A stretch of DNA of 64,000 bases from Marinomonas sp. KMM3893 (GTDB lineage Bacteria > Pseudomonadota > Gammaproteobacteria > Pseudomonadales > Marinomonadaceae): positions 372,001 through 436,000 of the forward strand of contig NZ_SJSC01000002.1 of the NCBI RefSeq assembly GCF_004352855.1, given 5' to 3'. The position numbers and the translations under genes were made by a program. The notes below the pieces were generated by a model. The model saw only the letters and a program-made list of their open reading frames with translations. It did not search any database and was not told the DNA's origin. Position 1 is the first letter of the stretch; each line of letters opens with the position of its first letter. Positions 1 through 64,000 of the stretch are shown here, piece after piece.

Positions 1-309
1 GAAGCCGCCAACGGTTAAGTGGGCAATGGGCGCAAAAGCCAGCTTGTCGTGATCGTCTATGATTAACCGCGTGACTTCATCTTCTTCATAGGGAATAAGC
101 AGGTGTTCCAGAAACAAGGAAAGCGGCACATCGGCTAAGGTCATTTGTGCAATGGCTCTTTCTTCTGCGTTACGAGCGGCCACACCTGCAAGTCGATCCC
201 CTGAACGAGCAGGGGTGGCTTTTGCCATTAAATCGGCAAGATCGGTAAAACCAAACGTGCGCTCGCCAACCATATGACGAAATTGAAAAGCAGAATTGGG
301 ACTTGTCAT
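1..309 (-). CDS. eutB: Ethanolamine ammonia-lyase large subunit, N-terminal 103 residues (cut by window edge)
   Basis: Only the first 103 codons are inside the window; the gene continues past position 1. The translated start (MTSPNSAFQFRHMVGERTF) is followed by a segment typical of EutB: an SGDRLAGVAARNAEER stretch, then LIPYEEDEVTRLIID and FAPIAHLTVGGF. EutB carries the catalytic TIM barrel of the adenosylcobalamin-dependent enzyme that splits ethanolamine into acetaldehyde and ammonia, together with EutC, which should lie further left. The divergent eutR homologue at 528 supports the call. The start is the ATG at 307-309. I see no truncation other than the window edge. Confidence 0.9.
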   Translation of the reverse strand, partial: MTSPNSAFQFRHMVGERTFGFTDLADLMAKATPARSGDRLAGVAARNAEERAIAQMTLADVPLSLFLEHLLIPYEEDEVTRLIIDDHDKLAFAPIAHLTVGGF

Positions 310-527
310 AAACAAACTCTCGTTGTTATTTTGTTTTGACTCAGTATTAATAGGGTCAAATAAGATGAATCAAAAAAGGTATAAATGTTGCTTATATAGA
401 GCTTAATAAATACCACCATGAGTGGTTATCGAATATTGGCAAAAAGAATAAATCTATATTTATCAATTATTTATGAAATATTTAAATGAAAGTTTTGCGT
501 TATTTCGTTATTCACTAGGAATAAGTT
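310..527. promoter_or_regulatory. eutB-eutR divergent control region
   Basis: AT-rich 218-bp gap between the divergent eutB and eutR starts. It must hold both promoters. In enterobacteria EutR activates the eut operon in response to ethanolamine plus adenosylcobalamin, so this gap is the likely EutR binding region by analogy. I see no strong inverted repeat that would name the operator. A TATATA run near 393 could be a -10 element on either strand. Confidence 0.4.
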
Positions 528-1487
528 ATGTTTGATAAATGCATAAACGCACCAAATGAGAGCGTTGCTGTTAATGTCAGCGAAGCTCGGGATGCCGATT
601 TACACGCCAGTAATTTGACCAATTGGCAACAGGAATACGATCAAACGAGTCGTGGTCGTTTTTATGGCAGCATTGTTGAATTACCGTTTGAAGGGTTGCA
701 AGTATTTCGTGAACATACGAATCAGGCGTTGCAACAAAAGTGCGTTGTTTGGCCAAATTCTGTGTGGTTAGGAATTCCCTTGGCGGATCAAGCGGAGGGT
801 CGTATCAATGGGTTGGCCGTTCAACCCAATACTATTATGTGCCGTCCTGGCGACTGTCACTTTGAGTTGACTACGCCGCAAGATTACAACTTATATGGTT
901 TAGTCGTGGACCATCAAGCCTTGATGAAAGTGGCGGCTATCCATGGCGTGAAGTTAAATTGGCAAGAGCTAACAGAGCATGGCCGATTGGGTGTGCCTGA
1001 TAAAACTTTGGGAGAAGTGCGTTTTTTATTAGCGCGACTTTTATCAAACCAGAACGCAGGGGCCGCGGTTCGATTGCAACATGATATTGTGATGATGGCC
1101 TTATTAGAAGTGCTCAAAGTGGAAACGCCGCAGCCCGTGAAAACACAGAGTTATGTGCACCGGAAAAGCGTGGTAGATTGTGCCCGACATTTTTTGGATC
1201 ATCATTTAGATACGCCGGTAACCGTCACCCAATTATGTGAAATAGCCAACGTTAGTCGTCGTACCTTGCAGTACAGTTTTGAAAGTATTCTGGGCATGAG
1301 TCCGATTCAGTATTTGCGCATCAGCCGATTGAATGGGGTTCGCCGAGAGTTAATTAATGCCGATCATACCCAGTCCGTGAGCGACATTGCAGTCCGTTGG
1401 GGATTTTGGCACCTGAGCCAGTTTGCCAAAGACTACCGTCAGCTTTTTGATGAGCGCCCATCGGATACTTTGGAGTGGCGTGGATAA
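528..1487 (+). CDS. eutR: AraC-family activator EutR of ethanolamine use
   Basis: A 319-residue AraC/XylS-family regulator. The N-terminal half resembles enterobacterial EutR closely: WQQEYDQ, then LQVFREHTNQALQQKC, VWPNSVWLGIP and a CRPGDCHFELTTPQDY segment. The C-terminal ~100 residues are the paired helix-turn-helix domain (LCEIANVSRRTLQYSF and VSDIAVRWGFWHLSQFAKDYRQLF). In enteric bacteria EutR senses ethanolamine plus B12 and activates eut transcription; the same role is inferred here because the gene is divergent from eutB. A short hairpin followed by T residues lies just past the stop. Confidence 0.88.
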   Translation: MFDKCINAPNESVAVNVSEARDADLHASNLTNWQQEYDQTSRGRFYGSIVELPFEGLQVFREHTNQALQQKCVVWPNSVWLGIPLADQAEGRINGLAVQPNTIMCRPGDCHFELTTPQDYNLYGLVVDHQALMKVAAIHGVKLNWQELTEHGRLGVPDKTLGEVRFLLARLLSNQNAGAAVRLQHDIVMMALLEVLKVETPQPVKTQSYVHRKSVVDCARHFLDHHLDTPVTVTQLCEIANVSRRTLQYSFESILGMSPIQYLRISRLNGVRRELINADHTQSVSDIAVRWGFWHLSQFAKDYRQLFDERPSDTLEWRG

Positions 1488-1493
1488 CAAAGT

Positions 1494-1515
1494 AAGCCAA
1501 ATTGGCTTCTTTTTA
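1494..1515 (+). terminator. Short terminator after eutR
   Basis: A small stem (AAGCC with GGCTT, five-base loop) is followed by CTTTTTAA. It starts seven bases past the eutR stop. The stem is short, so termination may be partial. The rest of the gap up to 1743 holds a degenerate set of GATC-rich repeats near 1600 but no gene I can support. Confidence 0.5.
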
Positions 1516-1743
1516 ACAATCCCCTTTCCCCTACCTTAGCTACTATCGTCCCCGTGATAATCCCTGTCGCGCCTAATTATCCTATCTGCGCACTAGAGCG
1601 AGATCGAGTGATCATAATAGAGAGAAGCACGAACGGCTCTACCCACCAAACAATAGTGGTGAGGGAGTTAACCTAGGTTAATTTCATTTGTGTGGTTTTC
1701 CTTTAGTCTTTGCCTTAACAAGCTCGCCATAGAGGACGCAGTC

Positions 1744-2598
1744 ATGAAAACACTTTCACCAGAGTTACAGCATTATCTCACCGATTTAGGGTTGGCGGCA
1801 CCGCATCAGCCTTCCTTAGCCTTTGTCCAGCAGTTACAAGGTCGCCATGTGGCGCGTCATAGCTTTAACAGCTTGTCAGTGGTGCTAGGAGAAGCCTTAC
1901 CACTCGACCTTGTCTCACTGAGCGATAAGTTTGTGACGAGGGGGTTAGGTGGTTACTGCTTTGAACACAATAAACTCACCTTTGAGCTGCTCGCTGCATT
2001 GGGTTATGAGGTTCAGTTGGTGCTCGCAAGGGTGCTGAATAATCGAGACATAAACGCCCCTAGAACCCATAGAGTCACCTTGCTCACGTTGGATGGCAGC
2101 CGTTATTTGATCGACACTGGCTTTGGCGCAAATGGGCCAATTTCCCCATTGCTATTAACCTCTGGATTACGACAAACCTCAGGGCTTGATCATTATCAAG
2201 TGACGAGCCATGAGACGCGTTTTGGCGTGCGTGAATACGAGTTGCAGATAGAAAAAGATCAGGCGTTTTTTACCCTTTATCGCTTCGATTTAGCCACATA
2301 CAGCGATGCAGATTGTGAATTAGGCCACTTTTATTCACATAAACATCCCCATGCTGTGTTTGTGAATAACCTTATGGTGAGCGTAAAGGATCAACAAAGA
2401 ACCGCGTCGTTGCAAAATGAAAACTTCAAAATGGTCACACGAGACGGAACACAAATACAGCAAATTGAATCCGCAGAAGCGCTACAGTCTTTGCTCGCGG
2501 ATGTGTTCTCGATCGCGCTGGAATTGGTGGTCGCTGAGCACCTATTTGACCGTTTTATCGGCGCTAAATGGATCGCAGAAAAAAGGAGAGAGCAATGA
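1744..2598 (+). CDS. nat: Arylamine N-acetyltransferase
   Basis: A 284-residue NAT-family enzyme that moves an acetyl group from acetyl-CoA to arylamines or hydrazines via a thiol intermediate. The catalytic triad is visible: Cys72 in RGLGGYCFEHN, His109 in RTHRVTLL and Asp124 in LIDTGFGANGP. An in-frame extension back to 1690 exists, but the ATG at 1744 has an AGAGGA box nine bases upstream and fits the family's usual N-terminus. It overlaps the next gene by an ATGA junction, so translation of the exporter is likely coupled. The physiological substrate is unknown; grouping with an exporter and regulator suggests a xenobiotic or self-made aromatic amine. Confidence 0.9.
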   Translation: MKTLSPELQHYLTDLGLAAPHQPSLAFVQQLQGRHVARHSFNSLSVVLGEALPLDLVSLSDKFVTRGLGGYCFEHNKLTFELLAALGYEVQLVLARVLNNRDINAPRTHRVTLLTLDGSRYLIDTGFGANGPISPLLLTSGLRQTSGLDHYQVTSHETRFGVREYELQIEKDQAFFTLYRFDLATYSDADCELGHFYSHKHPHAVFVNNLMVSVKDQQRTASLQNENFKMVTRDGTQIQQIESAEALQSLLADVFSIALELVVAEHLFDRFIGAKWIAEKRREQ

Positions 2599-3539
2599 GT
2601 TCCCTATTTACTTTGTTGCTCTGGGCTTGGTTGATGGCCTCGTCCTTTGTGGTGTCTGGAAATATGTCCGCGTACGCCAGTCCGCTCGCCACTTCTGGCT
2701 TTCGCTTTTTATTAGCGCTGGCGGTGATCACAATTGCACTCTTGTTTCGTTGGCATAATGCGAAGCTCAACATGGCTGAGCAGTGTCGGCAGTTGTTTCA
2801 GTCTTGGCGACGAGTGTGCCAATATCTTTTGATCAGTGGTGCGCTGGTGGGCTTCTTTGTTGGCTTATTTAGGGCGCTGCAATCCACTACGCCACTGCAC
2901 ACTTCTGTGCTGTATACCTTGATTCCTTTGATGGGAGTGCTGATTGCTAGAGTATGGTTAAAAGAGCGCACTTCAGGCGTGCGAATACTAGGGTTTCTAT
3001 TGGGAACAATAGGGGCGCTGAGCGTATTATTGGCAACCCAACAGGCGCTTAGCTTCCAGTGGAATTCAGGGGATTCCATTTTCCTAGGAGCGTGTTTTTT
3101 ATTGGCTTTACATGTGGTGTCAGTGCAAAAATGGGGGCGCTCACTTAACGCCTTGTCAGGCGCCTTTATGATTATGTTGTTTGGCTCAATATGGTTGTTG
3201 CCTGTGACATTAATCTGGGGAGACCTTGCGGGTGTGAAATGGTCGCACAGTGGTTTTTGGGTGAATGTTTTGTACCTGACTTTCTTCACCACACTGCTGA
3301 CCTTTATCCTACAACAACGCTTAGTGGTGCAGGTGGGGGCGAGCCGATTACTGGCGATCTCTTATACCATTCCTGTCTGGGTTGCCTGTTATACGGCGTT
3401 GTCACAGTCGCATTTAGGGTCCCTATTGGATGCTGGCTTTTTGATGGGAGTCTTGCTGTTATTGCTTGCACTGGTGCTTATTGACGAACGAATTAAACAG
3501 AGAAGTAGTCTTCATGGACAAGGTACATCTGCAAAATAA
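2595..3539 (+). CDS. EamA/DMT-family exporter
   Basis: A 314-residue membrane protein of the drug/metabolite transporter superfamily, with about ten hydrophobic helices arranged as two EamA repeats (one ending near ILGFLLGTIGALSVLLATQQ, the second ending near the C-terminus). The ATG at 2595 is chosen because AAGGAGAG sits just upstream; a further in-frame ATG at 2568 lies inside nat. The start overlaps the nat stop and the end overlaps the next gene by 26 bases, so the three form one operon. Substrate cannot be told from sequence. Confidence 0.85.
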   Translation: MSSLFTLLLWAWLMASSFVVSGNMSAYASPLATSGFRFLLALAVITIALLFRWHNAKLNMAEQCRQLFQSWRRVCQYLLISGALVGFFVGLFRALQSTTPLHTSVLYTLIPLMGVLIARVWLKERTSGVRILGFLLGTIGALSVLLATQQALSFQWNSGDSIFLGACFLLALHVVSVQKWGRSLNALSGAFMIMLFGSIWLLPVTLIWGDLAGVKWSHSGFWVNVLYLTFFTTLLTFILQQRLVVQVGASRLLAISYTIPVWVACYTALSQSHLGSLLDAGFLMGVLLLLLALVLIDERIKQRSSLHGQGTSAK

Positions 3540-4110
3540 TGTGTTCTCTTACTTTAACCGGCTAGGTGACGAAATCGATTGGAAAAGGCTTTCCACGCCG
3601 ATTGAAGTGCATTTAACGGCGAAATCAGAGTATTTATTTCAGCAAGGAGAGAGCGCCGAGCGCTTGTATTTTTTGCACTCAGGCTTGGTGCGTTATGTCA
3701 GTGTGTCTGGTGAGGGAAAAGAGTTTACGCAGACGTTTGCCAAGGGGCCTAGAATCATAGGTTCGACCCGATCCATGGTGACAAGGTCCCCAGTGTTGTT
3801 TGGAATCCAAGCACTTGAAGACAGCATTATCACCTCCTATGACTGGGGAGAGTTCTACCAACAGATGCGCCGCGATAACGCATTTTTAGAGTGTTATAGC
3901 CATTTTTTGGAAGAGATTTTCATCCTCAAAGAGGAGCGAGAGAACACCTTTGTTAAGGACTCCGCTGAGCGTCGCTATCTGGATTTTTGTGTGGCCTTTC
4001 CAGATTTGAAAGAGCGAATCCCTCAGCAGTACATTGCCTCTTATATTGGTATTACGCCGGTGGCATTAAGTCGTATTCGTCAGAAATTAAAGCTAAAAAA
4101 CCGCCTTTAG
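3514..4110 (+). CDS. Crp/Fnr-family regulator
   Basis: A 198-residue protein with an N-terminal cyclic-nucleotide-binding-like beta barrel (SEYLFQQGESAERLYFLHSGLVRY) and a C-terminal helix-turn-helix (RIPQQYIASYIGITPVALSRIRQKLK). There is no cysteine cluster of the Fnr type, so it is probably not an Fe-S oxygen sensor. The start at 3514 gives the family-typical N-terminus and overlaps the exporter by 26 bases. As the last gene of the nat-exporter operon it is a candidate regulator of that operon. The effector is unknown. It ends two bases before the convergent fhuB stop, with no visible terminator between. Confidence 0.85.
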   Translation: MDKVHLQNNVFSYFNRLGDEIDWKRLSTPIEVHLTAKSEYLFQQGESAERLYFLHSGLVRYVSVSGEGKEFTQTFAKGPRIIGSTRSMVTRSPVLFGIQALEDSIITSYDWGEFYQQMRRDNAFLECYSHFLEEIFILKEERENTFVKDSAERRYLDFCVAFPDLKERIPQQYIASYIGITPVALSRIRQKLKLKNRL

Positions 4111-4112
4111 CG

Positions 4113-6083
4113 TTACTTTCTCATAAGATAAAGGAAATACGCGCCGCCAAGAAGTGACGATAATAAACCTGCCGGAAACTGCCACGGAAACCAAAGTACA
4201 CGGCCGACCCAATCGGCAATGACCATGACTAAAGCGCCTAATAAACAGGCGGTGATCAGTTGTTTTTTTGCCGTATTTTGACTGAGCGAACGAGCCATGT
4301 GAGGGGCGAGTAGACCGATAAAGGTCAGCGGCCCAATGATGGCTGTGCATAATGTAGTGAGGGCCGCGATCAGTAAAATCAATACCCGCCGAACCATAAG
4401 GCTGTTGAGGCCGACACTGTTGGCAGAGACCTCGCCAAGAGCAATCAAATCTAACCAACGATGCAAGAGAATGGCCATTGTGCCGAAAATCATCACGCCC
4501 ACGCCTAATATCGCTGCGTCTTGATAGCTTACTAAGTAGGTAGAGCCAGAGAGCCAAGTCAATAAACTGCTGACATCCTCTTGCCCTGAAGACATGACGA
4601 TGCGCATGATGGCGTCCAATCCTGCACTTAACGCAATGCCCGTTAATAAAAGTTGCGCAGGGGCAAAGCGATGTTTTTTGCCGAGCCACCAAATAACCCC
4701 AGTGACCGCTAATGCGCCTAAGGTGCCCAGCATGATTTGCTCGTAACGGTTGATGCTGAGCCCCAGTAAGGCACAAATCACCAAGGTCAACGCAGCGCCA
4801 GAGCTGATGCCTAACACTTCAGGGCTTGCCATAGGGTTATTGGTCAAGCGCTGTACCAAGGTGCCAGCAATCGCTAAGCCCACCCCAGCAAACAGCGCGC
4901 CTAAAATACGCGGTAAGCGCAAATTTACGATGTTTTCATTGATGAGTAGATTCCAGCCTTGGGGGTCTTTGCCTACCCATAAGGCCGCCAGGCTAGTTAA
5001 CACCAATACGATGAGCAAAGTAATGAACAGCGGTATAAAGCGTCGATGGCGCCAATCGGGCACAGTGTCTTCTGTCGCGCGAAGTTGTGACGGCCACGTT
5101 TGTCGGTTTAATAACCACAGCAGAAATGGTGCACCGAGTAGCGCTGTCATGGCGCCAGTTGGCAATAAATCCCCAGTGGCCGCTGAAATTGGCTGAGTAA
5201 GTTGGTCTGCCAGTAAGAGCATCAAAGCGCCAATCATACCGCTGATGAGGATCTGCGCATTAAGATGGCGAACCCCCAAGAGTCGAGTAATACCGGGGGC
5301 GACTATGCCAATAAAACCAATAATACCGACCTCGCTGACCACCACCGCGGTGACAAAGATAACCAAGGTCAGCGCAATCAGTTTAATACGCTTTACATTG
5401 ACGCCAATGGTGTTGGACACGCTGTCGCCTAGAATAAGCGCTGACAAGGGGCGCTGCATCAAAAAGAGTCCGGCCAGCGGCACACACAAAAGAGGGAGTA
5501 AGCGGTGAACCGACTCCCAGCTGTTTTGGTTGAGCGCTCCCGCTCCCCAGATAAAGACACTGCTCAAATAGCGTTCATACACCAGCATTAGCATGGTATT
5601 AATTGCCCCAATGAACAAACTGATGACCATGCCTGAGAGCACTAAATGAATGGGTGCAAAGCCTTTTTTAGCGGCAATCCAAAAAACCAACAAGCTGGAA
5701 AAAGCCGCGCCTAAAAAGGCCGGAATAAAGCTGGGTAATGCTAGGCCTGCGGGTAAAAACAATACCCCAGCCACCATCCCCAGCTGTGCGCCTGACGCCA
5801 CACCAAGCGTCGTAGGTGCAGCAATGGGATTACGTAGCACAAACTGCATGACACAGCCTGCAATGGCGAGTGAAAAGCCACAAATCAAAGCAATAGTAAG
5901 CCTAGGAAGGTAGGTCATATGGACAATCAACTCTTGGTAATTGCTTGTGTCGTAAGCAAAAAGAGTACGCTGTATCAGCGTCCAGCCGCCGGAGTAAGGC
6001 ACCGTCAGGTGGATCAATACCGAGATAAGTAAGGCGCTGGCCACTAGACCAAACGTCAGGCTAAGGCGGAAGGTGTTGTTCAT
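4113..6083 (-). CDS. fhuB: Iron(III)-hydroxamate importer, fused permease FhuB
   Basis: A 656-residue inner-membrane permease made of two tandem FecCD-type halves (roughly residues 1-330 and 340-656), the arrangement that separates FhuB from single-domain siderophore permeases. Each half has about ten helices and a conserved glycine-rich EAA-like loop (for example GFIGIVAPGITR in the first and FIGLLAPHMARSL in the second). The chosen ATG is 15 bases after the fhuD stop; an in-frame TTG three codons upstream (6092) is possible. Last gene of fhuCDB. It works with FhuC and FhuD to bring ferric hydroxamates into the cytoplasm. No TonB-dependent receptor is in the window. Confidence 0.93.
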   Translation of the reverse strand: MNNTFRLSLTFGLVASALLISVLIHLTVPYSGGWTLIQRTLFAYDTSNYQELIVHMTYLPRLTIALICGFSLAIAGCVMQFVLRNPIAAPTTLGVASGAQLGMVAGVLFLPAGLALPSFIPAFLGAAFSSLLVFWIAAKKGFAPIHLVLSGMVISLFIGAINTMLMLVYERYLSSVFIWGAGALNQNSWESVHRLLPLLCVPLAGLFLMQRPLSALILGDSVSNTIGVNVKRIKLIALTLVIFVTAVVVSEVGIIGFIGIVAPGITRLLGVRHLNAQILISGMIGALMLLLADQLTQPISAATGDLLPTGAMTALLGAPFLLWLLNRQTWPSQLRATEDTVPDWRHRRFIPLFITLLIVLVLTSLAALWVGKDPQGWNLLINENIVNLRLPRILGALFAGVGLAIAGTLVQRLTNNPMASPEVLGISSGAALTLVICALLGLSINRYEQIMLGTLGALAVTGVIWWLGKKHRFAPAQLLLTGIALSAGLDAIMRIVMSSGQEDVSSLLTWLSGSTYLVSYQDAAILGVGVMIFGTMAILLHRWLDLIALGEVSANSVGLNSLMVRRVLILLIAALTTLCTAIIGPLTFIGLLAPHMARSLSQNTAKKQLITACLLGALVMVIADWVGRVLWFPWQFPAGLLSSLLGGAYFLYLMRK

Positions 6084-6098
6084 AAAATACAAAGACCG

Positions 6099-6995
6099 TT
6101 ATGGCTGTTCGGTGAGTAGATTAACCAGTTGGTTACTGAATCTTTGTGCCGCCAGCAGCCCGCCATAGCTCCAGATAGGAGGTAACTCGTAGACTTTATG
6201 TTGCTGGCTGAAGGCCATGGCTTTCCATAAAGGCGAATTGAGAAACTTTTTCTTTTCGGCCTTTTTTACCGATTGCAAAAGAAACACATTGGCTTGTTGA
6301 TGCTCGGCAATTTTTGCAATCTCGACGGTTGAAAATCCCCAGAAATTGGTTTTTCCGTGCCATTCATTTTTCAGTCCCATGGCGTGAATCGTGTCATTGA
6401 TCAAGGAGCCTTTGCCTTGAAAATGCAGAGTGCTGTTGTCCACGATACGGACAAATAGCAAGGGATCTAGGTTAGGGTGAGCGGCGCGTATGGTCTCGCC
6501 ATTTTTTCTTAACAGTGTTTGAGTGTGCGCAATAAGTTTTGCCGCGGCTTGGCGTTTGCCTAAAATATTACCCAGTTTGAGGGTTAAGGCCTGTACGTTT
6601 TTGAGCGGTGTCTTTTCCTCGTTGTACACATTGTACATTATGGTTGGCGCGATCTTGCTTAGCTTGTCGTAGGCTGGCGATAAGCTACTACTGATCAAAA
6701 TGAGATCGGGCTTTAGGCTAGAAATGAGCTCCAAATTGGGTTCGTTTCGTGCGCCGACATCCAAGATTCCTTTGGGCAAAGTAGGGCGAATTACCCATTG
6801 TTGGTAGCCTTTTATGTCTGCGATACCTAAAGGCGTGACGCCCAAACTGATCAGGGTTTCTGTGGTCGCCCAGTCGATGGATATGATGCGTTTTGGTGGC
6901 GTTGCGAAATCACTAGCCGTCAGCTCATGTGTGATTGGATTCGCGGCGGCTAGGCCTGAAAAAAGCATAGATAAACCAATGAGTAAGTACTTCAA
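6099..6995 (-). CDS. fhuD: Periplasmic iron(III)-hydroxamate-binding protein FhuD
   Basis: A 298-residue periplasmic-binding protein of the helical-backbone siderophore class. The best start is a TTG with an AGAGGC box upstream, which gives an N-terminal signal peptide (KYLLIGLSMLFSGLAAA, cleavage after AAA). The mature part begins with the family pattern RIISIDWATTETLISLGV and contains GVTPLGIAD and NEPNLELISSLKPDLIL. A longer in-frame reading to 7049 would overlap fhuC and hide the signal peptide. It delivers the siderophore to FhuB. Second gene of the operon, ten bases after the fhuC stop. Confidence 0.88.
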   Translation of the reverse strand: MKYLLIGLSMLFSGLAAANPITHELTASDFATPPKRIISIDWATTETLISLGVTPLGIADIKGYQQWVIRPTLPKGILDVGARNEPNLELISSLKPDLILISSSLSPAYDKLSKIAPTIMYNVYNEEKTPLKNVQALTLKLGNILGKRQAAAKLIAHTQTLLRKNGETIRAAHPNLDPLLFVRIVDNSTLHFQGKGSLINDTIHAMGLKNEWHGKTNFWGFSTVEIAKIAEHQQANVFLLQSVKKAEKKKFLNSPLWKAMAFSQQHKVYELPPIWSYGGLLAAQRFSNQLVNLLTEQP

Positions 6996-7005
6996 AATAG
7001 CCTCT

Positions 7006-7773
7006 TTAAGGGATGTAGCTGATGGGGTGGCCGGACGTGGGGTGGGCAAAAAGTGCCAGATCCATGCCGTAAATCTGTTTTAGAACATCGACTTTCATTA
7101 TGTCCTTGGGCTTGCCTTGAGCGATGACTTTGCCACTATGCAACGCGATTAAATGGTCACTGAATTTGGCGGCCATATTGATATCGTGAAGCACCATAAT
7201 GACGGTGAGTCCTAGGCTCTGGTTTAATTCTCGAATCAGGGCAAGAAGCTCGTGCTGGTGAGAAATATCCAGTGCAGACGTTGGTTCATCGAGCAGAATG
7301 CATTCGCTTTGTTGGGCCAGTAACATAGCCACCCAAGCGCGTTGACGCTCTCCACCAGACAAGGTGGCGACAAATCGATCTTGGTAGTTTTCCAAGCCCA
7401 CCTTCTCAATGGCTTGCGTTACCAAATTGTTGTCTTGATCTGTGTAGCGGCCGAACGCCCCCTTCCACGGATAGCGCCCAAAACGAACCAGCTCTTTGAC
7501 TGTGATGCCGTCTGTGATCGGCGGGTGCTGTGGCAAGTACGCCACCTTCAAGGCAAAGTCTTTTTGTTTAAGCTGACTAACTGCCTGATTCTCAAGTAAT
7601 ACTTGTCCATGAGACGCTTGATTCTGGCGGCTTAATAATTTCATTAACGTGGATTTGCCACAGCCATTGTGACCCAGCAAGGTGGTGACAACACCCTTTT
7701 CAAATGTGATGTTCGTGGGGTGCAGTATGGTATGGCTCGACACGGTGAAGGCCGCATTATTCAGTTGAAACAT
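7006..7773 (-). CDS. fhuC: Iron(III)-hydroxamate importer ATPase FhuC
   Basis: A 255-residue ABC ATPase. Walker A is GHNGCGKST, the Q-loop region YLPQH, the signature LSGGERQRAW, Walker B CILLDEPTSALD and the switch histidine VLHD. The start MFQLNNAAF is the family-typical one; an ATG 14 codons upstream (7815) would fall in the AT-rich promoter next to the Fur box. First gene of fhuCDB. It powers import through FhuB. Iron-dependent repression is likely because of the Fur box at 7829-7847. Confidence 0.92.
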   Translation of the reverse strand: MFQLNNAAFTVSSHTILHPTNITFEKGVVTTLLGHNGCGKSTLMKLLSRQNQASHGQVLLENQAVSQLKQKDFALKVAYLPQHPPITDGITVKELVRFGRYPWKGAFGRYTDQDNNLVTQAIEKVGLENYQDRFVATLSGGERQRAWVAMLLAQQSECILLDEPTSALDISHQHELLALIRELNQSLGLTVIMVLHDINMAAKFSDHLIALHSGKVIAQGKPKDIMKVDVLKQIYGMDLALFAHPTSGHPISYIP

Positions 7774-7828
7774 AGAGTGTGTTGTACTGGGTGAATTTGC
7801 ACCATACAATAACATATAAAATTAATAT

Positions 7829-7847
7829 TAATAATGCTTCTCATTTG
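7829..7847 (-). promoter_or_regulatory. Fur box upstream of fhuC
   Basis: Read on the minus strand the site is CAAATGAGAAGCATTATTA, close to the classic 19-bp Fur box (GATAATGATAATCATTATC type). It sits about 55 bases upstream of the chosen fhuC start, over the expected promoter. It explains iron repression of the fhuCDB operon. It also lies about 70 bases upstream of the divergent gene at 7916, which could be co-controlled. Confidence 0.72.
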
Positions 7848-7915
7848 ATGTTTTGGTGTTTTTATCAATGATCTCGATGAGGTACGTCAGCTGAGACCCA
7901 AAAAGAGCGAATTTT

Positions 7916-8485
7916 ATGGCGCAAATCACAAGTGTAGAGCAACTCAATAGGCTTTACTCTGCCCCTCATCCGATCGTCGAAAACAAAGCGGTGTACGCGT
8001 TGGATTCTCACATCAAGACCTTTATTGAACACAGTCCTTTTGTGGTGTTATCCAGTCGAACTTCTGAGAACTTGTTGGATGTCTCGCCTCGCGGTGGAGA
8101 GCCAGGTTTTATCAAGATTTTAGACGACACTCATTTGCTGATACCCGACAGCCCAGGCAATAATCGTCTTGATACCATTAAAAACTTATTGGTGAATCCA
8201 GCAATTGGCGTCTTGTTTACTATTCCAGGCATCAATGAAGTGGTGCGACTTAAGGGAACCGCTTCTATCCATGATGATCCGGAGTTACTGGCGGGCTGCC
8301 CAGATGGCGCGAAAGTCCCTAAATTGGTCATCAAAATAGCGATTCAGGAGATGTATTTCCATTGCCCAAAAGCCATGATTAAAGGCAAAATTTGGTCGAA
8401 TGACGCTCAGACATCGCGTTCTATCTTGCCAAGCCTTGGGCAGATCGTAAAAGAACAACAAGGTTTAGTGGATATTGGTGAGTAG
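7916..8485 (+). CDS. Pyridoxamine 5'-phosphate oxidase-fold FMN-binding protein
   Basis: A 189-residue protein of the PPOX-class FMN-binding split-barrel family, resembling the subgroup with LSSRTSENLLDVSPRGGEPGF, the loop around the flavin phosphate. Later segments HLLIPDSPGNNRLDTIKNLLVNPAIGVLFTIPG and VRLKGTASI fit the second half of the barrel. It is not pdxH: it lacks that enzyme's substrate segment and is of a different length. Members have been linked to flavin- or F420-dependent redox, but the substrate is not known. It is divergent from fhuC and shares its promoter gap; a role in reductive iron release from siderophores is possible but unproven. Confidence 0.75.
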   Translation: MAQITSVEQLNRLYSAPHPIVENKAVYALDSHIKTFIEHSPFVVLSSRTSENLLDVSPRGGEPGFIKILDDTHLLIPDSPGNNRLDTIKNLLVNPAIGVLFTIPGINEVVRLKGTASIHDDPELLAGCPDGAKVPKLVIKIAIQEMYFHCPKAMIKGKIWSNDAQTSRSILPSLGQIVKEQQGLVDIGE

Positions 8486-8498
8486 AGAAAAGGCGTTA

Positions 8499-8528
8499 CG
8501 CTCCGCCGAGGATAGGATCAGCGGAGCG
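8499..8528. terminator. GC-rich hairpin between convergent genes
   Basis: An 8-bp perfect inverted repeat (CGCTCCGC / GCGGAGCG, 14-base loop) lies between the stop of the PPOX-fold gene and the stop of the frnE-like gene. There is no clear T-tract on either side, so it may act as an mRNA 3' stabiliser rather than a strong terminator. Confidence 0.4.
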
Positions 8529-8534
8529 AAAGGA

Positions 8535-9197
8535 TTAAGCTGAGCCCGCTTTTTCCTTGCTGATAATTTCTTCAAGCGCTTCTTTAAATACGTCAGCAGG
8601 TTGGCCGCCCGAAATGGCGTATTTGTTGTTGATGATCACAGTCGGTACAGATGTGATGTTGTTTTGCTGCCAAAAGGCTTCTTTTTGGCGAACTTCATCG
8701 GCAAACTGACCGCTCTCCAAAATGCCTTTTGCTGCTTTTGGGTCTAGACCTACGGCTGCGGCAAGGCTGGCCAACACATCATGGTCGCTCACATTTTGAG
8801 CATGAGTGAAATGCGCTTTGAACAAGGCGTTTTTTAATTCTGCTTGTTTCTCTTCATGTTCTGCCCAATGCAACAGTCGATGGGCGTCAAAAGAATTCCA
8901 CATGCGACTTTCTGGTTTGAAGCTAAAGTCGAAACCCACTTCTTGTCCACGCTCTTTGATGGCCTGACGGTTCTGGTCAGATTGTTCTTTTGAAATGCCG
9001 TATTTCTGCTGGATGTGCTCATCAAAATCTTGCCCTTCTTGAGGCATGTCAGGATTAAGCTCAAATGGCTGGAACGTCATGTTGGCGGAGACTTTGTCGT
9101 CTAATTGCGCCAAGGCTTGATTAAGGTTTCCCAATCCGACAACACACCATGGGCACATAACATCGGAGACAAACTGAATATCGATTTTATCTTTCAT
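8535..9197 (-). CDS. DsbA-family oxidoreductase, FrnE-like
   Basis: A 220-residue DsbA-family thioredoxin-fold protein. The active site is CPWC at residues 15-18 (VSDVMCPWCVVG), and the cis-proline loop is SVPTVIINNKYAISGGQ near residue 190, as in FrnE / 2-hydroxychromene-2-carboxylate isomerase-related proteins. There is no signal peptide, so it is cytoplasmic. Such proteins act as disulfide isomerases or in oxidative-stress defence; the partner is unknown. It stands alone, convergent with the gene at 7916. Confidence 0.85.
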   Translation of the reverse strand: MKDKIDIQFVSDVMCPWCVVGLGNLNQALAQLDDKVSANMTFQPFELNPDMPQEGQDFDEHIQQKYGISKEQSDQNRQAIKERGQEVGFDFSFKPESRMWNSFDAHRLLHWAEHEEKQAELKNALFKAHFTHAQNVSDHDVLASLAAAVGLDPKAAKGILESGQFADEVRQKEAFWQQNNITSVPTVIINNKYAISGGQPADVFKEALEEIISKEKAGSA

Positions 9198-9359
9198 TGT
9201 GTAATTCCATATATATTTAAATTAGTCACTATTTAAAATGGTTGGGGGCAATGATAAGAAATTAAAACGTTTTCCTGCTAATTGCTGGTAATTTACACAA
9301 TAGACAAGCGCTAAGTTCGATATTCGCTCGACGTTTTTGTCTGAGATCCGCCAAAATCG

Positions 9360-9980
9360 TTAAGGTGCAAACGCCTTCATAAAGGTATCTACAGCATTTT
9401 TTGTCCACTTTTCAATCTGTATTTGTGACGGTACAGAGTCCGCATACATCACGCCAATCATGTGACCTTCTCCTCTGAGCATACTAATAAACAAAGAAGC
9501 GGCTTGCTCTACACCAATGGATTGCACCTTGATTTCATTTCTATCGGCGGCGCGAGCAATGTGTTCAGAGATAATTTCTAGGGTCATTTTTGGCCCAGCC
9601 GTATAGAAAGCATCTGCGATATTTGGAAAGCGAATCGCTTCGGCAGCCACTGTGCGAAAAAGAGCTAAACCCTCGCGAGATAAGGTAAATTTTAGATAGG
9701 TATAGCCAATTTCAGCGAGTACTTTATCAATACTATCCGCCGATGCTTGGATCGCTTTGACTTGCGAAATGGTATTTGAACAGCCCTTTTCAATGACCGC
9801 AAAAAACAAGGCTTCTTTGTTTGGATAGCGGTTATATACCGTTGCTTTTGATACCCCAGCTTCTTTTTGAATCATGTCTGTGGTGGCGGCTGAAAAGCCA
9901 CGTTGTAGGAATATTTTCGTCGCAGCTTCCAGCACAAGTTGTGCTTTTGGGTCCTGCGGTGCCGGTTGTTCTGAGGTCAC
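9360..9980 (-). CDS. TetR/AcrR-family repressor of the adjacent efflux operon
   Basis: A 206-residue TetR-family regulator. The N-terminal helix-turn-helix reads FSAATTDMIQKEAGVSKATVYNRYPNKEALF (residues about 30-60), and the C-terminal ligand domain resembles the AcrR-type C-terminal domain. It is divergent from a three-gene efflux pump whose promoter carries two GATCGGT-type half-palindromes, so it is very probably the local repressor released by a pump substrate. It also likely represses itself, as a perfect 13-bp palindrome (10010-10022) lies between its start and the pump promoter. Confidence 0.85.
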   Translation of the reverse strand: MTSEQPAPQDPKAQLVLEAATKIFLQRGFSAATTDMIQKEAGVSKATVYNRYPNKEALFFAVIEKGCSNTISQVKAIQASADSIDKVLAEIGYTYLKFTLSREGLALFRTVAAEAIRFPNIADAFYTAGPKMTLEIISEHIARAADRNEIKVQSIGVEQAASLFISMLRGEGHMIGVMYADSVPSQIQIEKWTKNAVDTFMKAFAP

Positions 9981-10009
9981 AATTCTTCACCATTTTTCAT
10001 TTTTGAGGA

Positions 10010-10022
10010 AATAGATTCTATT
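10010..10022. promoter_or_regulatory. 13-bp palindrome in the tetR upstream region
   Basis: AATAGATTCTATT is a perfect palindrome around its central base, 30 bases upstream of the tetR start. It may be a second, different operator, or be fortuitous in AT-rich DNA. Confidence 0.3.
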
Positions 10023-10034
10023 CTCATTTTTATC

Positions 10035-10093
10035 TTGACACAAGGTGTACCGATCGGTTTAAAATATACGAAATTCAACTGTACTGATCGGTT
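10035..10093 (+). promoter_or_regulatory. Efflux-operon promoter with twin TetR-type operators
   Basis: A consensus -35 TTGACA (10035-10040) is followed by the perfect palindrome ACCGATCGGT (10049-10058) in the spacer and a TAAAAT-like -10 near 10060. A second copy, ACTGATCGGT (10083-10092), lies 34 bases on. Both are embedded in a GTAC-Y-GATCGGTT direct repeat. A repressor bound at the first copy would block RNA polymerase directly. Spacing of 34 bp is about three helical turns, so both could be occupied from one face. Confidence 0.7.
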
Positions 10094-10193
10094 CAATTTT
10101 TACTTTAAATTCCAATTAATAAAGGTTTTTATGGTATTTATTGGTTCTTTCAAAGCTAAACTAACCAGTTTATTTCTAGAGATATTATACGAT

Positions 10194-11669
10194 ATGACGA
10201 AGGGTTTAAAATATTCCCGTTGGTTTCAAGGCGGCTTGGTTATCACGGCCTTAGGGCTGATGACAGGTTGTGCTCTGATACCGAAAAGTACCTTGTCCGC
10301 AGAGGACAGCAAACCAGAGGTGAGTGTTAATTGGGAAGCACTTAAAACAACGAGCTCGGTGGCGACGCCTGTTCGTTGGTGGACGCTGTTTCACGATGAT
10401 GTTTTGTCCTCGCTGGAAAGTAGAGCAGAGAAAAATAACTTAGATTTGCAGTTGGCCGCGATTCGTTGGAAAGAAAGCCGCGCGCAATTGGGCTTGGTGT
10501 CTTCTCAGAAGAATGTTCAGCTGTCTGTCGATGGTGGCTTTAGTAGCATAGGGTTGAGTGAAGACGCTCCGCTTGCTGGTGTTGGTGCTCCGACTTCCCG
10601 TATTGATACTTGGAGCTTGAGTACTGGCGCAAGCTGGGAAATGGATTTCTGGGGATATTTAAGCGACAAAGAAAAAGCCGCGAAAGAACAGTTGCAAGCC
10701 ACCGCCTTTGAAAACGACATGGTGCAAGTCTCGTTAAGTGCAGACATTGCGCGTAACTATTGGCGTTTACGCGGCGTTCAGGCACAGCAGCAGTACCTTC
10801 AAGAGCAAATAAAAATCGCGAAAAGCCGCTATGGTCTAGCGCAAAACCGCGAGCGAAATGGCGTAGGCACCAATTACCAAACGCAAACAATTAAAGCTGA
10901 GTTGTCTGATGTGACGGCGAAATTGCCTTCTTTACAGCATCAAGAAGCGGTGTTGAAAAATGCACTGGCGTTATTGTTGGGCTTGTCGCCGCACGCTTTA
11001 GATCTTGAATTAAGCGGTCAGCCAAAAGCGCCTTCTTTACCGACTGTATTAGCGGTTGGTGTGCCGTCTGATTTAGCGCGTAATCGTCCTGATATCTTGA
11101 TGGCGGGCGCCAAATTGAGAGCAAGCATCGCCCAAGTAAGCGCGGCGAATGCTGATTTTTACCCACGCATTCGTTTAACCGCCTCAATCGGCGCCTTGTC
11201 GAACGATTTGTCTGATTTGGGCAGCTGGGACTCTCGTCAATACTCTGTCGGACCTTCTTTCCACTTGCCAATCTTTGAAGGCGGAAAATTACGCCAGACC
11301 TTGGCATTAACCGAAGCGAAACAAAAAGCGGCGGCGGTTACTTATCGCAAAACCGTACTGTCAGCGTGGCATGAAGTCGAGAACTCATTGGGTGCTTGGA
11401 CCTCAGAAAGTGAAAGTGTGCGTCGCTTAAATGCCGCACAAAAGCAGCGTGAAGTAGCATTGCACGCGGCGCTTAGATCCTTCCAAGAAGGGGCAGCAGA
11501 CCGTGGCGATGTATTGAATGCGCAACAGTCTTTGGTTGCCGCGAAGCGTTCTTTGATGGATGGGCAAGTGAGTCAAGCATTGGCCATGGTCGCTCTTTAT
11601 CGTTCATTGGGCGGTGATTGGAGTGGCGATGTTAAGCAACCTTTTTCAGGTGAGAAGGTGTCGAAATGA
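10194..11669 (+). CDS. NodT-family outer-membrane efflux lipoprotein
   Basis: A 491-residue outer-membrane factor (TolC/OprM type). The chosen ATG gives a lipoprotein signal ending in the lipobox LMTGC (lipidated Cys26). Two OEP repeats follow, with the coiled-coil helices (IARNYWRLRGVQAQQQYLQEQ, and the matching RPDILMAGAKLRASIAQVSAANADFYPRI motif typical of NodT/OprM proteins). An upstream ATG at 10131 has a better AAAGG box and would add 21 residues before the signal; translation may start there. It forms the exit duct of the pump with the next two products, overlapping the MFS gene by four bases. Confidence 0.9.
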   Translation: MTKGLKYSRWFQGGLVITALGLMTGCALIPKSTLSAEDSKPEVSVNWEALKTTSSVATPVRWWTLFHDDVLSSLESRAEKNNLDLQLAAIRWKESRAQLGLVSSQKNVQLSVDGGFSSIGLSEDAPLAGVGAPTSRIDTWSLSTGASWEMDFWGYLSDKEKAAKEQLQATAFENDMVQVSLSADIARNYWRLRGVQAQQQYLQEQIKIAKSRYGLAQNRERNGVGTNYQTQTIKAELSDVTAKLPSLQHQEAVLKNALALLLGLSPHALDLELSGQPKAPSLPTVLAVGVPSDLARNRPDILMAGAKLRASIAQVSAANADFYPRIRLTASIGALSNDLSDLGSWDSRQYSVGPSFHLPIFEGGKLRQTLALTEAKQKAAAVTYRKTVLSAWHEVENSLGAWTSESESVRRLNAAQKQREVALHAALRSFQEGAADRGDVLNAQQSLVAAKRSLMDGQVSQALAMVALYRSLGGDWSGDVKQPFSGEKVSK

Positions 11670-13228
11670 CCGCAGTTGTGCAAAGTCCAGTAGTGGACAG
11701 CGCGCCTCAGGCCAGTAAACCCACTCCGCCGCCAGGCCCTGCTTTTGGCGTTCGCTTAGCCATTGGTTTATTGGGCGTGTTGTTGGCGGCCATGGTGTCT
11801 GGTTTGAACAGCCGCTTGCCTTCTTTGGGAGAAGCCGATTTTTTAGGCGCCATGGGCTTTAGTAGTGATCAAGGCTCTTGGATTACCACTTGGTACGAGG
11901 CGGGTGAGCTGATGGCAATGCCGTTTGCGTGTTGGTTGTCGATTACCTTCTCGTTACGTCGCTTTCAGATTATCGCGCAAATCGGCGTGATCACTATTGC
12001 CGTGTTTCTACCTTTTATCCAAAACGCTGAATTGTTCATGGGGCTGCGTTTTGTTCAAGGTTATTTCGCGGGTTCCTTGGTGCCTGTTTTGATGATGTCG
12101 GCGTTGCGCTTTTTGCCACTGTCGATTCGTTTACACGGCTTAGCCTTGTATGCCATGACAGCAACACTGGCACCGAATGTGGCCGTTTGGTTAGCCGCTT
12201 TATTCTTAGACAAAATACATGACTGGCGCTGGTTGTATTGGCATGTCATTCCTTTAGGTCTGTTGTCGATCAGCTTTGTTTATTACGGAATCCCTAAGCT
12301 GCCACAAATGAGATCGCGCATAAAAGAAGCGAATTACCTCGGTGCTTTTTGCGCTGTGTTCGGCATCATTGCTCTGACGATTACTCTGACTCAGGGAATA
12401 CGGATGGACTGGTTGAATTCTAGTTTTATTCGTGGCACCGCGATGATAGCAACGGGTTTATTGGTGTTGTTCCTGTGGTCGGAATTCCACCATCCGACTC
12501 CTTTTATGCGTTTGCAGTTATTGTCAAAGCGTAATTTAGGTTTGGGATTCACCTTGTTCTTCGCATTATTGATTGTATTGGCGAGTGGTGTGTCTATGCC
12601 ATTGCAATTACTAGCACAAACTCAGGGTTTCCGAATGGAGCAACTCGCGTCCATTGGTTTGTGGATAGGTTTGCCGCAGATCTTCTTAGGTTCTGTTGTT
12701 GCCTTCTTGTTGTACCAATCATGGGTGGATGCTCGAGTTCTGTTTTCTATTGGTTTGGCGTGCATTGGTAGTGCTTGTTTGTTGGCCTCTAATGTCACCA
12801 GTGAATGGATGACGGCGCAATTCGTTACCGCTCAAGTACTGCAAGCAATCGGCCAGCCAATGGCGGTAGTGTGCTTGTTGTTTTTGGCAACCAGCGTGGT
12901 GCAACCAATGGAAGGGCCATTTGTATCCGGCATCATTAACACCTTGAGAGCCTTGGGCACCATGGTCGGTGGTGTTTTGATCGGTCAAATTATGGTGGTT
13001 CGTAATCAATTCCATTTTGAAGATTTGTTGGCTCACTGGAACAACGCATCCATCTACGAAACGCAAGTACACACCAACGCTTATTGGGCTGGCGAGTTGG
13101 CTAAACAAGCGGGTGTGCTGTCGGGAGAAGATATTTTTATCGGACTCGGTGTTGCGGCTTTTGTGATGATTCCATTGGTAATGTGTTTGATGTATATCCC
13201 TGCGCCAAAAGTGGTGAAGCCTGCTTAA
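11666..13228 (+). CDS. Major-facilitator drug exporter, DHA2/EmrB-like
   Basis: A 520-residue inner-membrane transporter with a cytoplasmic proline-rich N-terminus (~30 residues) and about 14 hydrophobic helices, the EmrB/DHA2 pattern. The motif region DQGSWITTWYEAGELMAMPF resembles the first-helix end of EmrB-like proteins, and LRFVQGYFAGSLVPVLM is the helix-4/5 region. The start overlaps the upstream stop (ATGA). With the adjacent outer-membrane factor and fusion protein it forms a proton-driven tripartite pump expelling drugs through both membranes. Specificity is unknown. Confidence 0.9.
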   Translation: MTAVVQSPVVDSAPQASKPTPPPGPAFGVRLAIGLLGVLLAAMVSGLNSRLPSLGEADFLGAMGFSSDQGSWITTWYEAGELMAMPFACWLSITFSLRRFQIIAQIGVITIAVFLPFIQNAELFMGLRFVQGYFAGSLVPVLMMSALRFLPLSIRLHGLALYAMTATLAPNVAVWLAALFLDKIHDWRWLYWHVIPLGLLSISFVYYGIPKLPQMRSRIKEANYLGAFCAVFGIIALTITLTQGIRMDWLNSSFIRGTAMIATGLLVLFLWSEFHHPTPFMRLQLLSKRNLGLGFTLFFALLIVLASGVSMPLQLLAQTQGFRMEQLASIGLWIGLPQIFLGSVVAFLLYQSWVDARVLFSIGLACIGSACLLASNVTSEWMTAQFVTAQVLQAIGQPMAVVCLLFLATSVVQPMEGPFVSGIINTLRALGTMVGGVLIGQIMVVRNQFHFEDLLAHWNNASIYETQVHTNAYWAGELAKQAGVLSGEDIFIGLGVAAFVMIPLVMCLMYIPAPKVVKPA

Positions 13229-13295
13229 TAGGCTGCAAAACGTGAAAAATTCGGCCTCTGTGCCTTTACTAATAAGTTATTTAAATAGGTTAGAC

Positions 13296-14327
13296 ATGAT
13301 TAAGAATATTCGTTACTCCGCTGTCATTGCATTGGTTGCTGTTGTCGTGGGCGGCGGTGTTTGGCAATTAAACCAGCATGCGTCTAATAACGTAGATCAA
13401 GCGACCGAAGACGCTTATATTGATGCAGATTTGACCGTTATTTCGCCGCGCATTAGTGGCGTTGTCGATCAGGTTTTTGTGTCGGACTACACCTCTGTCA
13501 AAGCGGGCGATCCTTTGGTGAGCATTGATGAGCGTGATTTGGCGATTGCTCATAAAGAAGCGCAGGCCGATGTGATGACGGCGCAATCTTCGTTGGCTAT
13601 TTTAAACGCACAGATTGCCCGCCAAGGGTCTTTGATTAAGCAAGCGGAAGCAAACTTGTCGCTCGATAAAGCGAAGCTAAGTTTGGCGCAAGCGAATCAG
13701 AAACGCTTTAAAAACCTAGCTCGTGATGGGGCTGGAACCGTATTGGCGAAGCAACAAGCCGATGCAGACTTGCAAACCCAGCAAGCCATTCAGCAGCGCG
13801 ACGAAGCGACCTTGGAATCCACCAAGCAAGCGGTGGCGATTTTAATGGCGCAGCTTAAACAAGCAGAAGCCAAGTTAGAATCCGCTCAAGCGAAATTGAA
13901 CGGCGCTATTTTGCAGCAGTCATACGCGAAATTAACCGCGCCAGAGTCTGGCATGGTCGCTCAGGTTCAAGCGCGTAAAGGGGGCCACGTTAATGTTGGT
14001 CAGCCTCTGCTAACGATTGTGCCTATTGATAAGGTATACATCGAAGCGCAATATCGTGAAACACAACTGGCGCACGTTCGAGAAGGGCAGCCAGTAACCA
14101 TTAAAGTAGACGCCTTGCCAGATGTGACTCTAAGAGGCACGGTTGAGCATATTGCGCCAGCGAGCTTAGTGAGCTATTCCCCTATTGCTGCGCACAACGC
14201 AACGGGTAACTTTACTAAAATTACCCAGCGTATTCCTGTGCGCATTCAGCTAACACCAGGGCAAGCGGCATTGACGCAACTGCGTGTGGGCATGTCGGTT
14301 CGCCCAGTGATTCATACGGATCAATAA
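13296..14327 (+). CDS. HlyD/EmrA-family membrane fusion protein
   Basis: A 343-residue periplasmic adaptor anchored by one N-terminal helix (YSAVIALVAVVVGGGVW). It then shows the first half of the lipoyl-like domain (TEDAYIDADLTVISPRISGVVDQVFV), a long coiled-coil hairpin rich in Ala/Gln/Lys, the second lipoyl half (KLTAPESGMVAQVQARKGGHVNVGQPL) and a beta-barrel. This order is that of EmrA. The ATG at 13296 has an AGGT box; an in-frame start at 13242 lies too near the MFS stop and would add a poor leader. It links the MFS pump to the outer-membrane factor. Confidence 0.9.
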   Translation: MIKNIRYSAVIALVAVVVGGGVWQLNQHASNNVDQATEDAYIDADLTVISPRISGVVDQVFVSDYTSVKAGDPLVSIDERDLAIAHKEAQADVMTAQSSLAILNAQIARQGSLIKQAEANLSLDKAKLSLAQANQKRFKNLARDGAGTVLAKQQADADLQTQQAIQQRDEATLESTKQAVAILMAQLKQAEAKLESAQAKLNGAILQQSYAKLTAPESGMVAQVQARKGGHVNVGQPLLTIVPIDKVYIEAQYRETQLAHVREGQPVTIKVDALPDVTLRGTVEHIAPASLVSYSPIAAHNATGNFTKITQRIPVRIQLTPGQAALTQLRVGMSVRPVIHTDQ

Positions 14328-14375
14328 GCGCGCATACTACACAGACTAGAGTGTTCTATTTTTAAGAGGTGGTTT

Positions 14376-14693
14376 ATGAAAGGATCTCAGATTACGTTTT
14401 ATACCTATTATGGACGAGCGTACCAAAATCATAATGTGCCTGAATATTTGATGGCATTGGCAGCCGAGCTAGCGTTACCTGGGGCTACGGTATCCAGCGG
14501 TTTAATGGGCGTCGGTCAGCACGGTGAAACACACAGCAAAACTTGGTTGGATGATTCCGATGAGCCAGTGCAGATCACCTTTATTGCGTCACCTGAGCAA
14601 GAAGCTCAATTACTGGAACGTTTGGAGCAAGCAGACATAAAAATCTTCTATACGCGAACGGCAGTGGAATTTGGCTATAGCGGGAAGCAATAG
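14376..14693 (+). CDS. DUF190 (PII-like fold) protein
   Basis: A 105-residue DUF190 protein. The family pattern is visible in the N-terminal KGSQITFYTYYGRAY, the central GATVSSGLMGVGQHGE and the C-terminal KIFYTRTAVEFGY. DUF190 proteins have a ferredoxin/PII-like trimeric fold and often sit beside fluoride channels (CrcB), but no crcB is here. It follows the fusion-protein gene by 48 bases with its own AGAGGTGG box, so it is probably the last gene of the pump operon. Its role there is unknown; a ligand-sensing or gating subunit is conceivable. Confidence 0.8.
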   Translation: MKGSQITFYTYYGRAYQNHNVPEYLMALAAELALPGATVSSGLMGVGQHGETHSKTWLDDSDEPVQITFIASPEQEAQLLERLEQADIKIFYTRTAVEFGYSGKQ

Positions 14694-14700
14694 CCTTATC

Positions 14701-14732
14701 TCATGATAAGCACAATCGCGTGCTTGTCATGA
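14701..14732. repeat. Hairpin-forming inverted repeat after the DUF190 gene
   Basis: TCATGATAAGCA and TGCTTGTCATGA pair over 12 positions with one G-T, with an 8-base loop. It directly follows the DUF190 stop and precedes a true terminator, so it may protect the 3' end of the pump mRNA. Confidence 0.5.
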
Positions 14733-14744
14733 CAAAGTAGAATG

Positions 14745-14780
14745 AAAAAACGCGCTAGCATCACTGTTAGCGCGTTTTTT
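14745..14780. terminator. Bidirectional terminator
   Basis: A perfect stem CGCGCTA / TAGCGCG (with AAAAAA before and TTTTTT after) and a 10-base loop. The flanking A and T tracts allow rho-independent termination in both directions, serving the pump operon (+) and the oxygenase gene (-). Confidence 0.88.
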
Positions 14781-14800
14781 ATGGGCTTGAAAAAGGCCGG

Positions 14801-15640
14801 TTAAATGACCCCTAGTTCTACCAATCGTTCGTGCAAATAGCTCTTTGCAGTGTGACGCTCAGATAACACGACAGCGGGTTTTGGGTGCAAGAAGAGTGGC
14901 AGAGAAATACGAGATTTGGTCTTGTCCGCCCCTTCTGGATTGATCACTCGGTGTGATGTCGATGGAAAGTAGCCGCCAGAGGCTTCTTGCAGCATATCGC
15001 CAATGTTGACCACTAGCGTGCCAAAGTCACAAGGAACGTCCACCCAGCTGCCGTCTTTTGCTTTGACTTGCAGGCCAGGCTCATTGGCTGACGGCAATAT
15101 GGTCAGCAAATTAATGTCTTCATGGGCTCCCGCACGAATAGCGCCCAGCTCTTCGTCACCTTTCAGTGGTGGGTAATGCAACACTCGAAGCAGTGTCTGG
15201 TCACTGTTATCAACCATACTTGAAAGCGATTGAGAGTAGTGTTGAGCAATGTCAGCTGGGGTGTGTTTTTCAACCCAAGCCAATAATTCAGCCGCTAAGC
15301 TATTGGCTTCTGAGTAATACTGAGTGAGCAGGGCTTTTTTGTCTTCTGGGCACTGACCCCAAGGGTAGTAGTGAAAGTACTCCTTGATGTCTTTTTTAGT
15401 GTGGCCTTTCGCGGTTTCTGACACATCCGGAGGAAAGTAACCATCTTGAGTGCCCTTGTTGTAGCGGTAGTCGTATTTTTCTTCGCTATCAAAAAACGCC
15501 TGCCATTCTTGATAAATGGCGCTGACTAAGGATTTTTGGATTGGGTGATTCTTCAATACGCCAAAACCGGTGTCGTGAAGGGACTTAACAAAATCTTCTT
15601 GTGCAGTGGCACTGGTGTAATCTACGGCTTCTAATTTCAT
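14801..15640 (-). CDS. 2-oxoglutarate/Fe(II)-dependent oxygenase, isopenicillin N synthase family
   Basis: A 279-residue non-haem iron enzyme. The iron ligands are His173 and Asp175 in AGAHEDINLLTIL and His230 in STSHRVINP; Arg244 in KSRISLPLFLHP would bind 2-oxoglutarate or the substrate carboxylate. The N-terminal DIOX_N segment is DTGFGVLKNHPI. The ATG at 15640 has an AGGAAAT box; the longer reading to 15715 has none. Bacterial members hydroxylate varied small molecules, and the substrate here is unknown. Length is that of the short bacterial form. It stands alone, ending at the bidirectional terminator. Confidence 0.87.
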   Translation of the reverse strand: MKLEAVDYTSATAQEDFVKSLHDTGFGVLKNHPIQKSLVSAIYQEWQAFFDSEEKYDYRYNKGTQDGYFPPDVSETAKGHTKKDIKEYFHYYPWGQCPEDKKALLTQYYSEANSLAAELLAWVEKHTPADIAQHYSQSLSSMVDNSDQTLLRVLHYPPLKGDEELGAIRAGAHEDINLLTILPSANEPGLQVKAKDGSWVDVPCDFGTLVVNIGDMLQEASGGYFPSTSHRVINPEGADKTKSRISLPLFLHPKPAVVLSERHTAKSYLHERLVELGVI

Positions 15641-15769
15641 GATTATTTCCTGTTGGCCAAAGGCCATGTCGTTGTGCTCGCGATAGGGCGAGCAAAGGCA
15701 ATATGACAGGTGCAAGGACAGAGAGCCTTGCTGCCTGTTGAGAATAAAATAATGCGACGAAGCAGGGCG

Positions 15770-15919
15770 TTAAGAAGACCAACCACTGTGGAAAAAGAGA
15801 CGTAAGTCGATAGACTCCGCATGATAATGACGTTGCCAATCAGCCAAATCCATCGCACAGCCAAACGCAGCGACGTATGTCGGTGTGCTTAACAAGGTAG
15901 ATGAGGATGCAAAGGACAT
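15770..15919 (-). CDS. Possible 49-residue small protein upstream of the oxygenase gene
   Basis: A short reading frame starting MSFASSSTLLSTP and ending FFHSGWSS. It has AAGGA nine bases upstream of the ATG and an in-frame earlier ATG three codons back. The central part is rich in aromatic and acidic residues (MDLADWQRHYHAESIDLRLFF). I recognise no family. It precedes the oxygenase gene by 129 bases on the same strand, so it could be a leader peptide or a real small gene, or chance. Confidence 0.35.
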   Translation of the reverse strand: MSFASSSTLLSTPTYVAAFGCAMDLADWQRHYHAESIDLRLFFHSGWSS

Positions 15920-16189
15920 GTTTGTCATTCCTTAATTGGGTGAATGGTTCTGTTATCGAATAGATCGAGAGCGATCTAAAGGCAGTCAGTTTACCGTTTG
16001 GGTTGCTTATTTTGAAGCGAAACCGAGATAAATTGTGCGTTCGGGCTAGGCAAATGCAAAGCTTGTCCTATACTGCAAAGGTCGGCGCGTCTTTATTGGC
16101 CGAAATTTCCTATGTAAAACAGCCTTATTCTGAGGCATTCCAATGACGTGAGTTCCCTGCGTTTTCATAAAAAAAGAGGGCAAATTAGT
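15920..16189. promoter_or_regulatory. Gap between oxygenase-side small ORF and yqgE, with an 18-bp palindrome
   Basis: Divergent intergenic region. The main structure is TAGATCG-AGAG-CGATCTA at 15961-15978, a perfect 7-bp inverted repeat with a 4-base centre, which looks like a repressor site for the leftward transcript. Nothing else coding is supported. The yqgE promoter should lie near 16060-16150; no strong consensus boxes are visible. Confidence 0.45.
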
Positions 16190-16756
16190 ATGAATGCATT
16201 TTTTGATTCGTTTAAAGATCACTTTCTAATTTCAATGCCACATCTTGATGACCCACATTTTCAGCACACCGTGGTTTATCTTTGCGAACACACTGAAGAT
16301 GGCGCAATGGGCATCATAATTAATCGCCCATCTAATATCGACTTTACCGAATTAGCGGATCATCTAGGTATGCAGATAGCGTGTCCATGGTTAACATCTG
16401 AGCCTATTTATAATGGTGGTCCTGTTGAAGCAGAACGAGGGTTTATTCTGCATACCGCGGATAAGTCGTGGAGCAATACGTTAAAAATTACCAGTGATGT
16501 GTCGTTATCGGCGTCGTTAGAAACGTTAGAGCATATTTCTGAAGGCAATGGCCCTGAAGCGTTTCGTATTACGTTAGGGTGTGCCGGTTGGGACGCTGGA
16601 AAACTGGAGTCTGAGATTGCGAATAATGATTGGCTGGTATGTGAGGCTGATTTAGACGTATTATTCCATACTCCAAGTGACATGCAGTTTACCGCCGCCA
16701 CTAAGGTGTTGGGAATTGACATGGCCAGACTTTCACCGGATATAGGACATGGTTAA
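16190..16756 (+). CDS. yqgE: YqgE/AlgH family protein
   Basis: A 188-residue member of the UPF0301/AlgH family. The signature is HFLISMPHLDDPHFQHTVVYLCEHTEDGAMGIIINRP near the N-terminus and GCAGWDAGKLESEI in the second half. The start at 16190 is chosen over 16148 because it gives the conserved N-terminus and has AGAGGG upstream. The biochemical role is unsettled; in Pseudomonas the AlgH locus was first tied to alginate regulation. The stop overlaps the ruvX start, giving translational coupling. Confidence 0.92.
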   Translation: MNAFFDSFKDHFLISMPHLDDPHFQHTVVYLCEHTEDGAMGIIINRPSNIDFTELADHLGMQIACPWLTSEPIYNGGPVEAERGFILHTADKSWSNTLKITSDVSLSASLETLEHISEGNGPEAFRITLGCAGWDAGKLESEIANNDWLVCEADLDVLFHTPSDMQFTAATKVLGIDMARLSPDIGHG

Positions 16757-17217
16757 TGACAGTAACACCGTCACAGAGCGATAACCAAAAGCCCAATACC
16801 GTTAATACGGTATTGGGCTTTGATTTTGGTACCACTCGAATGGGGGTTGCCATAGGGCAATCATTCACCGGGAGTGCGACGCCATTAGCGCCACTTAAGG
16901 CCAAAGAAGGCATTCCTAATTGGGATGAGATTACTAAGCTGGTTGATGAATGGAAGCCAGATGCCTTTGTTGTGGGATTGCCATTAGACATGGACGGTTC
17001 GGAAAATGAGATGTGTCAACGCGCACGTAAATTTGCCAAGCGCCTCCATGGACGCTTTAATCGCCCTTACCATATGATGGACGAGCGTTTGTCGTCCTTT
17101 GAGGCGAAAGGCCAAGTGATTGCACGCGGCGGCAATCGTAATTTTAAAGAAAATTCAGTAGATGGATTGGCTGCTCAGATGATTTTAGAAACCTGGTTTA
17201 TGGAATCGAAAGAATAG
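16756..17217 (+). CDS. ruvX: YqgF/RuvX family nuclease (pre-16S rRNA processing)
   Basis: A 153-residue RNase-H-fold protein. The conserved acidic sites are in LGFDFGTTRMGVAIGQS (first strand Asp), MMDERLSS (Glu/Arg) and NSVDGLAAQMILETW (final Asp). The family processes the 5' end of 16S rRNA in Escherichia coli (YqgF) and is also called a putative Holliday-junction resolvase. Start overlaps the yqgE stop (TAATG). The yqgE-ruvX-pyrR order is common in gammaproteobacteria. Confidence 0.92.
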   Translation: MTVTPSQSDNQKPNTVNTVLGFDFGTTRMGVAIGQSFTGSATPLAPLKAKEGIPNWDEITKLVDEWKPDAFVVGLPLDMDGSENEMCQRARKFAKRLHGRFNRPYHMMDERLSSFEAKGQVIARGGNRNFKENSVDGLAAQMILETWFMESKE

Positions 17218-17291
17218 CCGTCACCAATCAGTATGCTGGCAGGCACGAGTGGATAAAGTGTCTGTTGATTTCAATACATAGTGGAGTAGAA

Positions 17292-17789
17292 ATGAAGTTA
17301 GATTTAGAGCAATCTCTGGCGTCGATGAAGACACAGCTCACCGCGTATTGTTCGCAAAAAGGCATAACAAATCCGATCGTTGTTGGGATTCACACTGGTG
17401 GCGTTTGGGTCGCGGAGCAGTTGATGTCGGTGGTAGACACAGATGAGGCATTGGCCACGCTCGACATTACGTTTTATCGTGATGACTTCACCCGAGCGGG
17501 ATTAAACCCAAAAGTGAACCAAACACTGTTGCCAGCGATTGAAGATCGTCACGTTATTTTAGTCGACGATGTTTTGATGTCGGGCCGCACCATTCGTGCC
17601 GCCATGAACGAGATTTTTGACTTCGGTCGCCCTGCGAGCATCAGCTTGGCCATTCTCTATGATTTGGGACAGCACGAACTGCCGATTCAAGCGGATGTCA
17701 TTGGCGAGCGATTGCAACTTAATCCTGACCAAAGAGTTAAGCTATCTGGGCCGTTACCCCTTACGGTTTCTGTGATTGATGGCTATTAA
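17292..17789 (+). CDS. pyrR: PyrR, pyrimidine regulator / uracil phosphoribosyltransferase
   Basis: A 165-residue type I phosphoribosyltransferase with the PRPP-binding loop VILVDDVLMSGRTIRAAMNE. The start at 17292 has GGAG eight bases upstream; the reading at 17265 has no ribosome-binding site. In Gram-positives PyrR binds pyr mRNA and drives attenuation; in Pseudomonas its homologue precedes pyrB and its mode of action is less clear. Here it is directly upstream of pyrB across a 223-base leader that contains a hairpin, consistent with local control. Confidence 0.9.
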   Translation: MKLDLEQSLASMKTQLTAYCSQKGITNPIVVGIHTGGVWVAEQLMSVVDTDEALATLDITFYRDDFTRAGLNPKVNQTLLPAIEDRHVILVDDVLMSGRTIRAAMNEIFDFGRPASISLAILYDLGQHELPIQADVIGERLQLNPDQRVKLSGPLPLTVSVIDGY

Positions 17790-17923
17790 AGTGCTTATCA
17801 CGCTTTATTTTTTAGTCTACTCGTACGACAATTAGCAGATGGATAAGGTGGTTAGCAAACGCGGTTGAAACGCTTGAGATCACATAGAACTTTCTGGCGA
17901 GCTCACCGTTTAGCGTCACACAT

Positions 17924-17958
17924 GCCCAGTAATGGAATACTCCTTGCTGGGCATTTTC
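17924..17958 (+). promoter_or_regulatory. Hairpin in the pyrB leader (candidate attenuator)
   Basis: TGCCCAG and CTGGGCA form a 7-bp stem with a 17-base loop, immediately followed by TTTTCC. It lies 55 bases upstream of the pyrB start inside the 223-base pyrR-pyrB gap. It could be a rho-independent attenuator controlled by PyrR or by UTP-dependent transcription-translation coupling. I cannot see a clear alternative antiterminator pairing by eye. Confidence 0.45.
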
Positions 17959-18012
17959 CTATCTTACATAGAGAAAGACGATTCTGTCTTTGCAGTTTGA
18001 GGAAAGCAAACC

Positions 18013-19014
18013 ATGATGCGATCCGACCCTCGGGCATTACAGTTAAATGAACACGGTCAGCTAAAACATTTTTTAACCTTGGATGGTTTGGACAAAACCA
18101 TATTGACGGAAATCCTAGATCGAGCAGATTCGTTTCTCTCAATGGGTGAACAGTCAGTTAAAAAAGTCCCCTTGCTTCGCGGTAAAACCGTTGTAAACCT
18201 ATTTTTTGAAAACTCCACTCGTACCCGTACTACGTTCGAATTGGCCGCTAAGCGCCTGTCTGCCGACGTCATCAATCTTAATATTGAAACTTCCGCCACC
18301 TCGAAAGGGGAATCCCTTCTAGACACCCTTAAAAACCTAGAAGCGATGCAGAGTGATATGTTTATTGTGCGTCATTCAGACAGTGGTGCGGCGCACTTTA
18401 TTGCGGAACATTGCACACCGAATGTGGCGATTATTAACGCCGGCGATGGTCGCCACGCGCACCCAACTCAAGCGATGTTGGACATGCTTACGATTCGTCG
18501 CCACAAAGGCACGTTTGACGGGCTGAAAGTAGCCATCGTAGGGGACATTTTACACTCTCGCGTTGCGCGTTCTCAGCTTCATGCTTTGACGACCTTAGGG
18601 GTTGAAGAAGTGCGTTTAGTGGGGCCAAAAACCCTAGTGCCTGAGTTCTTTACCGAAATGGGCGCGACCATTTGTCATGACTTAGAAGCCGGTCTGAAAG
18701 ACGTGGATGTCGTGGTCATGTTACGCCTCCAAAAAGAACGCATGAAAGGCGCTTTATTGCCAAGCGAAGGCGAGTTCTACCGTCTATATGGTTTGACGGA
18801 AGAGTCCCTGTCATGGGCGAAGCCTGATGCCATTGTAATGCACCCAGGGCCGATTAACCGTGGTGTTGAGATTTCCTCAGAAGTCGCAGACGGCGAGCAT
18901 TCCGTTATCTTAGATCAAGTCACCAATGGCATCGCGGTGCGCATGGCGGTGCTGTCGATGGCGATGAGTGGTCAGTTGCAACGTGATGAACCGCAAACGG
19001 CAGGGGATGAATAA
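18013..19014 (+). CDS. pyrB: Aspartate carbamoyltransferase catalytic chain
   Basis: A 333-residue enzyme joining carbamoyl phosphate and aspartate, the first committed step of pyrimidine synthesis. The carbamoyl-phosphate site is [19 protein letters not shown]; the second-domain pattern [12 protein letters not shown] and [12 protein letters not shown] also fit. Start ATGATG is preceded by GAGGAAAG. It is longer than the E. coli chain (about 310), as in Pseudomonas ATCases that form a complex with PyrC'. pyrC' follows four bases after its stop. Confidence 0.95.
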
Positions 19015-19018
19015 GACA

Positions 19019-20296
19019 ATGAAATTACGAATTCAAAATGGTCGTGTAATCGACCCTAGCCAAGAACTAGACCGTGTCACCGATCTGTACGTAGAGAACC
19101 AGAAAATTGCGGCAATAGGCGAAGCGCCTGCAGGTTTTGAAAACGCAGAAGTGATTGACGCAAAAGGGCTTTGGGTATTGCCTGGGCTGGTGGATCTGGC
19201 CGTGGCGTTGCGTGAGCCTGGATTGACTCAAAAGGGCAGTATTGCCACCGAAGGTCGTGCGGCAGTGTCTGGAGGCGTCACCACCTTGGTGTGCCCGCCT
19301 GATACCAACCCTATTGTAGACACGCCTGCGGTCGCGGCCTTGATTCAAGACAAAGCCGATGACGCTGGCATGGCGAATGTTTTCCCACTTGGTGCCTTGA
19401 CCCAAGGTTTGGACGGCGCGCATTTGAGCAACATGGTATCGCTAACGGACGCAGGTTGCGTCGCCTTATCGAACCATCGTCGTCCGATGGCAAGCACTAA
19501 GGTGCTGTCGCGAGCCTTAGAATACGCCGCCACCCACGATCTATTGGTGGTCTTCCACCCAGACGAAGGCAGTTTGTCGGAAGGCGGTTGTGCGCATGAA
19601 GGCTTGATGTCTACCATGCACGGTTTAGCGGGCATCCCTGAGACGGCAGAAACCATCGCCTTGATGCGTGACTTGCTGTTGGTCGAGAAAACCGGCGTAC
19701 GAGCCCACTTTGCTCGCTTGTCTTGTGCGAAATCGGTTGAAATGGTGGCCGATGCCAGAGCGTCTGGTTTGGATGTGACGGCCGATGTGGCAGTGCACAA
19801 CTTATTGCTCAGCGATCAGGTGCTTAACCAGTTTAATGGTCACTACCATGTGCTGCCGCCATTGCGCAGTGAAGGCGACCGTTTGACCTTGATTGAAGGC
19901 GTCAAAGCCGGTGTGATCAGTGCAATTTGTTCTGATCATCAGCCCCACGAGAAAATGGCAAAAATCGCGCCGTTTGCCGCCACTGAGCCGGGTATGGCGA
20001 ATGTCGAAATACTGTTGTCGCTTGCTATGCAGTTGATGGATGAAGGGGATCTAGACCTGTCTACTGTGCTGTCTTCTTTAACCTGCGGCCCTGCCTCTTG
20101 CTTTGGCTTGGAAGCCGGTACCTTATCGGTGGGCAGTTTTGCAGACTTTGTGTTGTTTGATAGCACGGCCCAATGGCAGTGGACCATGGAAAATCGTAAA
20201 ACCAAAGGCCAAAACTCGCCTTATTTAGGGGAGCATTTCACCGGTCGTATTATGTCGACCTTTATTTCTGGGCAGCGAGTCTACCAGTTGGTGTAA
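19019..20296 (+). CDS. pyrC': Dihydroorotase-like, catalytically inactive ATCase partner PyrC'
   Basis: A 425-residue amidohydrolase of the dihydroorotase family. The metal-binding HxH after beta-strand 1 is lost: LPGLVDLAVALREPG has Ala61 and Ala63 where active enzymes have DxHxHxREPG. Other parts of the fold remain (GVTTLVCPPDTNPIVD, ICSDHQPHEK, TCGPASCFGLEAGTL). In Pseudomonas such PyrC' subunits are structural, required to assemble active aspartate carbamoyltransferase, and a separate active pyrC exists elsewhere. The ATG at 19019 gives the family start; an ATG at 19007 overlaps pyrB. Confidence 0.92.
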   Translation: MKLRIQNGRVIDPSQELDRVTDLYVENQKIAAIGEAPAGFENAEVIDAKGLWVLPGLVDLAVALREPGLTQKGSIATEGRAAVSGGVTTLVCPPDTNPIVDTPAVAALIQDKADDAGMANVFPLGALTQGLDGAHLSNMVSLTDAGCVALSNHRRPMASTKVLSRALEYAATHDLLVVFHPDEGSLSEGGCAHEGLMSTMHGLAGIPETAETIALMRDLLLVEKTGVRAHFARLSCAKSVEMVADARASGLDVTADVAVHNLLLSDQVLNQFNGHYHVLPPLRSEGDRLTLIEGVKAGVISAICSDHQPHEKMAKIAPFAATEPGMANVEILLSLAMQLMDEGDLDLSTVLSSLTCGPASCFGLEAGTLSVGSFADFVLFDSTAQWQWTMENRKTKGQNSPYLGEHFTGRIMSTFISGQRVYQLV

Positions 20297-20319
20297 TCAT
20301 CATTGGCTTGATAATCACT

Positions 20320-20358
20320 AGGGCAAAGCTAGAAATCGTCTAAGGCTTTGCCCTATTT
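20320..20358 (+). terminator. Terminator after pyrC'
   Basis: A perfect 10-bp stem (AGGGCAAAGC / GCTTTGCCCT) with a 15-base loop begins 24 bases past the pyrC' stop, followed by ATTTGATT. The weak T-tract suggests partial termination, separating the pyr operon from the next gene. Confidence 0.65.
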
Positions 20359-20432
20359 GATTGTTTAGTCTTTACTTTTATAATCGACTCGTTAATCTGA
20401 TTATTCAGTATCTACTATTTTGGTTCATCTAC

Positions 20433-21527
20433 ATGGCGTCTGATGTTTTACCGCTCGATATTCAAGAATTACAAACTCGACTTGCTCAGAGTGAAAAAGA
20501 ACGTGAGTTATTAAAGTGTCGGGATTCTGACACGGCTCGACGTTTACGCTCTATCGCAGAGGGTAAATCTGTCTCGTTTTTTTGGGACGAAGTACTCAAA
20601 GATTGCAAAGCCATCTTACCGGATGCGTATGTAACCTTGTTGACGAGAGCGGAGGGGCAAGAATGGGCCCTAATGCGTCATGATGACATTAATACTCAGT
20701 TATTAACCCCAAACAGCAGTGCTGTTAAGCTGCCCGCTTCGTTAAATACTTTTTCTCAAAGTCCGTCTTGTCCGATCCGACAAGAAAGCAACATACAGCA
20801 CGCTTCTGACTGGGCGATATGGCACGCCTTTCTAGCCGCCAATAATTTCACTGACGCCGTCATGCTGAACATCAATGAGCCGCACAGTGGGGCGTACCTC
20901 ATGCTGGTGTTACAACATGAGATGCCACCGCTTGATGATGTTAAACACTTGATTTTAAAAGGCAGTGTTGAGCTTATCGAAGCCGCCGCCTTGCGTGAAT
21001 ACACAGATCAGCTGTTGTTAGAGAAAGGGCACTTTGACCCACAAACCCATCTTTTAAGAGCGTTCAGTTTTAAGCAAAGTTTTTCGATGGTATTGAAAGA
21101 CTCGCGCCGTCATTTTATGCGCGTCGCACTCATCTCTCTTAAGCTGCGCGGCACACTGACCTCCCACGATGACGCACAATTAAAAGACATTGCCGGCAAG
21201 ATACAAACCGCCGTTCGCGACAACGACCTAGTGGCGTATTACGGTGATGGGGAATTTGTGATGGGGGTCTGTATTCGTAACATGCAAGATGCCGAAGTGG
21301 TTGCCAGTAAACTGATTAAGGCTATTTCTGCTCCCGGCAGCGAGTCTAATCGACTGACGAAAGACGGCGTTCGCATTGGCATTGCGTACTACCCTGAGCA
21401 TTCTTCGCTAGACGATCTACACCGTGCCGCCGAATACGCGGCCAATTCAGTGCCAGACGTGTTTGGCTATCGTATCGAATTTCATGGTGCTATTTATACC
21501 ACCAGTACAGAGTTCTATACCTTTTAG
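20433..21527 (+). CDS. GGDEF-like protein with degenerate active site
   Basis: A 364-residue protein. Residues 1-40 are a short coiled coil (IQELQTRLAQSEKERELLK), about 45-190 resemble a GAF-like domain, and about 200-355 a diguanylate-cyclase fold (DPQTHLLRAFSFKQSFSMVL, VALISLKLRG, DNDLVAYYGDGEFVMGV, VRIGIAYYPEHS). The catalytic loop is GDGEF (271-275) instead of GGDEF, and the first metal-binding Asp of beta-1 is absent (VALISLKLRG). It is therefore unlikely to make c-di-GMP and may instead bind a nucleotide or act as a signalling scaffold. The start is uncertain: no strong ribosome-binding site; an in-frame TTG at 20361 would add a hydrophobic 24-residue lead. Confidence 0.65.
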   Translation: MASDVLPLDIQELQTRLAQSEKERELLKCRDSDTARRLRSIAEGKSVSFFWDEVLKDCKAILPDAYVTLLTRAEGQEWALMRHDDINTQLLTPNSSAVKLPASLNTFSQSPSCPIRQESNIQHASDWAIWHAFLAANNFTDAVMLNINEPHSGAYLMLVLQHEMPPLDDVKHLILKGSVELIEAAALREYTDQLLLEKGHFDPQTHLLRAFSFKQSFSMVLKDSRRHFMRVALISLKLRGTLTSHDDAQLKDIAGKIQTAVRDNDLVAYYGDGEFVMGVCIRNMQDAEVVASKLIKAISAPGSESNRLTKDGVRIGIAYYPEHSSLDDLHRAAEYAANSVPDVFGYRIEFHGAIYTTSTEFYTF

Positions 21528-21568
21528 TGTGTTATTGACGATCTGATAAGAATGTTATGATCCCTTGC

Positions 21569-21602
21569 GGCTTTTTTACTGTCCGGTAAAAAGGCCTTTT
21601 GG
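21569..21602 (+). terminator. Terminator before yggS
   Basis: GGCTTTTTTAC pairs with GTAAAAAGGCC around TCCG, followed by TTTT. It lies between the degenerate GGDEF gene and yggS and separates the two transcripts. Confidence 0.65.
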
Positions 21603-21647
21603 CTATTCTTTATTTACCTTACCGATAACAAAGGAGCGCAAGCTGCT

Positions 21648-22343
21648 ATGAGTATAGAAGCCAATCTATCTCAAGTTACTCAGCAAATTACGGATTTTAC
21701 ACGCCGTTATCATCGTCAAGATAACAGCGTGCGTTTGCTTGCCGTGAGCAAAACAAAACCTCTGCAAGCGCTAGAAGAAGCTTATCAGGCTGGGCAGCGC
21801 TTATTTGGTGAGAATTACGTGCAAGAGGCGGTTGAAAAGCGTCAGGCATTGGCGCATTTAAGTGACATCGAGTGGCACTTTATTGGGCCAATTCAGTCTA
21901 ATAAATCGCGCTTGATTGCCCAAAACATGGACTGGGTTCACACCATAGATCGTGAGAAAATAGCCCTGCGCTTGAATGAGCAGCGACCAGAAGGTAGCCC
22001 ACCGTTAAACGTGTGTATTCAAGTCAATATCAGCGGCGAAGCAAGCAAGTCTGGTATTGCACTGAGTGACGTGCCTGCTATGGCATCCTTGATTCACTCG
22101 CTGGCGAATCTTCGTTTGCGTGGCCTAATGGCGATCCCTGCGCCACAAGAAGACGAACAAGCACAAAAAGAGGTTTATGCGCCATTGCATCAAACCTTCC
22201 TTGAATTAGCCGCGACTGATAGCATGATAGACACATTGTCGATTGGTATGTCTGGTGATTTATCCGCCGCGATTGCGTCGGGCAGTACCCTGGTTCGCGT
22301 GGGCACCGCTATCTTTGGCGCACGGGACTATACGACAGCATAA
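21648..22343 (+). CDS. yggS: PLP homeostasis protein YggS
   Basis: A 231-residue PLPBP/YggS protein, a single-domain fold-type III PLP carrier without known enzymatic activity that balances vitamin B6 and amino-acid pools. The PLP lysine lies in LLAVSKTKPLQ; GENYVQEAVEKR, WHFIGPIQSNK and LSIGMSGDLSAAIASGSTLVRVG (phosphate-binding) are family hallmarks. AGGAG lies 11 bases upstream. First gene of the yggS-proC-yggT group, an order widespread in proteobacteria. Confidence 0.94.
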   Translation: MSIEANLSQVTQQITDFTRRYHRQDNSVRLLAVSKTKPLQALEEAYQAGQRLFGENYVQEAVEKRQALAHLSDIEWHFIGPIQSNKSRLIAQNMDWVHTIDREKIALRLNEQRPEGSPPLNVCIQVNISGEASKSGIALSDVPAMASLIHSLANLRLRGLMAIPAPQEDEQAQKEVYAPLHQTFLELAATDSMIDTLSIGMSGDLSAAIASGSTLVRVGTAIFGARDYTTA

Positions 22344-22367
22344 TACGAACGATACGACGGCATAATA
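22330..22367 (+). repeat. 16-bp near-perfect direct repeat at the yggS stop
   Basis: ATACGACAGCATAATA (22330-22345, containing the yggS stop) is repeated as ATACGACGGCATAATA at 22352-22367, one mismatch, 22-bp period. It looks like a small tandem duplication of the gene's 3' end. Confidence 0.6.
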
Positions 22368-22445
22368 TGAGTGTCCGCGTAGTGATTTTACAAAGAGGGC
22401 GGTCGCAATGTTAACCGTCACCTCATACATAGATTAGGATATGAA

Positions 22446-23273
22446 ATGAAACCAAGTATTGCCTTTATTGGCGTTGGTAATATGGCGAGTGCCATTATCG
22501 GCGGTATGATTGAAGCGGGTTATCCAGCTGAAAAAATCATGGGAACCTCTCGCACCGCAGAGAAACGAGAAAAATACAGCGCGGCATTCGGCATCGAAAT
22601 GTTCGCCGACAATAATGACGCCGTGGCAAAAGCAGATTCTGTTGTTTTATGTGTGAAGCCCGCTCAAATTCAAGGTGTCATTGAAGGCTTTGCTGATCAG
22701 GTTCGCCCCGATCAGATCTTTCTCTCAGTGGCCGCCGGTGTGGAATTGGCAGCCATTGAAAAATGGCTAAAACAGCCAGTCGCCGTGGTAAGAAGTATGC
22801 CCAATACGCCGTCACAAGTCGGTGCTGGTATGTCTGGTTTGATCGCTAACGCACACACCAGTGATGAACAAAAAACATGGGTGTCTGATGTGTTTGCCAG
22901 TATTGGCGACTCAGTATGGGTGGATGATGAAGCGCATATGCATACGGTTACCGCCTTGTCTGGCAGTGCGCCGGCTTACTTTTTCCGCTTTTTAGAAGCC
23001 ATGATTAAAAGTGGTCAAGCGCAAGGTTTGAGTGAAGAAGCTTGTACTCGTCTGGCGTCATACACCATGTTGGGTGCCGCTAAAATGGTCACAGAGTTGG
23101 ATGAGCCAATCAGTCAATTGCGTCAAAACATTACCTCACCAAAGGGCACCACAGAACAGGCATTGTTGTCGTTTGAGGCGTCTAATATTGACAAGGTAGT
23201 GGACGATGCAATGACGGCTTGTGCCAATCGTTCCAAACAGCTTGCTAGCCAGTTTTCTGGTCAAATTGATTAA
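22446..23273 (+). CDS. proC: Pyrroline-5-carboxylate reductase
   Basis: A 275-residue NAD(P)H-dependent enzyme for the last step of proline synthesis. The Rossmann motif is AFIGVGNMASAIIGGMI at the N-terminus. VVRSMPNTPSQVGAGMSGLIA and the C-terminal signature region (ALSGSAPAYFFRFLEAM and ITSPKGTTEQAL) identify ProC. It stands between yggS and yggT in a conserved operon. Confidence 0.95.
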   Translation: MKPSIAFIGVGNMASAIIGGMIEAGYPAEKIMGTSRTAEKREKYSAAFGIEMFADNNDAVAKADSVVLCVKPAQIQGVIEGFADQVRPDQIFLSVAAGVELAAIEKWLKQPVAVVRSMPNTPSQVGAGMSGLIANAHTSDEQKTWVSDVFASIGDSVWVDDEAHMHTVTALSGSAPAYFFRFLEAMIKSGQAQGLSEEACTRLASYTMLGAAKMVTELDEPISQLRQNITSPKGTTEQALLSFEASNIDKVVDDAMTACANRSKQLASQFSGQID

Positions 23274-23287
23274 CTAGGACTTTTTCC

Positions 23288-23830
23288 ATGACGTCAGATC
23301 CATTTGTTTTTTTGATCAAAACCATCGCGAACCTGTACTTGTTCGTTGTTTTATTGCGCTTGGTATTGCAGTTTAGCCGTGCGGATTTTTATAACCCTAT
23401 CAGTCAGGGTATTGTGAAAGCCACAAGCCCATTGCTGTTGCCTTTGCGCAAGGTTATTCCACCTATTGGACGCTTAGACACCTCGTGTCTTGTGCTTGCT
23501 CTAGCGGTACAGCTATTAACAACGGTCATTATTTTTATGATGGCCGGTTTTAGTGCAACACCGGCGCATTATGCGATTTTTACCGTGGTTGGGACTCTGT
23601 ATCACCTATTGGATTTGTACTTCTGGGCATTGCTGATTTCGGTGATTCTAAGCTGGGTTGCACCAGGGGCGAGTCATCCGGGGGCTATGTTGGTTGGACA
23701 GATCACCGCACCCTTGTATAAAGCGTGTCATCGCGTCATTCCGACCTTGGGTGGTTTGGATTTATCGCCTATATTTCTCTTTCTGGCGATCTCCTTGCTG
23801 AAGCAGTTTTTAGCGCCATACGCGATATAA
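23288..23830 (+). CDS. yggT: YggT family membrane protein
   Basis: A 180-residue inner-membrane protein with two YggT repeats, each two helices followed by a conserved polar loop (RADFYNPISQGIVKATSPLLLPLRKVIP and LVGQITAPLYKACHRVIPTLGGLDLSPIFLFL). It follows proC by 14 bases. The function is not firmly known; links to osmotic or K+ stress have been proposed. Confidence 0.9.
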   Translation: MTSDPFVFLIKTIANLYLFVVLLRLVLQFSRADFYNPISQGIVKATSPLLLPLRKVIPPIGRLDTSCLVLALAVQLLTTVIIFMMAGFSATPAHYAIFTVVGTLYHLLDLYFWALLISVILSWVAPGASHPGAMLVGQITAPLYKACHRVIPTLGGLDLSPIFLFLAISLLKQFLAPYAI

Positions 23831-23952
23831 CAAGTATAGATTAGTGGTATACACATTACTCATGTTAGTAATGGTATCCGTGAATTGAGAAAGGGGGCGT
23901 ATTCCTATATGATGCGACCCCTCAATGGGAATACAAAGTGGATAGTAAATAA

Positions 23953-24495
<543 letters not shown>

Positions 24496-24541
24496 GTTGT
24501 CTTGATCCTGCAAGGGCTGCCTTGTAGATCGTTAGGAGTGA

Positions 24542-24796
<255 letters not shown>

Positions 24797-24811
24797 TCAA
24801 GGTGTTACTTG

Positions 24812-24841
24812 AAAAAGCGAGGCAAATGCCTCGCTTTTTTT
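24812..24841 (+). terminator. Terminator after the ferredoxin gene
   Basis: AGCGAGGC / GCCTCGCT stem with a short AAAT loop, preceded by AAAA and followed by seven T residues. It is a strong rho-independent terminator, and the A-tract may make it work for the convergent channel gene too. Confidence 0.9.
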
Positions 24842-24890
24842 ATGCTTAAAAAGCACCTCTTATGAAGGCGTGATGTAAGCCAGCGGCACG

Positions 24891-25997
24891 CTATAGGTTA
24901 AAGTAGCCATAGAGCTGCGCTTTGCTGGGTAACACTTGTTTGTCGCCTACTAGCAATATGAGAGAGCGTGCAGAGACTTTTTCTGTGGTGGAAGGGTGGG
25001 TAATAATGTCCCCATTATTGTTCTCAAATCCCAATGCCGTTCCCACATTGTGTTGAATCAATTTGGTGACAATGTCAGCCCAAGTGAATCCTTCCAATTG
25101 AATATCGACACGAATAGTGTGGTCCCCTTCGTAACGAAATAAATTCTCCAAGACTTGTTCTGTGCCTGGCGCGATCAAGGAACGCACCAGCATCTCTGGG
25201 TACGCCCGTACCGGACGAATCACCGCATTGGCGCCGACTTCTCGAAACCGCGAACGGTTGTTGTCATCGATGGCCTCAGCCAAGATAAAGGCCGATGAAC
25301 GCAAGGTTTTGATTCTGTGCAAGGTGTCGAAAGTGACGCTGTCAGAGTGCGATGCCTGATAATCCGGACACAAGACAATGATGTACTTGGCCTTGTCTGC
25401 GCCTGCGGACAGCAGCATGCCATTGGTGGTTGCGTCGCCAGTTTGATGCACCACACCCAAAGAACGCAGCTTCAACGGCAAGCCTTCTGGAAAATCTGGG
25501 GTGAGAATCTGAATGGGAATGTCTGCCAACTCAGGTGTGTTCGCCACCTGTGTGATGAGCAAATCAAGGTACCTGTCGGCATCGTATTTGGGGGTATTAA
25601 TGATGAGCAAATGATCTTGCATAGCATTCCACTCCATGCGGCCTTTAATGCGCATTTCTTTGCGTGTTATTCGTAGCTCAATGTAATCACTGGCTATTTG
25701 GGCTAACAGGGTGATGCCCATGCAGTAAATGAGCACAATGGTGGACAGTTGCCCCCAAAAGGTGGCGGCCGATATGTCTCCATAGCCAGTGGTACTGGCA
25801 GAAGTCATGGTCAGCCAAAACGCTTGCCACCAATTGAGGTCTTCAAAGAACACCATCGCGATCGAGTGCATTCCAATAACAAGCAAGAGCAAGAGGACGC
25901 GCTTTCTTAAGTCTTGTTTATCATGAAGGTAGACTTCGCTACGATACCGGTATCGGTTATTTTTATTGCGTCTGATAAGTAAGCTAAGCGAATTCAT
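24891..25997 (-). CDS. Two-helix potassium channel with TrkA-N (RCK-like) domain
   Basis: A 368-residue protein. After a basic N-terminus come helix 1 (RVLLLLLVIGMHSIAMVFF), the pore helix and the selectivity filter TTGYGD (69-74), and helix 2 (IVLIYCMGITLLAQI). From about residue 128 a cytosolic Rossmann-like TrkA-N region follows (HLLIINTPKYDADRYLDLL, GDATTNGMLLSAGADKAKYIIVLCPD). The filter makes K+ selectivity nearly certain; the nucleotide-binding glycine motif is degenerate (INTPKYDADR), so NAD control may be lost. It starts 15 bases after the trmL stop, so the two are co-transcribed. Confidence 0.88.
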   Translation of the reverse strand: MNSLSLLIRRNKNNRYRYRSEVYLHDKQDLRKRVLLLLLVIGMHSIAMVFFEDLNWWQAFWLTMTSASTTGYGDISAATFWGQLSTIVLIYCMGITLLAQIASDYIELRITRKEMRIKGRMEWNAMQDHLLIINTPKYDADRYLDLLITQVANTPELADIPIQILTPDFPEGLPLKLRSLGVVHQTGDATTNGMLLSAGADKAKYIIVLCPDYQASHSDSVTFDTLHRIKTLRSSAFILAEAIDDNNRSRFREVGANAVIRPVRAYPEMLVRSLIAPGTEQVLENLFRYEGDHTIRVDIQLEGFTWADIVTKLIQHNVGTALGFENNNGDIITHPSTTEKVSARSLILLVGDKQVLPSKAQLYGYFNL

Positions 25998-26012
25998 CCT
26001 GCTCCTGCTTTA

Positions 26013-26486
26013 TTATTGCTCGCCAGCCGGCATTTGATAGCCAAGCTGACGCCATGATTCATAGACCATCACGGCAACTGTGTTAGACAGATTTAAACTG
26101 CGCGAGTTAGCTTGCATCGGTAAACGTAAGCGCTGCTCTTTTGGTAGCGCTTCAATAAACTCAGCAGGCAAGCCACGTGTCTCAGGCCCAAATACCAGCA
26201 CATCGTTGGCTTTAAACGCCGCTTCACTGTGAGGGCGACTGCCTTTCGTGGTGAGCGCGTAAATCGTGCCTATGTCATTCTGGTCAACAAATGCCTGAAA
26301 GTCTGGGTAGCGCTTCAGGCGCGCAAATTCATGGTAATCCAACCCAGCTCGGCGCAGCTTCTTATCTTCTAGATCAAAGCCTAATGGCTCAATCAAATGA
26401 AGCTGGTAGCCGGTATTCGCGCATAGGCGAATCACGTTGCCGGTATTAGGTGGAATCTCAGGTTGGTACAAAACAATATGAAGCAT
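26013..26486 (-). CDS. trmL: tRNA (cytidine/uridine-34-2'-O)-methyltransferase TrmL
   Basis: A 157-residue SPOUT methyltransferase acting on the wobble base of tRNA-Leu isoacceptors. The trefoil-knot motifs are [32 protein letters not shown] and [23 protein letters not shown] near-perfect AAGGAGAT box precedes the ATG. It is divergent from the tRNA-Phe genes, separated by 119 bases. Confidence 0.95.
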
Positions 26487-26566
26487 TTTTTATCTCCTTG
26501 ATATGAGGAGATAATAACAGACCTAAGCGCATCTCTAAGTTTTTATTAAAAATTTTAAAAAAACTA

Positions 26567-26594
26567 TTGACGAACAATGAGACTCATCTATAAT
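26567..26594 (+). promoter_or_regulatory. Promoter of the tRNA-Phe genes
   Basis: TTGACG (-35, 26567-26572), a 16-base spacer and a perfect TATAAT (-10, 26589-26594), followed by a GC-rich ACGCCGC discriminator typical of stringently controlled stable-RNA promoters. The A/T-rich run just upstream could be an UP element. Confidence 0.82.
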
Positions 26595-26605
26595 ACGCCG
26601 CACTT

Positions 26606-26681
26606 GCCCAGATAGCTCAGTCGGTAGAGCAGAGGATTGAAAATCCTCGTGTCGGCGGTTCGATTCCGTCTCTGGGCACCA
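26606..26681 (+). tRNA. tRNA-Phe (GAA), first copy
   Basis: A 76-nt tRNA. The acceptor GCCCAGA pairs with TCTGGGC, the D loop is AGCTCAGTCGGTAGAGC, the anticodon stem-loop carries GAA at 26639-26641, the T arm holds GGTTCGATTCC, and the CCA end is encoded. Followed 15 bases later by its own terminator. Confidence 0.97.
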
Positions 26682-26696
26682 TGATTTAAAAAGAAA

Positions 26697-26726
26697 GGCC
26701 ATCTAGCAATAGATGGCCTTTTTTTT
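26697..26726 (+). terminator. Terminator between the two tRNA-Phe genes
   Basis: GGCCATCTA / TAGATGGCC, a perfect 9-bp stem with a GCAA tetraloop and eight T residues. It should end most transcripts of the first tRNA, leaving the second copy dependent on read-through or its own unseen promoter. Confidence 0.92.
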
Positions 26727-26769
26727 GGCAAAAATGGTTTACTCCCAAAAAACCATGAATTCTTGATTT

Positions 26770-26845
26770 GCCCAGATAGCTCAGTCGGTAGAGCAGAGGA
26801 TTGAAAATCCTCGTGTCGGCGGTTCGATTCCGTCTCTGGGCACCA
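26770..26845 (+). tRNA. tRNA-Phe (GAA), second identical copy
   Basis: All 76 bases match the first copy, including the encoded CCA; the anticodon GAA is at 26803-26805. No good -35/-10 pair is visible in the 43 bases between the terminator and this gene. The identity indicates recent duplication or gene conversion. Confidence 0.97.
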
Positions 26846-26891
26846 TCCTCTGTATTCGTTCACTTCTTCTTACTGCCTAAAGCCCCCAGAC

Positions 26892-26984
26892 CTATTTTTC
26901 TGATAAATCACAGCCTCTCAAGCTCTGTATCGCCGTTTTAAGCCACACTTTCACGGTGACCGCATCAGCGGGAGATAAATCCAT
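26892..26984 (-). other. 30-codon open frame next to the higA remnant
   Basis: Starts MDLSPADAVTVKVW after an AAGGG box eight bases upstream and ends at TAG. No family is recognised. It follows the higA remnant by 24 bases on the same strand. It could be a fragment of a once longer gene or chance. Confidence 0.25.
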
Positions 26985-27008
26985 TTAACAACCCTTATGA
27001 AAGCGAGG

Positions 27009-27248
27009 TTAAACCGTTTCTCTTTCTAGTGGGTAATCTTTCACTAGTGCGTCTAAAGGAATGTTCAGCCCCTGATGAAGGCTGCGAATAATTTTAAGGC
27101 TAAGTGCTCTTTTTTTATTCAGAACTTCACTAAAACGACTGCGTTGGCCTACAAACTTCGTTAGGTCGTCATCATTTTTGGGCTTTTCTGCTAGTTCCCA
27201 TAATGGGAAAAGTGTATGAGCAATACAAGTTGATCTAGTGAGCCACTG
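27009..27248 (-). pseudogene. 5'-truncated HigA-like antitoxin remnant
   Basis: An open frame of 79 codons without a start codon, bounded upstream by an in-frame TAA. The C-terminal part reads LTKFVGQRSRFSEVLNKKR then ALSLKIIRSLHQGLNIPLDAL, the helix-turn-helix signature of HigA-family antitoxins, and the N-terminal part HTLFPLWELAEKPKNDDD resembles the linker before it. The rest of the N-terminus and any higB toxin are missing. It is probably not expressed as a functional antitoxin, though a downstream start cannot be excluded. Confidence 0.65.
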
Positions 27249-27338
27249 TTACATTTCCTTAATATTGTTACTGTATTGTGACCGATTCAGAAGTCGCGCT
27301 TCGGGCGTGATCTAGCCTTCTTTTTCGGAGACACAGGT

Positions 27339-29030
27339 TTGAGTATTAATAAAAAAATGTGGCTGCTCTCTGCCATTACTTCGATCAGTATTATTTTGGT
27401 GGGTGTTTTCAGCGCTTATACCCTTTCGGGTTTGCGCAATGGCTTTCACCAGTATCAAAGTCAGGTTGCGACCTCTCAGAGCTTTTTTGAAATCAAAGCG
27501 ACGGCTTTATCGGTGGCAAAAAACGACCCCATTTTACCGAATACAAAAACCGCGCTCGACGCCGCCAATGCCAAAATAGTCTCGCTATTGGCGCAAATCG
27601 AAACAAGCTTACCGCCTGAAAAGAAAGAGTCTGAAAATGACTCGAACACACAGCAAGAAAAACCTCACCAGGGTGCTGTTAGTAACGCAGATGACTCGGA
27701 AGAGGCAGAAGCAGTTAAGGCAATTAGCCCAGAGCAAACCAGAGCCTTACTGAATGACATCGCCAGATTATGGTCGGAATACGACAAGCAATTTAATAGT
27801 GCGATAAAAATTGCGCCAGACAGCCCCCAAGATGCGTTGCAAATCCCCGATGCCATTTATGGGCTTCAGCTTATTCCTATGATCGAGCGCATTGATCAAC
27901 TGATCGAGGATAACCAAGTCAAAGAGCAGCAGTCTTACGATGTGATTTCTGAACTGATGCACAGTATTTTATGGCTGATCCTCGCGCCTTTGTTGGCCGG
28001 TGGTGTGTTTGTGGTGGCCATGCAACGCTTTGTGGCGAGCGATTTACGCAAGCGAGTGTTTCGCATTCAAACCGTCGTAGGGCAGCTTAGCGAAGGGGAT
28101 TTAACCCAGCGTTTGCCAGTGGAAGGACGTGATGAATTGGCGGCCATTGCCAGCTCTATGAATGAATTTGTTGAGAAAACCCACGCCATTTTGTGTCATG
28201 TAAAAGAAGGGTCACACGAAGTGTCTGCGGCGGCAAGTCAGTTGTTCGACGCGTCAGAGCACAGTGCAAATAGCGCCCTAGGGCAAAGCGAAGCGACGAC
28301 TTCAGTGGCTTCTACGGTACAAGAATTGTCGGTTAGCATAGGGCAGGTGGCAGAGCAGGCGAAGAATGCGCAGGACTTTTCGATTCAATCTGGCAAGTTG
28401 TCTGCCGAAGCGGGAGAAGTGGTCTTGTCGGCGACCAAAGAGATGACCAAAATTTCTCAGTTGTCACAAGATTCATCGTCATTGATTCGAGATTTAGAAA
28501 AACGCTCTAGTGATATTAATAACATCATGCAGGTGATTCGAGATGTGGCGGATCAGACCAATTTGTTGGCGCTAAATGCCGCGATCGAAGCCGCACGAGC
28601 GGGCGAGCAAGGCCGAGGCTTTTCTGTTGTAGCCGATGAGATTCGTAATCTTGCCCAGCGTACCGCCGAATCGACGAAGGAAATCACCTTTATCGTCACC
28701 AAAATTCAAGAAGTGACCGTTGCCGTGGCAGGCAGTATGGAGGCCGAACTGTTGCAGGTCGAAAAAGGGGTTCTGTTGGCAGAAAAAGCCGGCGGCTCTA
28801 TGACGCAAGTGCGCGGCAGCACCGATCAGGTAGAGGAAGCGATTAACTATATTTGTAACGCCTTGTTAGAGCAAAGCAATGCCAGTGATGATATAGCGCG
28901 CAAAATAGATGAAATTGCGACCATTACTGGAGAGGGGTCGGCCGCGGCGAAAAATACGGTTTCAACCGCCAAACGATTAGATGGCTTGTCCGAAAAACTG
29001 ACCTTAGCGGTCAATCAATTCCAGTTATAA
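27339..29030 (+). CDS. Methyl-accepting chemotaxis protein
   Basis: A 563-residue receptor. Helix 1 is residues about 7-30 ([19 protein letters not shown]), a periplasmic sensor of about 180 residues contains an acidic low-complexity insert ([12 protein letters not shown] to EEAEAVK), helix 2 is about 210-230, then HAMP and the signalling domain whose hairpin tip is [23 protein letters not shown]. The start is TTG, supported by GGAG eight bases upstream; the next ATG (27357) has no such box. The ligand is unknown. A terminator follows. Confidence 0.92.
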
Positions 29031-29060
29031 CAAGGTCATCCACCGTGTTGTAATGCGGCA

Positions 29061-29088
29061 GGCGCGGTCTAAGATCGCGCCTTTTTTA
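29061..29088 (+). terminator. Terminator after the chemotaxis receptor
   Basis: GGCGCG-GTC / GAT-CGCGCC stem with a small TAA loop, then TTTTTT. Strong rho-independent terminator 30 bases past the stop. Confidence 0.88.
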
Positions 29089-29281
29089 TGCCGATAAGAT
29101 ACTGATATGACAGGGTGTGGCGCGCCATTTACATACACACTTTTCCTATTACATATCGTAACGCTTTTAGGAGCCTATGGCGGGCGTTTTTTGTCTACAC
29201 TAATAGAAACTTTGTTCTTGGTCTTTGATGTTAATATAAATTGATAATAGATAAGCCCACAGATTGCTTTCAAACAGACGA

Positions 29282-32200
29282 ATGACCCCTACTATGCGCA
29301 AAGGAATGACAGTCACTGCACTGACAACATTAGGATACCTTCTGTTTGGCCTATTAGGGTTGGCAGAGGTGGTATCGCCAGGTTACGCAACCATTGTATT
29401 TCCAGCGGCTGGGTTTGCCTTGATGGCCGTGTTGCTGTTTCGATATTGGGCCTTACTCGGTGTATTTATCGGTTCTATTCTCTTAAGCGTGATGGTCGCG
29501 AAAATGCATCATCATGCCTTTCATCTGCCCTTATTTATTGTTCTTTCTTTGGCGGCTACCCTACAAACTTACATCGGTTATCGGCTGGTCCAACGTTATA
29601 GTCCCTTGCCATTTGCGTTTCATAACTCCGCATTAGTTTTGCGCTTTATTGTTTTGGTTGGCCTGCTTTCGACGGTTGTGAGTGCCAGCATCGCGGTCAC
29701 GGCTTTATACATAGTGGGGCGCATTGAGCGAGGCAATGTATTAGCTGAATGGCTCAGTTGGTGGACGGGGGATTTTATTGGCGTTCTGGTTGTGGTGCCG
29801 TGGTTTGTGGTGCTGTTTCCGTCTGTGTTTAATAGCAAGCTGGATCGCCCTTTTCAATTGCTAGCAGGCCTCTTAATTATCATCTCGGTCACCATAGGGT
29901 TGTCTTATGGTGTGCGGCATTTTGAGTATGTTAAGCAACAAGAAGAGTTTGATTCAAACGCCGAGTTGGTGGACATCTCATTGAACAATCGACTCAATAA
30001 TATGGAAAGTATTCTATACGGCATCATGGGGCTGGTAAGGGGCAGCGAAGGTGTCACCGCAGACGAGTTTACGCGTTATACGGACGGTATTTTAGAGCGC
30101 GATTCGTCTATTTATGCGGTCTCTCTGAATATGGTGGTGTATCAACAGGACCTTGCCGCGTTTGAGGAAGAGATTCAGAAAAATTACCCAGATTATAAAT
30201 TCTACGTTAAAGAAAGAGACAGTCAGGGTGGGTTTATTCCAGTCGAGCCGCGGTCTAAATATATCGTTGTGACCTTTATGAATCGGCAGGAAAGCAATAA
30301 AAATGCGTTGGGCTATGATATTTATTCACAGAAAAGCCGACGGCACGCCTTAGATCAGTCTATCAAACTCAATCGACTTTACGCGACGCCGCCTATTCAG
30401 TTAGTGCAGGGTGATACGGCCGTATTGCTCTTTTTGCCTCTGTTTCATGACAATTCAGACAAGCTAAAAAGCGTCGCTACCATGGTGTTGCGCATGGATT
30501 TTTTAGCCAAAGCAATAGTGGACAGAGGCGTGTTGCCCAATACGCAGCTTTACTTAATTGATGAAGGCGACAATGGGGCCTCGCCCGCGATATTAGCCAA
30601 GAGTCAGGGGGCGGATTTGTCAGTACAAACCGTTCTAGACAGATACGAAGCGAAGACTTTTGGCCATGCGGTGAGTTACGAAGTGGTTGTAGGGGCAAAG
30701 CACTGGCATTTATTTCAAGTGAGTGAAGCGGCGTTTTATCGCCAACCTTGGGGCGTGCATTTTGTGTTGGCTGGGGGCTTTTTCTTAGCCGCTATGCTTG
30801 GGTGGTTTTTATTGGTGGTTAGTAGCCATACGGCGGAAATAGAAAGCCGAGTGTTGTTACGTACGAGGGATTTATCGCGTGCCAATCAGTCGTTAAAAAA
30901 AGCCCAGCTTGCCCATAGCGATGCCCAACAGGCGGCCGAAAATGCGAACCGAGCGAAAAGCGCTTTCTTGGCGAATATGAGCCATGAAATTAGGACCCCA
31001 TTAAATGGTGTGATTGGGTGTTTGTCGCTCTTAGAAAATACCGGGCTTCGCCCAGAACAAACGAACTTAGCGAACCTCTCGAAACAAAGCGCAGAGTCCT
31101 TAATGGGCATTATTAACGACATTTTGGATTTGTCTAAAATCGAGATAGGCAGCATTGCATTAGAGCATGAGCCGTTTGATGTTCGAGAATTGGTGGAAGA
31201 AGTGTCTCGTTTGCTGGTGGTAAAAGCAGAAGAAAAAAACATCGCCTTTAATGTGCCTGCGGTATACATACCTTCCGTGGTGCTGATCGGAGATCGGTTA
31301 AGGGTGAAGCAGATATTGGTCAATTTATTGGGCAATGCGATTAAGTTTACCCGTGACGGCGAAGTGAATTTATACCTTTCTACGCGCACCTTAAGTGACA
31401 CCGCGAGTGAGCTCTATGTGCGTGTTGATGATACTGGGATCGGCATTCCTGAGTCGCAGCATGAGCGCTTGTTTCAGCGTTTCAAACAAGCGGATAGTTC
31501 CACCACTCGTCAATATGGCGGTACCGGTTTGGGGTTGGCAATCAGCAAAGAGATGATCGAGCTAATGGGCGGTGAAATTGGCTTTTCCTCGCAGGAAGGC
31601 AAGGGCGCGTCTTTTTGGTTTCATGTTGCCCTAGATCACGAGAAAAAAGACATAGACACAGCGGAGTACGATCTGTCTCTGGCTGTGGTCTATCAGAATG
31701 AAACAGGGCGTCACTATATTAGTCAGTTATTAACGCACTTTAACGTTCAGCATACGTTATACGAGAGCGTTAGCTTACTATTGGACGCGTCATTATCGAA
31801 TGTCGATGGCCTTTTGCTTGATAGCATCGCTTCTGAAGCTTGCTCTGCCGATGACGCGTCGAGATTGCAGGCGGCATGTCGTCATTCTAGAGTGCGGGTT
31901 ATTCGGTTACAATCCAGCTTAGAAGAGGCCGAAACATCCGCGTCAGAGTCCATACAAAAGCCCATTAGTTATTCTCAGTTAGAAACATTATTATCAACCA
32001 TGGCATTGGCGACACAAGGGGAATCAATCATGGCAGCAAGTACCTTTTCAGACGAGTTAGTGAGCCGCGGTCTAACTATCAATGCCCGCGTGTTAGTGGT
32101 GGAAGACAACTTAACTAACCAGATAGTGGTGCGAGGGCTGCTTAATATGTTTGGTGTAGAGGTTGAAGTGGCAGAAAATGGGCAAGAGGCACTGGAAAAA

Positions 32201-32473
32201 GTGCGTACAGAAGCCTACGATCTTATTTTCATGGATTGCCAAATGCCGGTGATGGATGGCTACGAAGCGACCCGTGAAATTCGTAAGTTGGCCGCTGGAG
32301 CAACCCCGAATGATGTGCCTATTGTCGCGTTGAGCGCGAATGCCATGAAGGGTGACAAAGAGTTGTGTCTTGAGGCCGGAATGAACGACCATTTAGCGAA
32401 GCCTATTGCCCAAGATCAATTAAAACAGCAACTGAAAAAATGGTTACCAGAAGCCTTAATACAGGATAAATAA
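29282..32473 (+). CDS. Hybrid sensor histidine kinase (MASE1-CHASE-HisKA-HATPase-REC)
   Basis: A protein of about 1063 residues. Residues 1-210 are an integral-membrane MASE1-like sensor; 220-440 an extracytoplasmic CHASE domain (FDSNAELVDISLNNRLNNME, YDIYSQKSRRHAL); then a helix, a coiled coil, HisKA with His568 in ANMSHEIRTPLNG, an HATPase (GNAIKFTRDGE, DDTGIGIPES, GGTGLGLAISKEMIELMGG), a receiver-like segment lacking the acidic pocket, and a C-terminal REC with Asp985 in LIFMDCQMPVMDGYEA. The last step of a His-Asp-His-Asp relay needs an Hpt, supplied by the next gene. Start choice is uncertain (TTG 29264 or ATG 29282/29294). CHASE domains bind small molecules such as cytokinin-like or peptide ligands. 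Confidence 0.88.
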   Translation: MTPTMRKGMTVTALTTLGYLLFGLLGLAEVVSPGYATIVFPAAGFALMAVLLFRYWALLGVFIGSILLSVMVAKMHHHAFHLPLFIVLSLAATLQTYIGYRLVQRYSPLPFAFHNSALVLRFIVLVGLLSTVVSASIAVTALYIVGRIERGNVLAEWLSWWTGDFIGVLVVVPWFVVLFPSVFNSKLDRPFQLLAGLLIIISVTIGLSYGVRHFEYVKQQEEFDSNAELVDISLNNRLNNMESILYGIMGLVRGSEGVTADEFTRYTDGILERDSSIYAVSLNMVVYQQDLAAFEEEIQKNYPDYKFYVKERDSQGGFIPVEPRSKYIVVTFMNRQESNKNALGYDIYSQKSRRHALDQSIKLNRLYATPPIQLVQGDTAVLLFLPLFHDNSDKLKSVATMVLRMDFLAKAIVDRGVLPNTQLYLIDEGDNGASPAILAKSQGADLSVQTVLDRYEAKTFGHAVSYEVVVGAKHWHLFQVSEAAFYRQPWGVHFVLAGGFFLAAMLGWFLLVVSSHTAEIESRVLLRTRDLSRANQSLKKAQLAHSDAQQAAENANRAKSAFLANMSHEIRTPLNGVIGCLSLLENTGLRPEQTNLANLSKQSAESLMGIINDILDLSKIEIGSIALEHEPFDVRELVEEVSRLLVVKAEEKNIAFNVPAVYIPSVVLIGDRLRVKQILVNLLGNAIKFTRDGEVNLYLSTRTLSDTASELYVRVDDTGIGIPESQHERLFQRFKQADSSTTRQYGGTGLGLAISKEMIELMGGEIGFSSQEGKGASFWFHVALDHEKKDIDTAEYDLSLAVVYQNETGRHYISQLLTHFNVQHTLYESVSLLLDASLSNVDGLLLDSIASEACSADDASRLQAACRHSRVRVIRLQSSLEEAETSASESIQKPISYSQLETLLSTMALATQGESIMAASTFSDELVSRGLTINARVLVVEDNLTNQIVVRGLLNMFGVEVEVAENGQEALEKVRTEAYDLIFMDCQMPVMDGYEATREIRKLAAGATPNDVPIVALSANAMKGDKELCLEAGMNDHLAKPIAQDQLKQQLKKWLPEALIQDK

Positions 32474-32483
32474 AGAGGAAAGG

Positions 32484-32819
32484 ATGCAGGACTTTGATGC
32501 GGTTAATTATGGCAATCGTCTAGGCAACAATAAGATGCTAATGACGTTGGTGGCGAAAGAATTTTTGAAAGAAAGCGCCGCTCTAGTCGAACAATTACTG
32601 GCGCATGCGGCAGCAGAAGATTGGACAAACGTGGCGCGTGTTGCTCACCGAATTAAAGGCGCAAGCGCTGAGGTGTCGGGGCTCGCCATGAGTGACACTG
32701 CCAAGCGCATTGAATCTGCGGCACAAGCTGACGACGCCACCACAGTGCAGCAGGCGTTAGAGCAGCTGCAAAAAGAGTATAAAGCGCTCACCGCAGCGCT
32801 TTCATCTAGCGAATTTTAA
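32484..32819 (+). CDS. Histidine phosphotransfer (Hpt) protein
   Basis: A 111-residue single-domain Hpt. The phosphorylated His lies in VAHRIKGASAEVSG (HxxKG motif), in an all-helical four-helix bundle. It starts ten bases after the hybrid kinase stop with AGAGG upstream. It should take phosphate from the kinase's REC domain and pass it to a response regulator not encoded next door; the REC proteins at 41933 and elsewhere are untested candidates. Confidence 0.88.
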   Translation: MQDFDAVNYGNRLGNNKMLMTLVAKEFLKESAALVEQLLAHAAAEDWTNVARVAHRIKGASAEVSGLAMSDTAKRIESAAQADDATTVQQALEQLQKEYKALTAALSSSEF

Positions 32820-32829
32820 TATCCATTTC

Positions 32830-32868
32830 GAACCTAAAAACGTCTTTTTAGGTTCAATTATTTTCTTT
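32830..32868 (+). terminator. Terminator after the Hpt gene
   Basis: GAACCTAAAAA / TTTTTAGGTTC stem (11 bp with a short CGTC loop) followed by a T-rich tract. It separates the phosphorelay genes from the ugp operon. Confidence 0.82.
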
Positions 32869-32974
32869 TTTCGACTTTTTTCTTTCATTTGAAACTCAAA
32901 TATCATAAAAATGAAACATTGAGCTACTAAAGTGCTTTCTCAACCAATAAAATAATCACATGAGGAACTCCTAA
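32869..32974 (+). promoter_or_regulatory. ugp operon promoter region with DeoR-type repeats
   Basis: AT-rich, with TTTCATTTGAAA (32883-32894) and an ATGAAACATTGAG element about 30 bases on; TTTCAT and ATGAAA form an inverted pair. DeoR/GlpR-family repressors bind such repeated TTTCR/YGAAA-like elements, and a DeoR-family gene ends this operon. I find no Pho-box pair (CTGTCAT repeats), which in enterobacteria controls ugp. Confidence 0.45.
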
Positions 32975-34276
32975 ATGCGTAAATCAATGTTCGCGACAAC
33001 CGTATTAGGCTTGTCTATTGCTAGTTCCAGCTTTGCCGCCACAGAAATTGAATGGTGGCATGCTATGGGTGGTGCTAACGGTGAAAAATTGAATGAAATC
33101 GTTAAAGAATTTAACGACTCGCAAACGCAATACAAAGTAGACCCTGTTTTTAAAGGGACTTACACAGAAACCATGACGTCCGCTATTGCGGCGTTCCGCG
33201 CCCACAAACAACCTGCCATTGTCCAAGTTTTCGAAGTGGGTACCGCGACCATGATGGCCGCCAAAGGCGCTGTTTATCCTGTTTATAAGCTGATGAAAGA
33301 CACCAAGGCAGATTTTGACCCAAGTGCTTACCTCAGTTCTGTTACCGGTTATTACTCGGATGTAGATGGCAACATGTTGTCTATGCCTTTCAATAGCTCA
33401 ACCCCAGTGCTTTATTACAACAAAGAAATGTTTAAAAAAGCGGGGCTAACAACACCGCCAAAAACATGGGAAGAGGTTGCAGCCTACTCTAAAAAATTAT
33501 TAGCCAGCGGCGCACAATGTGGTTTTACCACGGGTTGGCAGTCATGGGTTCAACTTGAAAACCTAAGTGCACGGCACGATGTGCCGTTTGCGAGCAATGA
33601 TGATGGCTTCTCAGGCCTAGACACCAAGTTGTTGTTCAATGGCCCTCTGCAAGTCATGCATATCACTAAGATGCACGAATGGCAGAAGAGTGGCATTTTC
33701 AGCTACGGTGGTCGTCGTAGCGATTCCGCTCCTAAGTTCTATAGCCAGCAATGTGCTATGTACACAGGGTCTTCTTCTGCGTTTGGCGGCATGACGCGTA
33801 ACGCAAAATTTGATTTTGGTGTGTCTTCATTGCCTTACTGGGCAAGCGAAGTAAAACAGCCTAACAACACCATCATTGGTGGTGCTTCTTTATGGGTACT
33901 ACAAGGCAAAGACAAAGCAGAATACAAAGCGGCTGCGGCTTTCCTTCACTTCCTATCTACGCCAGAAATCCAAGCTCAGTGGCACCAGTTCACCGGCTAT
34001 TTGCCGATTACGCACGCGGCTTATGAGCTAACCAAAAAAGAAGGTTTCTACCAAGCGCACCCAGGTACTGAAGCGGCGGTTCTGCAAATGACCGCATCAG
34101 AGCCGACGGTAAACTCTCGTGGTTTGCGATTGGGTAACTTTGTGCAGATTCGCGATGTGATCAACGGCGCGCTAGAAAGTGTGTGGAGTGGTAAAGAAAC
34201 ACCACAAGCCGCTCTAGACACCGCGGTGAAACGTGGCGATATGTTGTTGCGTAAGTTCGAAAAAGCGCACAACTAA
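32975..34276 (+). CDS. ugpB: sn-Glycerol-3-phosphate-binding protein UgpB
   Basis: A 433-residue periplasmic-binding protein. The signal peptide is MRKSMFATTVLGLSIASSSFA; the mature start TEIEWWHAMGGANGE and PAIVQVFEVGTATMMAAKGA match UgpB closely. GAGGA precedes the ATG. It captures sn-glycerol-3-phosphate and glycerophosphodiesters such as glycerophosphocholine for the UgpAEC importer. First gene of the operon; a strong hairpin follows the stop. Confidence 0.93.
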   Translation: MRKSMFATTVLGLSIASSSFAATEIEWWHAMGGANGEKLNEIVKEFNDSQTQYKVDPVFKGTYTETMTSAIAAFRAHKQPAIVQVFEVGTATMMAAKGAVYPVYKLMKDTKADFDPSAYLSSVTGYYSDVDGNMLSMPFNSSTPVLYYNKEMFKKAGLTTPPKTWEEVAAYSKKLLASGAQCGFTTGWQSWVQLENLSARHDVPFASNDDGFSGLDTKLLFNGPLQVMHITKMHEWQKSGIFSYGGRRSDSAPKFYSQQCAMYTGSSSAFGGMTRNAKFDFGVSSLPYWASEVKQPNNTIIGGASLWVLQGKDKAEYKAAAAFLHFLSTPEIQAQWHQFTGYLPITHAAYELTKKEGFYQAHPGTEAAVLQMTASEPTVNSRGLRLGNFVQIRDVINGALESVWSGKETPQAALDTAVKRGDMLLRKFEKAHN

Positions 34277-34290
34277 TTGCTTTGGTTGTT

Positions 34291-34317
34291 ATCCCTATCC
34301 GTCCTACGGATAGGGAT
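34291..34317 (+). repeat. Perfect 12-bp hairpin between ugpB and ugpA
   Basis: ATCCCTATCCGT and ACGGATAGGGAT with a 3-base loop, 15 bases after the ugpB stop and 32 before ugpA. It lacks a strong T-tract (ATTTGATTTC follows). It is placed to stabilise the ugpB message and let part of the polymerases or ribosomes stop, raising binding protein over permease. Confidence 0.75.
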
Positions 34318-34349
34318 ATTTGATTTCTTGTTTCTGTTCGAGTGACGTT

Positions 34350-35225
34350 ATGTCTGTTTATTTCCCGCAAAAAAAATTGCCTTACTTGCTGGTGTTACCT
34401 CAGTTGGTGATCACGGCGATTTTCTTCCTTTGGCCTGCTGGACAGGCGGTGCTGCAAGCCTTTTATCGTGAAGATGCCTTTGGTTTGAGCCAGCAATTTG
34501 TTGGCCTTGAGAACTTCGTTGATTTATTCCAAGACCCGCTTTATTACAAATCCATGGTAGTCACCATGGTCTTTAGTTTTTCGGTCGCCTTTTTGGGCAT
34601 CGCTGTGGCGCTCTGGCTGGCGGTGATGGCAGATCGAGTGATTCGCGGCAGAATGGTTTATCAAACCTTATTAGTGTGGCCTTACGCTGTTGCGCCGGCC
34701 TTGGCTGGGGTGTTGTGGTGGATTTTATTTGACCCAAATATCGGCCCTGTGGCCTTGTTTTTAGATCGTATTGGTCTGCATTGGAATCACTTTTTAAACG
34801 GTGATCAGGCGATGATTTTGGTGGTTATTTCTGCGACTTGGAAACAGATTAGTTATAACTTCTTATTTTTCTTAGCTGGGTTACAAGCGATCCCTCGGTC
34901 TTTGATTGAGGCGGCGGCGATCGATGGCGCCAGCTCTTTCAAGCGCTTTTGGGACATTGTGTTTCCCTTGCTGTCACCCACCACATTTTTCTTGTTGGTC
35001 GTCAACTTGGTGTACGCCTTTTTCGAAACCTTTGGGGTGATAGATACCACCACTCAAGGTGGACCAGACGGCAGCACCAATACACTGGTGTACAAGGTAT
35101 TTAAAGACGGTTTTATTGGCTTAGACAGCGGCGGATCAGCGGCGCAATCTATTGTCTTAATGGCCATTGTTGGACTCATGACGGTGATTCAGTTCCGTTT
35201 CATTGAGCGTAAGGTGCAATACTAA
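34350..35225 (+). CDS. ugpA: Glycerol-3-phosphate ABC permease UgpA
   Basis: A 291-residue inner-membrane permease with six helices. The EAA loop is [29 protein letters not shown], and the N-terminus [27 protein letters not shown] fits the UgpA/MalF-like family. The start at 34350 is chosen over 34320, which would overlap the hairpin's exit. It pairs with UgpE. The stop overlaps the ugpE start (TAATG). Confidence 0.92.
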
Positions 35226-36073
35226 TGATAGAGAATCGTCCTTGGTCGAGATTGCTTAGCCATCTTATTTTGATAATTGGTGTGTTTATTGTTGCTTTGC
35301 CTGTGTGGGTTGCCTTGGTGGGATCGACACAACCAGAAGGTTCTTTTAACTCCGGTAGTATTCCTTTGTGGTTTGGTGACCAAGGTGTACAGAACTGGGC
35401 GCATGTATTGTTTGCGGAAGCGGGCAGTACCTTACAAATTCCCGTTTGGCATTTGTTATTGAACTCTTTAGTGATGGCGCTGGGAATTACCATTGGCAAG
35501 ATTGCCATTTCGATTATTTCTGCCTATGCCATTGTGTTTTTCCGCTTTCCTTTTCGCAGTGCTATTTTCTGGGTGATTTTTATGACCCTGATGTTGCCAG
35601 TTGAAGTGCGGATTGTGCCGACGTATCAGGTCATTGCGAACTTGGATATGTTGAATTCTTACAGTGGTTTGATTTTGCCTTTGATCGCCAGTGCGACGGC
35701 TACTTTCTTGTTTCGACAGTGTTTTATGTCGATTCCTGGTGAGTTAGTGGAAGCGGCTAGGATTGATGGCGCCGGCCCGATTCGTTTCTTCTTTGATATC
35801 TTGCTGCCGATGTCGCGTACCAATATCGCGGCCTTGTTTGTGATTATGTTTATCTATGGTTGGAACCAATATCTTTGGCCTTTGATCATTACCACAGATG
35901 ACACCTATTACACCTTGGTAATGAGTATAAAGAGCATGTTGTCTGTTCCTGATGGCGACATTCAGTGGAATTACGTCATGGTAACCACTTTATTGGCTAT
36001 GCTTCCACCGGTTGCGGTGGTCGTGGGAATGCAAAAATTATTTGTGAAAGGCTTGGTTGACGCGGAGAAGTAA
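35225..36073 (+). CDS. ugpE: Glycerol-3-phosphate ABC permease UgpE
   Basis: A 282-residue permease with about six helices; the EAA loop is GELVEAARIDGAGPIRFFFDILLPMSRTNI, and GWNQYLWPLIIT and LPVEVRIVPTYQVI are typical of UgpE. It is translationally coupled to ugpA and precedes ugpC by three bases. It forms the channel heterodimer with UgpA. Confidence 0.93.
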   Translation: MIENRPWSRLLSHLILIIGVFIVALPVWVALVGSTQPEGSFNSGSIPLWFGDQGVQNWAHVLFAEAGSTLQIPVWHLLLNSLVMALGITIGKIAISIISAYAIVFFRFPFRSAIFWVIFMTLMLPVEVRIVPTYQVIANLDMLNSYSGLILPLIASATATFLFRQCFMSIPGELVEAARIDGAGPIRFFFDILLPMSRTNIAALFVIMFIYGWNQYLWPLIITTDDTYYTLVMSIKSMLSVPDGDIQWNYVMVTTLLAMLPPVAVVVGMQKLFVKGLVDAEK

Positions 36074-36076
36074 GCA

Positions 36077-37144
36077 ATGACCGATTTAGTATTAAAGAAC
36101 ATAGGCAAAACCTACCCGAATGGCTACCAAGCGATACCAAGTATTGATTTAAGCATTGAAGAAGGTGAATTCATTGTCCTAGTTGGGCCATCAGGTTGTG
36201 GTAAATCAACGTTACTGCGCATGGTGGCAGGCCTTGAGACGATTACCCAAGGCGACTTGTTGATTAAAGGCAATCGGGTGAACGACAAAGAGCCCGCCGA
36301 TCGTGATATCGCCATGGTGTTTCAAAACTATGCCTTGTATCCGCATATGACGGTGCGCGCCAATATGGAATACGGCTTGAAAAACCGTGGTGTTTCCAAA
36401 GACGAGCGCCACACCAAGGTGATGGATGTGGCTCAGATGTTGGGGTTAGACGAGTTGTTAGACCGTCGTCCAGGTCAATTGTCTGGCGGTCAGCGTCAGC
36501 GTGTGGCCATGGGGCGCGCTATGGTGCGCGACCCTAAAGTGTTTTTGTTTGACGAACCCTTGTCGAATTTAGACGCCAAGTTACGAGTGCAAATGCGCGT
36601 CGAAATTCGTCAGTTACAGCGTAAACTTGCCACCACCACCTTGTATGTGACCCACGATCAGGTCGAAGCCATGACCTTGGCGGACCGTTTGGTGGTCCTA
36701 AACAAAGGCAAAGCGGAACAGATTGGCACGCCGATGGAGCTGTACGATAAGCCAGCCACTACCTTTGTGGCGGAGTTTATTGGCTCGCCATCAATGAACT
36801 TATTTGATGCCATGTTGACTGAACGCGGGATAGAATTGTCAGAATCATTAACCTTGCTGATGCCTCACCAATACCGTGGCGCCATCAAGTGGGGGATTCG
36901 TCCAGAGCATTTACTGCAAAGCGATGAAGCCAATGGGGACTTTTCTTTACAAGTACAAGCGGTAGAATCCCTTGGTGCAGAAACACTAATTCATGGTGTG
37001 CTCGAGGATGGAACTGAGCAACCGAAACCTATTGTAGTGCGACTGGCAGGCCCTCATTTGCCTGACATTGGAAGTCGAATGTGGTTAACGGCCCCTTTGA
37101 AGCACTGGCATTTGTTTGATGCCACTACCCAACAACGTTTGTGA
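36077..37144 (+). CDS. ugpC: Glycerol-3-phosphate importer ATPase UgpC
   Basis: A 355-residue ABC ATPase of the MalK/UgpC class. Walker A is GPSGCGKST, Q-loop VFQNYALYPHM, signature LSGGQRQRVAMGRAM, Walker B VFLFDEPLSNLD, switch His in THDQVEAMTLADR. A C-terminal regulatory OB-fold region (residues about 240-355; IKWGIRPEHL) is present. It energises UgpABE. Confidence 0.93.
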   Translation: MTDLVLKNIGKTYPNGYQAIPSIDLSIEEGEFIVLVGPSGCGKSTLLRMVAGLETITQGDLLIKGNRVNDKEPADRDIAMVFQNYALYPHMTVRANMEYGLKNRGVSKDERHTKVMDVAQMLGLDELLDRRPGQLSGGQRQRVAMGRAMVRDPKVFLFDEPLSNLDAKLRVQMRVEIRQLQRKLATTTLYVTHDQVEAMTLADRLVVLNKGKAEQIGTPMELYDKPATTFVAEFIGSPSMNLFDAMLTERGIELSESLTLLMPHQYRGAIKWGIRPEHLLQSDEANGDFSLQVQAVESLGAETLIHGVLEDGTEQPKPIVVRLAGPHLPDIGSRMWLTAPLKHWHLFDATTQQRL

Positions 37145-37151
37145 GGTTTTT

Positions 37152-37907
37152 ATGCAAACCAATCCAGCAGTACGAAAAGACATTTTGAAAAGTAAGGTGA
37201 TGGGGCATCGGGGTGCGGCATTATTGGCACCAGAAAATACCTTAGCCTCGATTAAAGCGGCGGCTGAAACCGGAGTTAAGTGGGTAGAAATTGACGTTTA
37301 CCTGATCGACAAAGGCGGTTTGATTATTTTTCATGATGACACACTAGATCGCTGTACGAATGGCGCTGGTGTGACGCGAGAAACCGACCCGCTGGTGGCC
37401 AGTACATTGGACGCTGGTGCTTGGTTTGCACCTGAATTCAAAGGGGAAAGCATTCCTACCTTGATCGAAGCCTTGGATTGCATTCAGGCGCTGGGGTTGG
37501 GTTTGAATCTAGAAATCAAACACGACACAGCTGACGTCGAAAATATCGTGCCGACCGTCTTAGACACATTAAAAGAGTACTGGGTGGACAATGAAAAGCT
37601 GCTTATTTCTAGCTTTAATCATGACGCTCTAAAAATGGTGTTTGAGTTGGACCCACAGCGTCACCTTGGCCAACTTTATGAAGCGATCCCGGCGAATTGG
37701 CAGGCACAATTAGAGCAAATTCATGCTTATAGTTTGAATTGTGATTACAGCTTGTTAACGCAAGCGCAGGCGCAAGCGGTGAAGGCCGAAGGCTATAAGT
37801 TGTTGTGCTATACCGCGAACGATCCTGAGACAGTGACCGAGCATTGGGAATGGGGAATGGACGCCGTGATTACGGACAATCCTTCTGTGTTTGCTTCTTT
37901 TATTTAG
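37152..37907 (+). CDS. ugpQ: Glycerophosphodiester phosphodiesterase UgpQ
   Basis: A 251-residue GDPD-family TIM-barrel enzyme, cytoplasmic (no signal peptide). Key residues: HRGAALLAPENTLASIKAA (His/Arg/Glu), WVEIDVYLIDKGGLIIFHDDTLDR (metal Glu/Asp and catalytic His) and LNLEIKH. It cuts glycerophosphodiesters into glycerol-3-phosphate and an alcohol, releasing G3P from what the transporter imports. ATG at 37152 with GAGG; the frame from 37116 overlaps ugpC. Confidence 0.93.
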   Translation: MQTNPAVRKDILKSKVMGHRGAALLAPENTLASIKAAAETGVKWVEIDVYLIDKGGLIIFHDDTLDRCTNGAGVTRETDPLVASTLDAGAWFAPEFKGESIPTLIEALDCIQALGLGLNLEIKHDTADVENIVPTVLDTLKEYWVDNEKLLISSFNHDALKMVFELDPQRHLGQLYEAIPANWQAQLEQIHAYSLNCDYSLLTQAQAQAVKAEGYKLLCYTANDPETVTEHWEWGMDAVITDNPSVFASFI

Positions 37908-37922
37908 TCGTGTAGGACAATG

Positions 37923-38684
37923 ATGTTGAGTCTCAACGAACGACAAAGCCAGATATTGAACTGGGTTCAGCAAATGGACAGTTTACTGGTAGAAGACATG
38001 GTGGCGCATTTTGATGTTTCCTCGCAGACCATTCGCAAGGACATAAATCAGCTGGCAGAACGCAATCTGGTGCGTCGTACCCATGGCGGTATTGCACCGG
38101 TTTCCAGCATGGAAAACCTACCTTTTGATCACAGACACAATCTCAATATAGCGGCCAAGCTGGCGATTGCGGAGCGAACCGCAAAGGCCATTCCAGACGG
38201 CTCGTCGTTGTTTCTAGGGGTGGGCACCACGGTCGAATATGTGAGTCGAGCCTTGTTAGAGCATAAAGCGCTGCAGGTGTTTACTAACAACCTGACGGTG
38301 GCCAGTATTTTTGGCACTCGTCCTAATATTCAAGTGCGGGTATTGAGCGGTAAGTTGCGGCATCGACATCATGATTTAGTGGGCGAAGAAACCCTTGCTG
38401 GTTTGCGCCAATATTATTTCGACTATGGCATTTTAGGGTGCGGTGGTCTGGATGATGTGCAAGGTATTTTAGACTTCGACCCAGAAGAAGCGGCCGTGAG
38501 CAGAGTGTTAATCGAACAAAGTCGTCATTCATTTTTAGTGGCTGATCAGCACAAATGGAATCGCAAGGCGATGGCGCGAGTGGAGTCTTTTTCCAATATA
38601 GACTGTTTTTTTAGTGACGAAATGACGCAGCCAAGACAGCAAATGCTTAAGGCTGCTGGCGTCAAAGTAGAGCTGGTGGGTTAA
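37923..38684 (+). CDS. DeoR/GlpR-family repressor of the ugp operon
   Basis: A 253-residue regulator. The N-terminal HTH_DeoR is LNERQSQILNWVQQMDSLLVEDMVAHF then DVSSQTIRKDINQLAERNL; the C-terminal DeoR sensor domain holds VGTTVEYVSRALLE and GCGGLDDVQGILDFDPEEAAVSRVLIEQS. It resembles GlpR, whose ligand is glycerol-3-phosphate, which suits the operon. ATG 37923 (five bases after AGGA) is favoured over the adjoining ATG 37920. The candidate binding sites are the repeats before ugpB. Confidence 0.87.
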   Translation: MLSLNERQSQILNWVQQMDSLLVEDMVAHFDVSSQTIRKDINQLAERNLVRRTHGGIAPVSSMENLPFDHRHNLNIAAKLAIAERTAKAIPDGSSLFLGVGTTVEYVSRALLEHKALQVFTNNLTVASIFGTRPNIQVRVLSGKLRHRHHDLVGEETLAGLRQYYFDYGILGCGGLDDVQGILDFDPEEAAVSRVLIEQSRHSFLVADQHKWNRKAMARVESFSNIDCFFSDEMTQPRQQMLKAAGVKVELVG

Positions 38685-38705
38685 GACCGGTTGGTTAGGA
38701 ATCGT

Positions 38706-39500
38706 ATGTCGATAAAATCACTTGAACATTTCAGTAAAGAGGCTTGTCACGGGGTGCGATTTATCCTCACGGATGTGGATGATACCTTAACCTGGCATGG
38801 GCGTTTACCGGAGCAAACGTTAGCGGCCCTGACGCGCTTAAGCGCAGCGGGCATCAAGGTGATACCAGTAACGGGAGGCTGTGCTGGGTGGTCAGATATG
38901 ATCGCACGAACGCTTCCGGTGGAAGGCGTTATTACCGAAGGTGGCGGCTGTTTTATTGCCAACACAGAGGGCGTATTAGATTACACTTTTTGGCGTGATG
39001 AAGCGGAAATGCTCGCGGACCAAGCCAGTATTATGGCAAAGGTTCAGCAAGCGCTAACGGCGTTTCCTCGTTTGCGCTTGGCGCGTGACCAATCTTATCG
39101 GTTAACCGATGTGGCGATTGATTATGCTCAAGACGTGAAACCGCCTGCCATTGATGAGAAAAACGCCTTGCTTAAGGTTTTGTTGGAGCAAGGGTTGAAC
39201 GCCAAAGCCAGTTCTATCCATATTAATGTCAGTGGTGGTGGCTACGATAAGTTTGCCATGGCAGAAAGAGTGCTGCGTGAGCGTTATGGCTTGCACGAAG
39301 AAGCCTGTCGCCAGCAGGTGGTGTACGTTGGCGATGCGCCCAATGATGAAAGCATGTTCGCGCGCTTTCCATTAAGTGTAGGCGTCGCCAATATTGCTCA
39401 GCACTTAGATCATATGCAGCATCACCCAGGCTTTCAAACTCAGCAGCCTGGTGGTTTTGGTTTTGCGGAATTTGCTGATTATTTATTGGCCAATACTTAA
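38706..39500 (+). CDS. HAD-IIB family phosphatase in the ugp operon
   Basis: A 264-residue HAD-superfamily hydrolase. Motif I is ILTDVDDTLTWHG (nucleophile DVD), motif II PVTGGC, motif IV VVYVGDAPNDESMFARFPLSVGVANI; the cap is of the IIB type seen in mannosyl-3-phosphoglycerate/trehalose-6-phosphate and Cof-like phosphatases. The start at 38706 has AGGA six bases upstream. As last gene of the operon after ugpQ and glpR it probably acts on glycerol-3-phosphate or another phosphate released by import, but the substrate is inferred only from position. Confidence 0.8.
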   Translation: MSIKSLEHFSKEACHGVRFILTDVDDTLTWHGRLPEQTLAALTRLSAAGIKVIPVTGGCAGWSDMIARTLPVEGVITEGGGCFIANTEGVLDYTFWRDEAEMLADQASIMAKVQQALTAFPRLRLARDQSYRLTDVAIDYAQDVKPPAIDEKNALLKVLLEQGLNAKASSIHINVSGGGYDKFAMAERVLRERYGLHEEACRQQVVYVGDAPNDESMFARFPLSVGVANIAQHLDHMQHHPGFQTQQPGGFGFAEFADYLLANT

Positions 39501-39537
39501 CTGTGTTGCCAATCGTGAAGGATAAGCAAGGCGTGAA

Positions 39538-40464
39538 TTAGCCTTGCTTATTGGGGCGCATTTTTTGTAAGCAAACGACGCCAGCTGTCACCAGAGTACC
39601 GAGTAACAGGCCAACCAGTAAACTAATGCCGGTATTGAGTATCATGCTGATGAAAGGCTGTTGGGTAATTTCCCCTGAAACGGCCTCTTGAGCAAGATGG
39701 TGTAGCGCCGGTAAACCATGAACAACAATGCCACCGCCGACTAAAAACATGGCGATCGTCCCCACAATAGACAGCAGCCGAATGACCCAGGGCGCACTTT
39801 TCAAAATGCCTGAGCCGATTACTTTCACCAGTGCCGCTTTTGATTGGATTAAATGAAGGCCAATGTCATCGAGCCGCACGATTAACCCTACCAGCGCATA
39901 CACACCAACAGTCACCAATAACGCAATCAGGCTCACTACGACGGCTTGAGTCAACAAAGGTTGGCCATTCACTGTGCCAAGTGCAATCACAATGATTTCA
40001 GATGATAAGACAAAATCGGTGCGAATTGCGCCACGCACTTTGCTTTTCTCAAGTGCCAATAATGCCTGATCAGACAGGTTTTGTTTTTTGACTATGTCAG
40101 CGTGTAGCTTGCTCTTATCATCGTGGCGATGCTGATAAACATGCAGGATTTTTTCGATGCCTTCATAGCATAAGTAAGCGCCACCGAGCATTAACAATGG
40201 TTGGATCAGCCAAGGAATAAAGGCGCTGATGACCAACGCAAGTGGCACCAAGATGATCTTATTGATGAAAGAGCCTTTGGCAACCGCCCAAACAACAGGC
40301 AGCTCTCTATCCGCCTTCACGCCGGTGACTTGTTCTGCGTTTAACGCCAGATCGTCGCCTAATACGCCAGCGGTTTTCTTGGCCGCCACTTTAGAAAATA
40401 CGGCAACGTCATCGAGTAAGGTGGTGATGTCATCGAGTAACGCAAGCAGTCCTGTCATTGCCAT
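39538..40464 (-). CDS. DUF808 family inner-membrane protein, YedI-like
   Basis: A 308-residue membrane protein of the DUF808/YedI family. The N-terminal GLLALLDDITTLLDDVAVFSKVAAKKTAGVLGDDLALNAEQV is the family signature, and ELPVVWAVAKGSFINKIILVP follows. About eight hydrophobic helices. The function is unknown. It is convergent with the ugp operon (38 bases between stops) and divergent from the CofD-like gene. Confidence 0.87.
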   Translation of the reverse strand: MAMTGLLALLDDITTLLDDVAVFSKVAAKKTAGVLGDDLALNAEQVTGVKADRELPVVWAVAKGSFINKIILVPLALVISAFIPWLIQPLLMLGGAYLCYEGIEKILHVYQHRHDDKSKLHADIVKKQNLSDQALLALEKSKVRGAIRTDFVLSSEIIVIALGTVNGQPLLTQAVVVSLIALLVTVGVYALVGLIVRLDDIGLHLIQSKAALVKVIGSGILKSAPWVIRLLSIVGTIAMFLVGGGIVVHGLPALHHLAQEAVSGEITQQPFISMILNTGISLLVGLLLGTLVTAGVVCLQKMRPNKQG

Positions 40465-40618
40465 ATCATGGGTCCTATTGATGAGTAGTCTGTGTGTTTT
40501 TATTGTGCGTTAAGCGTGAAAGAAAACCAAATGAAACAAAAGACGTTACACGGCATTAATCACGCTTTTGGTTAAGAATTGCAGGCAATGTGTTCTGCTT
40601 GACTCTTTTCTGTGCTCT

Positions 40619-40642
40619 AACGTGACTATTGTAAGTCACGTT
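40619..40642. promoter_or_regulatory. Perfect 9-bp inverted repeat upstream of the CofD-like operon
   Basis: AACGTGACT and AGTCACGTT flank ATTGTA, 71 bases upstream of the CofD-like start. A symmetrical 24-bp element of this kind suits a dimeric repressor. No T-tract follows, so terminator function is less likely. Confidence 0.5.
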
Positions 40643-40713
40643 AACACTTTTCCTCTTGTTGTCATGGTCTAGGTTATTTAAGGTAGTGCCAGTTCAATGG
40701 TTTTGAGGTCAAT

Positions 40714-41904
40714 ATGTCTAGCTCTTGTCGCATTTGGCGGCGCATGCAAATGCCTGATCTTGCTCGAATTCACCGTTACCAAAGTTTGCCTGAGCAAGGT
40801 CCCAAAGTATTATTTTTTAGTGGCGGTTCAGCACTGAATAAAATCAGTCGCGTGCTCAAAGGCTACACCCACCATTCTATACACCTTGTGACGCCTTTCG
40901 ATTCTGGTGGCAGTTCTGCTCGTTTGCGGGCTGAATTTGATATGCCGGCCGTAGGAGATTTGCGCAGCCGCTTGATGGCGTTGGCCGACGAAACCGTGAT
41001 GGGGCAACCTGAAGTCTATGCTTTGTTTACCCACCGTTTTGGTATGTCCGCTTCTTTGTCTGAGTTACGAGAAGAGCTTAAGCAGCTAGTGGATGGGTCG
41101 CATTCACTGATCAAACCGATTCCAAACCCCATGAGAGAGTTGATACAGACGCAACTTGGGGTGACTCAAGCGCAAATCAGCGACACCTTCGATTTGCGAG
41201 GAGCGAGCATTGGCAACCTGATTATTTCAGGTGGTTATTTGAATAACCAGCAACAGTTAGACCCCATAGTGTTTCTTTTCTCGCGTTTGACGAAGGCGCT
41301 TGGCGAAGTCAAAACCATATTGGATGCTCCTTACCATTTGAGCGTAGAGCTTGATAATGGCGAGATCATTCTAGGTCAGCACCGGATTACCGGCAAAGAG
41401 CATGCTGTGCTAGACAGTCCAATTAAGCGCATGTGGCTAAATAAAGGCTTAAAGCAGGTGTCTGCGATCAACAGTGAGATTGCCGAAGATCGTCGTGATC
41501 TCATTGAACACGCTGATTTAATTTGTTATCCACCGGGCAGTTTTTATAGCAGCGTGCTGGCTAATTTACTGCCTGTTGGCGTGGGTCGGGCGATTTGCCA
41601 GAACCCAAATCCTAAGGTCTATTTACCGAATTTGGGCGTGGACCCTGAGCAATTCGGTTTGTCGTTGATGACACAAGTAGAGCGCTTGGTTGCGACCGTA
41701 CTTAGCGACGCAAAATCCATGGAAGCCATTCAGTTTGGTGGTTTGGATTACCTCTTATTGGATGATCGTCATGATTATGGCGAGATTGATGAAAAGCAAT
41801 TGAGCTCGCTTGGTGTGAGCGTTATCAAGACGCCACTGATCGCTCAAAAAGAACATAAATATGATGAGCAAATGGTCGTTAAAGCCTTGTTATCTATGAT
41901 GTAA
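40714..41904 (+). CDS. CofD/YvcK-family protein (resembles CofD-like proteins of GAK systems)
   Basis: A 396-residue protein of the CofD/UPF0052 fold. The nucleotide/sugar-phosphate loop is KVLFFSGGSALNKISRVLKGYTHHSIHLVTPFDSGGSSARLR, then DMPAVGDLRSRLMALAD; ISDTFDLRGASIGNLIISGGYL, DSPIKRMWLNKGL and ADLICYPPGSFYSSVLANLL are CofD-family. The longer form recalls the CofD-related proteins grouped with GAK systems, but that system's HprK-like kinase and ATP-grasp partners are not next to it. CofD transfers phospho-lactate to F0; YvcK-like proteins bind UDP-GlcNAc. Enzymatic role here is unknown. GAGG lies five bases before the ATG. Followed by a two-gene signalling pair. Confidence 0.78.
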   Translation: MSSSCRIWRRMQMPDLARIHRYQSLPEQGPKVLFFSGGSALNKISRVLKGYTHHSIHLVTPFDSGGSSARLRAEFDMPAVGDLRSRLMALADETVMGQPEVYALFTHRFGMSASLSELREELKQLVDGSHSLIKPIPNPMRELIQTQLGVTQAQISDTFDLRGASIGNLIISGGYLNNQQQLDPIVFLFSRLTKALGEVKTILDAPYHLSVELDNGEIILGQHRITGKEHAVLDSPIKRMWLNKGLKQVSAINSEIAEDRRDLIEHADLICYPPGSFYSSVLANLLPVGVGRAICQNPNPKVYLPNLGVDPEQFGLSLMTQVERLVATVLSDAKSMEAIQFGGLDYLLLDDRHDYGEIDEKQLSSLGVSVIKTPLIAQKEHKYDEQMVVKALLSMM

Positions 41905-41932
41905 ATCTATTTTTCGGTTTTGGGAAATACGT

Positions 41933-42937
41933 ATGAGAAAGAGTGTATTAATTTGCGATGACTCAAGTATTGCTAGGAAGCAATTGGCAAAGACATTGCC
42001 AGCTGACTGGGACATTGACGTAGATTATGCCCAAGATGGACAGGAAGCCTTAGACATAATAGCGAAGAAGAAAATTGATATTCTTTTTCTCGACTTAAAC
42101 ATGCCCGTCAAAGATGGTTACCAAACATTAGAGGAGTTACGAGGCCGTGGGGCCATGCCCCATGTGTTGGTGGTGTCTGGTGATGTGCAGCCGCAAGCAG
42201 TGCAACGGGTAAAAGACCTTGGCGCAATTGCCTTTCATAAAAAGCCAATTCAGGTGGATGCCCTACGTGAGTCTCTTCAGTCTTTAGGTTTAATGGAGCT
42301 GGGTGTTCATTCGGTTGCCAGTGCTAGAGCGTCTGTTGTGGATGATTTTTCATTCTCAGAATGCCTGCAAGAAGTGTCCAATGTCGCGATGGGGAAAGCC
42401 GCCAGCGTATTGGCTGACATGCTCAATGTTTTTGTTAAATTGCCTGTGCCTACGGTGAATATTTTAGAGGTTAGTGAGCTGCAAATGGCGCTTGGGTATG
42501 GCTCGCAAGACAGTCGATTTTCTGCCATCTCTCAAGGTTTTGTCGGTGCTGGTGTTGCGTTTGAAGCCCTGCTTATTTTTAACGACACTAGCTTTCCTGA
42601 TATCGCCAAATTGTTGAATTCATCGGGAGAGGTTGATCGTGACAGAGAGGTCGAACTACTGATGGAGGTTTCTTCGGTGCTGGTTGGGCCTTTTATGGAT
42701 GCGCTTGGCAAGCAAATGAACATTGATTTCAGTTTTGGGCACCCAGCTCTACTGGGTCAGAATGTCAAAATGGCCAACCTCATTGATGTAAAAAGATCGA
42801 CATGGAAGCGCACGTTAACGGTAGAAATTGTCTACGAGATTGAAAATCACAATGTAAGTTGCGATTTGCTTTTGCTTTTTACGGAGGATTCTATTCCCGT
42901 GCTCGAAAACTTATTGTCTTATTTGGTTGAGGATTAG
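41933..42937 (+). CDS. Response regulator with REC and CheC-like phosphatase domains
   Basis: A 334-residue two-domain protein. Residues 1-120 are REC with acidic pocket DD (9-10), phospho-acceptor Asp54 in LFLDLNMPVKDG, and Lys in HKKPI. Residues about 135-334 resemble CheC/CheX/FliY phosphatases (CLQEVSNVAMGKAASVLADML, then EVELLMEVSSVLVGPFMDALGKQM). CheC domains remove phosphate from CheY-like proteins, so this looks like an auto- or trans-dephosphorylating regulator. It follows the CofD-like gene by 28 bases and precedes a diguanylate cyclase gene by two bases. Confidence 0.85.
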   Translation: MRKSVLICDDSSIARKQLAKTLPADWDIDVDYAQDGQEALDIIAKKKIDILFLDLNMPVKDGYQTLEELRGRGAMPHVLVVSGDVQPQAVQRVKDLGAIAFHKKPIQVDALRESLQSLGLMELGVHSVASARASVVDDFSFSECLQEVSNVAMGKAASVLADMLNVFVKLPVPTVNILEVSELQMALGYGSQDSRFSAISQGFVGAGVAFEALLIFNDTSFPDIAKLLNSSGEVDRDREVELLMEVSSVLVGPFMDALGKQMNIDFSFGHPALLGQNVKMANLIDVKRSTWKRTLTVEIVYEIENHNVSCDLLLLFTEDSIPVLENLLSYLVED

Positions 42938-42939
42938 CC

Positions 42940-43893
42940 ATGTCGAACTCTCTAGATGAAATGATGGAGCTGCATTGGCTGTTTGATATGCTCAACCATA
43001 TCGATCTGGGCCTTGTTGTGGTCGATCAAAATTACAAAATAACCCTGTGGAATAGCTTTATGGAAAACCACAGTGGCAAAAGCTCCTCCATTGCCAAAGA
43101 TCAGTCGTTATTCAATCTTTTTCCCGAAATAGACAAAGAGTGGCTGCAGCGTAAGTTAGATAATGTGATTGCCTTAAGGACATCCATTTTTATTTCTTGG
43201 GAGCAGCGACCTTACCTTTTTGCTTTTAAAAGCTACCGCCCCATTACTGGGCTGGCCGACAACATGTACCAGAATATCACCTTGCGCCCACTGGCCAACG
43301 CAGACGGTACTGTGAAGCATGTGTGCATTGCTGTTTATGATGTGACGGACACGGCGACCCATAAACAGGCGCTTTCATCGGCCAATCGTCAGCTTGAACA
43401 GCTCAGTAAAACCGATGCGTTAACGGAATTACACAACCGAGGCAGCTTAGAAAAAGCCCTGGGTATTATTTTTTCCGCGTATCAGAAGAAACCGAGCAGC
43501 ACGCATTCCTTAGTGATAGCTGATTTGGATTTCTTTAAGAAAATCAATGATCAATATGGGCATCCCATTGGAGACATCGTATTAAAAGAAGTCGCCAAAC
43601 TGATGATGGCATCGACACGTAAAGGCGATTTTATTGGTCGCTATGGCGGCGAAGAATTTGTCGTGCTTTTGCCTAATACACCCTCTTCAGGGGCCATAAG
43701 CTTTTGCGAGAAATTGCGCCAAAAGATCGAAGCGATGACGATAAAAACCGATAAAGGGGATATTAAAGTCACCATGAGTTTGGGAGTAGCCCAGCTGATG
43801 GAAGAAGATAAAACGTCGTCTGCTTGGCTGGTTCGAGCCGATGAAGCCTTGTATAAAGCAAAAGCCTCTGGCCGTAATCAAACGTTTGGCTAA
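42940..43893 (+). CDS. PAS-GGDEF diguanylate cyclase
   Basis: A 317-residue protein. Residues 10-140 form a PAS domain (MLNHIDLGLVVVDQNYKITLWNSFMENHSG), then a linker helix, and from about 155 a GGDEF domain. The active site is GGEEF (236-240, RYGGEEFVVLLP), the metal-binding strand LVIADLDFFKKINDQYGH is intact, and an inhibitory I-site RKGD (227-230) lies five residues before the active loop. It should make c-di-GMP with product feedback. Directly downstream of REC-CheC, which probably controls it. Confidence 0.92.
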   Translation: MSNSLDEMMELHWLFDMLNHIDLGLVVVDQNYKITLWNSFMENHSGKSSSIAKDQSLFNLFPEIDKEWLQRKLDNVIALRTSIFISWEQRPYLFAFKSYRPITGLADNMYQNITLRPLANADGTVKHVCIAVYDVTDTATHKQALSSANRQLEQLSKTDALTELHNRGSLEKALGIIFSAYQKKPSSTHSLVIADLDFFKKINDQYGHPIGDIVLKEVAKLMMASTRKGDFIGRYGGEEFVVLLPNTPSSGAISFCEKLRQKIEAMTIKTDKGDIKVTMSLGVAQLMEEDKTSSAWLVRADEALYKAKASGRNQTFG

Positions 43894-43904
43894 ACACAGC
43901 GAAT

Positions 43905-43938
43905 AAAAAGCCGCTCTTCAGGTATTGGAGAGCGGCTT
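43905..43938 (-). terminator. Terminator for the rimK-fusion gene
   Basis: GCCGCTCTTCA / TGGAGAGCGGC pair in a long stem. On the minus strand it is followed by TTTTTATTC, so it acts for the leftward gene; on the plus strand the T-tract is short (TTCG). Confidence 0.75.
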
Positions 43939-43971
43939 CGATGTCTATTGCTGGGCTTTGAGGGGTAACGC

Positions 43972-45360
43972 TTAGGCTTCTTTTGGCTTCATGAGTTGTC
44001 TTTCAATGGCCATTATCATGCGCACTGCGATGTCTTCATTGGTCGCGGTTTCTATGCCTTGTAACCCCGGTGACGAGTTGACCTCCAAGAGGAGTGGGCC
44101 TTTATTGGAGCGGATCAAGTCGACCCCCGCGACTTTTAAATCCATGGCTTTAGCGGCTTTAATCGCGATGCGCTTTTCTTCTGGAGTGATTTTAACCAAT
44201 TCCGCGCGACCACCTTGGTGGATATTGGCTCGAAATTCGCCCACCGCGGCAGTTCGCTGAATGGAAGCAACCACTTTCCCATCTACCACGAAGCAGCGTA
44301 AATCTTTACCGCTCGATTCCTTAATAAACTCTTGCACGAGAATGTTCGCGTTTAAGCTCTTAAACGCATTGATCACGCTGTCGGCCGCTTTGCGTGTTTC
44401 GGCCAATACCACGCCTGTTCCCTGAGTGCCTTCTAGCAACTTAATGATAAGTGGCGCGCCGCCAACCATATCAATGAGATCACCTGTGTCCAGAGGCGAG
44501 TTTGCAAAGCCTGTCGTCGGTATGTCTAAACCGTTGTCTAACAGTAACTGCAATGAGCGAAGTTTGTCTCGCGATTGGGCAATGGCGGTTGAGGTGTTTA
44601 AGCAATAAATACCCAATGACTCAAATTGTCGTAATAGCGTGCAGGCATAAAAGGTTTTGCTTGGACGAATGCGCGGAATCACAGCATCGAGGTCGTTTAG
44701 AATACGGCCTCCTCGATAATGAATTTCAGGGGTAGTCGCGTCCAATTTCATATAGCAGTTTTTGATGTTTAAAAACTGAATTTCATGGCCACGTGCTTCT
44801 GCCGCTTCGATGATGCGTCGGTTACTGTACAAATCTGGATTACTGGCCAATAAGCCGATTTTAAGGCCACCAGTGCGCATCTCAGGAGCCTTGTATAAAG
44901 ACGCTAAATCGTTCTGTAGGCGATCGCCAAGCAGGCAGTGACCTTCTGGGTCAACGAGAATGCGGCCGTTCATTGCTTCACGACCCAGTAACATGCGATA
45001 GCCCATGCTGTCTCGATCGGTGAGTGTTAACTCAACCACCCACGACTTTTCCCCTAGTGCTAAAGACGCACGAATCACAGGGCGCTTTTCTTTGTCACCG
45101 CTGGAGCTTTTTACCACGCGGTGGTCAATGATCTGCGCTTCACAATGCACCGTGATTTTACGGTTATCCTGTAATGGATGAACCTCAAAGCTGGTCCACT
45201 GCTCGCCATTCCGTGAAAAATACTGAATGTTAATCGCGTGCAAAGAAGAGGTTTTAGCGCCGGAGTCGATGCGCGCTTTTACCGCCGGAATGTTCAGAGA
45301 GGAGAAGGCACACCACTCTTCACTGCCGATGACCATTTTGGGTTCATTTAGTTGATTCAT
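43972..45360 (-). CDS. rimK: RimB-RimK fusion: retropepsin-like domain plus ATP-grasp glutamate ligase
   Basis: A 462-residue two-domain protein. Residues 1-140 are the RimB-like ATP-dependent protease fold with the aspartyl-protease motif [19 protein letters not shown] and [10 protein letters not shown]. Residues about 165-462 are RimK ATP-grasp: [95 protein letters not shown] and [28 protein letters not shown]. RimK adds C-terminal glutamates to ribosomal protein S6; RimB trims them. Having both in one chain suggests a self-contained add-and-remove editor. It converges on the GGDEF gene. Confidence 0.9.
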
Positions 45361-45599
45361 AAGACGTTGGCTCTGACTAGAATGTCGATAATAGCAAAAA
45401 CAAAAGAGGGCGTTTTTCTGCAGTAGAAGACGCTATCGTATTGACTGGCTTTATAGCCTAAAAAGCAAACCAGGTTAAGTTTTATTCGGTAAAAAATTGA
45501 TTCTCAGAATTATTAAATAGTCAGCATAAGCACAAACTATTGTAATCGTATTGTCTGGGGCTAATATGTGCGTACTAGATTAATCTTATGGAGTCTTGA

Positions 45600-46526
45600 A
45601 TGAATGGCCAACTGATTCGAGAGTTGGAAACACTGGGTGGTGAAATACTACCGGCCAGCCTAAAAGAGTGTGATGAAATTGTGATTAACCAGCCTGATTT
45701 CAGTGCGCGTATTGCATTGTGGGGCGGTCATTTGGTGAGTTTTATACCGACAGGGCAGAGCGATCTTTTGTTTCAGTCTGCCAATGAAGGTGCTGATACC
45801 CGTTTTGGACGCCGTCACTTTGGTGTGCCTGTTTGCTGGCCGTGGTTTGGGGCGAACGAGAAACACAAAGATTACCCGGCACATGGTCTTGCACGTTATT
45901 TTCGCTGGCAACTGGCCGAAGTGGGCACTTTTAAAAATGGTGACGCTAAAATTGTGCTTCGATTGGCGTCTGAGGATCACCCATTAATCGAAGAAATGTG
46001 GCCTCAAGCGTTTGAGCTAAGACAAGTATTTCGTTTCACCAGCGATGGCTTTAGCATTAATTTCTCGGCGGCAAACTTATCTGATAAAACCATGCCGGTT
46101 AGCGAAGCCTTACATACCTATTTCCATGTGGGTAACAACAAAACGGCTGAAGTGCATGGCCTAGATGGTGTGATCTATGTGGATAAGCTTGAAAAAAGCG
46201 CCCGTAAACAGCAAGAAGGCACAGTGACACCATTTGAATGTGTGGACAGTGTGTATCTAGAGTCACCGGATGTGTGTGAGATCCATGACCTCGATTTGCA
46301 GCGCAAAATTACGGTGAGCAGCGCAGGCAGCCAAAGTACTGTGCTGTGGAATCCAGGCCCTGAGCTTGCCAAACAACGCAGTGACATGGAAGACGAAGAC
46401 TATCGCCACTTTGTCTGTGTGGAAACAGCCAATGCGTTGAACGATGCCTACGAGATTAAGCCTGGCGACATGCACCAGCTTAGACTGAATGTTATGGTTG
46501 CGCCTTTAACGCCTGCTGACGTTTAA
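45600..46526 (+). CDS. D-Hexose-6-phosphate mutarotase (YeaD-like)
   Basis: A 308-residue aldose-1-epimerase-like enzyme. The family patterns are RIALWGGHLVSFIPTGQSDLLFQSAN, GVPVCWPWFGAN and ALHTYFHVGNN (catalytic His) with FVCVETAN near the C-terminus (catalytic Glu). It interconverts the anomers of hexose-6-phosphates. Stands alone between rimK and crc. The start at 45600 has GGAG upstream. Confidence 0.9.
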   Translation: MNGQLIRELETLGGEILPASLKECDEIVINQPDFSARIALWGGHLVSFIPTGQSDLLFQSANEGADTRFGRRHFGVPVCWPWFGANEKHKDYPAHGLARYFRWQLAEVGTFKNGDAKIVLRLASEDHPLIEEMWPQAFELRQVFRFTSDGFSINFSAANLSDKTMPVSEALHTYFHVGNNKTAEVHGLDGVIYVDKLEKSARKQQEGTVTPFECVDSVYLESPDVCEIHDLDLQRKITVSSAGSQSTVLWNPGPELAKQRSDMEDEDYRHFVCVETANALNDAYEIKPGDMHQLRLNVMVAPLTPADV

Positions 46527-46578
46527 CGGCTGCTAACGTTAAACGGCTGATACTGTACGGTACAAGGTATTTAATGAC

Positions 46579-46650
46579 AAAAAAGCCCATCAGCCTTGCT
46601 TGTGTAACACAAAACTGTGTCATACAACCAAGGCTGGTGGGCTTTTTATT
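46579..46650. terminator. Long bidirectional terminator between mutarotase and crc
   Basis: AAAAAGCCCATCAGCCTTG pairs with CAAGGCTGGTGGGCTTTTT (one G-T) around a loop that itself can form a TGTGT/ACACA stem. A and T tracts flank it, so it can end both the mutarotase transcript and the leftward crc transcript. Confidence 0.9.
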
Positions 46651-46682
46651 GATCGCTCTGTCTTCGCCAATGGCAAGTCAGA

Positions 46683-47459
46683 TTAATCGATATTGTATTC
46701 CATGATCAATGGCGCATGGTCAGAGAAACGCTGACCTTTGTAGACGCTGCCACCTTGGATCAAGTGTTTGATGCCAGGCGTGGTAATTTGGTAGTCCAAA
46801 CGACCTCCTTCATCTAACTTCCAAGCGCGCTCGTAGTCAGGCCACCAAGTGTATTGCTTGTCTTGTTTGTTAACTTGGCGGAAAGCATCAACGTATTCAA
46901 GCTCGTTGAAAATTTCGTTAATCCATTTACGCTCTTCAGCCAGAAAACCAGAGTTGCGTTGGTTTACAAACCAGCTGCTCACATCGATCGGTGAACGTGC
47001 CACGTTGGCAGTTCCACAAAAAATAAACTCACGGCGTTTACGGCGTGTTTTAATCAAGTGGTTTTTAAAACCTTCCATAAAACGGTATTTATGCTCTTGT
47101 AGCGCATCTTCATGGTTTGACCCATGTGGTGTTAGGAATGCACCAATGCTGACCTTATCGAAGTCTGCTTGAATAAAGCGCCCTTCAAAGTCGCACTCAG
47201 GAAATCCCATGCCGGTCATGATGGCTTTTGGCATCGTTTTACAATAAATGGCTACGCCTGCTTGTTCAGGGTCTTCCATAGAGTCAAAAAAGTAAGTGTT
47301 GTACCCAGGTGGAAAGAAGACGCTGTCATTAAGACTGCGTTCATCCGCCTGAATATCTTGCAGACAGACAACATCAGGATCCTGACGAACCATCCACTCG
47401 AAAAAGCCGCGATCGGCTGCTTGTCTTATACCGTTTACATTAAGGCTGATGACCTTCAT
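46683..47459 (-). CDS. crc: Catabolite repression control protein Crc (ExoIII-fold, non-nuclease)
   Basis: A 258-residue protein of the exonuclease III/AP-endonuclease fold, close to Pseudomonas Crc: KVISLNVNGIRQAADRGFFEW, DVVCLQDIQA, GRFIQADFDKVSIGAFL, RRKRREFIFCG and TWWPDYERAWKLDEGGRLDYQ. Active-site residues of true ExoIII are changed: CLQE to CLQD and GD-W/Y-N to GTAN. Crc works with Hfq to repress translation of catabolic mRNAs at A-rich motifs. It is divergent from pyrE, the same neighbour as in Pseudomonas, which makes the call firm against xthA. Confidence 0.9.
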   Translation of the reverse strand: MKVISLNVNGIRQAADRGFFEWMVRQDPDVVCLQDIQADERSLNDSVFFPPGYNTYFFDSMEDPEQAGVAIYCKTMPKAIMTGMGFPECDFEGRFIQADFDKVSIGAFLTPHGSNHEDALQEHKYRFMEGFKNHLIKTRRKRREFIFCGTANVARSPIDVSSWFVNQRNSGFLAEERKWINEIFNELEYVDAFRQVNKQDKQYTWWPDYERAWKLDEGGRLDYQITTPGIKHLIQGGSVYKGQRFSDHAPLIMEYNID

Positions 47460-47575
47460 TTCTGGTCCCTACAATTCCTAGCCGTGTGTTATATTAGCGC
47501 CTATCCAATGTTGGCATGGCTTCGCTCGTTCTTGGCGGCGCTTTGTTCTATTTTTAAAATCTATCTGGAGTCGGC

Positions 47576-48229
47576 ATGAAACCTTACCAAAGAGACTTTA
47601 TCGAGTTCGCCATTGAGCAAAATGTTTTGCGTTTTGGCGAATTTACACTCAAATCTGGCCGCGTAAGCCCTTACTTCTTTAACGCTGGCTTATTCAATTC
47701 TGGACAAGCGTTAGCGAAGTTAGGTCGCTTTTATGCAGCCGCATTAATGGAAGCTAATGTTCCATTTGATGTTCTATTTGGCCCTGCTTATAAGGGCATT
47801 CCTTTGGCTACCACAACCGCGGTGGCACTGTTCGATCACCATGATGTGGACACCCCTTACGTTTTCAACCGTAAAGAAGCGAAAGCTCACGGTGAAGGTG
47901 GTTCTCTCGTCGGTGCCCCTTTAGCAGGTAAAGTCATGATTATCGATGACGTTATTACCGCAGGGACGGCCATTCGAGAAGTCATGTCCATCATACAAGA
48001 AGCAAAAGCCGTTCCGGCTGGCGTGCTAATCGCATTGGATCGCCAAGAACGTGGTCAAGGCGAGCTATCTGCAATCCAAGAAGTCGAACGTGACTTCAAC
48101 ATGCCTGTGATCAGCATCGTTTCTCTTAATGACATCATGACCTACTTAGCAGAACAAGCAACGCCTGAGCTTGCTGAGCATCTTGATGCTGTTAAAGCGT
48201 ACCGTCAGCAGTATGGTATCGAGTCGTAA
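47576..48229 (+). CDS. pyrE: Orotate phosphoribosyltransferase
   Basis: A 217-residue enzyme that joins orotate to PRPP to make orotidylate. The PRPP loop is [38 protein letters not shown] and [17 protein letters not shown] are OPRTase marks. The start ATG follows a GGAG box. It is divergent from crc across 116 bases. Confidence 0.95.
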
Positions 48230-48248
48230 TCGAAGCCGTGCTAAGCCA

Positions 48249-48280
48249 TAGTACTAGGGGGCTTTTGGCTCCCAGTACTA
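48249..48280. repeat. Hairpin spanning the slmA stop after pyrE
   Basis: TAGTACT and AGTACTA pair, extended by GGG/CCC and GC pairs around TTTT with a single bulge; it lies in the pyrE-slmA junction and includes the slmA stop codon. No T-tract follows on either strand, so it may be an mRNA-end stabiliser rather than a terminator. Confidence 0.5.
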
Positions 48281-48871
48281 GCGGTTAAGCATTAGCGTTT
48301 TTACTAATGCTGACCATTGTTCTGTCCACGCTTCAGTGGGTTTTACTTTAAATTCACTGCGCACATAGTGGCGGATTTTGCCTTCTATTATGGCCAGCAA
48401 AAAGTTAGCGCAAGGTGCCACTCCCATCACTGGGCGTAAGCCTTGTTTTAAGTCCGCTTCACGCATGACTTGTTTTAACTGAGTTTCAATCCTGTCAAAC
48501 AGCTGAGCAATACGAACGCGTAAACGCTCTGTCTCGCCCGCTAATGCGTCTGCAGTAAGAAGACGGCACATGCCTGGGTTCTGTGTAGAAAAGCCCAGCA
48601 CTAGGGTGACAATCATTTCAATGCGAATCAGAACATCACTTTCATCTTGTACGATTCTGTGAATGCGCGTGAATAACGATTCTTCAATAAATTCGATCAA
48701 GCCTTCAAACATTTTCGCTTTGCTTGGGAAATGACGATATAAAGCGGCTTCAGAGACGCCAACTTGTTTCGCCAATGCGGCGGTCGTGATACGTGCTCCA
48801 GGGCTGCTTTCTAGCATTTGAGCTAGCGCCTGCAGTATTTGTGTTCGACGATCGCTTTTTTTGTTGCTCAT
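48278..48871 (-). CDS. slmA: Nucleoid occlusion factor SlmA
   Basis: A 197-residue TetR-fold protein that binds SLM DNA sites and blocks FtsZ ring assembly over the nucleoid. The HTH is TTAALAKQVGVSEAALYRHFPSKAKMFEGLIEF; the C-terminal LRPVMGVAPCANFLLAIIEGKIRHYVRS is SlmA-typical. It neighbours argB and pyrE, a frequent arrangement. Convergent with pyrE. Confidence 0.93.
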   Translation of the reverse strand: MSNKKSDRRTQILQALAQMLESSPGARITTAALAKQVGVSEAALYRHFPSKAKMFEGLIEFIEESLFTRIHRIVQDESDVLIRIEMIVTLVLGFSTQNPGMCRLLTADALAGETERLRVRIAQLFDRIETQLKQVMREADLKQGLRPVMGVAPCANFLLAIIEGKIRHYVRSEFKVKPTEAWTEQWSALVKTLMLNR

Positions 48872-48937
48872 TTATGTTCTGTTCCCAAACTCGTTATTGT
48901 TAATATGTCGTCTTGAAAAACTTGGCTGACACGCGGC

Positions 48938-50176
<1,239 letters not shown>

Positions 50177-50635
50177 TTATTTCGTGCCAGTGTGGCCAAA
50201 ACCACCTTCGCCGCGAGCGGTTGTTTCAAATTCAGTCACGATATCAAATTCCGCTTGAACCACAGGAACTAAGACCAATTGCGCGACACGTTCGCCAGGC
50301 TCAATGGTGAAAGTCGAGTGTCCGCGGTTCCAGCAAGACACCATGAGTTCACCTTGGTAATCAGAATCAATCAAACCCACAAGGTTGCCTAGCACTATGC
50401 CGTGCTTATGGCCCAAACCTGAGCGCGGTAAAAGCACCGCCGCTAGGCTAGGGTCTTGAATATAAATAGACAATCCAGTTGGTAGTAGCGTTGTATCGCC
50501 AGGAGAAAGTTCAATGGCTTCGTCTAGGCAGGCGCGTAGATCAAGGCCTGCAGAGCCTTCTGTGGCGTAAGTTGGCAAGGGGATTTCTTTGCCGATTTTA
50601 TCGCTGATGATTTTTAATTGAATGGCATGTTTCAT
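50177..50635 (-). CDS. dut: Deoxyuridine 5'-triphosphate nucleotidohydrolase
   Basis: A 152-residue trimeric dUTPase that turns dUTP into dUMP plus pyrophosphate. All five motifs are visible: [50 protein letters not shown] and [10 protein letters not shown]. The ATG at 50635 is preferred to an in-frame GTG three codons earlier. Start lies 29 bases after the coaBC stop, so both are one transcript. Confidence 0.95.
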
Positions 50636-50664
50636 AGTCTTCACTTTGTCTTGTCGATAATAGA

Positions 50665-51888
50665 TTAATGGGAGGAATGGGTGTGTTGTTGGATTAGGCT
50701 GACGAGTTCAGTGGCTAAGGTTGTTTTTGTCGCCTTATCTGGTGTCCAAAGAGCGTCTTTAGTAATAACAGACACTTGGTTTTCGTCTTGATTAAAGCCA
50801 ATGTCTGCACGAGACACGTCGTTGGCAATGATCATATCCAAGCCTTTTCTGGCCAATTTGTCCTTGGCGTATTCGATGACGTTTTGAGTTTCTGCCGCAA
50901 AGCCGATCACGCATTTTGACCAGTTGTTTTTGGCCACGGCGGCAATGATGTCAGGGTTTTTGACCAAGGTCAGGTGCAGCTCGTCGGTGTTGCTTTGCTT
51001 TTTCATTTTTTGATCTGAAGCTTGCTTCATTTTGAAATCAGCCACGGCGGCAGCGCCGATAAAAACATCCGCTGGATGAGTCATAGCGGTGGCGCATGCG
51101 GCCAACATATCATCGGCGCTTTTGACGGGAATTAGCTTTGCGCCAGCTGGCGCTGGGATTTGCACTGGACCACTGATCAAGGTGACTGCGGCGCCACGAT
51201 GCAGTGCGGCCTGCGCTAATGCGTAGCCCATTTTTCCAGAACTGTGGTTGCTAATAAAGCGTACCGGATCAATGGCTTCCATGGTCGGGCCTGCGGTAAT
51301 TACCCAGTGTTGGCCGGCCAAATCTTGGCTTGCTGCAGACGCGCTAAAATGCTCAGTAATAGCGTCAAAAATATCGCTTGGTTCACTCATGCGGCCAGGT
51401 CCCACATCACCACACGCTTGGGCTCCATCCGCAGGGCCAATGCTCAATACTCCACGGGCAGACAGTAAGGCGGCATTGGCTTGGGTTGCTGGGTGCTTCC
51501 ACATGGCTTGGTTCATCGCTGGCGCCAGTAACACCGGCGATTCGGTAGCGAGACATAAGGTGCTTAATAAGTCATTGGCCATGCCTTGGGCATAGCGCGC
51601 CATAAAATCGGCGGATGCCGGGGCGATAACAATCAGATCGGCCCACTTGGCCAGCTCAATGTGGCCCATACCGGCTTCGGCATTGGGGTCCAAAAGCGTA
51701 CTGCGCACCGGGTGACCAGACACAGCTTGCAGCGTCATTTCTGTCACAAAGGCTTTTGCCCCTTCGGTTAAGACCACTTGCACCTCGCCGCCTGCCTTGG
51801 TGAGCAAACGAATTAATTCAATACTTTTGTAGGCAGCGATGCCACCAGTAATACCTAATAGAATGCGTTTTTGCGCTAGGTTTGACAT
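50665..51888 (-). CDS. coaBC: Phosphopantothenoylcysteine decarboxylase / synthetase
   Basis: A 407-residue bifunctional enzyme for two steps of coenzyme A synthesis. The flavoprotein decarboxylase half (CoaC) has [21 protein letters not shown] and [13 protein letters not shown] with its catalytic region; the synthetase half (CoaB) has [30 protein letters not shown] and [18 protein letters not shown]. Divergent from radC, same neighbours as in Pseudomonas. Confidence 0.94.
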
Positions 51889-52024
51889 ATAAAACTTCTC
51901 AATCCAAGTGGTGGCCGATAAGGTAAAATATCCAATCGATAAATAACGACTAAACTAGTCACTATAGAGACAGGACGTCTCTGTTTTATTGCTGCCAAGA
52001 TTAACATGGATCAAGGAGTAGATC

Positions 52025-52699
52025 ATGAGTATTAAGCATTGGCCGGAACAAGAGAGACCGCGAGAAAAGCTGATTCACCAAGGGGCAAGTGCCTTAACGG
52101 ATTCTGAATTGCTGGCGATTTTCTTACGCACAGGAACGCAAGGCATCAGCGCGGTCGAGTTGGCGCGGCAAGTGTTGTTGCAGTTTGGAGGTCTACGCGC
52201 CCTGATGTCGGCCAGCCGTGAAGAGTTTTGCCAAGGCTTTGGTCTGGGCGATGCCAAATACACTCAGTTGCAAGCGGTGCTTGAAATGTCCAAGCGGCAT
52301 TTGCACGAGCAGTTAAAGCGAGAGACCGTCTTTACCAGCGCAGAACACGTCCGTCAGTATCTTTCTGCGCAACTAAGGCACGCCCAAAGAGAGGTGTTTG
52401 CAGTGCTGTTCTTAGACACCCAGCACCGTTTGATCCGATACCAAGAGCTTTTTATGGGCACCATAGACGCGGCGGCGGTTTATCCGAGGGAAGTGGTGAA
52501 AGCGGCGCTACAGTATAATGCCGCTGCGGTTATTCTGGCTCACAATCATCCCAGTGGCGTGGCCGAACCCAGCCAAGCGGACATTTCAATCACGACAAAA
52601 ATACAAGACGCACTCAACTTGGTGGATGTCAGATTGCTGGATCATTTTGTAGTAGGCGACGGCACGCCCGTGTCGCTTGCCGAAAGAGGCCTGTTATAA
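52025..52699 (+). CDS. radC: RadC-family JAB1/MPN protein
   Basis: A 224-residue RadC protein. The N-terminal helix-hairpin-helix region ([25 protein letters not shown]) precedes the metal-binding JAMM motif [31 protein letters not shown]. The DNA-repair role once assigned to RadC is in doubt. It lies between coaBC and rpmB, a conserved spot. Confidence 0.93.
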
Positions 52700-52939
52700 A
52701 AAGAGACAAGTAATGGGGGATTTATCGGTAAATTCGACGCTACTTGGCTTTTTTCGCGACTAACTTTGAAGAATTGATCAATTTTTTAACAAAATATTTG
52801 CCCAGAAGAGCTGCTTATGGGAGAATGCGCGCCGCTATTCCTCGGTACGGGATATTTTTGATTCATAAGGAATCATGCTCCGCCTGAGGAAGTGAAGCAC
52901 ACTTCCAATAATCTTCTGGATAGCAAAAGGTATTTAATT

Positions 52940-53176
52940 ATGTCTCGCGTATGTCAAGTTACTGGGAAACGTCCTGTTACAGGTAATAACGTTTCTCACT
53001 CAAAACGCCGTACTAAGCGTCGTTTTCTTCCTAACCTTCACTGGCACCGTTTTTGGGTCGAAGGTGAAAACCGCTACATCCGTTTACGTGTATCTTCTAA
53101 AGGTATGCGTATTATCGATAAAAAAGGCATCGAATCAGTTCTTTCTGATATGCGTGCCAACGGCGAAAAAGTATAA
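52940..53176 (+). CDS. rpmB: 50S ribosomal protein L28
   Basis: A 78-residue ribosomal protein with the family start [33 protein letters not shown]. The ATG at 52940 with AAAGG upstream is chosen over the frame from 52892. The 240-base leader before it contains likely promoter elements (TTGCCC and GAGAAT about 17 bases apart near 52798-52826). Co-transcribed with rpmG, eleven bases on. Confidence 0.96.
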
Positions 53177-53187
53177 GGATCTGAATC

Positions 53188-53358
53188 ATGGCTTCTAAAG
53201 GCGCTCGCGATTTAATTCGCATGGTATCTTCTGCTGGTACTGGTCACTTTTACACAACTGACAAGAACAAGCGAAACACTCCAGACAAACTAGAAATGAA
53301 AAAGTTTGATCCTGTTGTACGTAAGCATGTTATGTACAAAGAAGCGAAAATTAAATAA
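53188..53358 (+). CDS. rpmG: 50S ribosomal protein L33
   Basis: A 56-residue protein, starting [20 protein letters not shown] and ending [11 protein letters not shown]. It is the non-zinc (C-minus) form: no CxxC pairs. An AAGGAT box precedes the ATG. It follows rpmB as in most proteobacteria. A terminator follows after 20 bases. Confidence 0.96.
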
Positions 53359-53378
53359 TTTTCGGTCTTTGTAAAAAG

Positions 53379-53408
53379 AAACCGACTCAATAGAGTCGGT
53401 TTTTTTGT
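53379..53408 (+). terminator. Terminator after rpmG
   Basis: AAACCGACTC / GAGTCGGTTT stem with an AATA loop, then seven T residues. Strong rho-independent terminator of the rpmBG transcript. Confidence 0.93.
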
Positions 53409-53482
53409 ATCTACTATATAGTAGAACCTGTTGAACATATGGTCAGCATTGTTTTCACCGTGCATTTTTTGCTGAGGTCCCT

Positions 53483-54301
53483 ATGCCTGAATTACCAGAA
53501 GTAGAAACTACCCTGCGTGGAATCGAGCCACTTCTTGTTGAGCAAACCGTCGCTCATATTGATGTTCGTCAACCTAAGTTGCGTTGGCCGATTACGCCTG
53601 CATTAGTCACAGAAATGCAGGGGCAAGTGATCACGCACCTAACGCGACGAGGTAAATACATTGGTATTCACACGGCGGCAGGTACGTTAATTATCCACCT
53701 TGGGATGTCAGGTAGCTTGTATTTCGTTGAACCAGAAACGGCGCCGTTATTTCATGACCATGTGGATTTTCGTTTTGCTGGTAAGGGCCCTTGGCTACGT
53801 TACACGGACCCTCGTCGCTTTGGCGCTGTGCTGTGGACAAAAGGCGATTGGCTGGCGCATGAGCTGTTGGCGCATCTTGGCCCTGAACCCTTGTCTGAAG
53901 ATTTTCATATCGATTACCTTTATGAAAAGGCAAAAGGCCGTAAAGTGGCGATCAAAAGCTTCATTATGGACAGCAAAGTGGTGGTGGGTGTTGGCAATAT
54001 TTATGCGAATGAAGCCTTATTTATGGCGGGCATTCGACCAACACGTATGGCGGGCAACATTAGTAAAGCACGCTATGCTGTATTGGTTGAGTGCATCAAA
54101 ACCGTGCTAGCAGCGGCGATTAAACAGGGCGGCACCACCTTAAAAGATTTTGTCGGTGGTGATGGTAAACCTGGCTACTTCAAGCAAGAGCTTATGGTAT
54201 ATGGACGAGCCGATCAGGCGTGTACCGCCTGTGGTGCGGTCTTAAAGGAAATAAGACAAGGTCAACGAAGTACGGTATATTGTCCAAAATGCCAAACCTG
54301 A
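53483..54301 (+). CDS. mutM: Formamidopyrimidine-DNA glycosylase
   Basis: A 272-residue Fpg/MutM enzyme that removes 8-oxoguanine and formamidopyrimidines. The N-terminal [15 protein letters not shown] carries the catalytic Pro and Glu; [18 protein letters not shown] holds the H2TH region; the zinc finger is [24 protein letters not shown]. It follows rpmBG, as in many gammaproteobacteria. Confidence 0.96.
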
Positions 54302-54521
54302 CCCATTGGTTAGGTTATAGGCATGTTTATTGCTGTTGTTCTTGCGAATCTTGATTCGTGTTTTATCACAGGCAGTATTTTGATGTTCCTCTTGGAATAA
54401 GGGGGTCATCTGAACGTTGTTGTCATTGCGATATGACATTAATCAGTTTATTTTTGACCAGTTAGGCAGCTTCAAAATAAAAATGGGCTAGCCATCATTA
54501 AAAAACATGAGAGGAATTGGA

Positions 54522-55514
54522 ATGAAAGGTATCTTTCTTGCGTCCGTAACGGCATTGGCTGTATCTGTAAGTGTGGCTCATGCTGCGGACAAACCTGCGG
54601 TTGTCTACGATCAAGCCGGTAAATTCGACAAGTCTTTTAACGAAGGCGTGTACGACGGTATTACTAAATACACAAAAGAGAGTGGCGTTAAAGTTCGCGA
54701 ATTCGAACCAAAGAATGAAGCGCAAGTTGAGCAAGGCCTTCGCCGTTTAGCTAAGCGTGGTTATTCGCCAATCGTGGCGGTTGGTTTCACGATGACGTCT
54801 TCTGTTGAAAAAGTAGCGAAAGATTTCCCTAACATTCATTTCACTTTGATTGACAGCGTGGTTGATCTGCCAAACGTTGAATCCATTGTCTTTAAAGAGC
54901 ACGAAGGGTCTTTCCTTGTTGGTGCTTTGGCAGCAATGAAGTCTAAAACCGGTACGGTTGGCTTTATTGGCGGTATGGACATTCCTTTGGTACGTAAGTT
55001 TGGTTGTGGTTACGAGCAAGGTGTTAAATACATTGCTCCAAATGACAAAGTTATCCAAAACATGACAGGTTCTACTGGCGCGGCGTTTAACGACCCAACA
55101 AAAGGCTCTGAATTGGCGAAAAGCCAGTTTTCACAAGGCGCTGATGTTGTCTTCGCGGCCGCTGGCGGTACAGGAATCGGTGTTTATCAAGCCGCCGCCG
55201 ATGCTGGTCATTACGCGATCGGTGTGGACTCTAACCAAAACCATTTGCACCCAGGTGTGATGCTAACCTCTATGGTTAAACGCGTTGACCGTGCAGCGTA
55301 CAACACCTTTAAAGACGGTGCAGCGGGAGATTGGAAACCAGGTCTTCAAGTACTAGGTTTGGCTGAAGATGGTGTGGATTGGGCGCTTGATGATAATAAC
55401 AAGGGCTTAGTAACCGCTGAGATGAAAGCGAAATTAGCGGACATCAAAGCAAAAATTATCAGTGGTGACATCAAAGTACATGACTACATGTCAGACAGTA
55501 CTTGTAACTACTAA
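54522..55514 (+). CDS. BMP-family nucleoside-binding protein of an ABC importer
   Basis: A 330-residue periplasmic protein of the BMP/PnrA family. The signal peptide is MKGIFLASVTALAVSVSVAHA, the mature start DKPAVVYDQAGKFDKSFNEGVYDGI, and VGFIGGMDIPLVRKFGCGYEQGVKYI and YAIGVDSNQNHLHPGVMLTSMVKRVD fit the purine/pyrimidine nucleoside-binding class. AGAGGA precedes the ATG at 54522. The downstream YufOPQ-like genes and cdd suggest nucleoside uptake. A terminator-like hairpin separates it from the ATPase gene. Confidence 0.88.
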   Translation: MKGIFLASVTALAVSVSVAHAADKPAVVYDQAGKFDKSFNEGVYDGITKYTKESGVKVREFEPKNEAQVEQGLRRLAKRGYSPIVAVGFTMTSSVEKVAKDFPNIHFTLIDSVVDLPNVESIVFKEHEGSFLVGALAAMKSKTGTVGFIGGMDIPLVRKFGCGYEQGVKYIAPNDKVIQNMTGSTGAAFNDPTKGSELAKSQFSQGADVVFAAAGGTGIGVYQAAADAGHYAIGVDSNQNHLHPGVMLTSMVKRVDRAAYNTFKDGAAGDWKPGLQVLGLAEDGVDWALDDNNKGLVTAEMKAKLADIKAKIISGDIKVHDYMSDSTCNY

Positions 55515-55525
55515 GTTATATCGAG

Positions 55526-55560
55526 AAACAGTCGTCCATTGTGTGGGCGGCTGTTTTTTT
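55526..55560 (+). terminator. Terminator or attenuator between the binding protein and ATPase genes
   Basis: AACAGTCGTCCA pairs with TGGGCGGCTGTT (two G-T) across five bases and is followed by seven T residues. It would reduce expression of the membrane part relative to the binding protein unless there is a second promoter in 55570-55781, which includes the palindrome TTTTGATCAAAA (55723-55734). Confidence 0.8.
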
Positions 55561-55781
55561 GTCTTAGTGCTTCTGTGAAAAATGTTTCTGCTAACGAAAA
55601 ATATCGCATGGGTCATGCTCTGAATCGTTTGTTTTCATTGAGTAAGATTGTTGAGTGTTTATCCGCAGAGCAGGCATTGATAGCCATCAAACTAAGGTAG
55701 CGATATAGGCAGGCTGAGTGTATTTTGATCAAAATATGATTTCACCGCCCTAACATAAAGCAGACGAATTATTATTGAAAT

Positions 55782-57335
55782 ATGACAAACAATACAACGC
55801 CATACGCAATTGAATTGCGTGATATTAGCAAACGCTTTGGCGCCGTTCAGGCGAACAAAGACATTTGCCTACAAGTTCCTGCAGGTACGGTTCACGGTAT
55901 TATCGGTGAAAACGGGGCAGGTAAATCGACTCTGATGAGTATTATTTATGGTTTCTACGAGGCGGACTCGGGCCATATTGAAGTCGATGGAAAAATTGTA
56001 GATATTCGCAACTCACAAGATGCGATTAAAGCCGGCATAGGTATGGTGCATCAGCACTTTATGTTGGTTGAAAACTTCACGGTTTTGGAAAACGTGATGT
56101 TGGGGGCCGAGGGTGGTGCCTTATTGCAGCAAGGTATGGATGCAGCTCGAACTGAATTGAAGCGTCTTGCTCATGAATACAGTCTAGACATTGATGTAGA
56201 TGCGGTTGTGGAAGAGCTCCCAGTTGGTCTACAGCAGCGTGTTGAAATTTTGAAGGCTCTGTATCGTGGCGCGCGCATTCTGATTCTAGATGAGCCGACA
56301 GGCGTTTTAACACCACAAGAAGCGGATCACCTATTCCGTATCTTGCGCTCGTTGACTGAGCAAGGTGTGACGGTTTTATTGATTACGCATAAATTACGTG
56401 AAATCTTGGCTTCCACGAGCAATGTCTCTGTGATGCGCCAAGGTGAAATGGTGGCGCATCGTGAGACGGCAAAAACGGATAAAGAAGAGTTAGCCGAGCT
56501 GATGGTGGGAAAAAAGGTGCGCTTGAAAGTCGATAAAGACGACGCGACACCAACGGACGTTTTTTTATCCGCCAAAAACCTTTCCCAATTTGATAGCCAA
56601 GGCGTGAAACGTTTAAAAGAAGTGAGCTTGGAACTGCGTGCTGGAGAAATCCTAGGCATCGCAGGGGTCTCTGGTAATGGCCAGAGTGAGCTGTTGAATG
56701 TGTTGTCTGGTATTACGCCAATGGACGAAGGTGAAATTCAATTTGCCGGGCAAACCATTACCGCCAGTGCGCCTAAAAATGCAGCGCAAATGCGTGATAT
56801 GAAAATGGCCCACGTGCCAGAAGATCGCCATAAAATGGGCTTGGTAACAGGGTTTGAAGCGTATGAAGCGGCGGTGCTGGGTTATCACAATTCAGCGGCC
56901 TATAACGGCGCCTTTTTGATGAACCGCAAGGCCATGCTAGATGAGTGTAATACTCGGATGGCAGCTTGGGACGTTCGTCCCCCAAATCCTCATCTAAAAA
57001 CCGCCAACTTCTCTGGTGGTAATCAGCAGAAAATCGTGATCGCCCGTGAAGTCGAGCAGAACCCAGATGTGTTGCTGATTGGTCAGCCAACCCGTGGTGT
57101 CGACATCGGCGCCATCGAAAACATTCATGAACAAATTGTAAAATTGCGAGATTCTGGCAAAGCGATTTTGCTGGTATCGGTAGAGTTGGACGAAATTATG
57201 GCACTGAGTGATCGCATCCTAGTGATGTTTGATGGTGCGGTTGTTGGTGAGCTTGATGCAAAAGACGCCGACGAACGTACTCTTGGTTTGATGATGGCAA
57301 ACGCCTACAACGAAGACCAAAAAGGAGTGGCGTAA
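55782..57335 (+). CDS. Nucleoside ABC importer double ATPase (YufO/NupO-like)
   Basis: A 517-residue protein with two ABC modules. The first has Walker A GENGAGKST, Q-loop VHQHFML, degenerate signature LPVGLQQRVEILKAL and Walker B ILILDEPTGVLTP; the second has a changed Walker A (GVSGNGQSELLNVLSG), signature FSGGNQQKIVIAREVE and LLIGQPTRGVDIGA. This layout matches sugar/nucleoside importers of the RbsA/YufO class. The ribosome-binding site is weak. Overlaps the first permease gene by one base. Confidence 0.92.
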   Translation: MTNNTTPYAIELRDISKRFGAVQANKDICLQVPAGTVHGIIGENGAGKSTLMSIIYGFYEADSGHIEVDGKIVDIRNSQDAIKAGIGMVHQHFMLVENFTVLENVMLGAEGGALLQQGMDAARTELKRLAHEYSLDIDVDAVVEELPVGLQQRVEILKALYRGARILILDEPTGVLTPQEADHLFRILRSLTEQGVTVLLITHKLREILASTSNVSVMRQGEMVAHRETAKTDKEELAELMVGKKVRLKVDKDDATPTDVFLSAKNLSQFDSQGVKRLKEVSLELRAGEILGIAGVSGNGQSELLNVLSGITPMDEGEIQFAGQTITASAPKNAAQMRDMKMAHVPEDRHKMGLVTGFEAYEAAVLGYHNSAAYNGAFLMNRKAMLDECNTRMAAWDVRPPNPHLKTANFSGGNQQKIVIAREVEQNPDVLLIGQPTRGVDIGAIENIHEQIVKLRDSGKAILLVSVELDEIMALSDRILVMFDGAVVGELDAKDADERTLGLMMANAYNEDQKGVA

Positions 57336-58441
57336 TGAGTCAGGCTAAGGTTCCTGTTTGGGTCAATGTCGGCCTAATTCCGTTTATTAATATTGTACTG
57401 GCCTTTTTGGTGTCTGGTTTGGTGTTTGTTGCCATTGGCCAAAACCCAATAGAAGCTGCGGGTTACTTGGTGTATGGCGCCTTTGGTTACGATGAGGGGA
57501 TTGGTTATACGCTGTATTACGCGACCAACTTCATCTTTACTGGTTTGGCGGTGTCGGTCGCCTTCAAAGCGGGTTTGTTTAATATCGGTGGTGAAGGCCA
57601 AGCTTATATCGGTGGGTTAGGGGTTGGCCTTGTGTGTCTTTCGCTTGATCACTCTATGCCCTTTATTGTCATTATGCCGCTGGCGATCATAGCGGCCGCC
57701 TTGTTTGGTGCAGCGTGGGCGTATGTTCCCGCTTACTTGCAAGCGCGACGTGGTAGTCACATCGTTATTACCACCATTATGTTTAACTTTATTGCCTCGT
57801 CTTTGATGGTTTACCTAATGGTGAACTGGTTAAAAGAAAAAACGGGCATGGCGCCAAACAGTCGTACTTTCGAAGAAAACGCTTGGATGCCGTATCTGCA
57901 CAATATGCTCACTCCATTGGGTATCGACATCGGTGATTCTCCATTAAATGGTGCGTTTATTTTGGCTTTGGTGTGCTGTGTGCTGGTCTGGGTCTTAATT
58001 TGGCATACCCGTTGGGGTTACCAACTTAGAACCTTGGGAACCAACCCAACAGCGGCTAAGTACGCGGGTATTGATACCGCTAAAGTCACTATTTGGGTGA
58101 TGTTGATTTCTGGTGGTTTGGCTGGTTTTGTGGGTATTAACGAAATCATGGGGGTAAACCACAGTCTATTGCTGAACTTTACCGCAGGTTATGGTTTTGC
58201 CGGAATTGCTGTGTCTTTAATGGGCCGTAATCATCCTATTGGTATTGTGCTGGCCGCTGTTTTGTTTGGTGCCTTGTATCAAGGTGGCGCTGAGCTAGCG
58301 TTTGAAATTCCAAGTATCACACCTGAAGTTGTGGTGGTTATTCAAGGTCTGGTGATTTTGTTCTGTGGTGCCCTAGAGCACATGTTCAAAGGTCGCATCG
58401 AAGGCTTCTTTATTCGCAGAGCCGCGGCGCAGGAGAAATAA
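57335..58441 (+). CDS. Nucleoside ABC importer permease 1 (YufP/NupP-like)
   Basis: A 368-residue permease of the branched-chain-amino-acid/ribose fold, about ten helices. GLAVSVAFKAGLFNIGGEGQAYIGGLGVG and RGSHIVITTIMFNFIASSLMVYLMV are diagnostic of the nucleoside-importer subgroup, with LRTLGTNPTAAKYAGIDTAKV as the coupling loop. The start overlaps the ATPase stop. Confidence 0.92.
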   Translation: MSQAKVPVWVNVGLIPFINIVLAFLVSGLVFVAIGQNPIEAAGYLVYGAFGYDEGIGYTLYYATNFIFTGLAVSVAFKAGLFNIGGEGQAYIGGLGVGLVCLSLDHSMPFIVIMPLAIIAAALFGAAWAYVPAYLQARRGSHIVITTIMFNFIASSLMVYLMVNWLKEKTGMAPNSRTFEENAWMPYLHNMLTPLGIDIGDSPLNGAFILALVCCVLVWVLIWHTRWGYQLRTLGTNPTAAKYAGIDTAKVTIWVMLISGGLAGFVGINEIMGVNHSLLLNFTAGYGFAGIAVSLMGRNHPIGIVLAAVLFGALYQGGAELAFEIPSITPEVVVVIQGLVILFCGALEHMFKGRIEGFFIRRAAAQEK

Positions 58442-58442
58442 A

Positions 58443-59411
58443 ATGTTTGATACCCTAATCATAATGCTGGATGCCACCTTGCGTGTCTCCACTCCCTTGA
58501 TTCTCGCGGCATTAGCGGGCTTGTATTCTGAACGTGCTGGTATCGTTGATATTGGCTTGGAAGGTAAAATCTTGGGCAGTGCTTTTGCCGCCGCCGCGGG
58601 CGCCGCCATATTCGGTTCTGCGTGGATAGGCTTGGCTTGTGGTATTGCCGCGTCGGTTGTGTTGGCGATGATACATGGCTTTGCCTGTATCACTCATCGT
58701 GGTGATCACATTGTCTCCGGCGTCGCCATTAACACCATAGTGGCTGGCTTAACAGTCACCTTGGGGTTGGATTGGTTTGGCATGGGTGGGCAAACGCCGA
58801 CCTTGTCTGGTGACCAGCGTTTCACCGATATTACTTTACCATTTGCCGATGCCTTGCGTGATGTGCCCGTGATTGGTCAGATCTACTCGAATTTACTCAG
58901 TGGCCACAATATCATCGTTTACCTTGCCTTTTTGATGGTGCCGGTGACCTATTGGGTGATTTATAAAACCCGTTTTGGCTTACGCCTACGTGCGGTGGGT
59001 GAGAACCCTCATGCGGTGGATACCGCCGGTATTTCGGTGGCTTGGATTCGTTACCGTGCGCTGATTGTTTGCGGCATCTTATGTGGTATTGCAGGGGCTT
59101 ATTTGTCTACTGCGCACAATGCTGGCTTCTTAAAAGACATGAGTGCGGGTAAAGGCTACATGGCATTAGCGGCGTTGATTTTTGGTAAATGGCGTCCGGT
59201 GCCTGTGATGTTCGCTTGTTTGCTGTTTGGCTTCTTAGATGCCGTAGCAGTACGTTTGCAAGGGGTTGTCATTCCAGGTATGGGTGAAGTGCCAGTGCAA
59301 TTGATTGAAGTCTTGCCTTATGTGCTGACGGTTCTGTTGTTGGCCGGTTTTATTGGCAAAGCGGTCGCGCCAAAAGCCGTTGGTCGTCCTTATCTGAAAG
59401 AACGAGCTTAG
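58443..59411 (+). CDS. Nucleoside ABC importer permease 2 (YufQ/NupQ-like)
   Basis: A 322-residue permease. TPLILAALAGLYSERAGIVDIGLEGKILGSAFAAAAGA and GDHIVSGVAINTIVAGLTV fit the second permease of nucleoside importers; LRAVGENPHAVDTAGISV is the coupling loop. It begins two bases after the first permease and ends four bases before cdd. Confidence 0.92.
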   Translation: MFDTLIIMLDATLRVSTPLILAALAGLYSERAGIVDIGLEGKILGSAFAAAAGAAIFGSAWIGLACGIAASVVLAMIHGFACITHRGDHIVSGVAINTIVAGLTVTLGLDWFGMGGQTPTLSGDQRFTDITLPFADALRDVPVIGQIYSNLLSGHNIIVYLAFLMVPVTYWVIYKTRFGLRLRAVGENPHAVDTAGISVAWIRYRALIVCGILCGIAGAYLSTAHNAGFLKDMSAGKGYMALAALIFGKWRPVPVMFACLLFGFLDAVAVRLQGVVIPGMGEVPVQLIEVLPYVLTVLLLAGFIGKAVAPKAVGRPYLKERA

Positions 59412-59414
59412 TTT

Positions 59415-59822
59415 ATGAGTCATGCGGTGATGAACGAACAAGCATTTGAGCTTGCCAAAACAGCGATGAGTAAGGCCTATGTGCCTTACTCTAAATTCAA
59501 GGTTGGGGTTGCCATTGAAACGGCGAACGGTCGTTATTATTCTGGCTGTAACGTAGAAAACGCTTCTTACCCTGAAGGAACCTGTGCAGAAGCAGGCGCG
59601 ATTGCGGCGATGATTTTAGACGGTGAAAGCCAGATCAAAAACATCTACGTTATGGGCAATGGAAGTGAGCTGGTGACACCGTGTGGCGGTTGCCGTCAGC
59701 GGATTCGTGAGTTTTCCTCAGAAGCGACGCGTATTCACGTCTGCAGCGCGACGGAAGTACGTCGTTCTTTTGCGATGGATGAGCTGTTGCCGTGTTCGTT
59801 TGGGCCTGAAAATTTGGCTTAA
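59415..59822 (+). CDS. cdd: Cytidine deaminase
   Basis: A 135-residue tetrameric-type cytidine deaminase turning cytidine and deoxycytidine into uridine and deoxyuridine. The zinc site is CAEAGAI (residue about 55) with PCGGCRQRI; FKVGVAIETANGRYYSGCNVENASYPEGT matches the family. Last gene of the nucleoside importer operon, so imported cytidine is deaminated at once. Start at 59415 is preceded by a poor box, common in coupled genes. Confidence 0.94.
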   Translation: MSHAVMNEQAFELAKTAMSKAYVPYSKFKVGVAIETANGRYYSGCNVENASYPEGTCAEAGAIAAMILDGESQIKNIYVMGNGSELVTPCGGCRQRIREFSSEATRIHVCSATEVRRSFAMDELLPCSFGPENLA

Positions 59823-59845
59823 TAAACGCCGATTTATGTCAGGTT

Positions 59846-59873
59846 AAAAGCCACGTTCAGCGTGGCTTTTTTA
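59846..59873 (+). terminator. Terminator after cdd
   Basis: AAAAGCCACG / CGTGGCTTTT stem with a short TTCAG loop, preceded by A's and followed by T's. It lies between the cdd stop and the convergent abrB-like gene and can work for both strands. Confidence 0.9.
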
Positions 59874-59883
59874 TGCCCGCTCG

Positions 59884-60963
59884 TTAGCTCGAAGGTAGGC
59901 TTTTGTTTACCGATAGCCAGCGAGCGAGCATAGGGCCAGCAATCAATACCACAAAGAAGCGCATGATTTGCATGGCCATCACAAAGGCCACGTCCGCGTG
60001 GGTGGTGGCGGCAATAATGGCCACAGAATCCGCCCCCCCTGGGCTGGTGGCAAGAAAGGCGGTAAGCGGGTCAATGTCGGCAAAGTACACCAGCAGCATG
60101 GCAAAACCACCGTTGATCACAATCAGGGCAATAATCGCGCCCAGAACATGAGGAAAGACGTGCAGCGCGTGTCGCAATACCGCGGGTGAAAAACGAAAGC
60201 CAATCCCCCAACCAAGAATGCCAAAGCTGATGGCCAAGTACCAATAAGGCAACACAATGGGAAAGGTGCCAGAGAACTTGATGAAAATCCCCACTGCGAT
60301 GGACATGAGTAAGGCACCGCCAGGCAGGCGCAATTTCACGCCTAAATAGACGGTGACGCAGCTCATCGCTATGGTCATGATAAAGCCAGAGGACGAGCTC
60401 ATGGCAAACCAATGGATCGGCTTGACACCGTCCACATTGAACAAGGTAGCCACAACCATAGCCGCGATGGCACAACAGGCGACCCGCAAATATTGCATAA
60501 AAGCGACGAGGCGCATGTCGGCCCCATAGGATTCAGACATGATAGTCATGACGGAAGCAGCCCCTGGCGATGAACCCCAAATAGCCGTGGTGCCGGGCAA
60601 GAGTCCGGTTCGGCTCAATAGCCAGCCAAGGAAGCTGGATGCGACAATCGTAGAGCCGGTGCCGAGTAGAAAAATTGGCCATTCTTGAACGATTTCAAGG
60701 TAAATGTTGGTGGGTAAATGACCCGCTATCATCCAACCAAGGGTGCCTTGTGCCATCAAAAAAAGCGGCTTCGGCAGACTCAAATCAGCCCCTTTCACTG
60801 TGATAAAAATACTCGCTACCATGGGGCCGAGTAATAGAGCGGCCGGTAGGTGAAAGTATTCTAATACGCTGGCAAACACACAGGACAAAAGGAAAAGTAG
60901 AAGAAACCGCCAAGGCGTTGGCCAGTGAGCTAAGGTGGCAGTGTTTATCTCTGGCGAGGGCAT
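59884..60963 (-). CDS. AbrB-family membrane protein
   Basis: A 359-residue protein of the bacterial AbrB/ammonia-monooxygenase-like family with about ten helices in two repeats, each with LLGPMVASIF-type and GTLGWMIAGHLP-type segments (LFLMAQGTLGWMIAG; SFGILGWGIGFRFSP), and GTTAIWGSSPGAASVMTIMSESYGADMRLVAFMQYLR, the family hallmark. It is not the AbrB transcription factor of Bacillus. The transported substance is unknown. It stands alone, convergent with cdd. Confidence 0.85.
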   Translation of the reverse strand: MPSPEINTATLAHWPTPWRFLLLFLLSCVFASVLEYFHLPAALLLGPMVASIFITVKGADLSLPKPLFLMAQGTLGWMIAGHLPTNIYLEIVQEWPIFLLGTGSTIVASSFLGWLLSRTGLLPGTTAIWGSSPGAASVMTIMSESYGADMRLVAFMQYLRVACCAIAAMVVATLFNVDGVKPIHWFAMSSSSGFIMTIAMSCVTVYLGVKLRLPGGALLMSIAVGIFIKFSGTFPIVLPYWYLAISFGILGWGIGFRFSPAVLRHALHVFPHVLGAIIALIVINGGFAMLLVYFADIDPLTAFLATSPGGADSVAIIAATTHADVAFVMAMQIMRFFVVLIAGPMLARWLSVNKSLPSS

Positions 60964-61262
60964 GTTTCTGATCCAAGAAAGTGGTGAAGGAATGCGGTAT
61001 TTAGAGCATACCTGAAATCATAGAATAATAAGCGAATGGAAGAGGGTGTCACTAATCTATTCACATTTTTCTCGAACCGCCAAAACCTGGAGTGCGCTCG
61101 TGTACAAAGCGTAAAAGCCTGCGAGGAAAGCGCAAAGTTCGCAGTGGTTTGTTTTATCATGATCAAGATTTGTTAGACTTTTCATCGCTCTACAGCAGAT
61201 TACCCCCATCGACCCTGTTGTCACTCGCGCCTGTGATAACAAGCAATGAAAAAGAGAATCTT
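60964..61262. other. 299-base gap between abrB-like and rlpA genes
   Basis: Divergent intergenic region holding the promoters of both genes. I see no gene I can support; short frames across it have no family resemblance. A TTGTTA near 61168 could be a -35 of the rlpA transcript. Confidence 0.45.
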
Positions 61263-61646
61263 ATGAAAAATGCAGCGCCTATTTATTGGGTCTTTTTGTC
61301 TTTATGGCTCACCGCCTGTTCGAGCACCCCACTGACACGCTCAGCGGCGATGGGCTATGAAGAATCAGGTGAGGCCTCCTACTATGCGGACAAATACCAA
61401 GGGCGACAAACCGCCAGTGGCGAGCGCTTTAATCAGCATGCCCACACGGCGGCGCACAAACGCCTCCCCTTTGGCACCAAGGTAAAAGTGACAAACGTGG
61501 CGAATGGTAAAAGTGTGATTGTGCGCATAAATGACCGTGGTCCTTTTGTGAGAGGCCGTATTATCGATTTGAGTAAATCGGCGTTCCAACGTATTGCGAG
61601 CACCCATCATGGGGTGATTGATGTTGAGATTAAGGTGCTGCACTAG
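61263..61646 (+). CDS. rlpA: Minimal RlpA-family lipoprotein
   Basis: A 127-residue protein. The lipobox is LTACS (Cys19 after [11 protein letters not shown]), then a double-psi beta-barrel: [66 protein letters not shown] with the catalytic DRGPF region. It lacks the SPOR domain of full RlpA. RlpA proteins cut stem-less peptidoglycan at septa. The ATG at 61263 is favoured; a frame from 61092 has no lipid signal. Overlaps the convergent LysR stop by 17 bases. Confidence 0.87.
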
Positions 61647-62562
61647 GAGAGGCACGCAAACCCGTTTGGTCGATCTTGGTGACCACCTCTTCTAGCCACG
61701 ACATAAAAACACTCAGGCGTTTGGGTGGTTGGCGGCGCGACGGGTAAAGCAAAGACACTGGCATAGGCTCGGCTTCGTATTGCGGTAAAATGTGTATCAA
61801 CTGACCTTTAGCGATCCAATCTTCCACCCCTATGGTGGGTATTTGTGCAATGCCTAAGCCAGATAAACAGGCAGACAAATAGGCATCTGTGCCATTAACG
61901 GCTAAGCTGCTGGGCATAATATGGTGTTTTACGACGCCTTGTTCCATGTATTCAAACTGCGCTTCTAGATTGCCAAGGGTGTGCGAATAGTCGATCAATT
62001 GATGGTTGGCTAAATCGTCCAAGGTCAAAGGAATACCAAACTTTTCCACATAGCTTGGCGAAACACAGTTGATGCTTCTGTAGTGGCTTAAGGTTCGAGC
62101 GACCAAACTGCTGTCGTTTAATTCTCCTGTGCGTACAACGCAATCAATGCCTTCTTTGACTGGGTCTACTCGATGATCAGAGCTGCTGATTTTTAACTGG
62201 ATATTGGGGTATTTAGTGAGAAAGTCGGACAAATTTGGAAGCACCACAGTAGAAGCGAAACGGCTCGACATGTCGACTCTCAATACGCCACGAATGGTGT
62301 CTTGGTGGCGCTGAAATTGCCCACTCATTGCGTCCAGTTCCGCTAATAGTGCCTGACACTGTGGCAAGTAGGTTTCCCCATCCTGAGTCAGCACGACGCT
62401 GCGGGTACTACGATGCAAAAGTCGTGTTCCTAATGATTTCTCAAGCCCTTGTATGGCTTGTGAAATGCTGGATTTTGGCAGGCCAAGAGCCTCAGCGGCC
62501 TTGGTAAAACTGCCCGATTGCGCGACTAATACAAAGCGCTGCATGGCATCAAACTTGTCCAT
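61630..62562 (-). CDS. LysR-family regulator
   Basis: A 310-residue LTTR. The HTH is [40 protein letters not shown] near the N-terminus; residues 90-300 form the ligand-binding domain. It is divergent from an SDR gene and probably controls it, with a T-N11-A element (ATTGTT-N11-AACAAT) in the shared promoter region. Its overlap with rlpA is convergent. Confidence 0.88.
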
Positions 62563-62574
62563 TCAATACTCCAG

Positions 62575-62597
62575 ATTGTTTGTTTTATCCGAACAAT
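62575..62597. promoter_or_regulatory. LysR-type T-N11-A box
   Basis: ATTGTT, 11 bases, AACAAT. It lies 13 bases upstream of the LysR start and 114 upstream of the SDR start. LTTR recognition sites carry a T-N11-A core in an inverted repeat, which this fits. Confidence 0.55.
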
Positions 62598-62710
62598 GTT
62601 ATCACCTTTACCCTCTATATCCATGACAATAAAGCGCTTACTCTAATGGCTATTCTTAAGGCTCCCTTCGGGCATAGCCTGGAGCATTTGATCACTAAGA
62701 GAGGTGCATA

Positions 62711-63466
62711 ATGAGCAAGTTAGCAATTATTACGGGTGGTAGTCGTGGTTTGGGCAAGAGCAGCGCACTTGCTTTAGCAAAAGCGGGCGTTGATGTTGTG
62801 TTGACCTATCATCAAGATGCTGATGGCGCACAAAGCGTAGTGGAAGCGATCAAAGAAACAGGTCAAAACGCTTTTTCGCTGCAATTAGATACTCGAGATG
62901 TGGCGGCTTTTCCTCAGTTTAAAGAGCGCTTACAAAAGGTGCTAGAAAGCGAATTTGGGCGCCGGGATTTCGATTATCTGCTAAATAATGCTGGCACTGG
63001 CATACAAAGCAGCATTGAAGAAACCAGTTATGAGGCGCTAGAAGAGATGCTAGCAATACATGTGAAAGGGCCTTTCTTTTTGACTCAAGCTTTATTGCCA
63101 TTGATTAAAAACGGCGGTCATATTTTAAATGTTTCGTCTGGTTTAGCGCGCTTCACCTTGCCTGGCTCAAGTGCTTACGCCATTGCGAAAGGCGGTGTAG
63201 AAGTTATGACTCGCTATATGGCAAAAGAATTCTCACAACGACAAGTGCGCGTGAATACCTTGGCACCGGGAGCGATTGCGACGGATTTTCGTGATGGCAA
63301 TGTGCGCGACAACCCTGAGATGAATAAAATGGTGTCTTCGGTGACGGCATTAGGGCGTGTCGGTGAAGCCGAAGACATTGGTCAAGCGGTTGCTATGCTA
63401 TTGAGCGATGGGGCAGGCTGGATAACCGGGCAGCGTATCGAAGCGTCCGGCGGTATGTTCTTGTAA
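62711..63466 (+). CDS. Short-chain dehydrogenase/reductase
   Basis: A 251-residue classical SDR. Cofactor motif TGGSRGLGKS at the N-terminus, NNAG at about residue 92, active-site Tyr-Lys in SAYAIAKGG, and PGAIATDFRDG. The residues after strand 2 (YHQDAD) hint at NADP or NAD use, undecided. Substrate is unknown. Divergent from the LysR gene; AGAGG precedes the ATG. Confidence 0.88.
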   Translation: MSKLAIITGGSRGLGKSSALALAKAGVDVVLTYHQDADGAQSVVEAIKETGQNAFSLQLDTRDVAAFPQFKERLQKVLESEFGRRDFDYLLNNAGTGIQSSIEETSYEALEEMLAIHVKGPFFLTQALLPLIKNGGHILNVSSGLARFTLPGSSAYAIAKGGVEVMTRYMAKEFSQRQVRVNTLAPGAIATDFRDGNVRDNPEMNKMVSSVTALGRVGEAEDIGQAVAMLLSDGAGWITGQRIEASGGMFL

Positions 63467-63510
63467 CCAAGATCAGGTTGAAAGCCACAATATAATATTG
63501 TCAGCCATAA

Positions 63511-63547
63511 AGAGAAACGCCTTATACAAAGGGTTTCTCTTTTTTTA
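63511..63547 (+). terminator. Terminator after the SDR gene
   Basis: AGAGAAACGCCT / AGGGTTTCTCT-type stem with an ATACAA loop and a run of seven T residues. Confidence 0.88.
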
Positions 63548-63551
63548 TGGG

Positions 63552-63938
63552 TTAGGCGTTCAAATTCAGTAGGATAAGGGCATAAGTGTAAAGTGACGCA
63601 TAAATGGCAAGCGCAAACAGGGCTAAGTTATTGATGACATTGTGTATTGCATGACGATAACGCTGCAGCGTTTGAATCGGGCTTTTTAGCGGCGAAGGCC
63701 AGGTGTCGGCTTGTAAGAGCGGAAAGCTACTGAACATCATAAAGAAGCCAGAAATAAAGGCCGCATTTCCCCAAAACTCCCCAAGATGAAAGGATCCATA
63801 AAAAGCGAAGTTCCAAACCCCTGTTATAAATGCCAACAATGCGAGCGTGCCCTGCCGTTTCTCTAATTTACCGCGCAGCGGGTTAGGAACAGACATCAGC
63901 AAGATGAGCCACATACAAACCGCGACGACAATACCCAT
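63552..63938 (-). CDS. Hypothetical four-helix membrane protein
   Basis: A 128-residue protein with four hydrophobic segments: VAVCMWLILLMSV (1), LALLAFITGVWNFAFYGSF (2), AAFISGFFMMFSSFPLL (3) and VINNLALFALAIYASLYTY (4), with a basic loop (RGKLEKRQ) between 1 and 2 and KSPIQTLQRYRHAIHN between 3 and 4. No signal peptide or catalytic motif. I do not recognise the family. It converges with the SDR terminator. Confidence 0.6.
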   Translation of the reverse strand: MGIVVAVCMWLILLMSVPNPLRGKLEKRQGTLALLAFITGVWNFAFYGSFHLGEFWGNAAFISGFFMMFSSFPLLQADTWPSPLKSPIQTLQRYRHAIHNVINNLALFALAIYASLYTYALILLNLNA

Positions 63939-64000
63939 TAGCTTTCCTCATGATGGATGATGCGAGCACTATATAGAACAACGAAAGCGTTTTTCTTGAT

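Follow-up and report, generated by a model that had tools for sequence, protein, structure and literature searches.

Three adjacent genes of Marinomonas sp. KMM3893 encode a CofD-like protein, a receiver domain fused to a CheC-like domain (REC-CheC) and a PAS-GGDEF protein, and their compact arrangement raises the question of whether they constitute one functional system. The genes lie within a 64,000-nucleotide stretch of DNA, the whole of which is referred to here as the window. A preliminary description of this sequence took the tight spacing as a sign of shared function and proposed a c-di-GMP switch fed by the CofD-like protein, which would sense or modify a metabolite. Overall, this interpretation is partly supported: the REC-CheC and PAS-GGDEF pair holds up, but a three-gene system finds no support. 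We consider it likely that the locus combines two independent units, namely, a REC/CheC/PAS phospho-switch with an attached cyclase, and a GAK-family CofD-like protein.

Layout of the locus

The three open reading frames (40714-41904, 41933-42937 and 42940-43893) are exactly where they had been placed, with ORF coordinates giving intergenic gaps of 28 bases between genes 1 and 2 and 2 bases between genes 2 and 3 (Table 1). Scanning the region for promoters and terminators yielded matches at chance level. In the 28-base gap, no site resembling a terminator was found, so that co-transcription in the window is still possible. The inverted repeat at 43908-43938 is likely to be the shared terminator of the convergent GGDEF and RimK genes. 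The inverted repeat at 40618-40643 has no counterpart upstream of CofD in 26 named Marinomonas loci.

Table 1 Features of the locus (positions in the window)
Feature	Coordinates	Strand	Evidence
Perfect 10-bp inverted repeat, upstream of the CofD-like gene	40618..40643	no strand	
Gene 1: GAK-system CofD-like protein (TIGR04357), 396 aa, YvcK/GlmR-type fold, orphan here	40714..41904	+	ORF, Pfam, NCBIfam, fold
Gap, 28 bases; genus minimum among reliable measurements; lacks the promoter-like block of 12/25 other Marinomonas loci	41905..41932	+	
Gene 2: REC-CheC fusion, 334 aa; phospho-Asp D54; E147-xx-N150 and P173 intact; second site E245-xx-S248 degenerate	41933..42937	+	
Gene 3, PAS part, residues ~1-140; conserved REC-CheC partner	42940..43359	+	
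Gene 3, linker and GGDEF part; GGEEF at residues 236-240; RxxD I-site at 227-230; optional in relatives	43360..43893	+	
Inverted repeat (13 nt, 92%) where the GGDEF and RimK genes converge	43908..43938	no strand	

Gene 1 belongs to the GAK family of CofD-like proteins

Gene 1 matches Pfam CofD (E 3e-36) and is a full-length member of TIGR04357, the GAK-system CofD-like family (502.5 bits, cut-off 340). Its earlier designation as a CofD/YvcK-fold protein is borne out by the Pfam match and by the nearest solved folds, which are YvcK/UPF0052 proteins (from a weak model, mean pLDDT 69), but the GAK-family identity had been overlooked. The match to the YvcK model TIGR01826 (115 bits) is below the cut-off of 196. 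The F420 CofD, 2-phospho-L-lactate transferase, was considered as an identity for gene 1 and rejected: TIGR01819 is absent among its matches at E 0.01, and a true F420 CofD is encoded elsewhere in the genome, in the order cofH-cofD-cofC (contig C9).

Both the solved folds and the profile matches liken gene 1 to GlmR/YvcK (UPF0052), a UDP-sugar binder and accessory uridyltransferase whose catalytic residues are given as D40, D41 and N198 in the relevant passages of PMC10128056. With residue positions drawn from passages of PMC5482804 and PMC10128056, and with Listeria numbers mapped by counting rather than by alignment of the Listeria protein, the profile alignment places T14, D40, N198 and N218 of GlmR at S39, D63, N284 and N306 of gene 1, whereas the second catalytic aspartate, D41, corresponds to an invariant serine, S64; two of the three catalytic positions are kept (D63/S64/N284). 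Furthermore, Y265 has no clear counterpart and R301 corresponds to K382. Gene 1 is probably a nucleotide or nucleotide-sugar binder of the GlmR/YvcK type.

Of the GAK system (TIGR04354, TIGR04355, TIGR04356 and TIGR04357), a phrase for which we found no paper in the literature searched, the window's genome has the CofD-like member but lacks the ATP-grasp protein and the HprK-related kinase B over cut-off. The remark that GAK partners are absent nearby was correct, and for these two enzymes the absence is genome-wide: the best TIGR04356 match, at 82.1 bits, falls short of the cut-off (300), and TIGR04355 has no match at E 0.001. Each of the two models is over cut-off in 36 of 48 Marinomonas genomes, and the CofD-like gene is present in all 48 (frameshifted in one, G026); 12 genomes, the window's included, are devoid of the GAK ATP-grasp and kinase yet keep CofD. 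Where Marinomonas genomes do have a GAK cluster, it lies elsewhere, and all six GAK loci inspected are without CofD. Outside the genus, 18 of 25 CofD loci adjoin a GAK cluster (in one, only the phosphotransferase gene is visible before the contig end) and seven show no GAK gene in the sequence available, three of these ending at contig ends; two loci with CofD matches below cut-off were left out of the 25.

In Marinomonas, the CofD gene would appear to have been relocated away from the GAK cluster. The GAK label undergoes at least five strongly supported changes on the CofD tree. Two GAK-less pairs gave dN/dS values for CofD of 0.078 and 0.029; in the second of these pairs, dS is 2.4, near saturation. 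CofD thus seems to have been kept under purifying selection even after loss of the GAK ATP-grasp and kinase. Since it is retained despite the loss of these enzymes, it must have its own role in Marinomonas.

Domains of REC-CheC and PAS-GGDEF

The receiver domain of gene 2 is recognized by Pfam with an E value of 2.5e-22, and the CheC stretch scores 19.1 bits, just below the gathering score of 22. The CheC assignment is nevertheless firm because the best Foldseek match of the gene 2 model (mean pLDDT 79, pTM 0.53) is CheC of T. maritima (2f9z_A; E 1.5e-11, TM 0.70 by target) and because the stand-alone CheC of a relative (Caballeronia) scores 37.6 bits against the Pfam cut-off of 22. Accordingly, the view of gene 2 as a response regulator fused to a CheC-like domain holds. 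ExxN...P is the active-site motif of CheC; E147, N150 and P173 are present in 40 of 40 relatives, and the receiver D54 in all 38 that could be aligned. At the second site, degenerate in the window, xxN is retained in 20 of 40 relatives. Gene 2 resembles the CheC/CheX phosphatases in its fold and first ExxN...P site but differs from them in the degenerate second site and in that CheC here either forms a fusion with a receiver or follows one as a separate gene, with a PAS gene as a partner.

Gene 3 combines PAS and GGDEF domains and carries both a GGEEF signature and, as its I-site, an RxxD motif (RKGD), in agreement with its description as a PAS-GGDEF protein that looks active by signature. Of the 31 full-length Marinomonas proteins, 29 have GG[DE]EF together with RxxD and two are degenerate; in the order, 34 of 35 GGDEF proteins have both.

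A constant PAS partner of REC-CheC, with CofD adjacent only in Marinomonas

A survey of gene neighbourhoods, named beforehand as the refuting test, went against the three-gene system. CofD adjoins REC-CheC in none of the 25 CofD loci outside Marinomonas; all 40 REC-CheC loci examined outside the genus carry a PAS gene directly behind and none carries CofD. These 40 loci are a subset of 128 non-Marinomonas REC-CheC genomes, with neighbours identified and counted by tblastn (simple ORF calling missed the anchor in two of the 40 and mislabelled others in GC-rich DNA). In one of them, a tblastn match to the GAK ATP-grasp query lies beside a RimB-like gene and is probably RimK. Presence is not associated either, REC-CheC being found in 5 of 18 genomes with CofD versus 123 of 354 without it (Fisher p 0.62). 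Inclusion of CofD in one system therefore finds no backing, either in linkage outside the genus or in co-occurrence, whereas REC-CheC and PAS-GGDEF are a real, tight and conserved pair (median gap of 2 bases in 30 Marinomonas loci). Among the loci examined, CofD adjoins the switch only in Marinomonas.

Within Marinomonas, the order CofD - REC-CheC - PAS is found in 47 of 48 genomes, and in the 48th (G046) REC-CheC is reduced to a remnant, CofD and PAS being kept. Such constancy would be expected from a functional link as well, but genes unrelated to these (epimerase, ExoIII) are almost as constant. In four deep lineages of the genus, the gene immediately upstream of CofD is a further GGDEF gene.

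The gap between CofD and REC is usually 100-200 bases in the genus, and the 28 bases of the window, from which shared function had been argued, are the extreme, the smallest of 46 reliable measurements (G026 and G046 were left out); for this reason, the spacing was discarded as an argument for shared function. A conserved promoter-like block is present in this gap in 12 of 25 Marinomonas species and absent from the window; one further locus was left out of the 25 gaps scored, and the 22-base consensus was derived from the same gaps on which it was scored, with a shuffle control that is lenient. The palindrome GTTACGTNACGTAAC, tried as a regulator site for the window, was rejected: the genome has no match with one mismatch or fewer, and the single window match, with three mismatches, is at chance level. 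Any such role may be confined to relatives.

The GGDEF domain is optional

GGDEF follows PAS in 31 of 48 Marinomonas genomes and PAS stands alone in 17, which weakens the proposal that CofD feeds a c-di-GMP switch, as the same CofD is present in both groups. GGDEF is also missing, with PAS present, in 5 of 40 loci of the order and in 6 of 8 named plasmid or chromid loci (8 of 18 plasmid-collection matches were examined), and PAS-only proteins occur in Vibrio, Salinivibrio, Aeromonas and Pseudomonas records. What stays invariant is the unit of REC, CheC and PAS.

The PAS-only proteins of Marinomonas are open frames of 152-162 aa with one origin on the PAS tree (support 99). Comparison of six close relatives reveals no split by type in CofD (90-95% identity) or in the epimerase gene downstream (88-97%), whereas PAS is 91-96% identical within types and 68-72% between them. 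The type label, with or without GGDEF, changes once on the PAS and CheC-C-terminal trees versus seven times on the CofD and downstream-gene trees, which argues that the cassette was exchanged without CofD. Support for a single origin on the CheC-C tree is only 80, and strongly supported branches of the REC and CheC-N trees force only one type change. G026 was left out of the trees, G046 out of the REC and CheC trees, and 13 of the 48 genomes, for want of a usable epimerase frame, out of the epimerase tree. Physical proximity alone could explain the joint exchange of PAS and CheC.

Alternative explanations

The three genes might still be one operon, at least in Marinomonas, with the CofD-like protein sensing or modifying a nucleotide sugar and feeding a c-di-GMP switch. 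Constant gene order within the genus, the 28-base gap without a terminator-like site and retention of CofD after GAK loss, which implies some other role, agree with this scenario; yet we regard it as quite improbable given the nil linkage in both surveys outside the genus, the promoter-like block preceding REC-CheC in 12 of the 25 species, the exchange of the cassette without CofD, and the persistence of CofD where GGDEF is missing (15 GAK-bearing and 2 GAK-less genomes) or REC-CheC is a remnant (G046). Nor is it likely that the pair is a plain two-component diguanylate cyclase, in which REC-CheC activates the adjacent enzyme and PAS-only proteins are decayed copies. The PAS-only form is not decaying: it persists in 17 genomes with a single origin, is 91-96% identical within three close relatives and recurs in the other genera named above, even though the intact receiver phospho-site and the conserved cyclase signature and I-site are what such a system would have.

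For CofD, another ATP-grasp protein or kinase could substitute for the missing enzymes, with GAK persisting in disguise in the GAK-less Marinomonas. RimK-type ATP-grasp proteins of the window's genome do match TIGR04356 weakly, and one is encoded 2 kb from CofD (43972-45360). However, they score 78-82 bits against the cut-off of 300, GAK-bearing genomes also have RimK-type genes, and none of the 12 GAK-less genomes yields an HprK-related kinase B match at E 0.001, leaving little room for such a substitution.

Proposed model

We favour two independent units. Domain make-up, motif conservation, the invariant REC-CheC/PAS pairing and the optional GGDEF are the observed features of the switch. In the signalling direction, phosphatase activity and PAS-CheC contact that we infer, a histidine kinase or CheA would phosphorylate receiver D54, and CheC, with its one conserved ExxN site, would remove the phosphate or bind the phosphorylated receiver. 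As the partner, the PAS protein may sense a ligand and couple to CheC; where it carries GGDEF, c-di-GMP synthesis would be set by the state of the complex and limited by the I-site. The position of CofD upstream of the switch would be inherited genus synteny, and read-through transcription in the window, if it occurs, would be recent and hence no evidence of shared function.

More tentatively, and with reservations, REC, CheC and PAS could constitute a distinct, widespread proteobacterial phospho-switch in which PAS is a dedicated CheC regulator (in chemotaxis, CheC is regulated by CheD) and GGDEF a bolt-on added or removed by cassette exchange at one site, the function of CofD being independent of the GAK enzymes. 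With the two-unit view, the supposed metabolite-to-c-di-GMP system gives way to two testable statements. First, a CheC-type protein, predicted to be a phosphatase, is constantly partnered by PAS in much of Pseudomonadales and also in Vibrionales, Aeromonadales and Burkholderiaceae, the diguanylate cyclase domain being dispensable; related Marinomonas species that have nearly identical neighbouring genes but differ in the presence of GGDEF offer natural experiments on the contribution of c-di-GMP. Second, the retention of CofD without the GAK ATP-grasp and kinase provides an entry to an uncharacterised family.

No constant upstream kinase of the module was identified, the annotated or scanned neighbours being variable; a hybrid histidine kinase adjoins it only in Caballeronia (by Pfam, most other upstream genes lying outside the scan). 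A B. cenocepacia record of the plasmid collection matches the window's REC-CheC protein at 37%. BCAM2837 of Burkholderia cenocepacia, by its description in PMC3296584, has the same architecture, with CheC and CheY domains, and its gene is predicted to share a transcript with those of a diguanylate cyclase and a histidine kinase; CofD goes unmentioned in the passages of that paper dealing with the protein. The BCAM2837 mutant kept swimming and was defective in swarming (PMC3296584).

Genes in the window

Checks of the ORFs, gaps and domains bore out the preliminary description of three genes separated by gaps of 28 and 2 bases. The nearest named match to the window is Marinomonas pollencensis (88% in gene 1), and the host genome belongs to Marinomonas. 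Gene 1 passes the NCBIfam GAK-system CofD-like model (TIGR04357) by a wide margin (502.5 bits vs a cut-off of 340); with the YvcK model it scores 115, under that model's cut-off of 196. Gene 2 encodes a receiver with its phospho-site intact and a CheC domain, the latter backed by the predicted fold, and gene 3 encodes PAS and GGDEF domains with GGEEF and RxxD motifs.

Features in the window and, in the last row, on another locus of the host genome
Feature	Position	Strand	Remarks
Inverted repeat	40618-40643		Perfect, 10 bp, TAACGTGACT/AGTCACGTTA; precedes the CofD-like gene; of 27 loci compared, the window alone has it
Gene 1	40714-41904	+	CofD-like
Gene 2	41933-42937	+	REC-CheC
Gene 3	42940-43893	+	PAS-GGDEF
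Inverted repeat	43908-43938		13 nt; separates the unit from the convergent RimB-RimK gene
RimB-RimK gene	43972-45360	-	One 462-aa protein, RimB-like aspartic-protease domain plus RimK ligase; convergent with the GGDEF gene
cofH, cofD, cofC	contig C9, L001:272-3104		In a row, each over its NCBIfam cut-off

When aligned by profile to 2o2z, the CofD-like protein seems to have a site for a nucleotide or nucleotide sugar, in which one catalytic Asp of GlmR is replaced by Ser (GlmR residues as given in PMC5482804 and PMC10128056). The F420 CofD of the host is a different gene from gene 1, and by sequence the bacterium appears to make F420 precursors. Such synthesis is unusual for a gammaproteobacterium.

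The CofD-like gene and its neighbours

CofD was matched in all 48 Marinomonas genomes and lies over the cut-off in 47, the exception, G026, being frameshifted. Frameshifts break the gene in this genome (locus L063) and in M. pontica (L028), the only such case met in the genus, and reflect either a pseudogene or a sequencing error. REC-CheC follows CofD in 47 of the 48 genomes; in G046, CofD and PAS persist and REC-CheC is reduced to a remnant. Gene order alone is weak evidence, because the epimerase and ExoIII genes farther downstream are almost as constant. The CofD-REC gap is 28 bases long in the window, and in 45 further genomes that allowed a reliable measurement it ranges from 59 to about 320; the median REC-PAS gap is 2 (range -7 to 12; 30 Marinomonas loci). 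In four deep Marinomonas lineages (L059, L060, L061, L062), a 5'-nucleotidase-like gene and a GGDEF gene of roughly 650 aa lie directly upstream of the CofD-like gene.

The preliminary description joined all three genes into one system, in which a metabolite-sensing CofD-like protein feeds a c-di-GMP switch. This is not supported by the survey outside the genus, which comprised 25 genomes with TIGR04357 over the cut-off (18 from the order, 5 from the class and 2 from the phylum sample): within up to about 10 kb on either side, REC-CheC accompanies CofD in none of them. Eighteen have the GAK cluster adjoining CofD, 17 with ATP-grasp and HprK-related kinase and one with only a phosphotransferase gene before the contig end; the other seven, three of them cut by contig ends, have no GAK gene beside CofD. 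Conversely, of the 372 genomes in the order sample that are not Marinomonas, 128 have REC-CheC (E 1e-40), and in the 40 of these inspected, roughly 5 kb each side, no CofD was found (0/40 loci). Presence of the two is also unassociated, REC-CheC occurring in 5/18 genomes with CofD vs 123/354 others (p 0.62).

Within CofD-REC gaps, a 22-base block stands 60-70 bases before the REC-CheC start in 12 of 25, matching the consensus at 18-22 positions (shuffled sequences reach about 12 on average and 18 at most); three of those 12 blocks contain the palindrome GTTACGTGACGTAAC. Another block is present in 10/25 gaps, 31-33 bases ahead of the REC-CheC start (10 or 11 of 11 positions). In L006, L008, L009 and other loci, the conserved palindrome GTTACGTGACGTAAC and a GTCATAGTATG block lie at a fixed distance upstream of REC-CheC. 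Neither block occurs in the window or in the two species closest to it, M. pollencensis and M. flavescens, these elements having been lost in the window's clade. Many species therefore likely have a separate promoter for REC-CheC, and in the window transcription may run on from cofD.

GAK partners, described as absent near gene 1, are indeed missing: neither GAK ATP-grasp nor HprK-related kinase B exceeds the cut-off anywhere in the host genome. Of the 48 Marinomonas genomes, 36 have both enzymes and the remaining 12 have neither over the cut-off; the host and G041 (only 77% complete) are among these 12. In six Marinomonas GAK loci that were read, the cluster is wholly or almost intact and contains no CofD. 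GAK presence requires seven changes on the CofD tree, five of them forced by well-supported branches. CofD dN/dS is 0.078 (G006-G034) and 0.029 (G000-G025; dS near saturation) in GAK-less pairs, and 0.028-0.063 in six GAK-bearing pairs. CofD in GAK-less pairs is thus still under purifying selection and therefore has a role without GAK; what stands beside the REC-CheC/PAS core is a GAK-independent CofD-like protein. The phrase "GAK system" occurs in none of the papers searched.

REC, CheC and PAS as a conserved core

The conserved core is REC, CheC and PAS, with GGDEF optional. The PAS portion of gene 3 occurs in 48/48 Marinomonas genomes, directly behind REC-CheC in 40/40 order loci, and in all eight named records examined (Pseudomonas, Vibrio, Salinivibrio, Aeromonas, Burkholderia, Caballeronia); GGDEF is attached in 31/48, 35/40 and 2/8, respectively, and is degenerate in two Marinomonas (G035, G042). 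The first CheC site (E147/N150/P173) is conserved in 40/40 and REC D54 in 38/38 aligned; the second CheC site varies, its last position being N in 20/40 and S in 14. In several relatives REC and CheC are separate adjoining genes. L144, L148 and L178 have both in one frame with a single stop codon between them, so that fusion and fission seem easy.

At least one publication already describes REC-CheC with a diguanylate cyclase. According to PMC3296584, the Burkholderia cenocepacia gene BCAM2837 (CheC plus CheY) is predicted to share a transcript with genes for a diguanylate cyclase and a histidine kinase, and its mutant retains swimming and swarms poorly. Its likeness to REC-CheC is by description; a B. 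cenocepacia record has a 37% match to the window protein. A surface-level literature search found no further accounts of a CheC and diguanylate cyclase pair.

Among six close relatives, protein identities of 90-95% for CofD and 88-97% for the epimerase show no split between PAS-only and PAS-GGDEF strains; PAS splits them sharply (91-96% within types, 68-72% across types), and REC-CheC does so to a lesser degree (90-96% vs 83-86%). Between two of these relatives, DNA identity is 84-98% along CofD, 94% across the gap, drops inside the CheC part to 66-67% and in PAS to 62-73%, and recovers to 93-99% over the epimerase gene. Across the genus, PAS type requires one change on the PAS tree (support 99, starred) and one on the CheC-C-terminal tree (support 80), four on CheC-N, and seven each on REC, epimerase (35 rows) and CofD. 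Well-supported branches alone force three changes each for epimerase and CofD; the REC and CheC-N counts are soft, because such branches force just one each. By these sequence comparisons a cassette is exchanged whose stretch excludes CofD, and the joint travel of CheC-C and PAS fits a functional pair but also mere adjacency.
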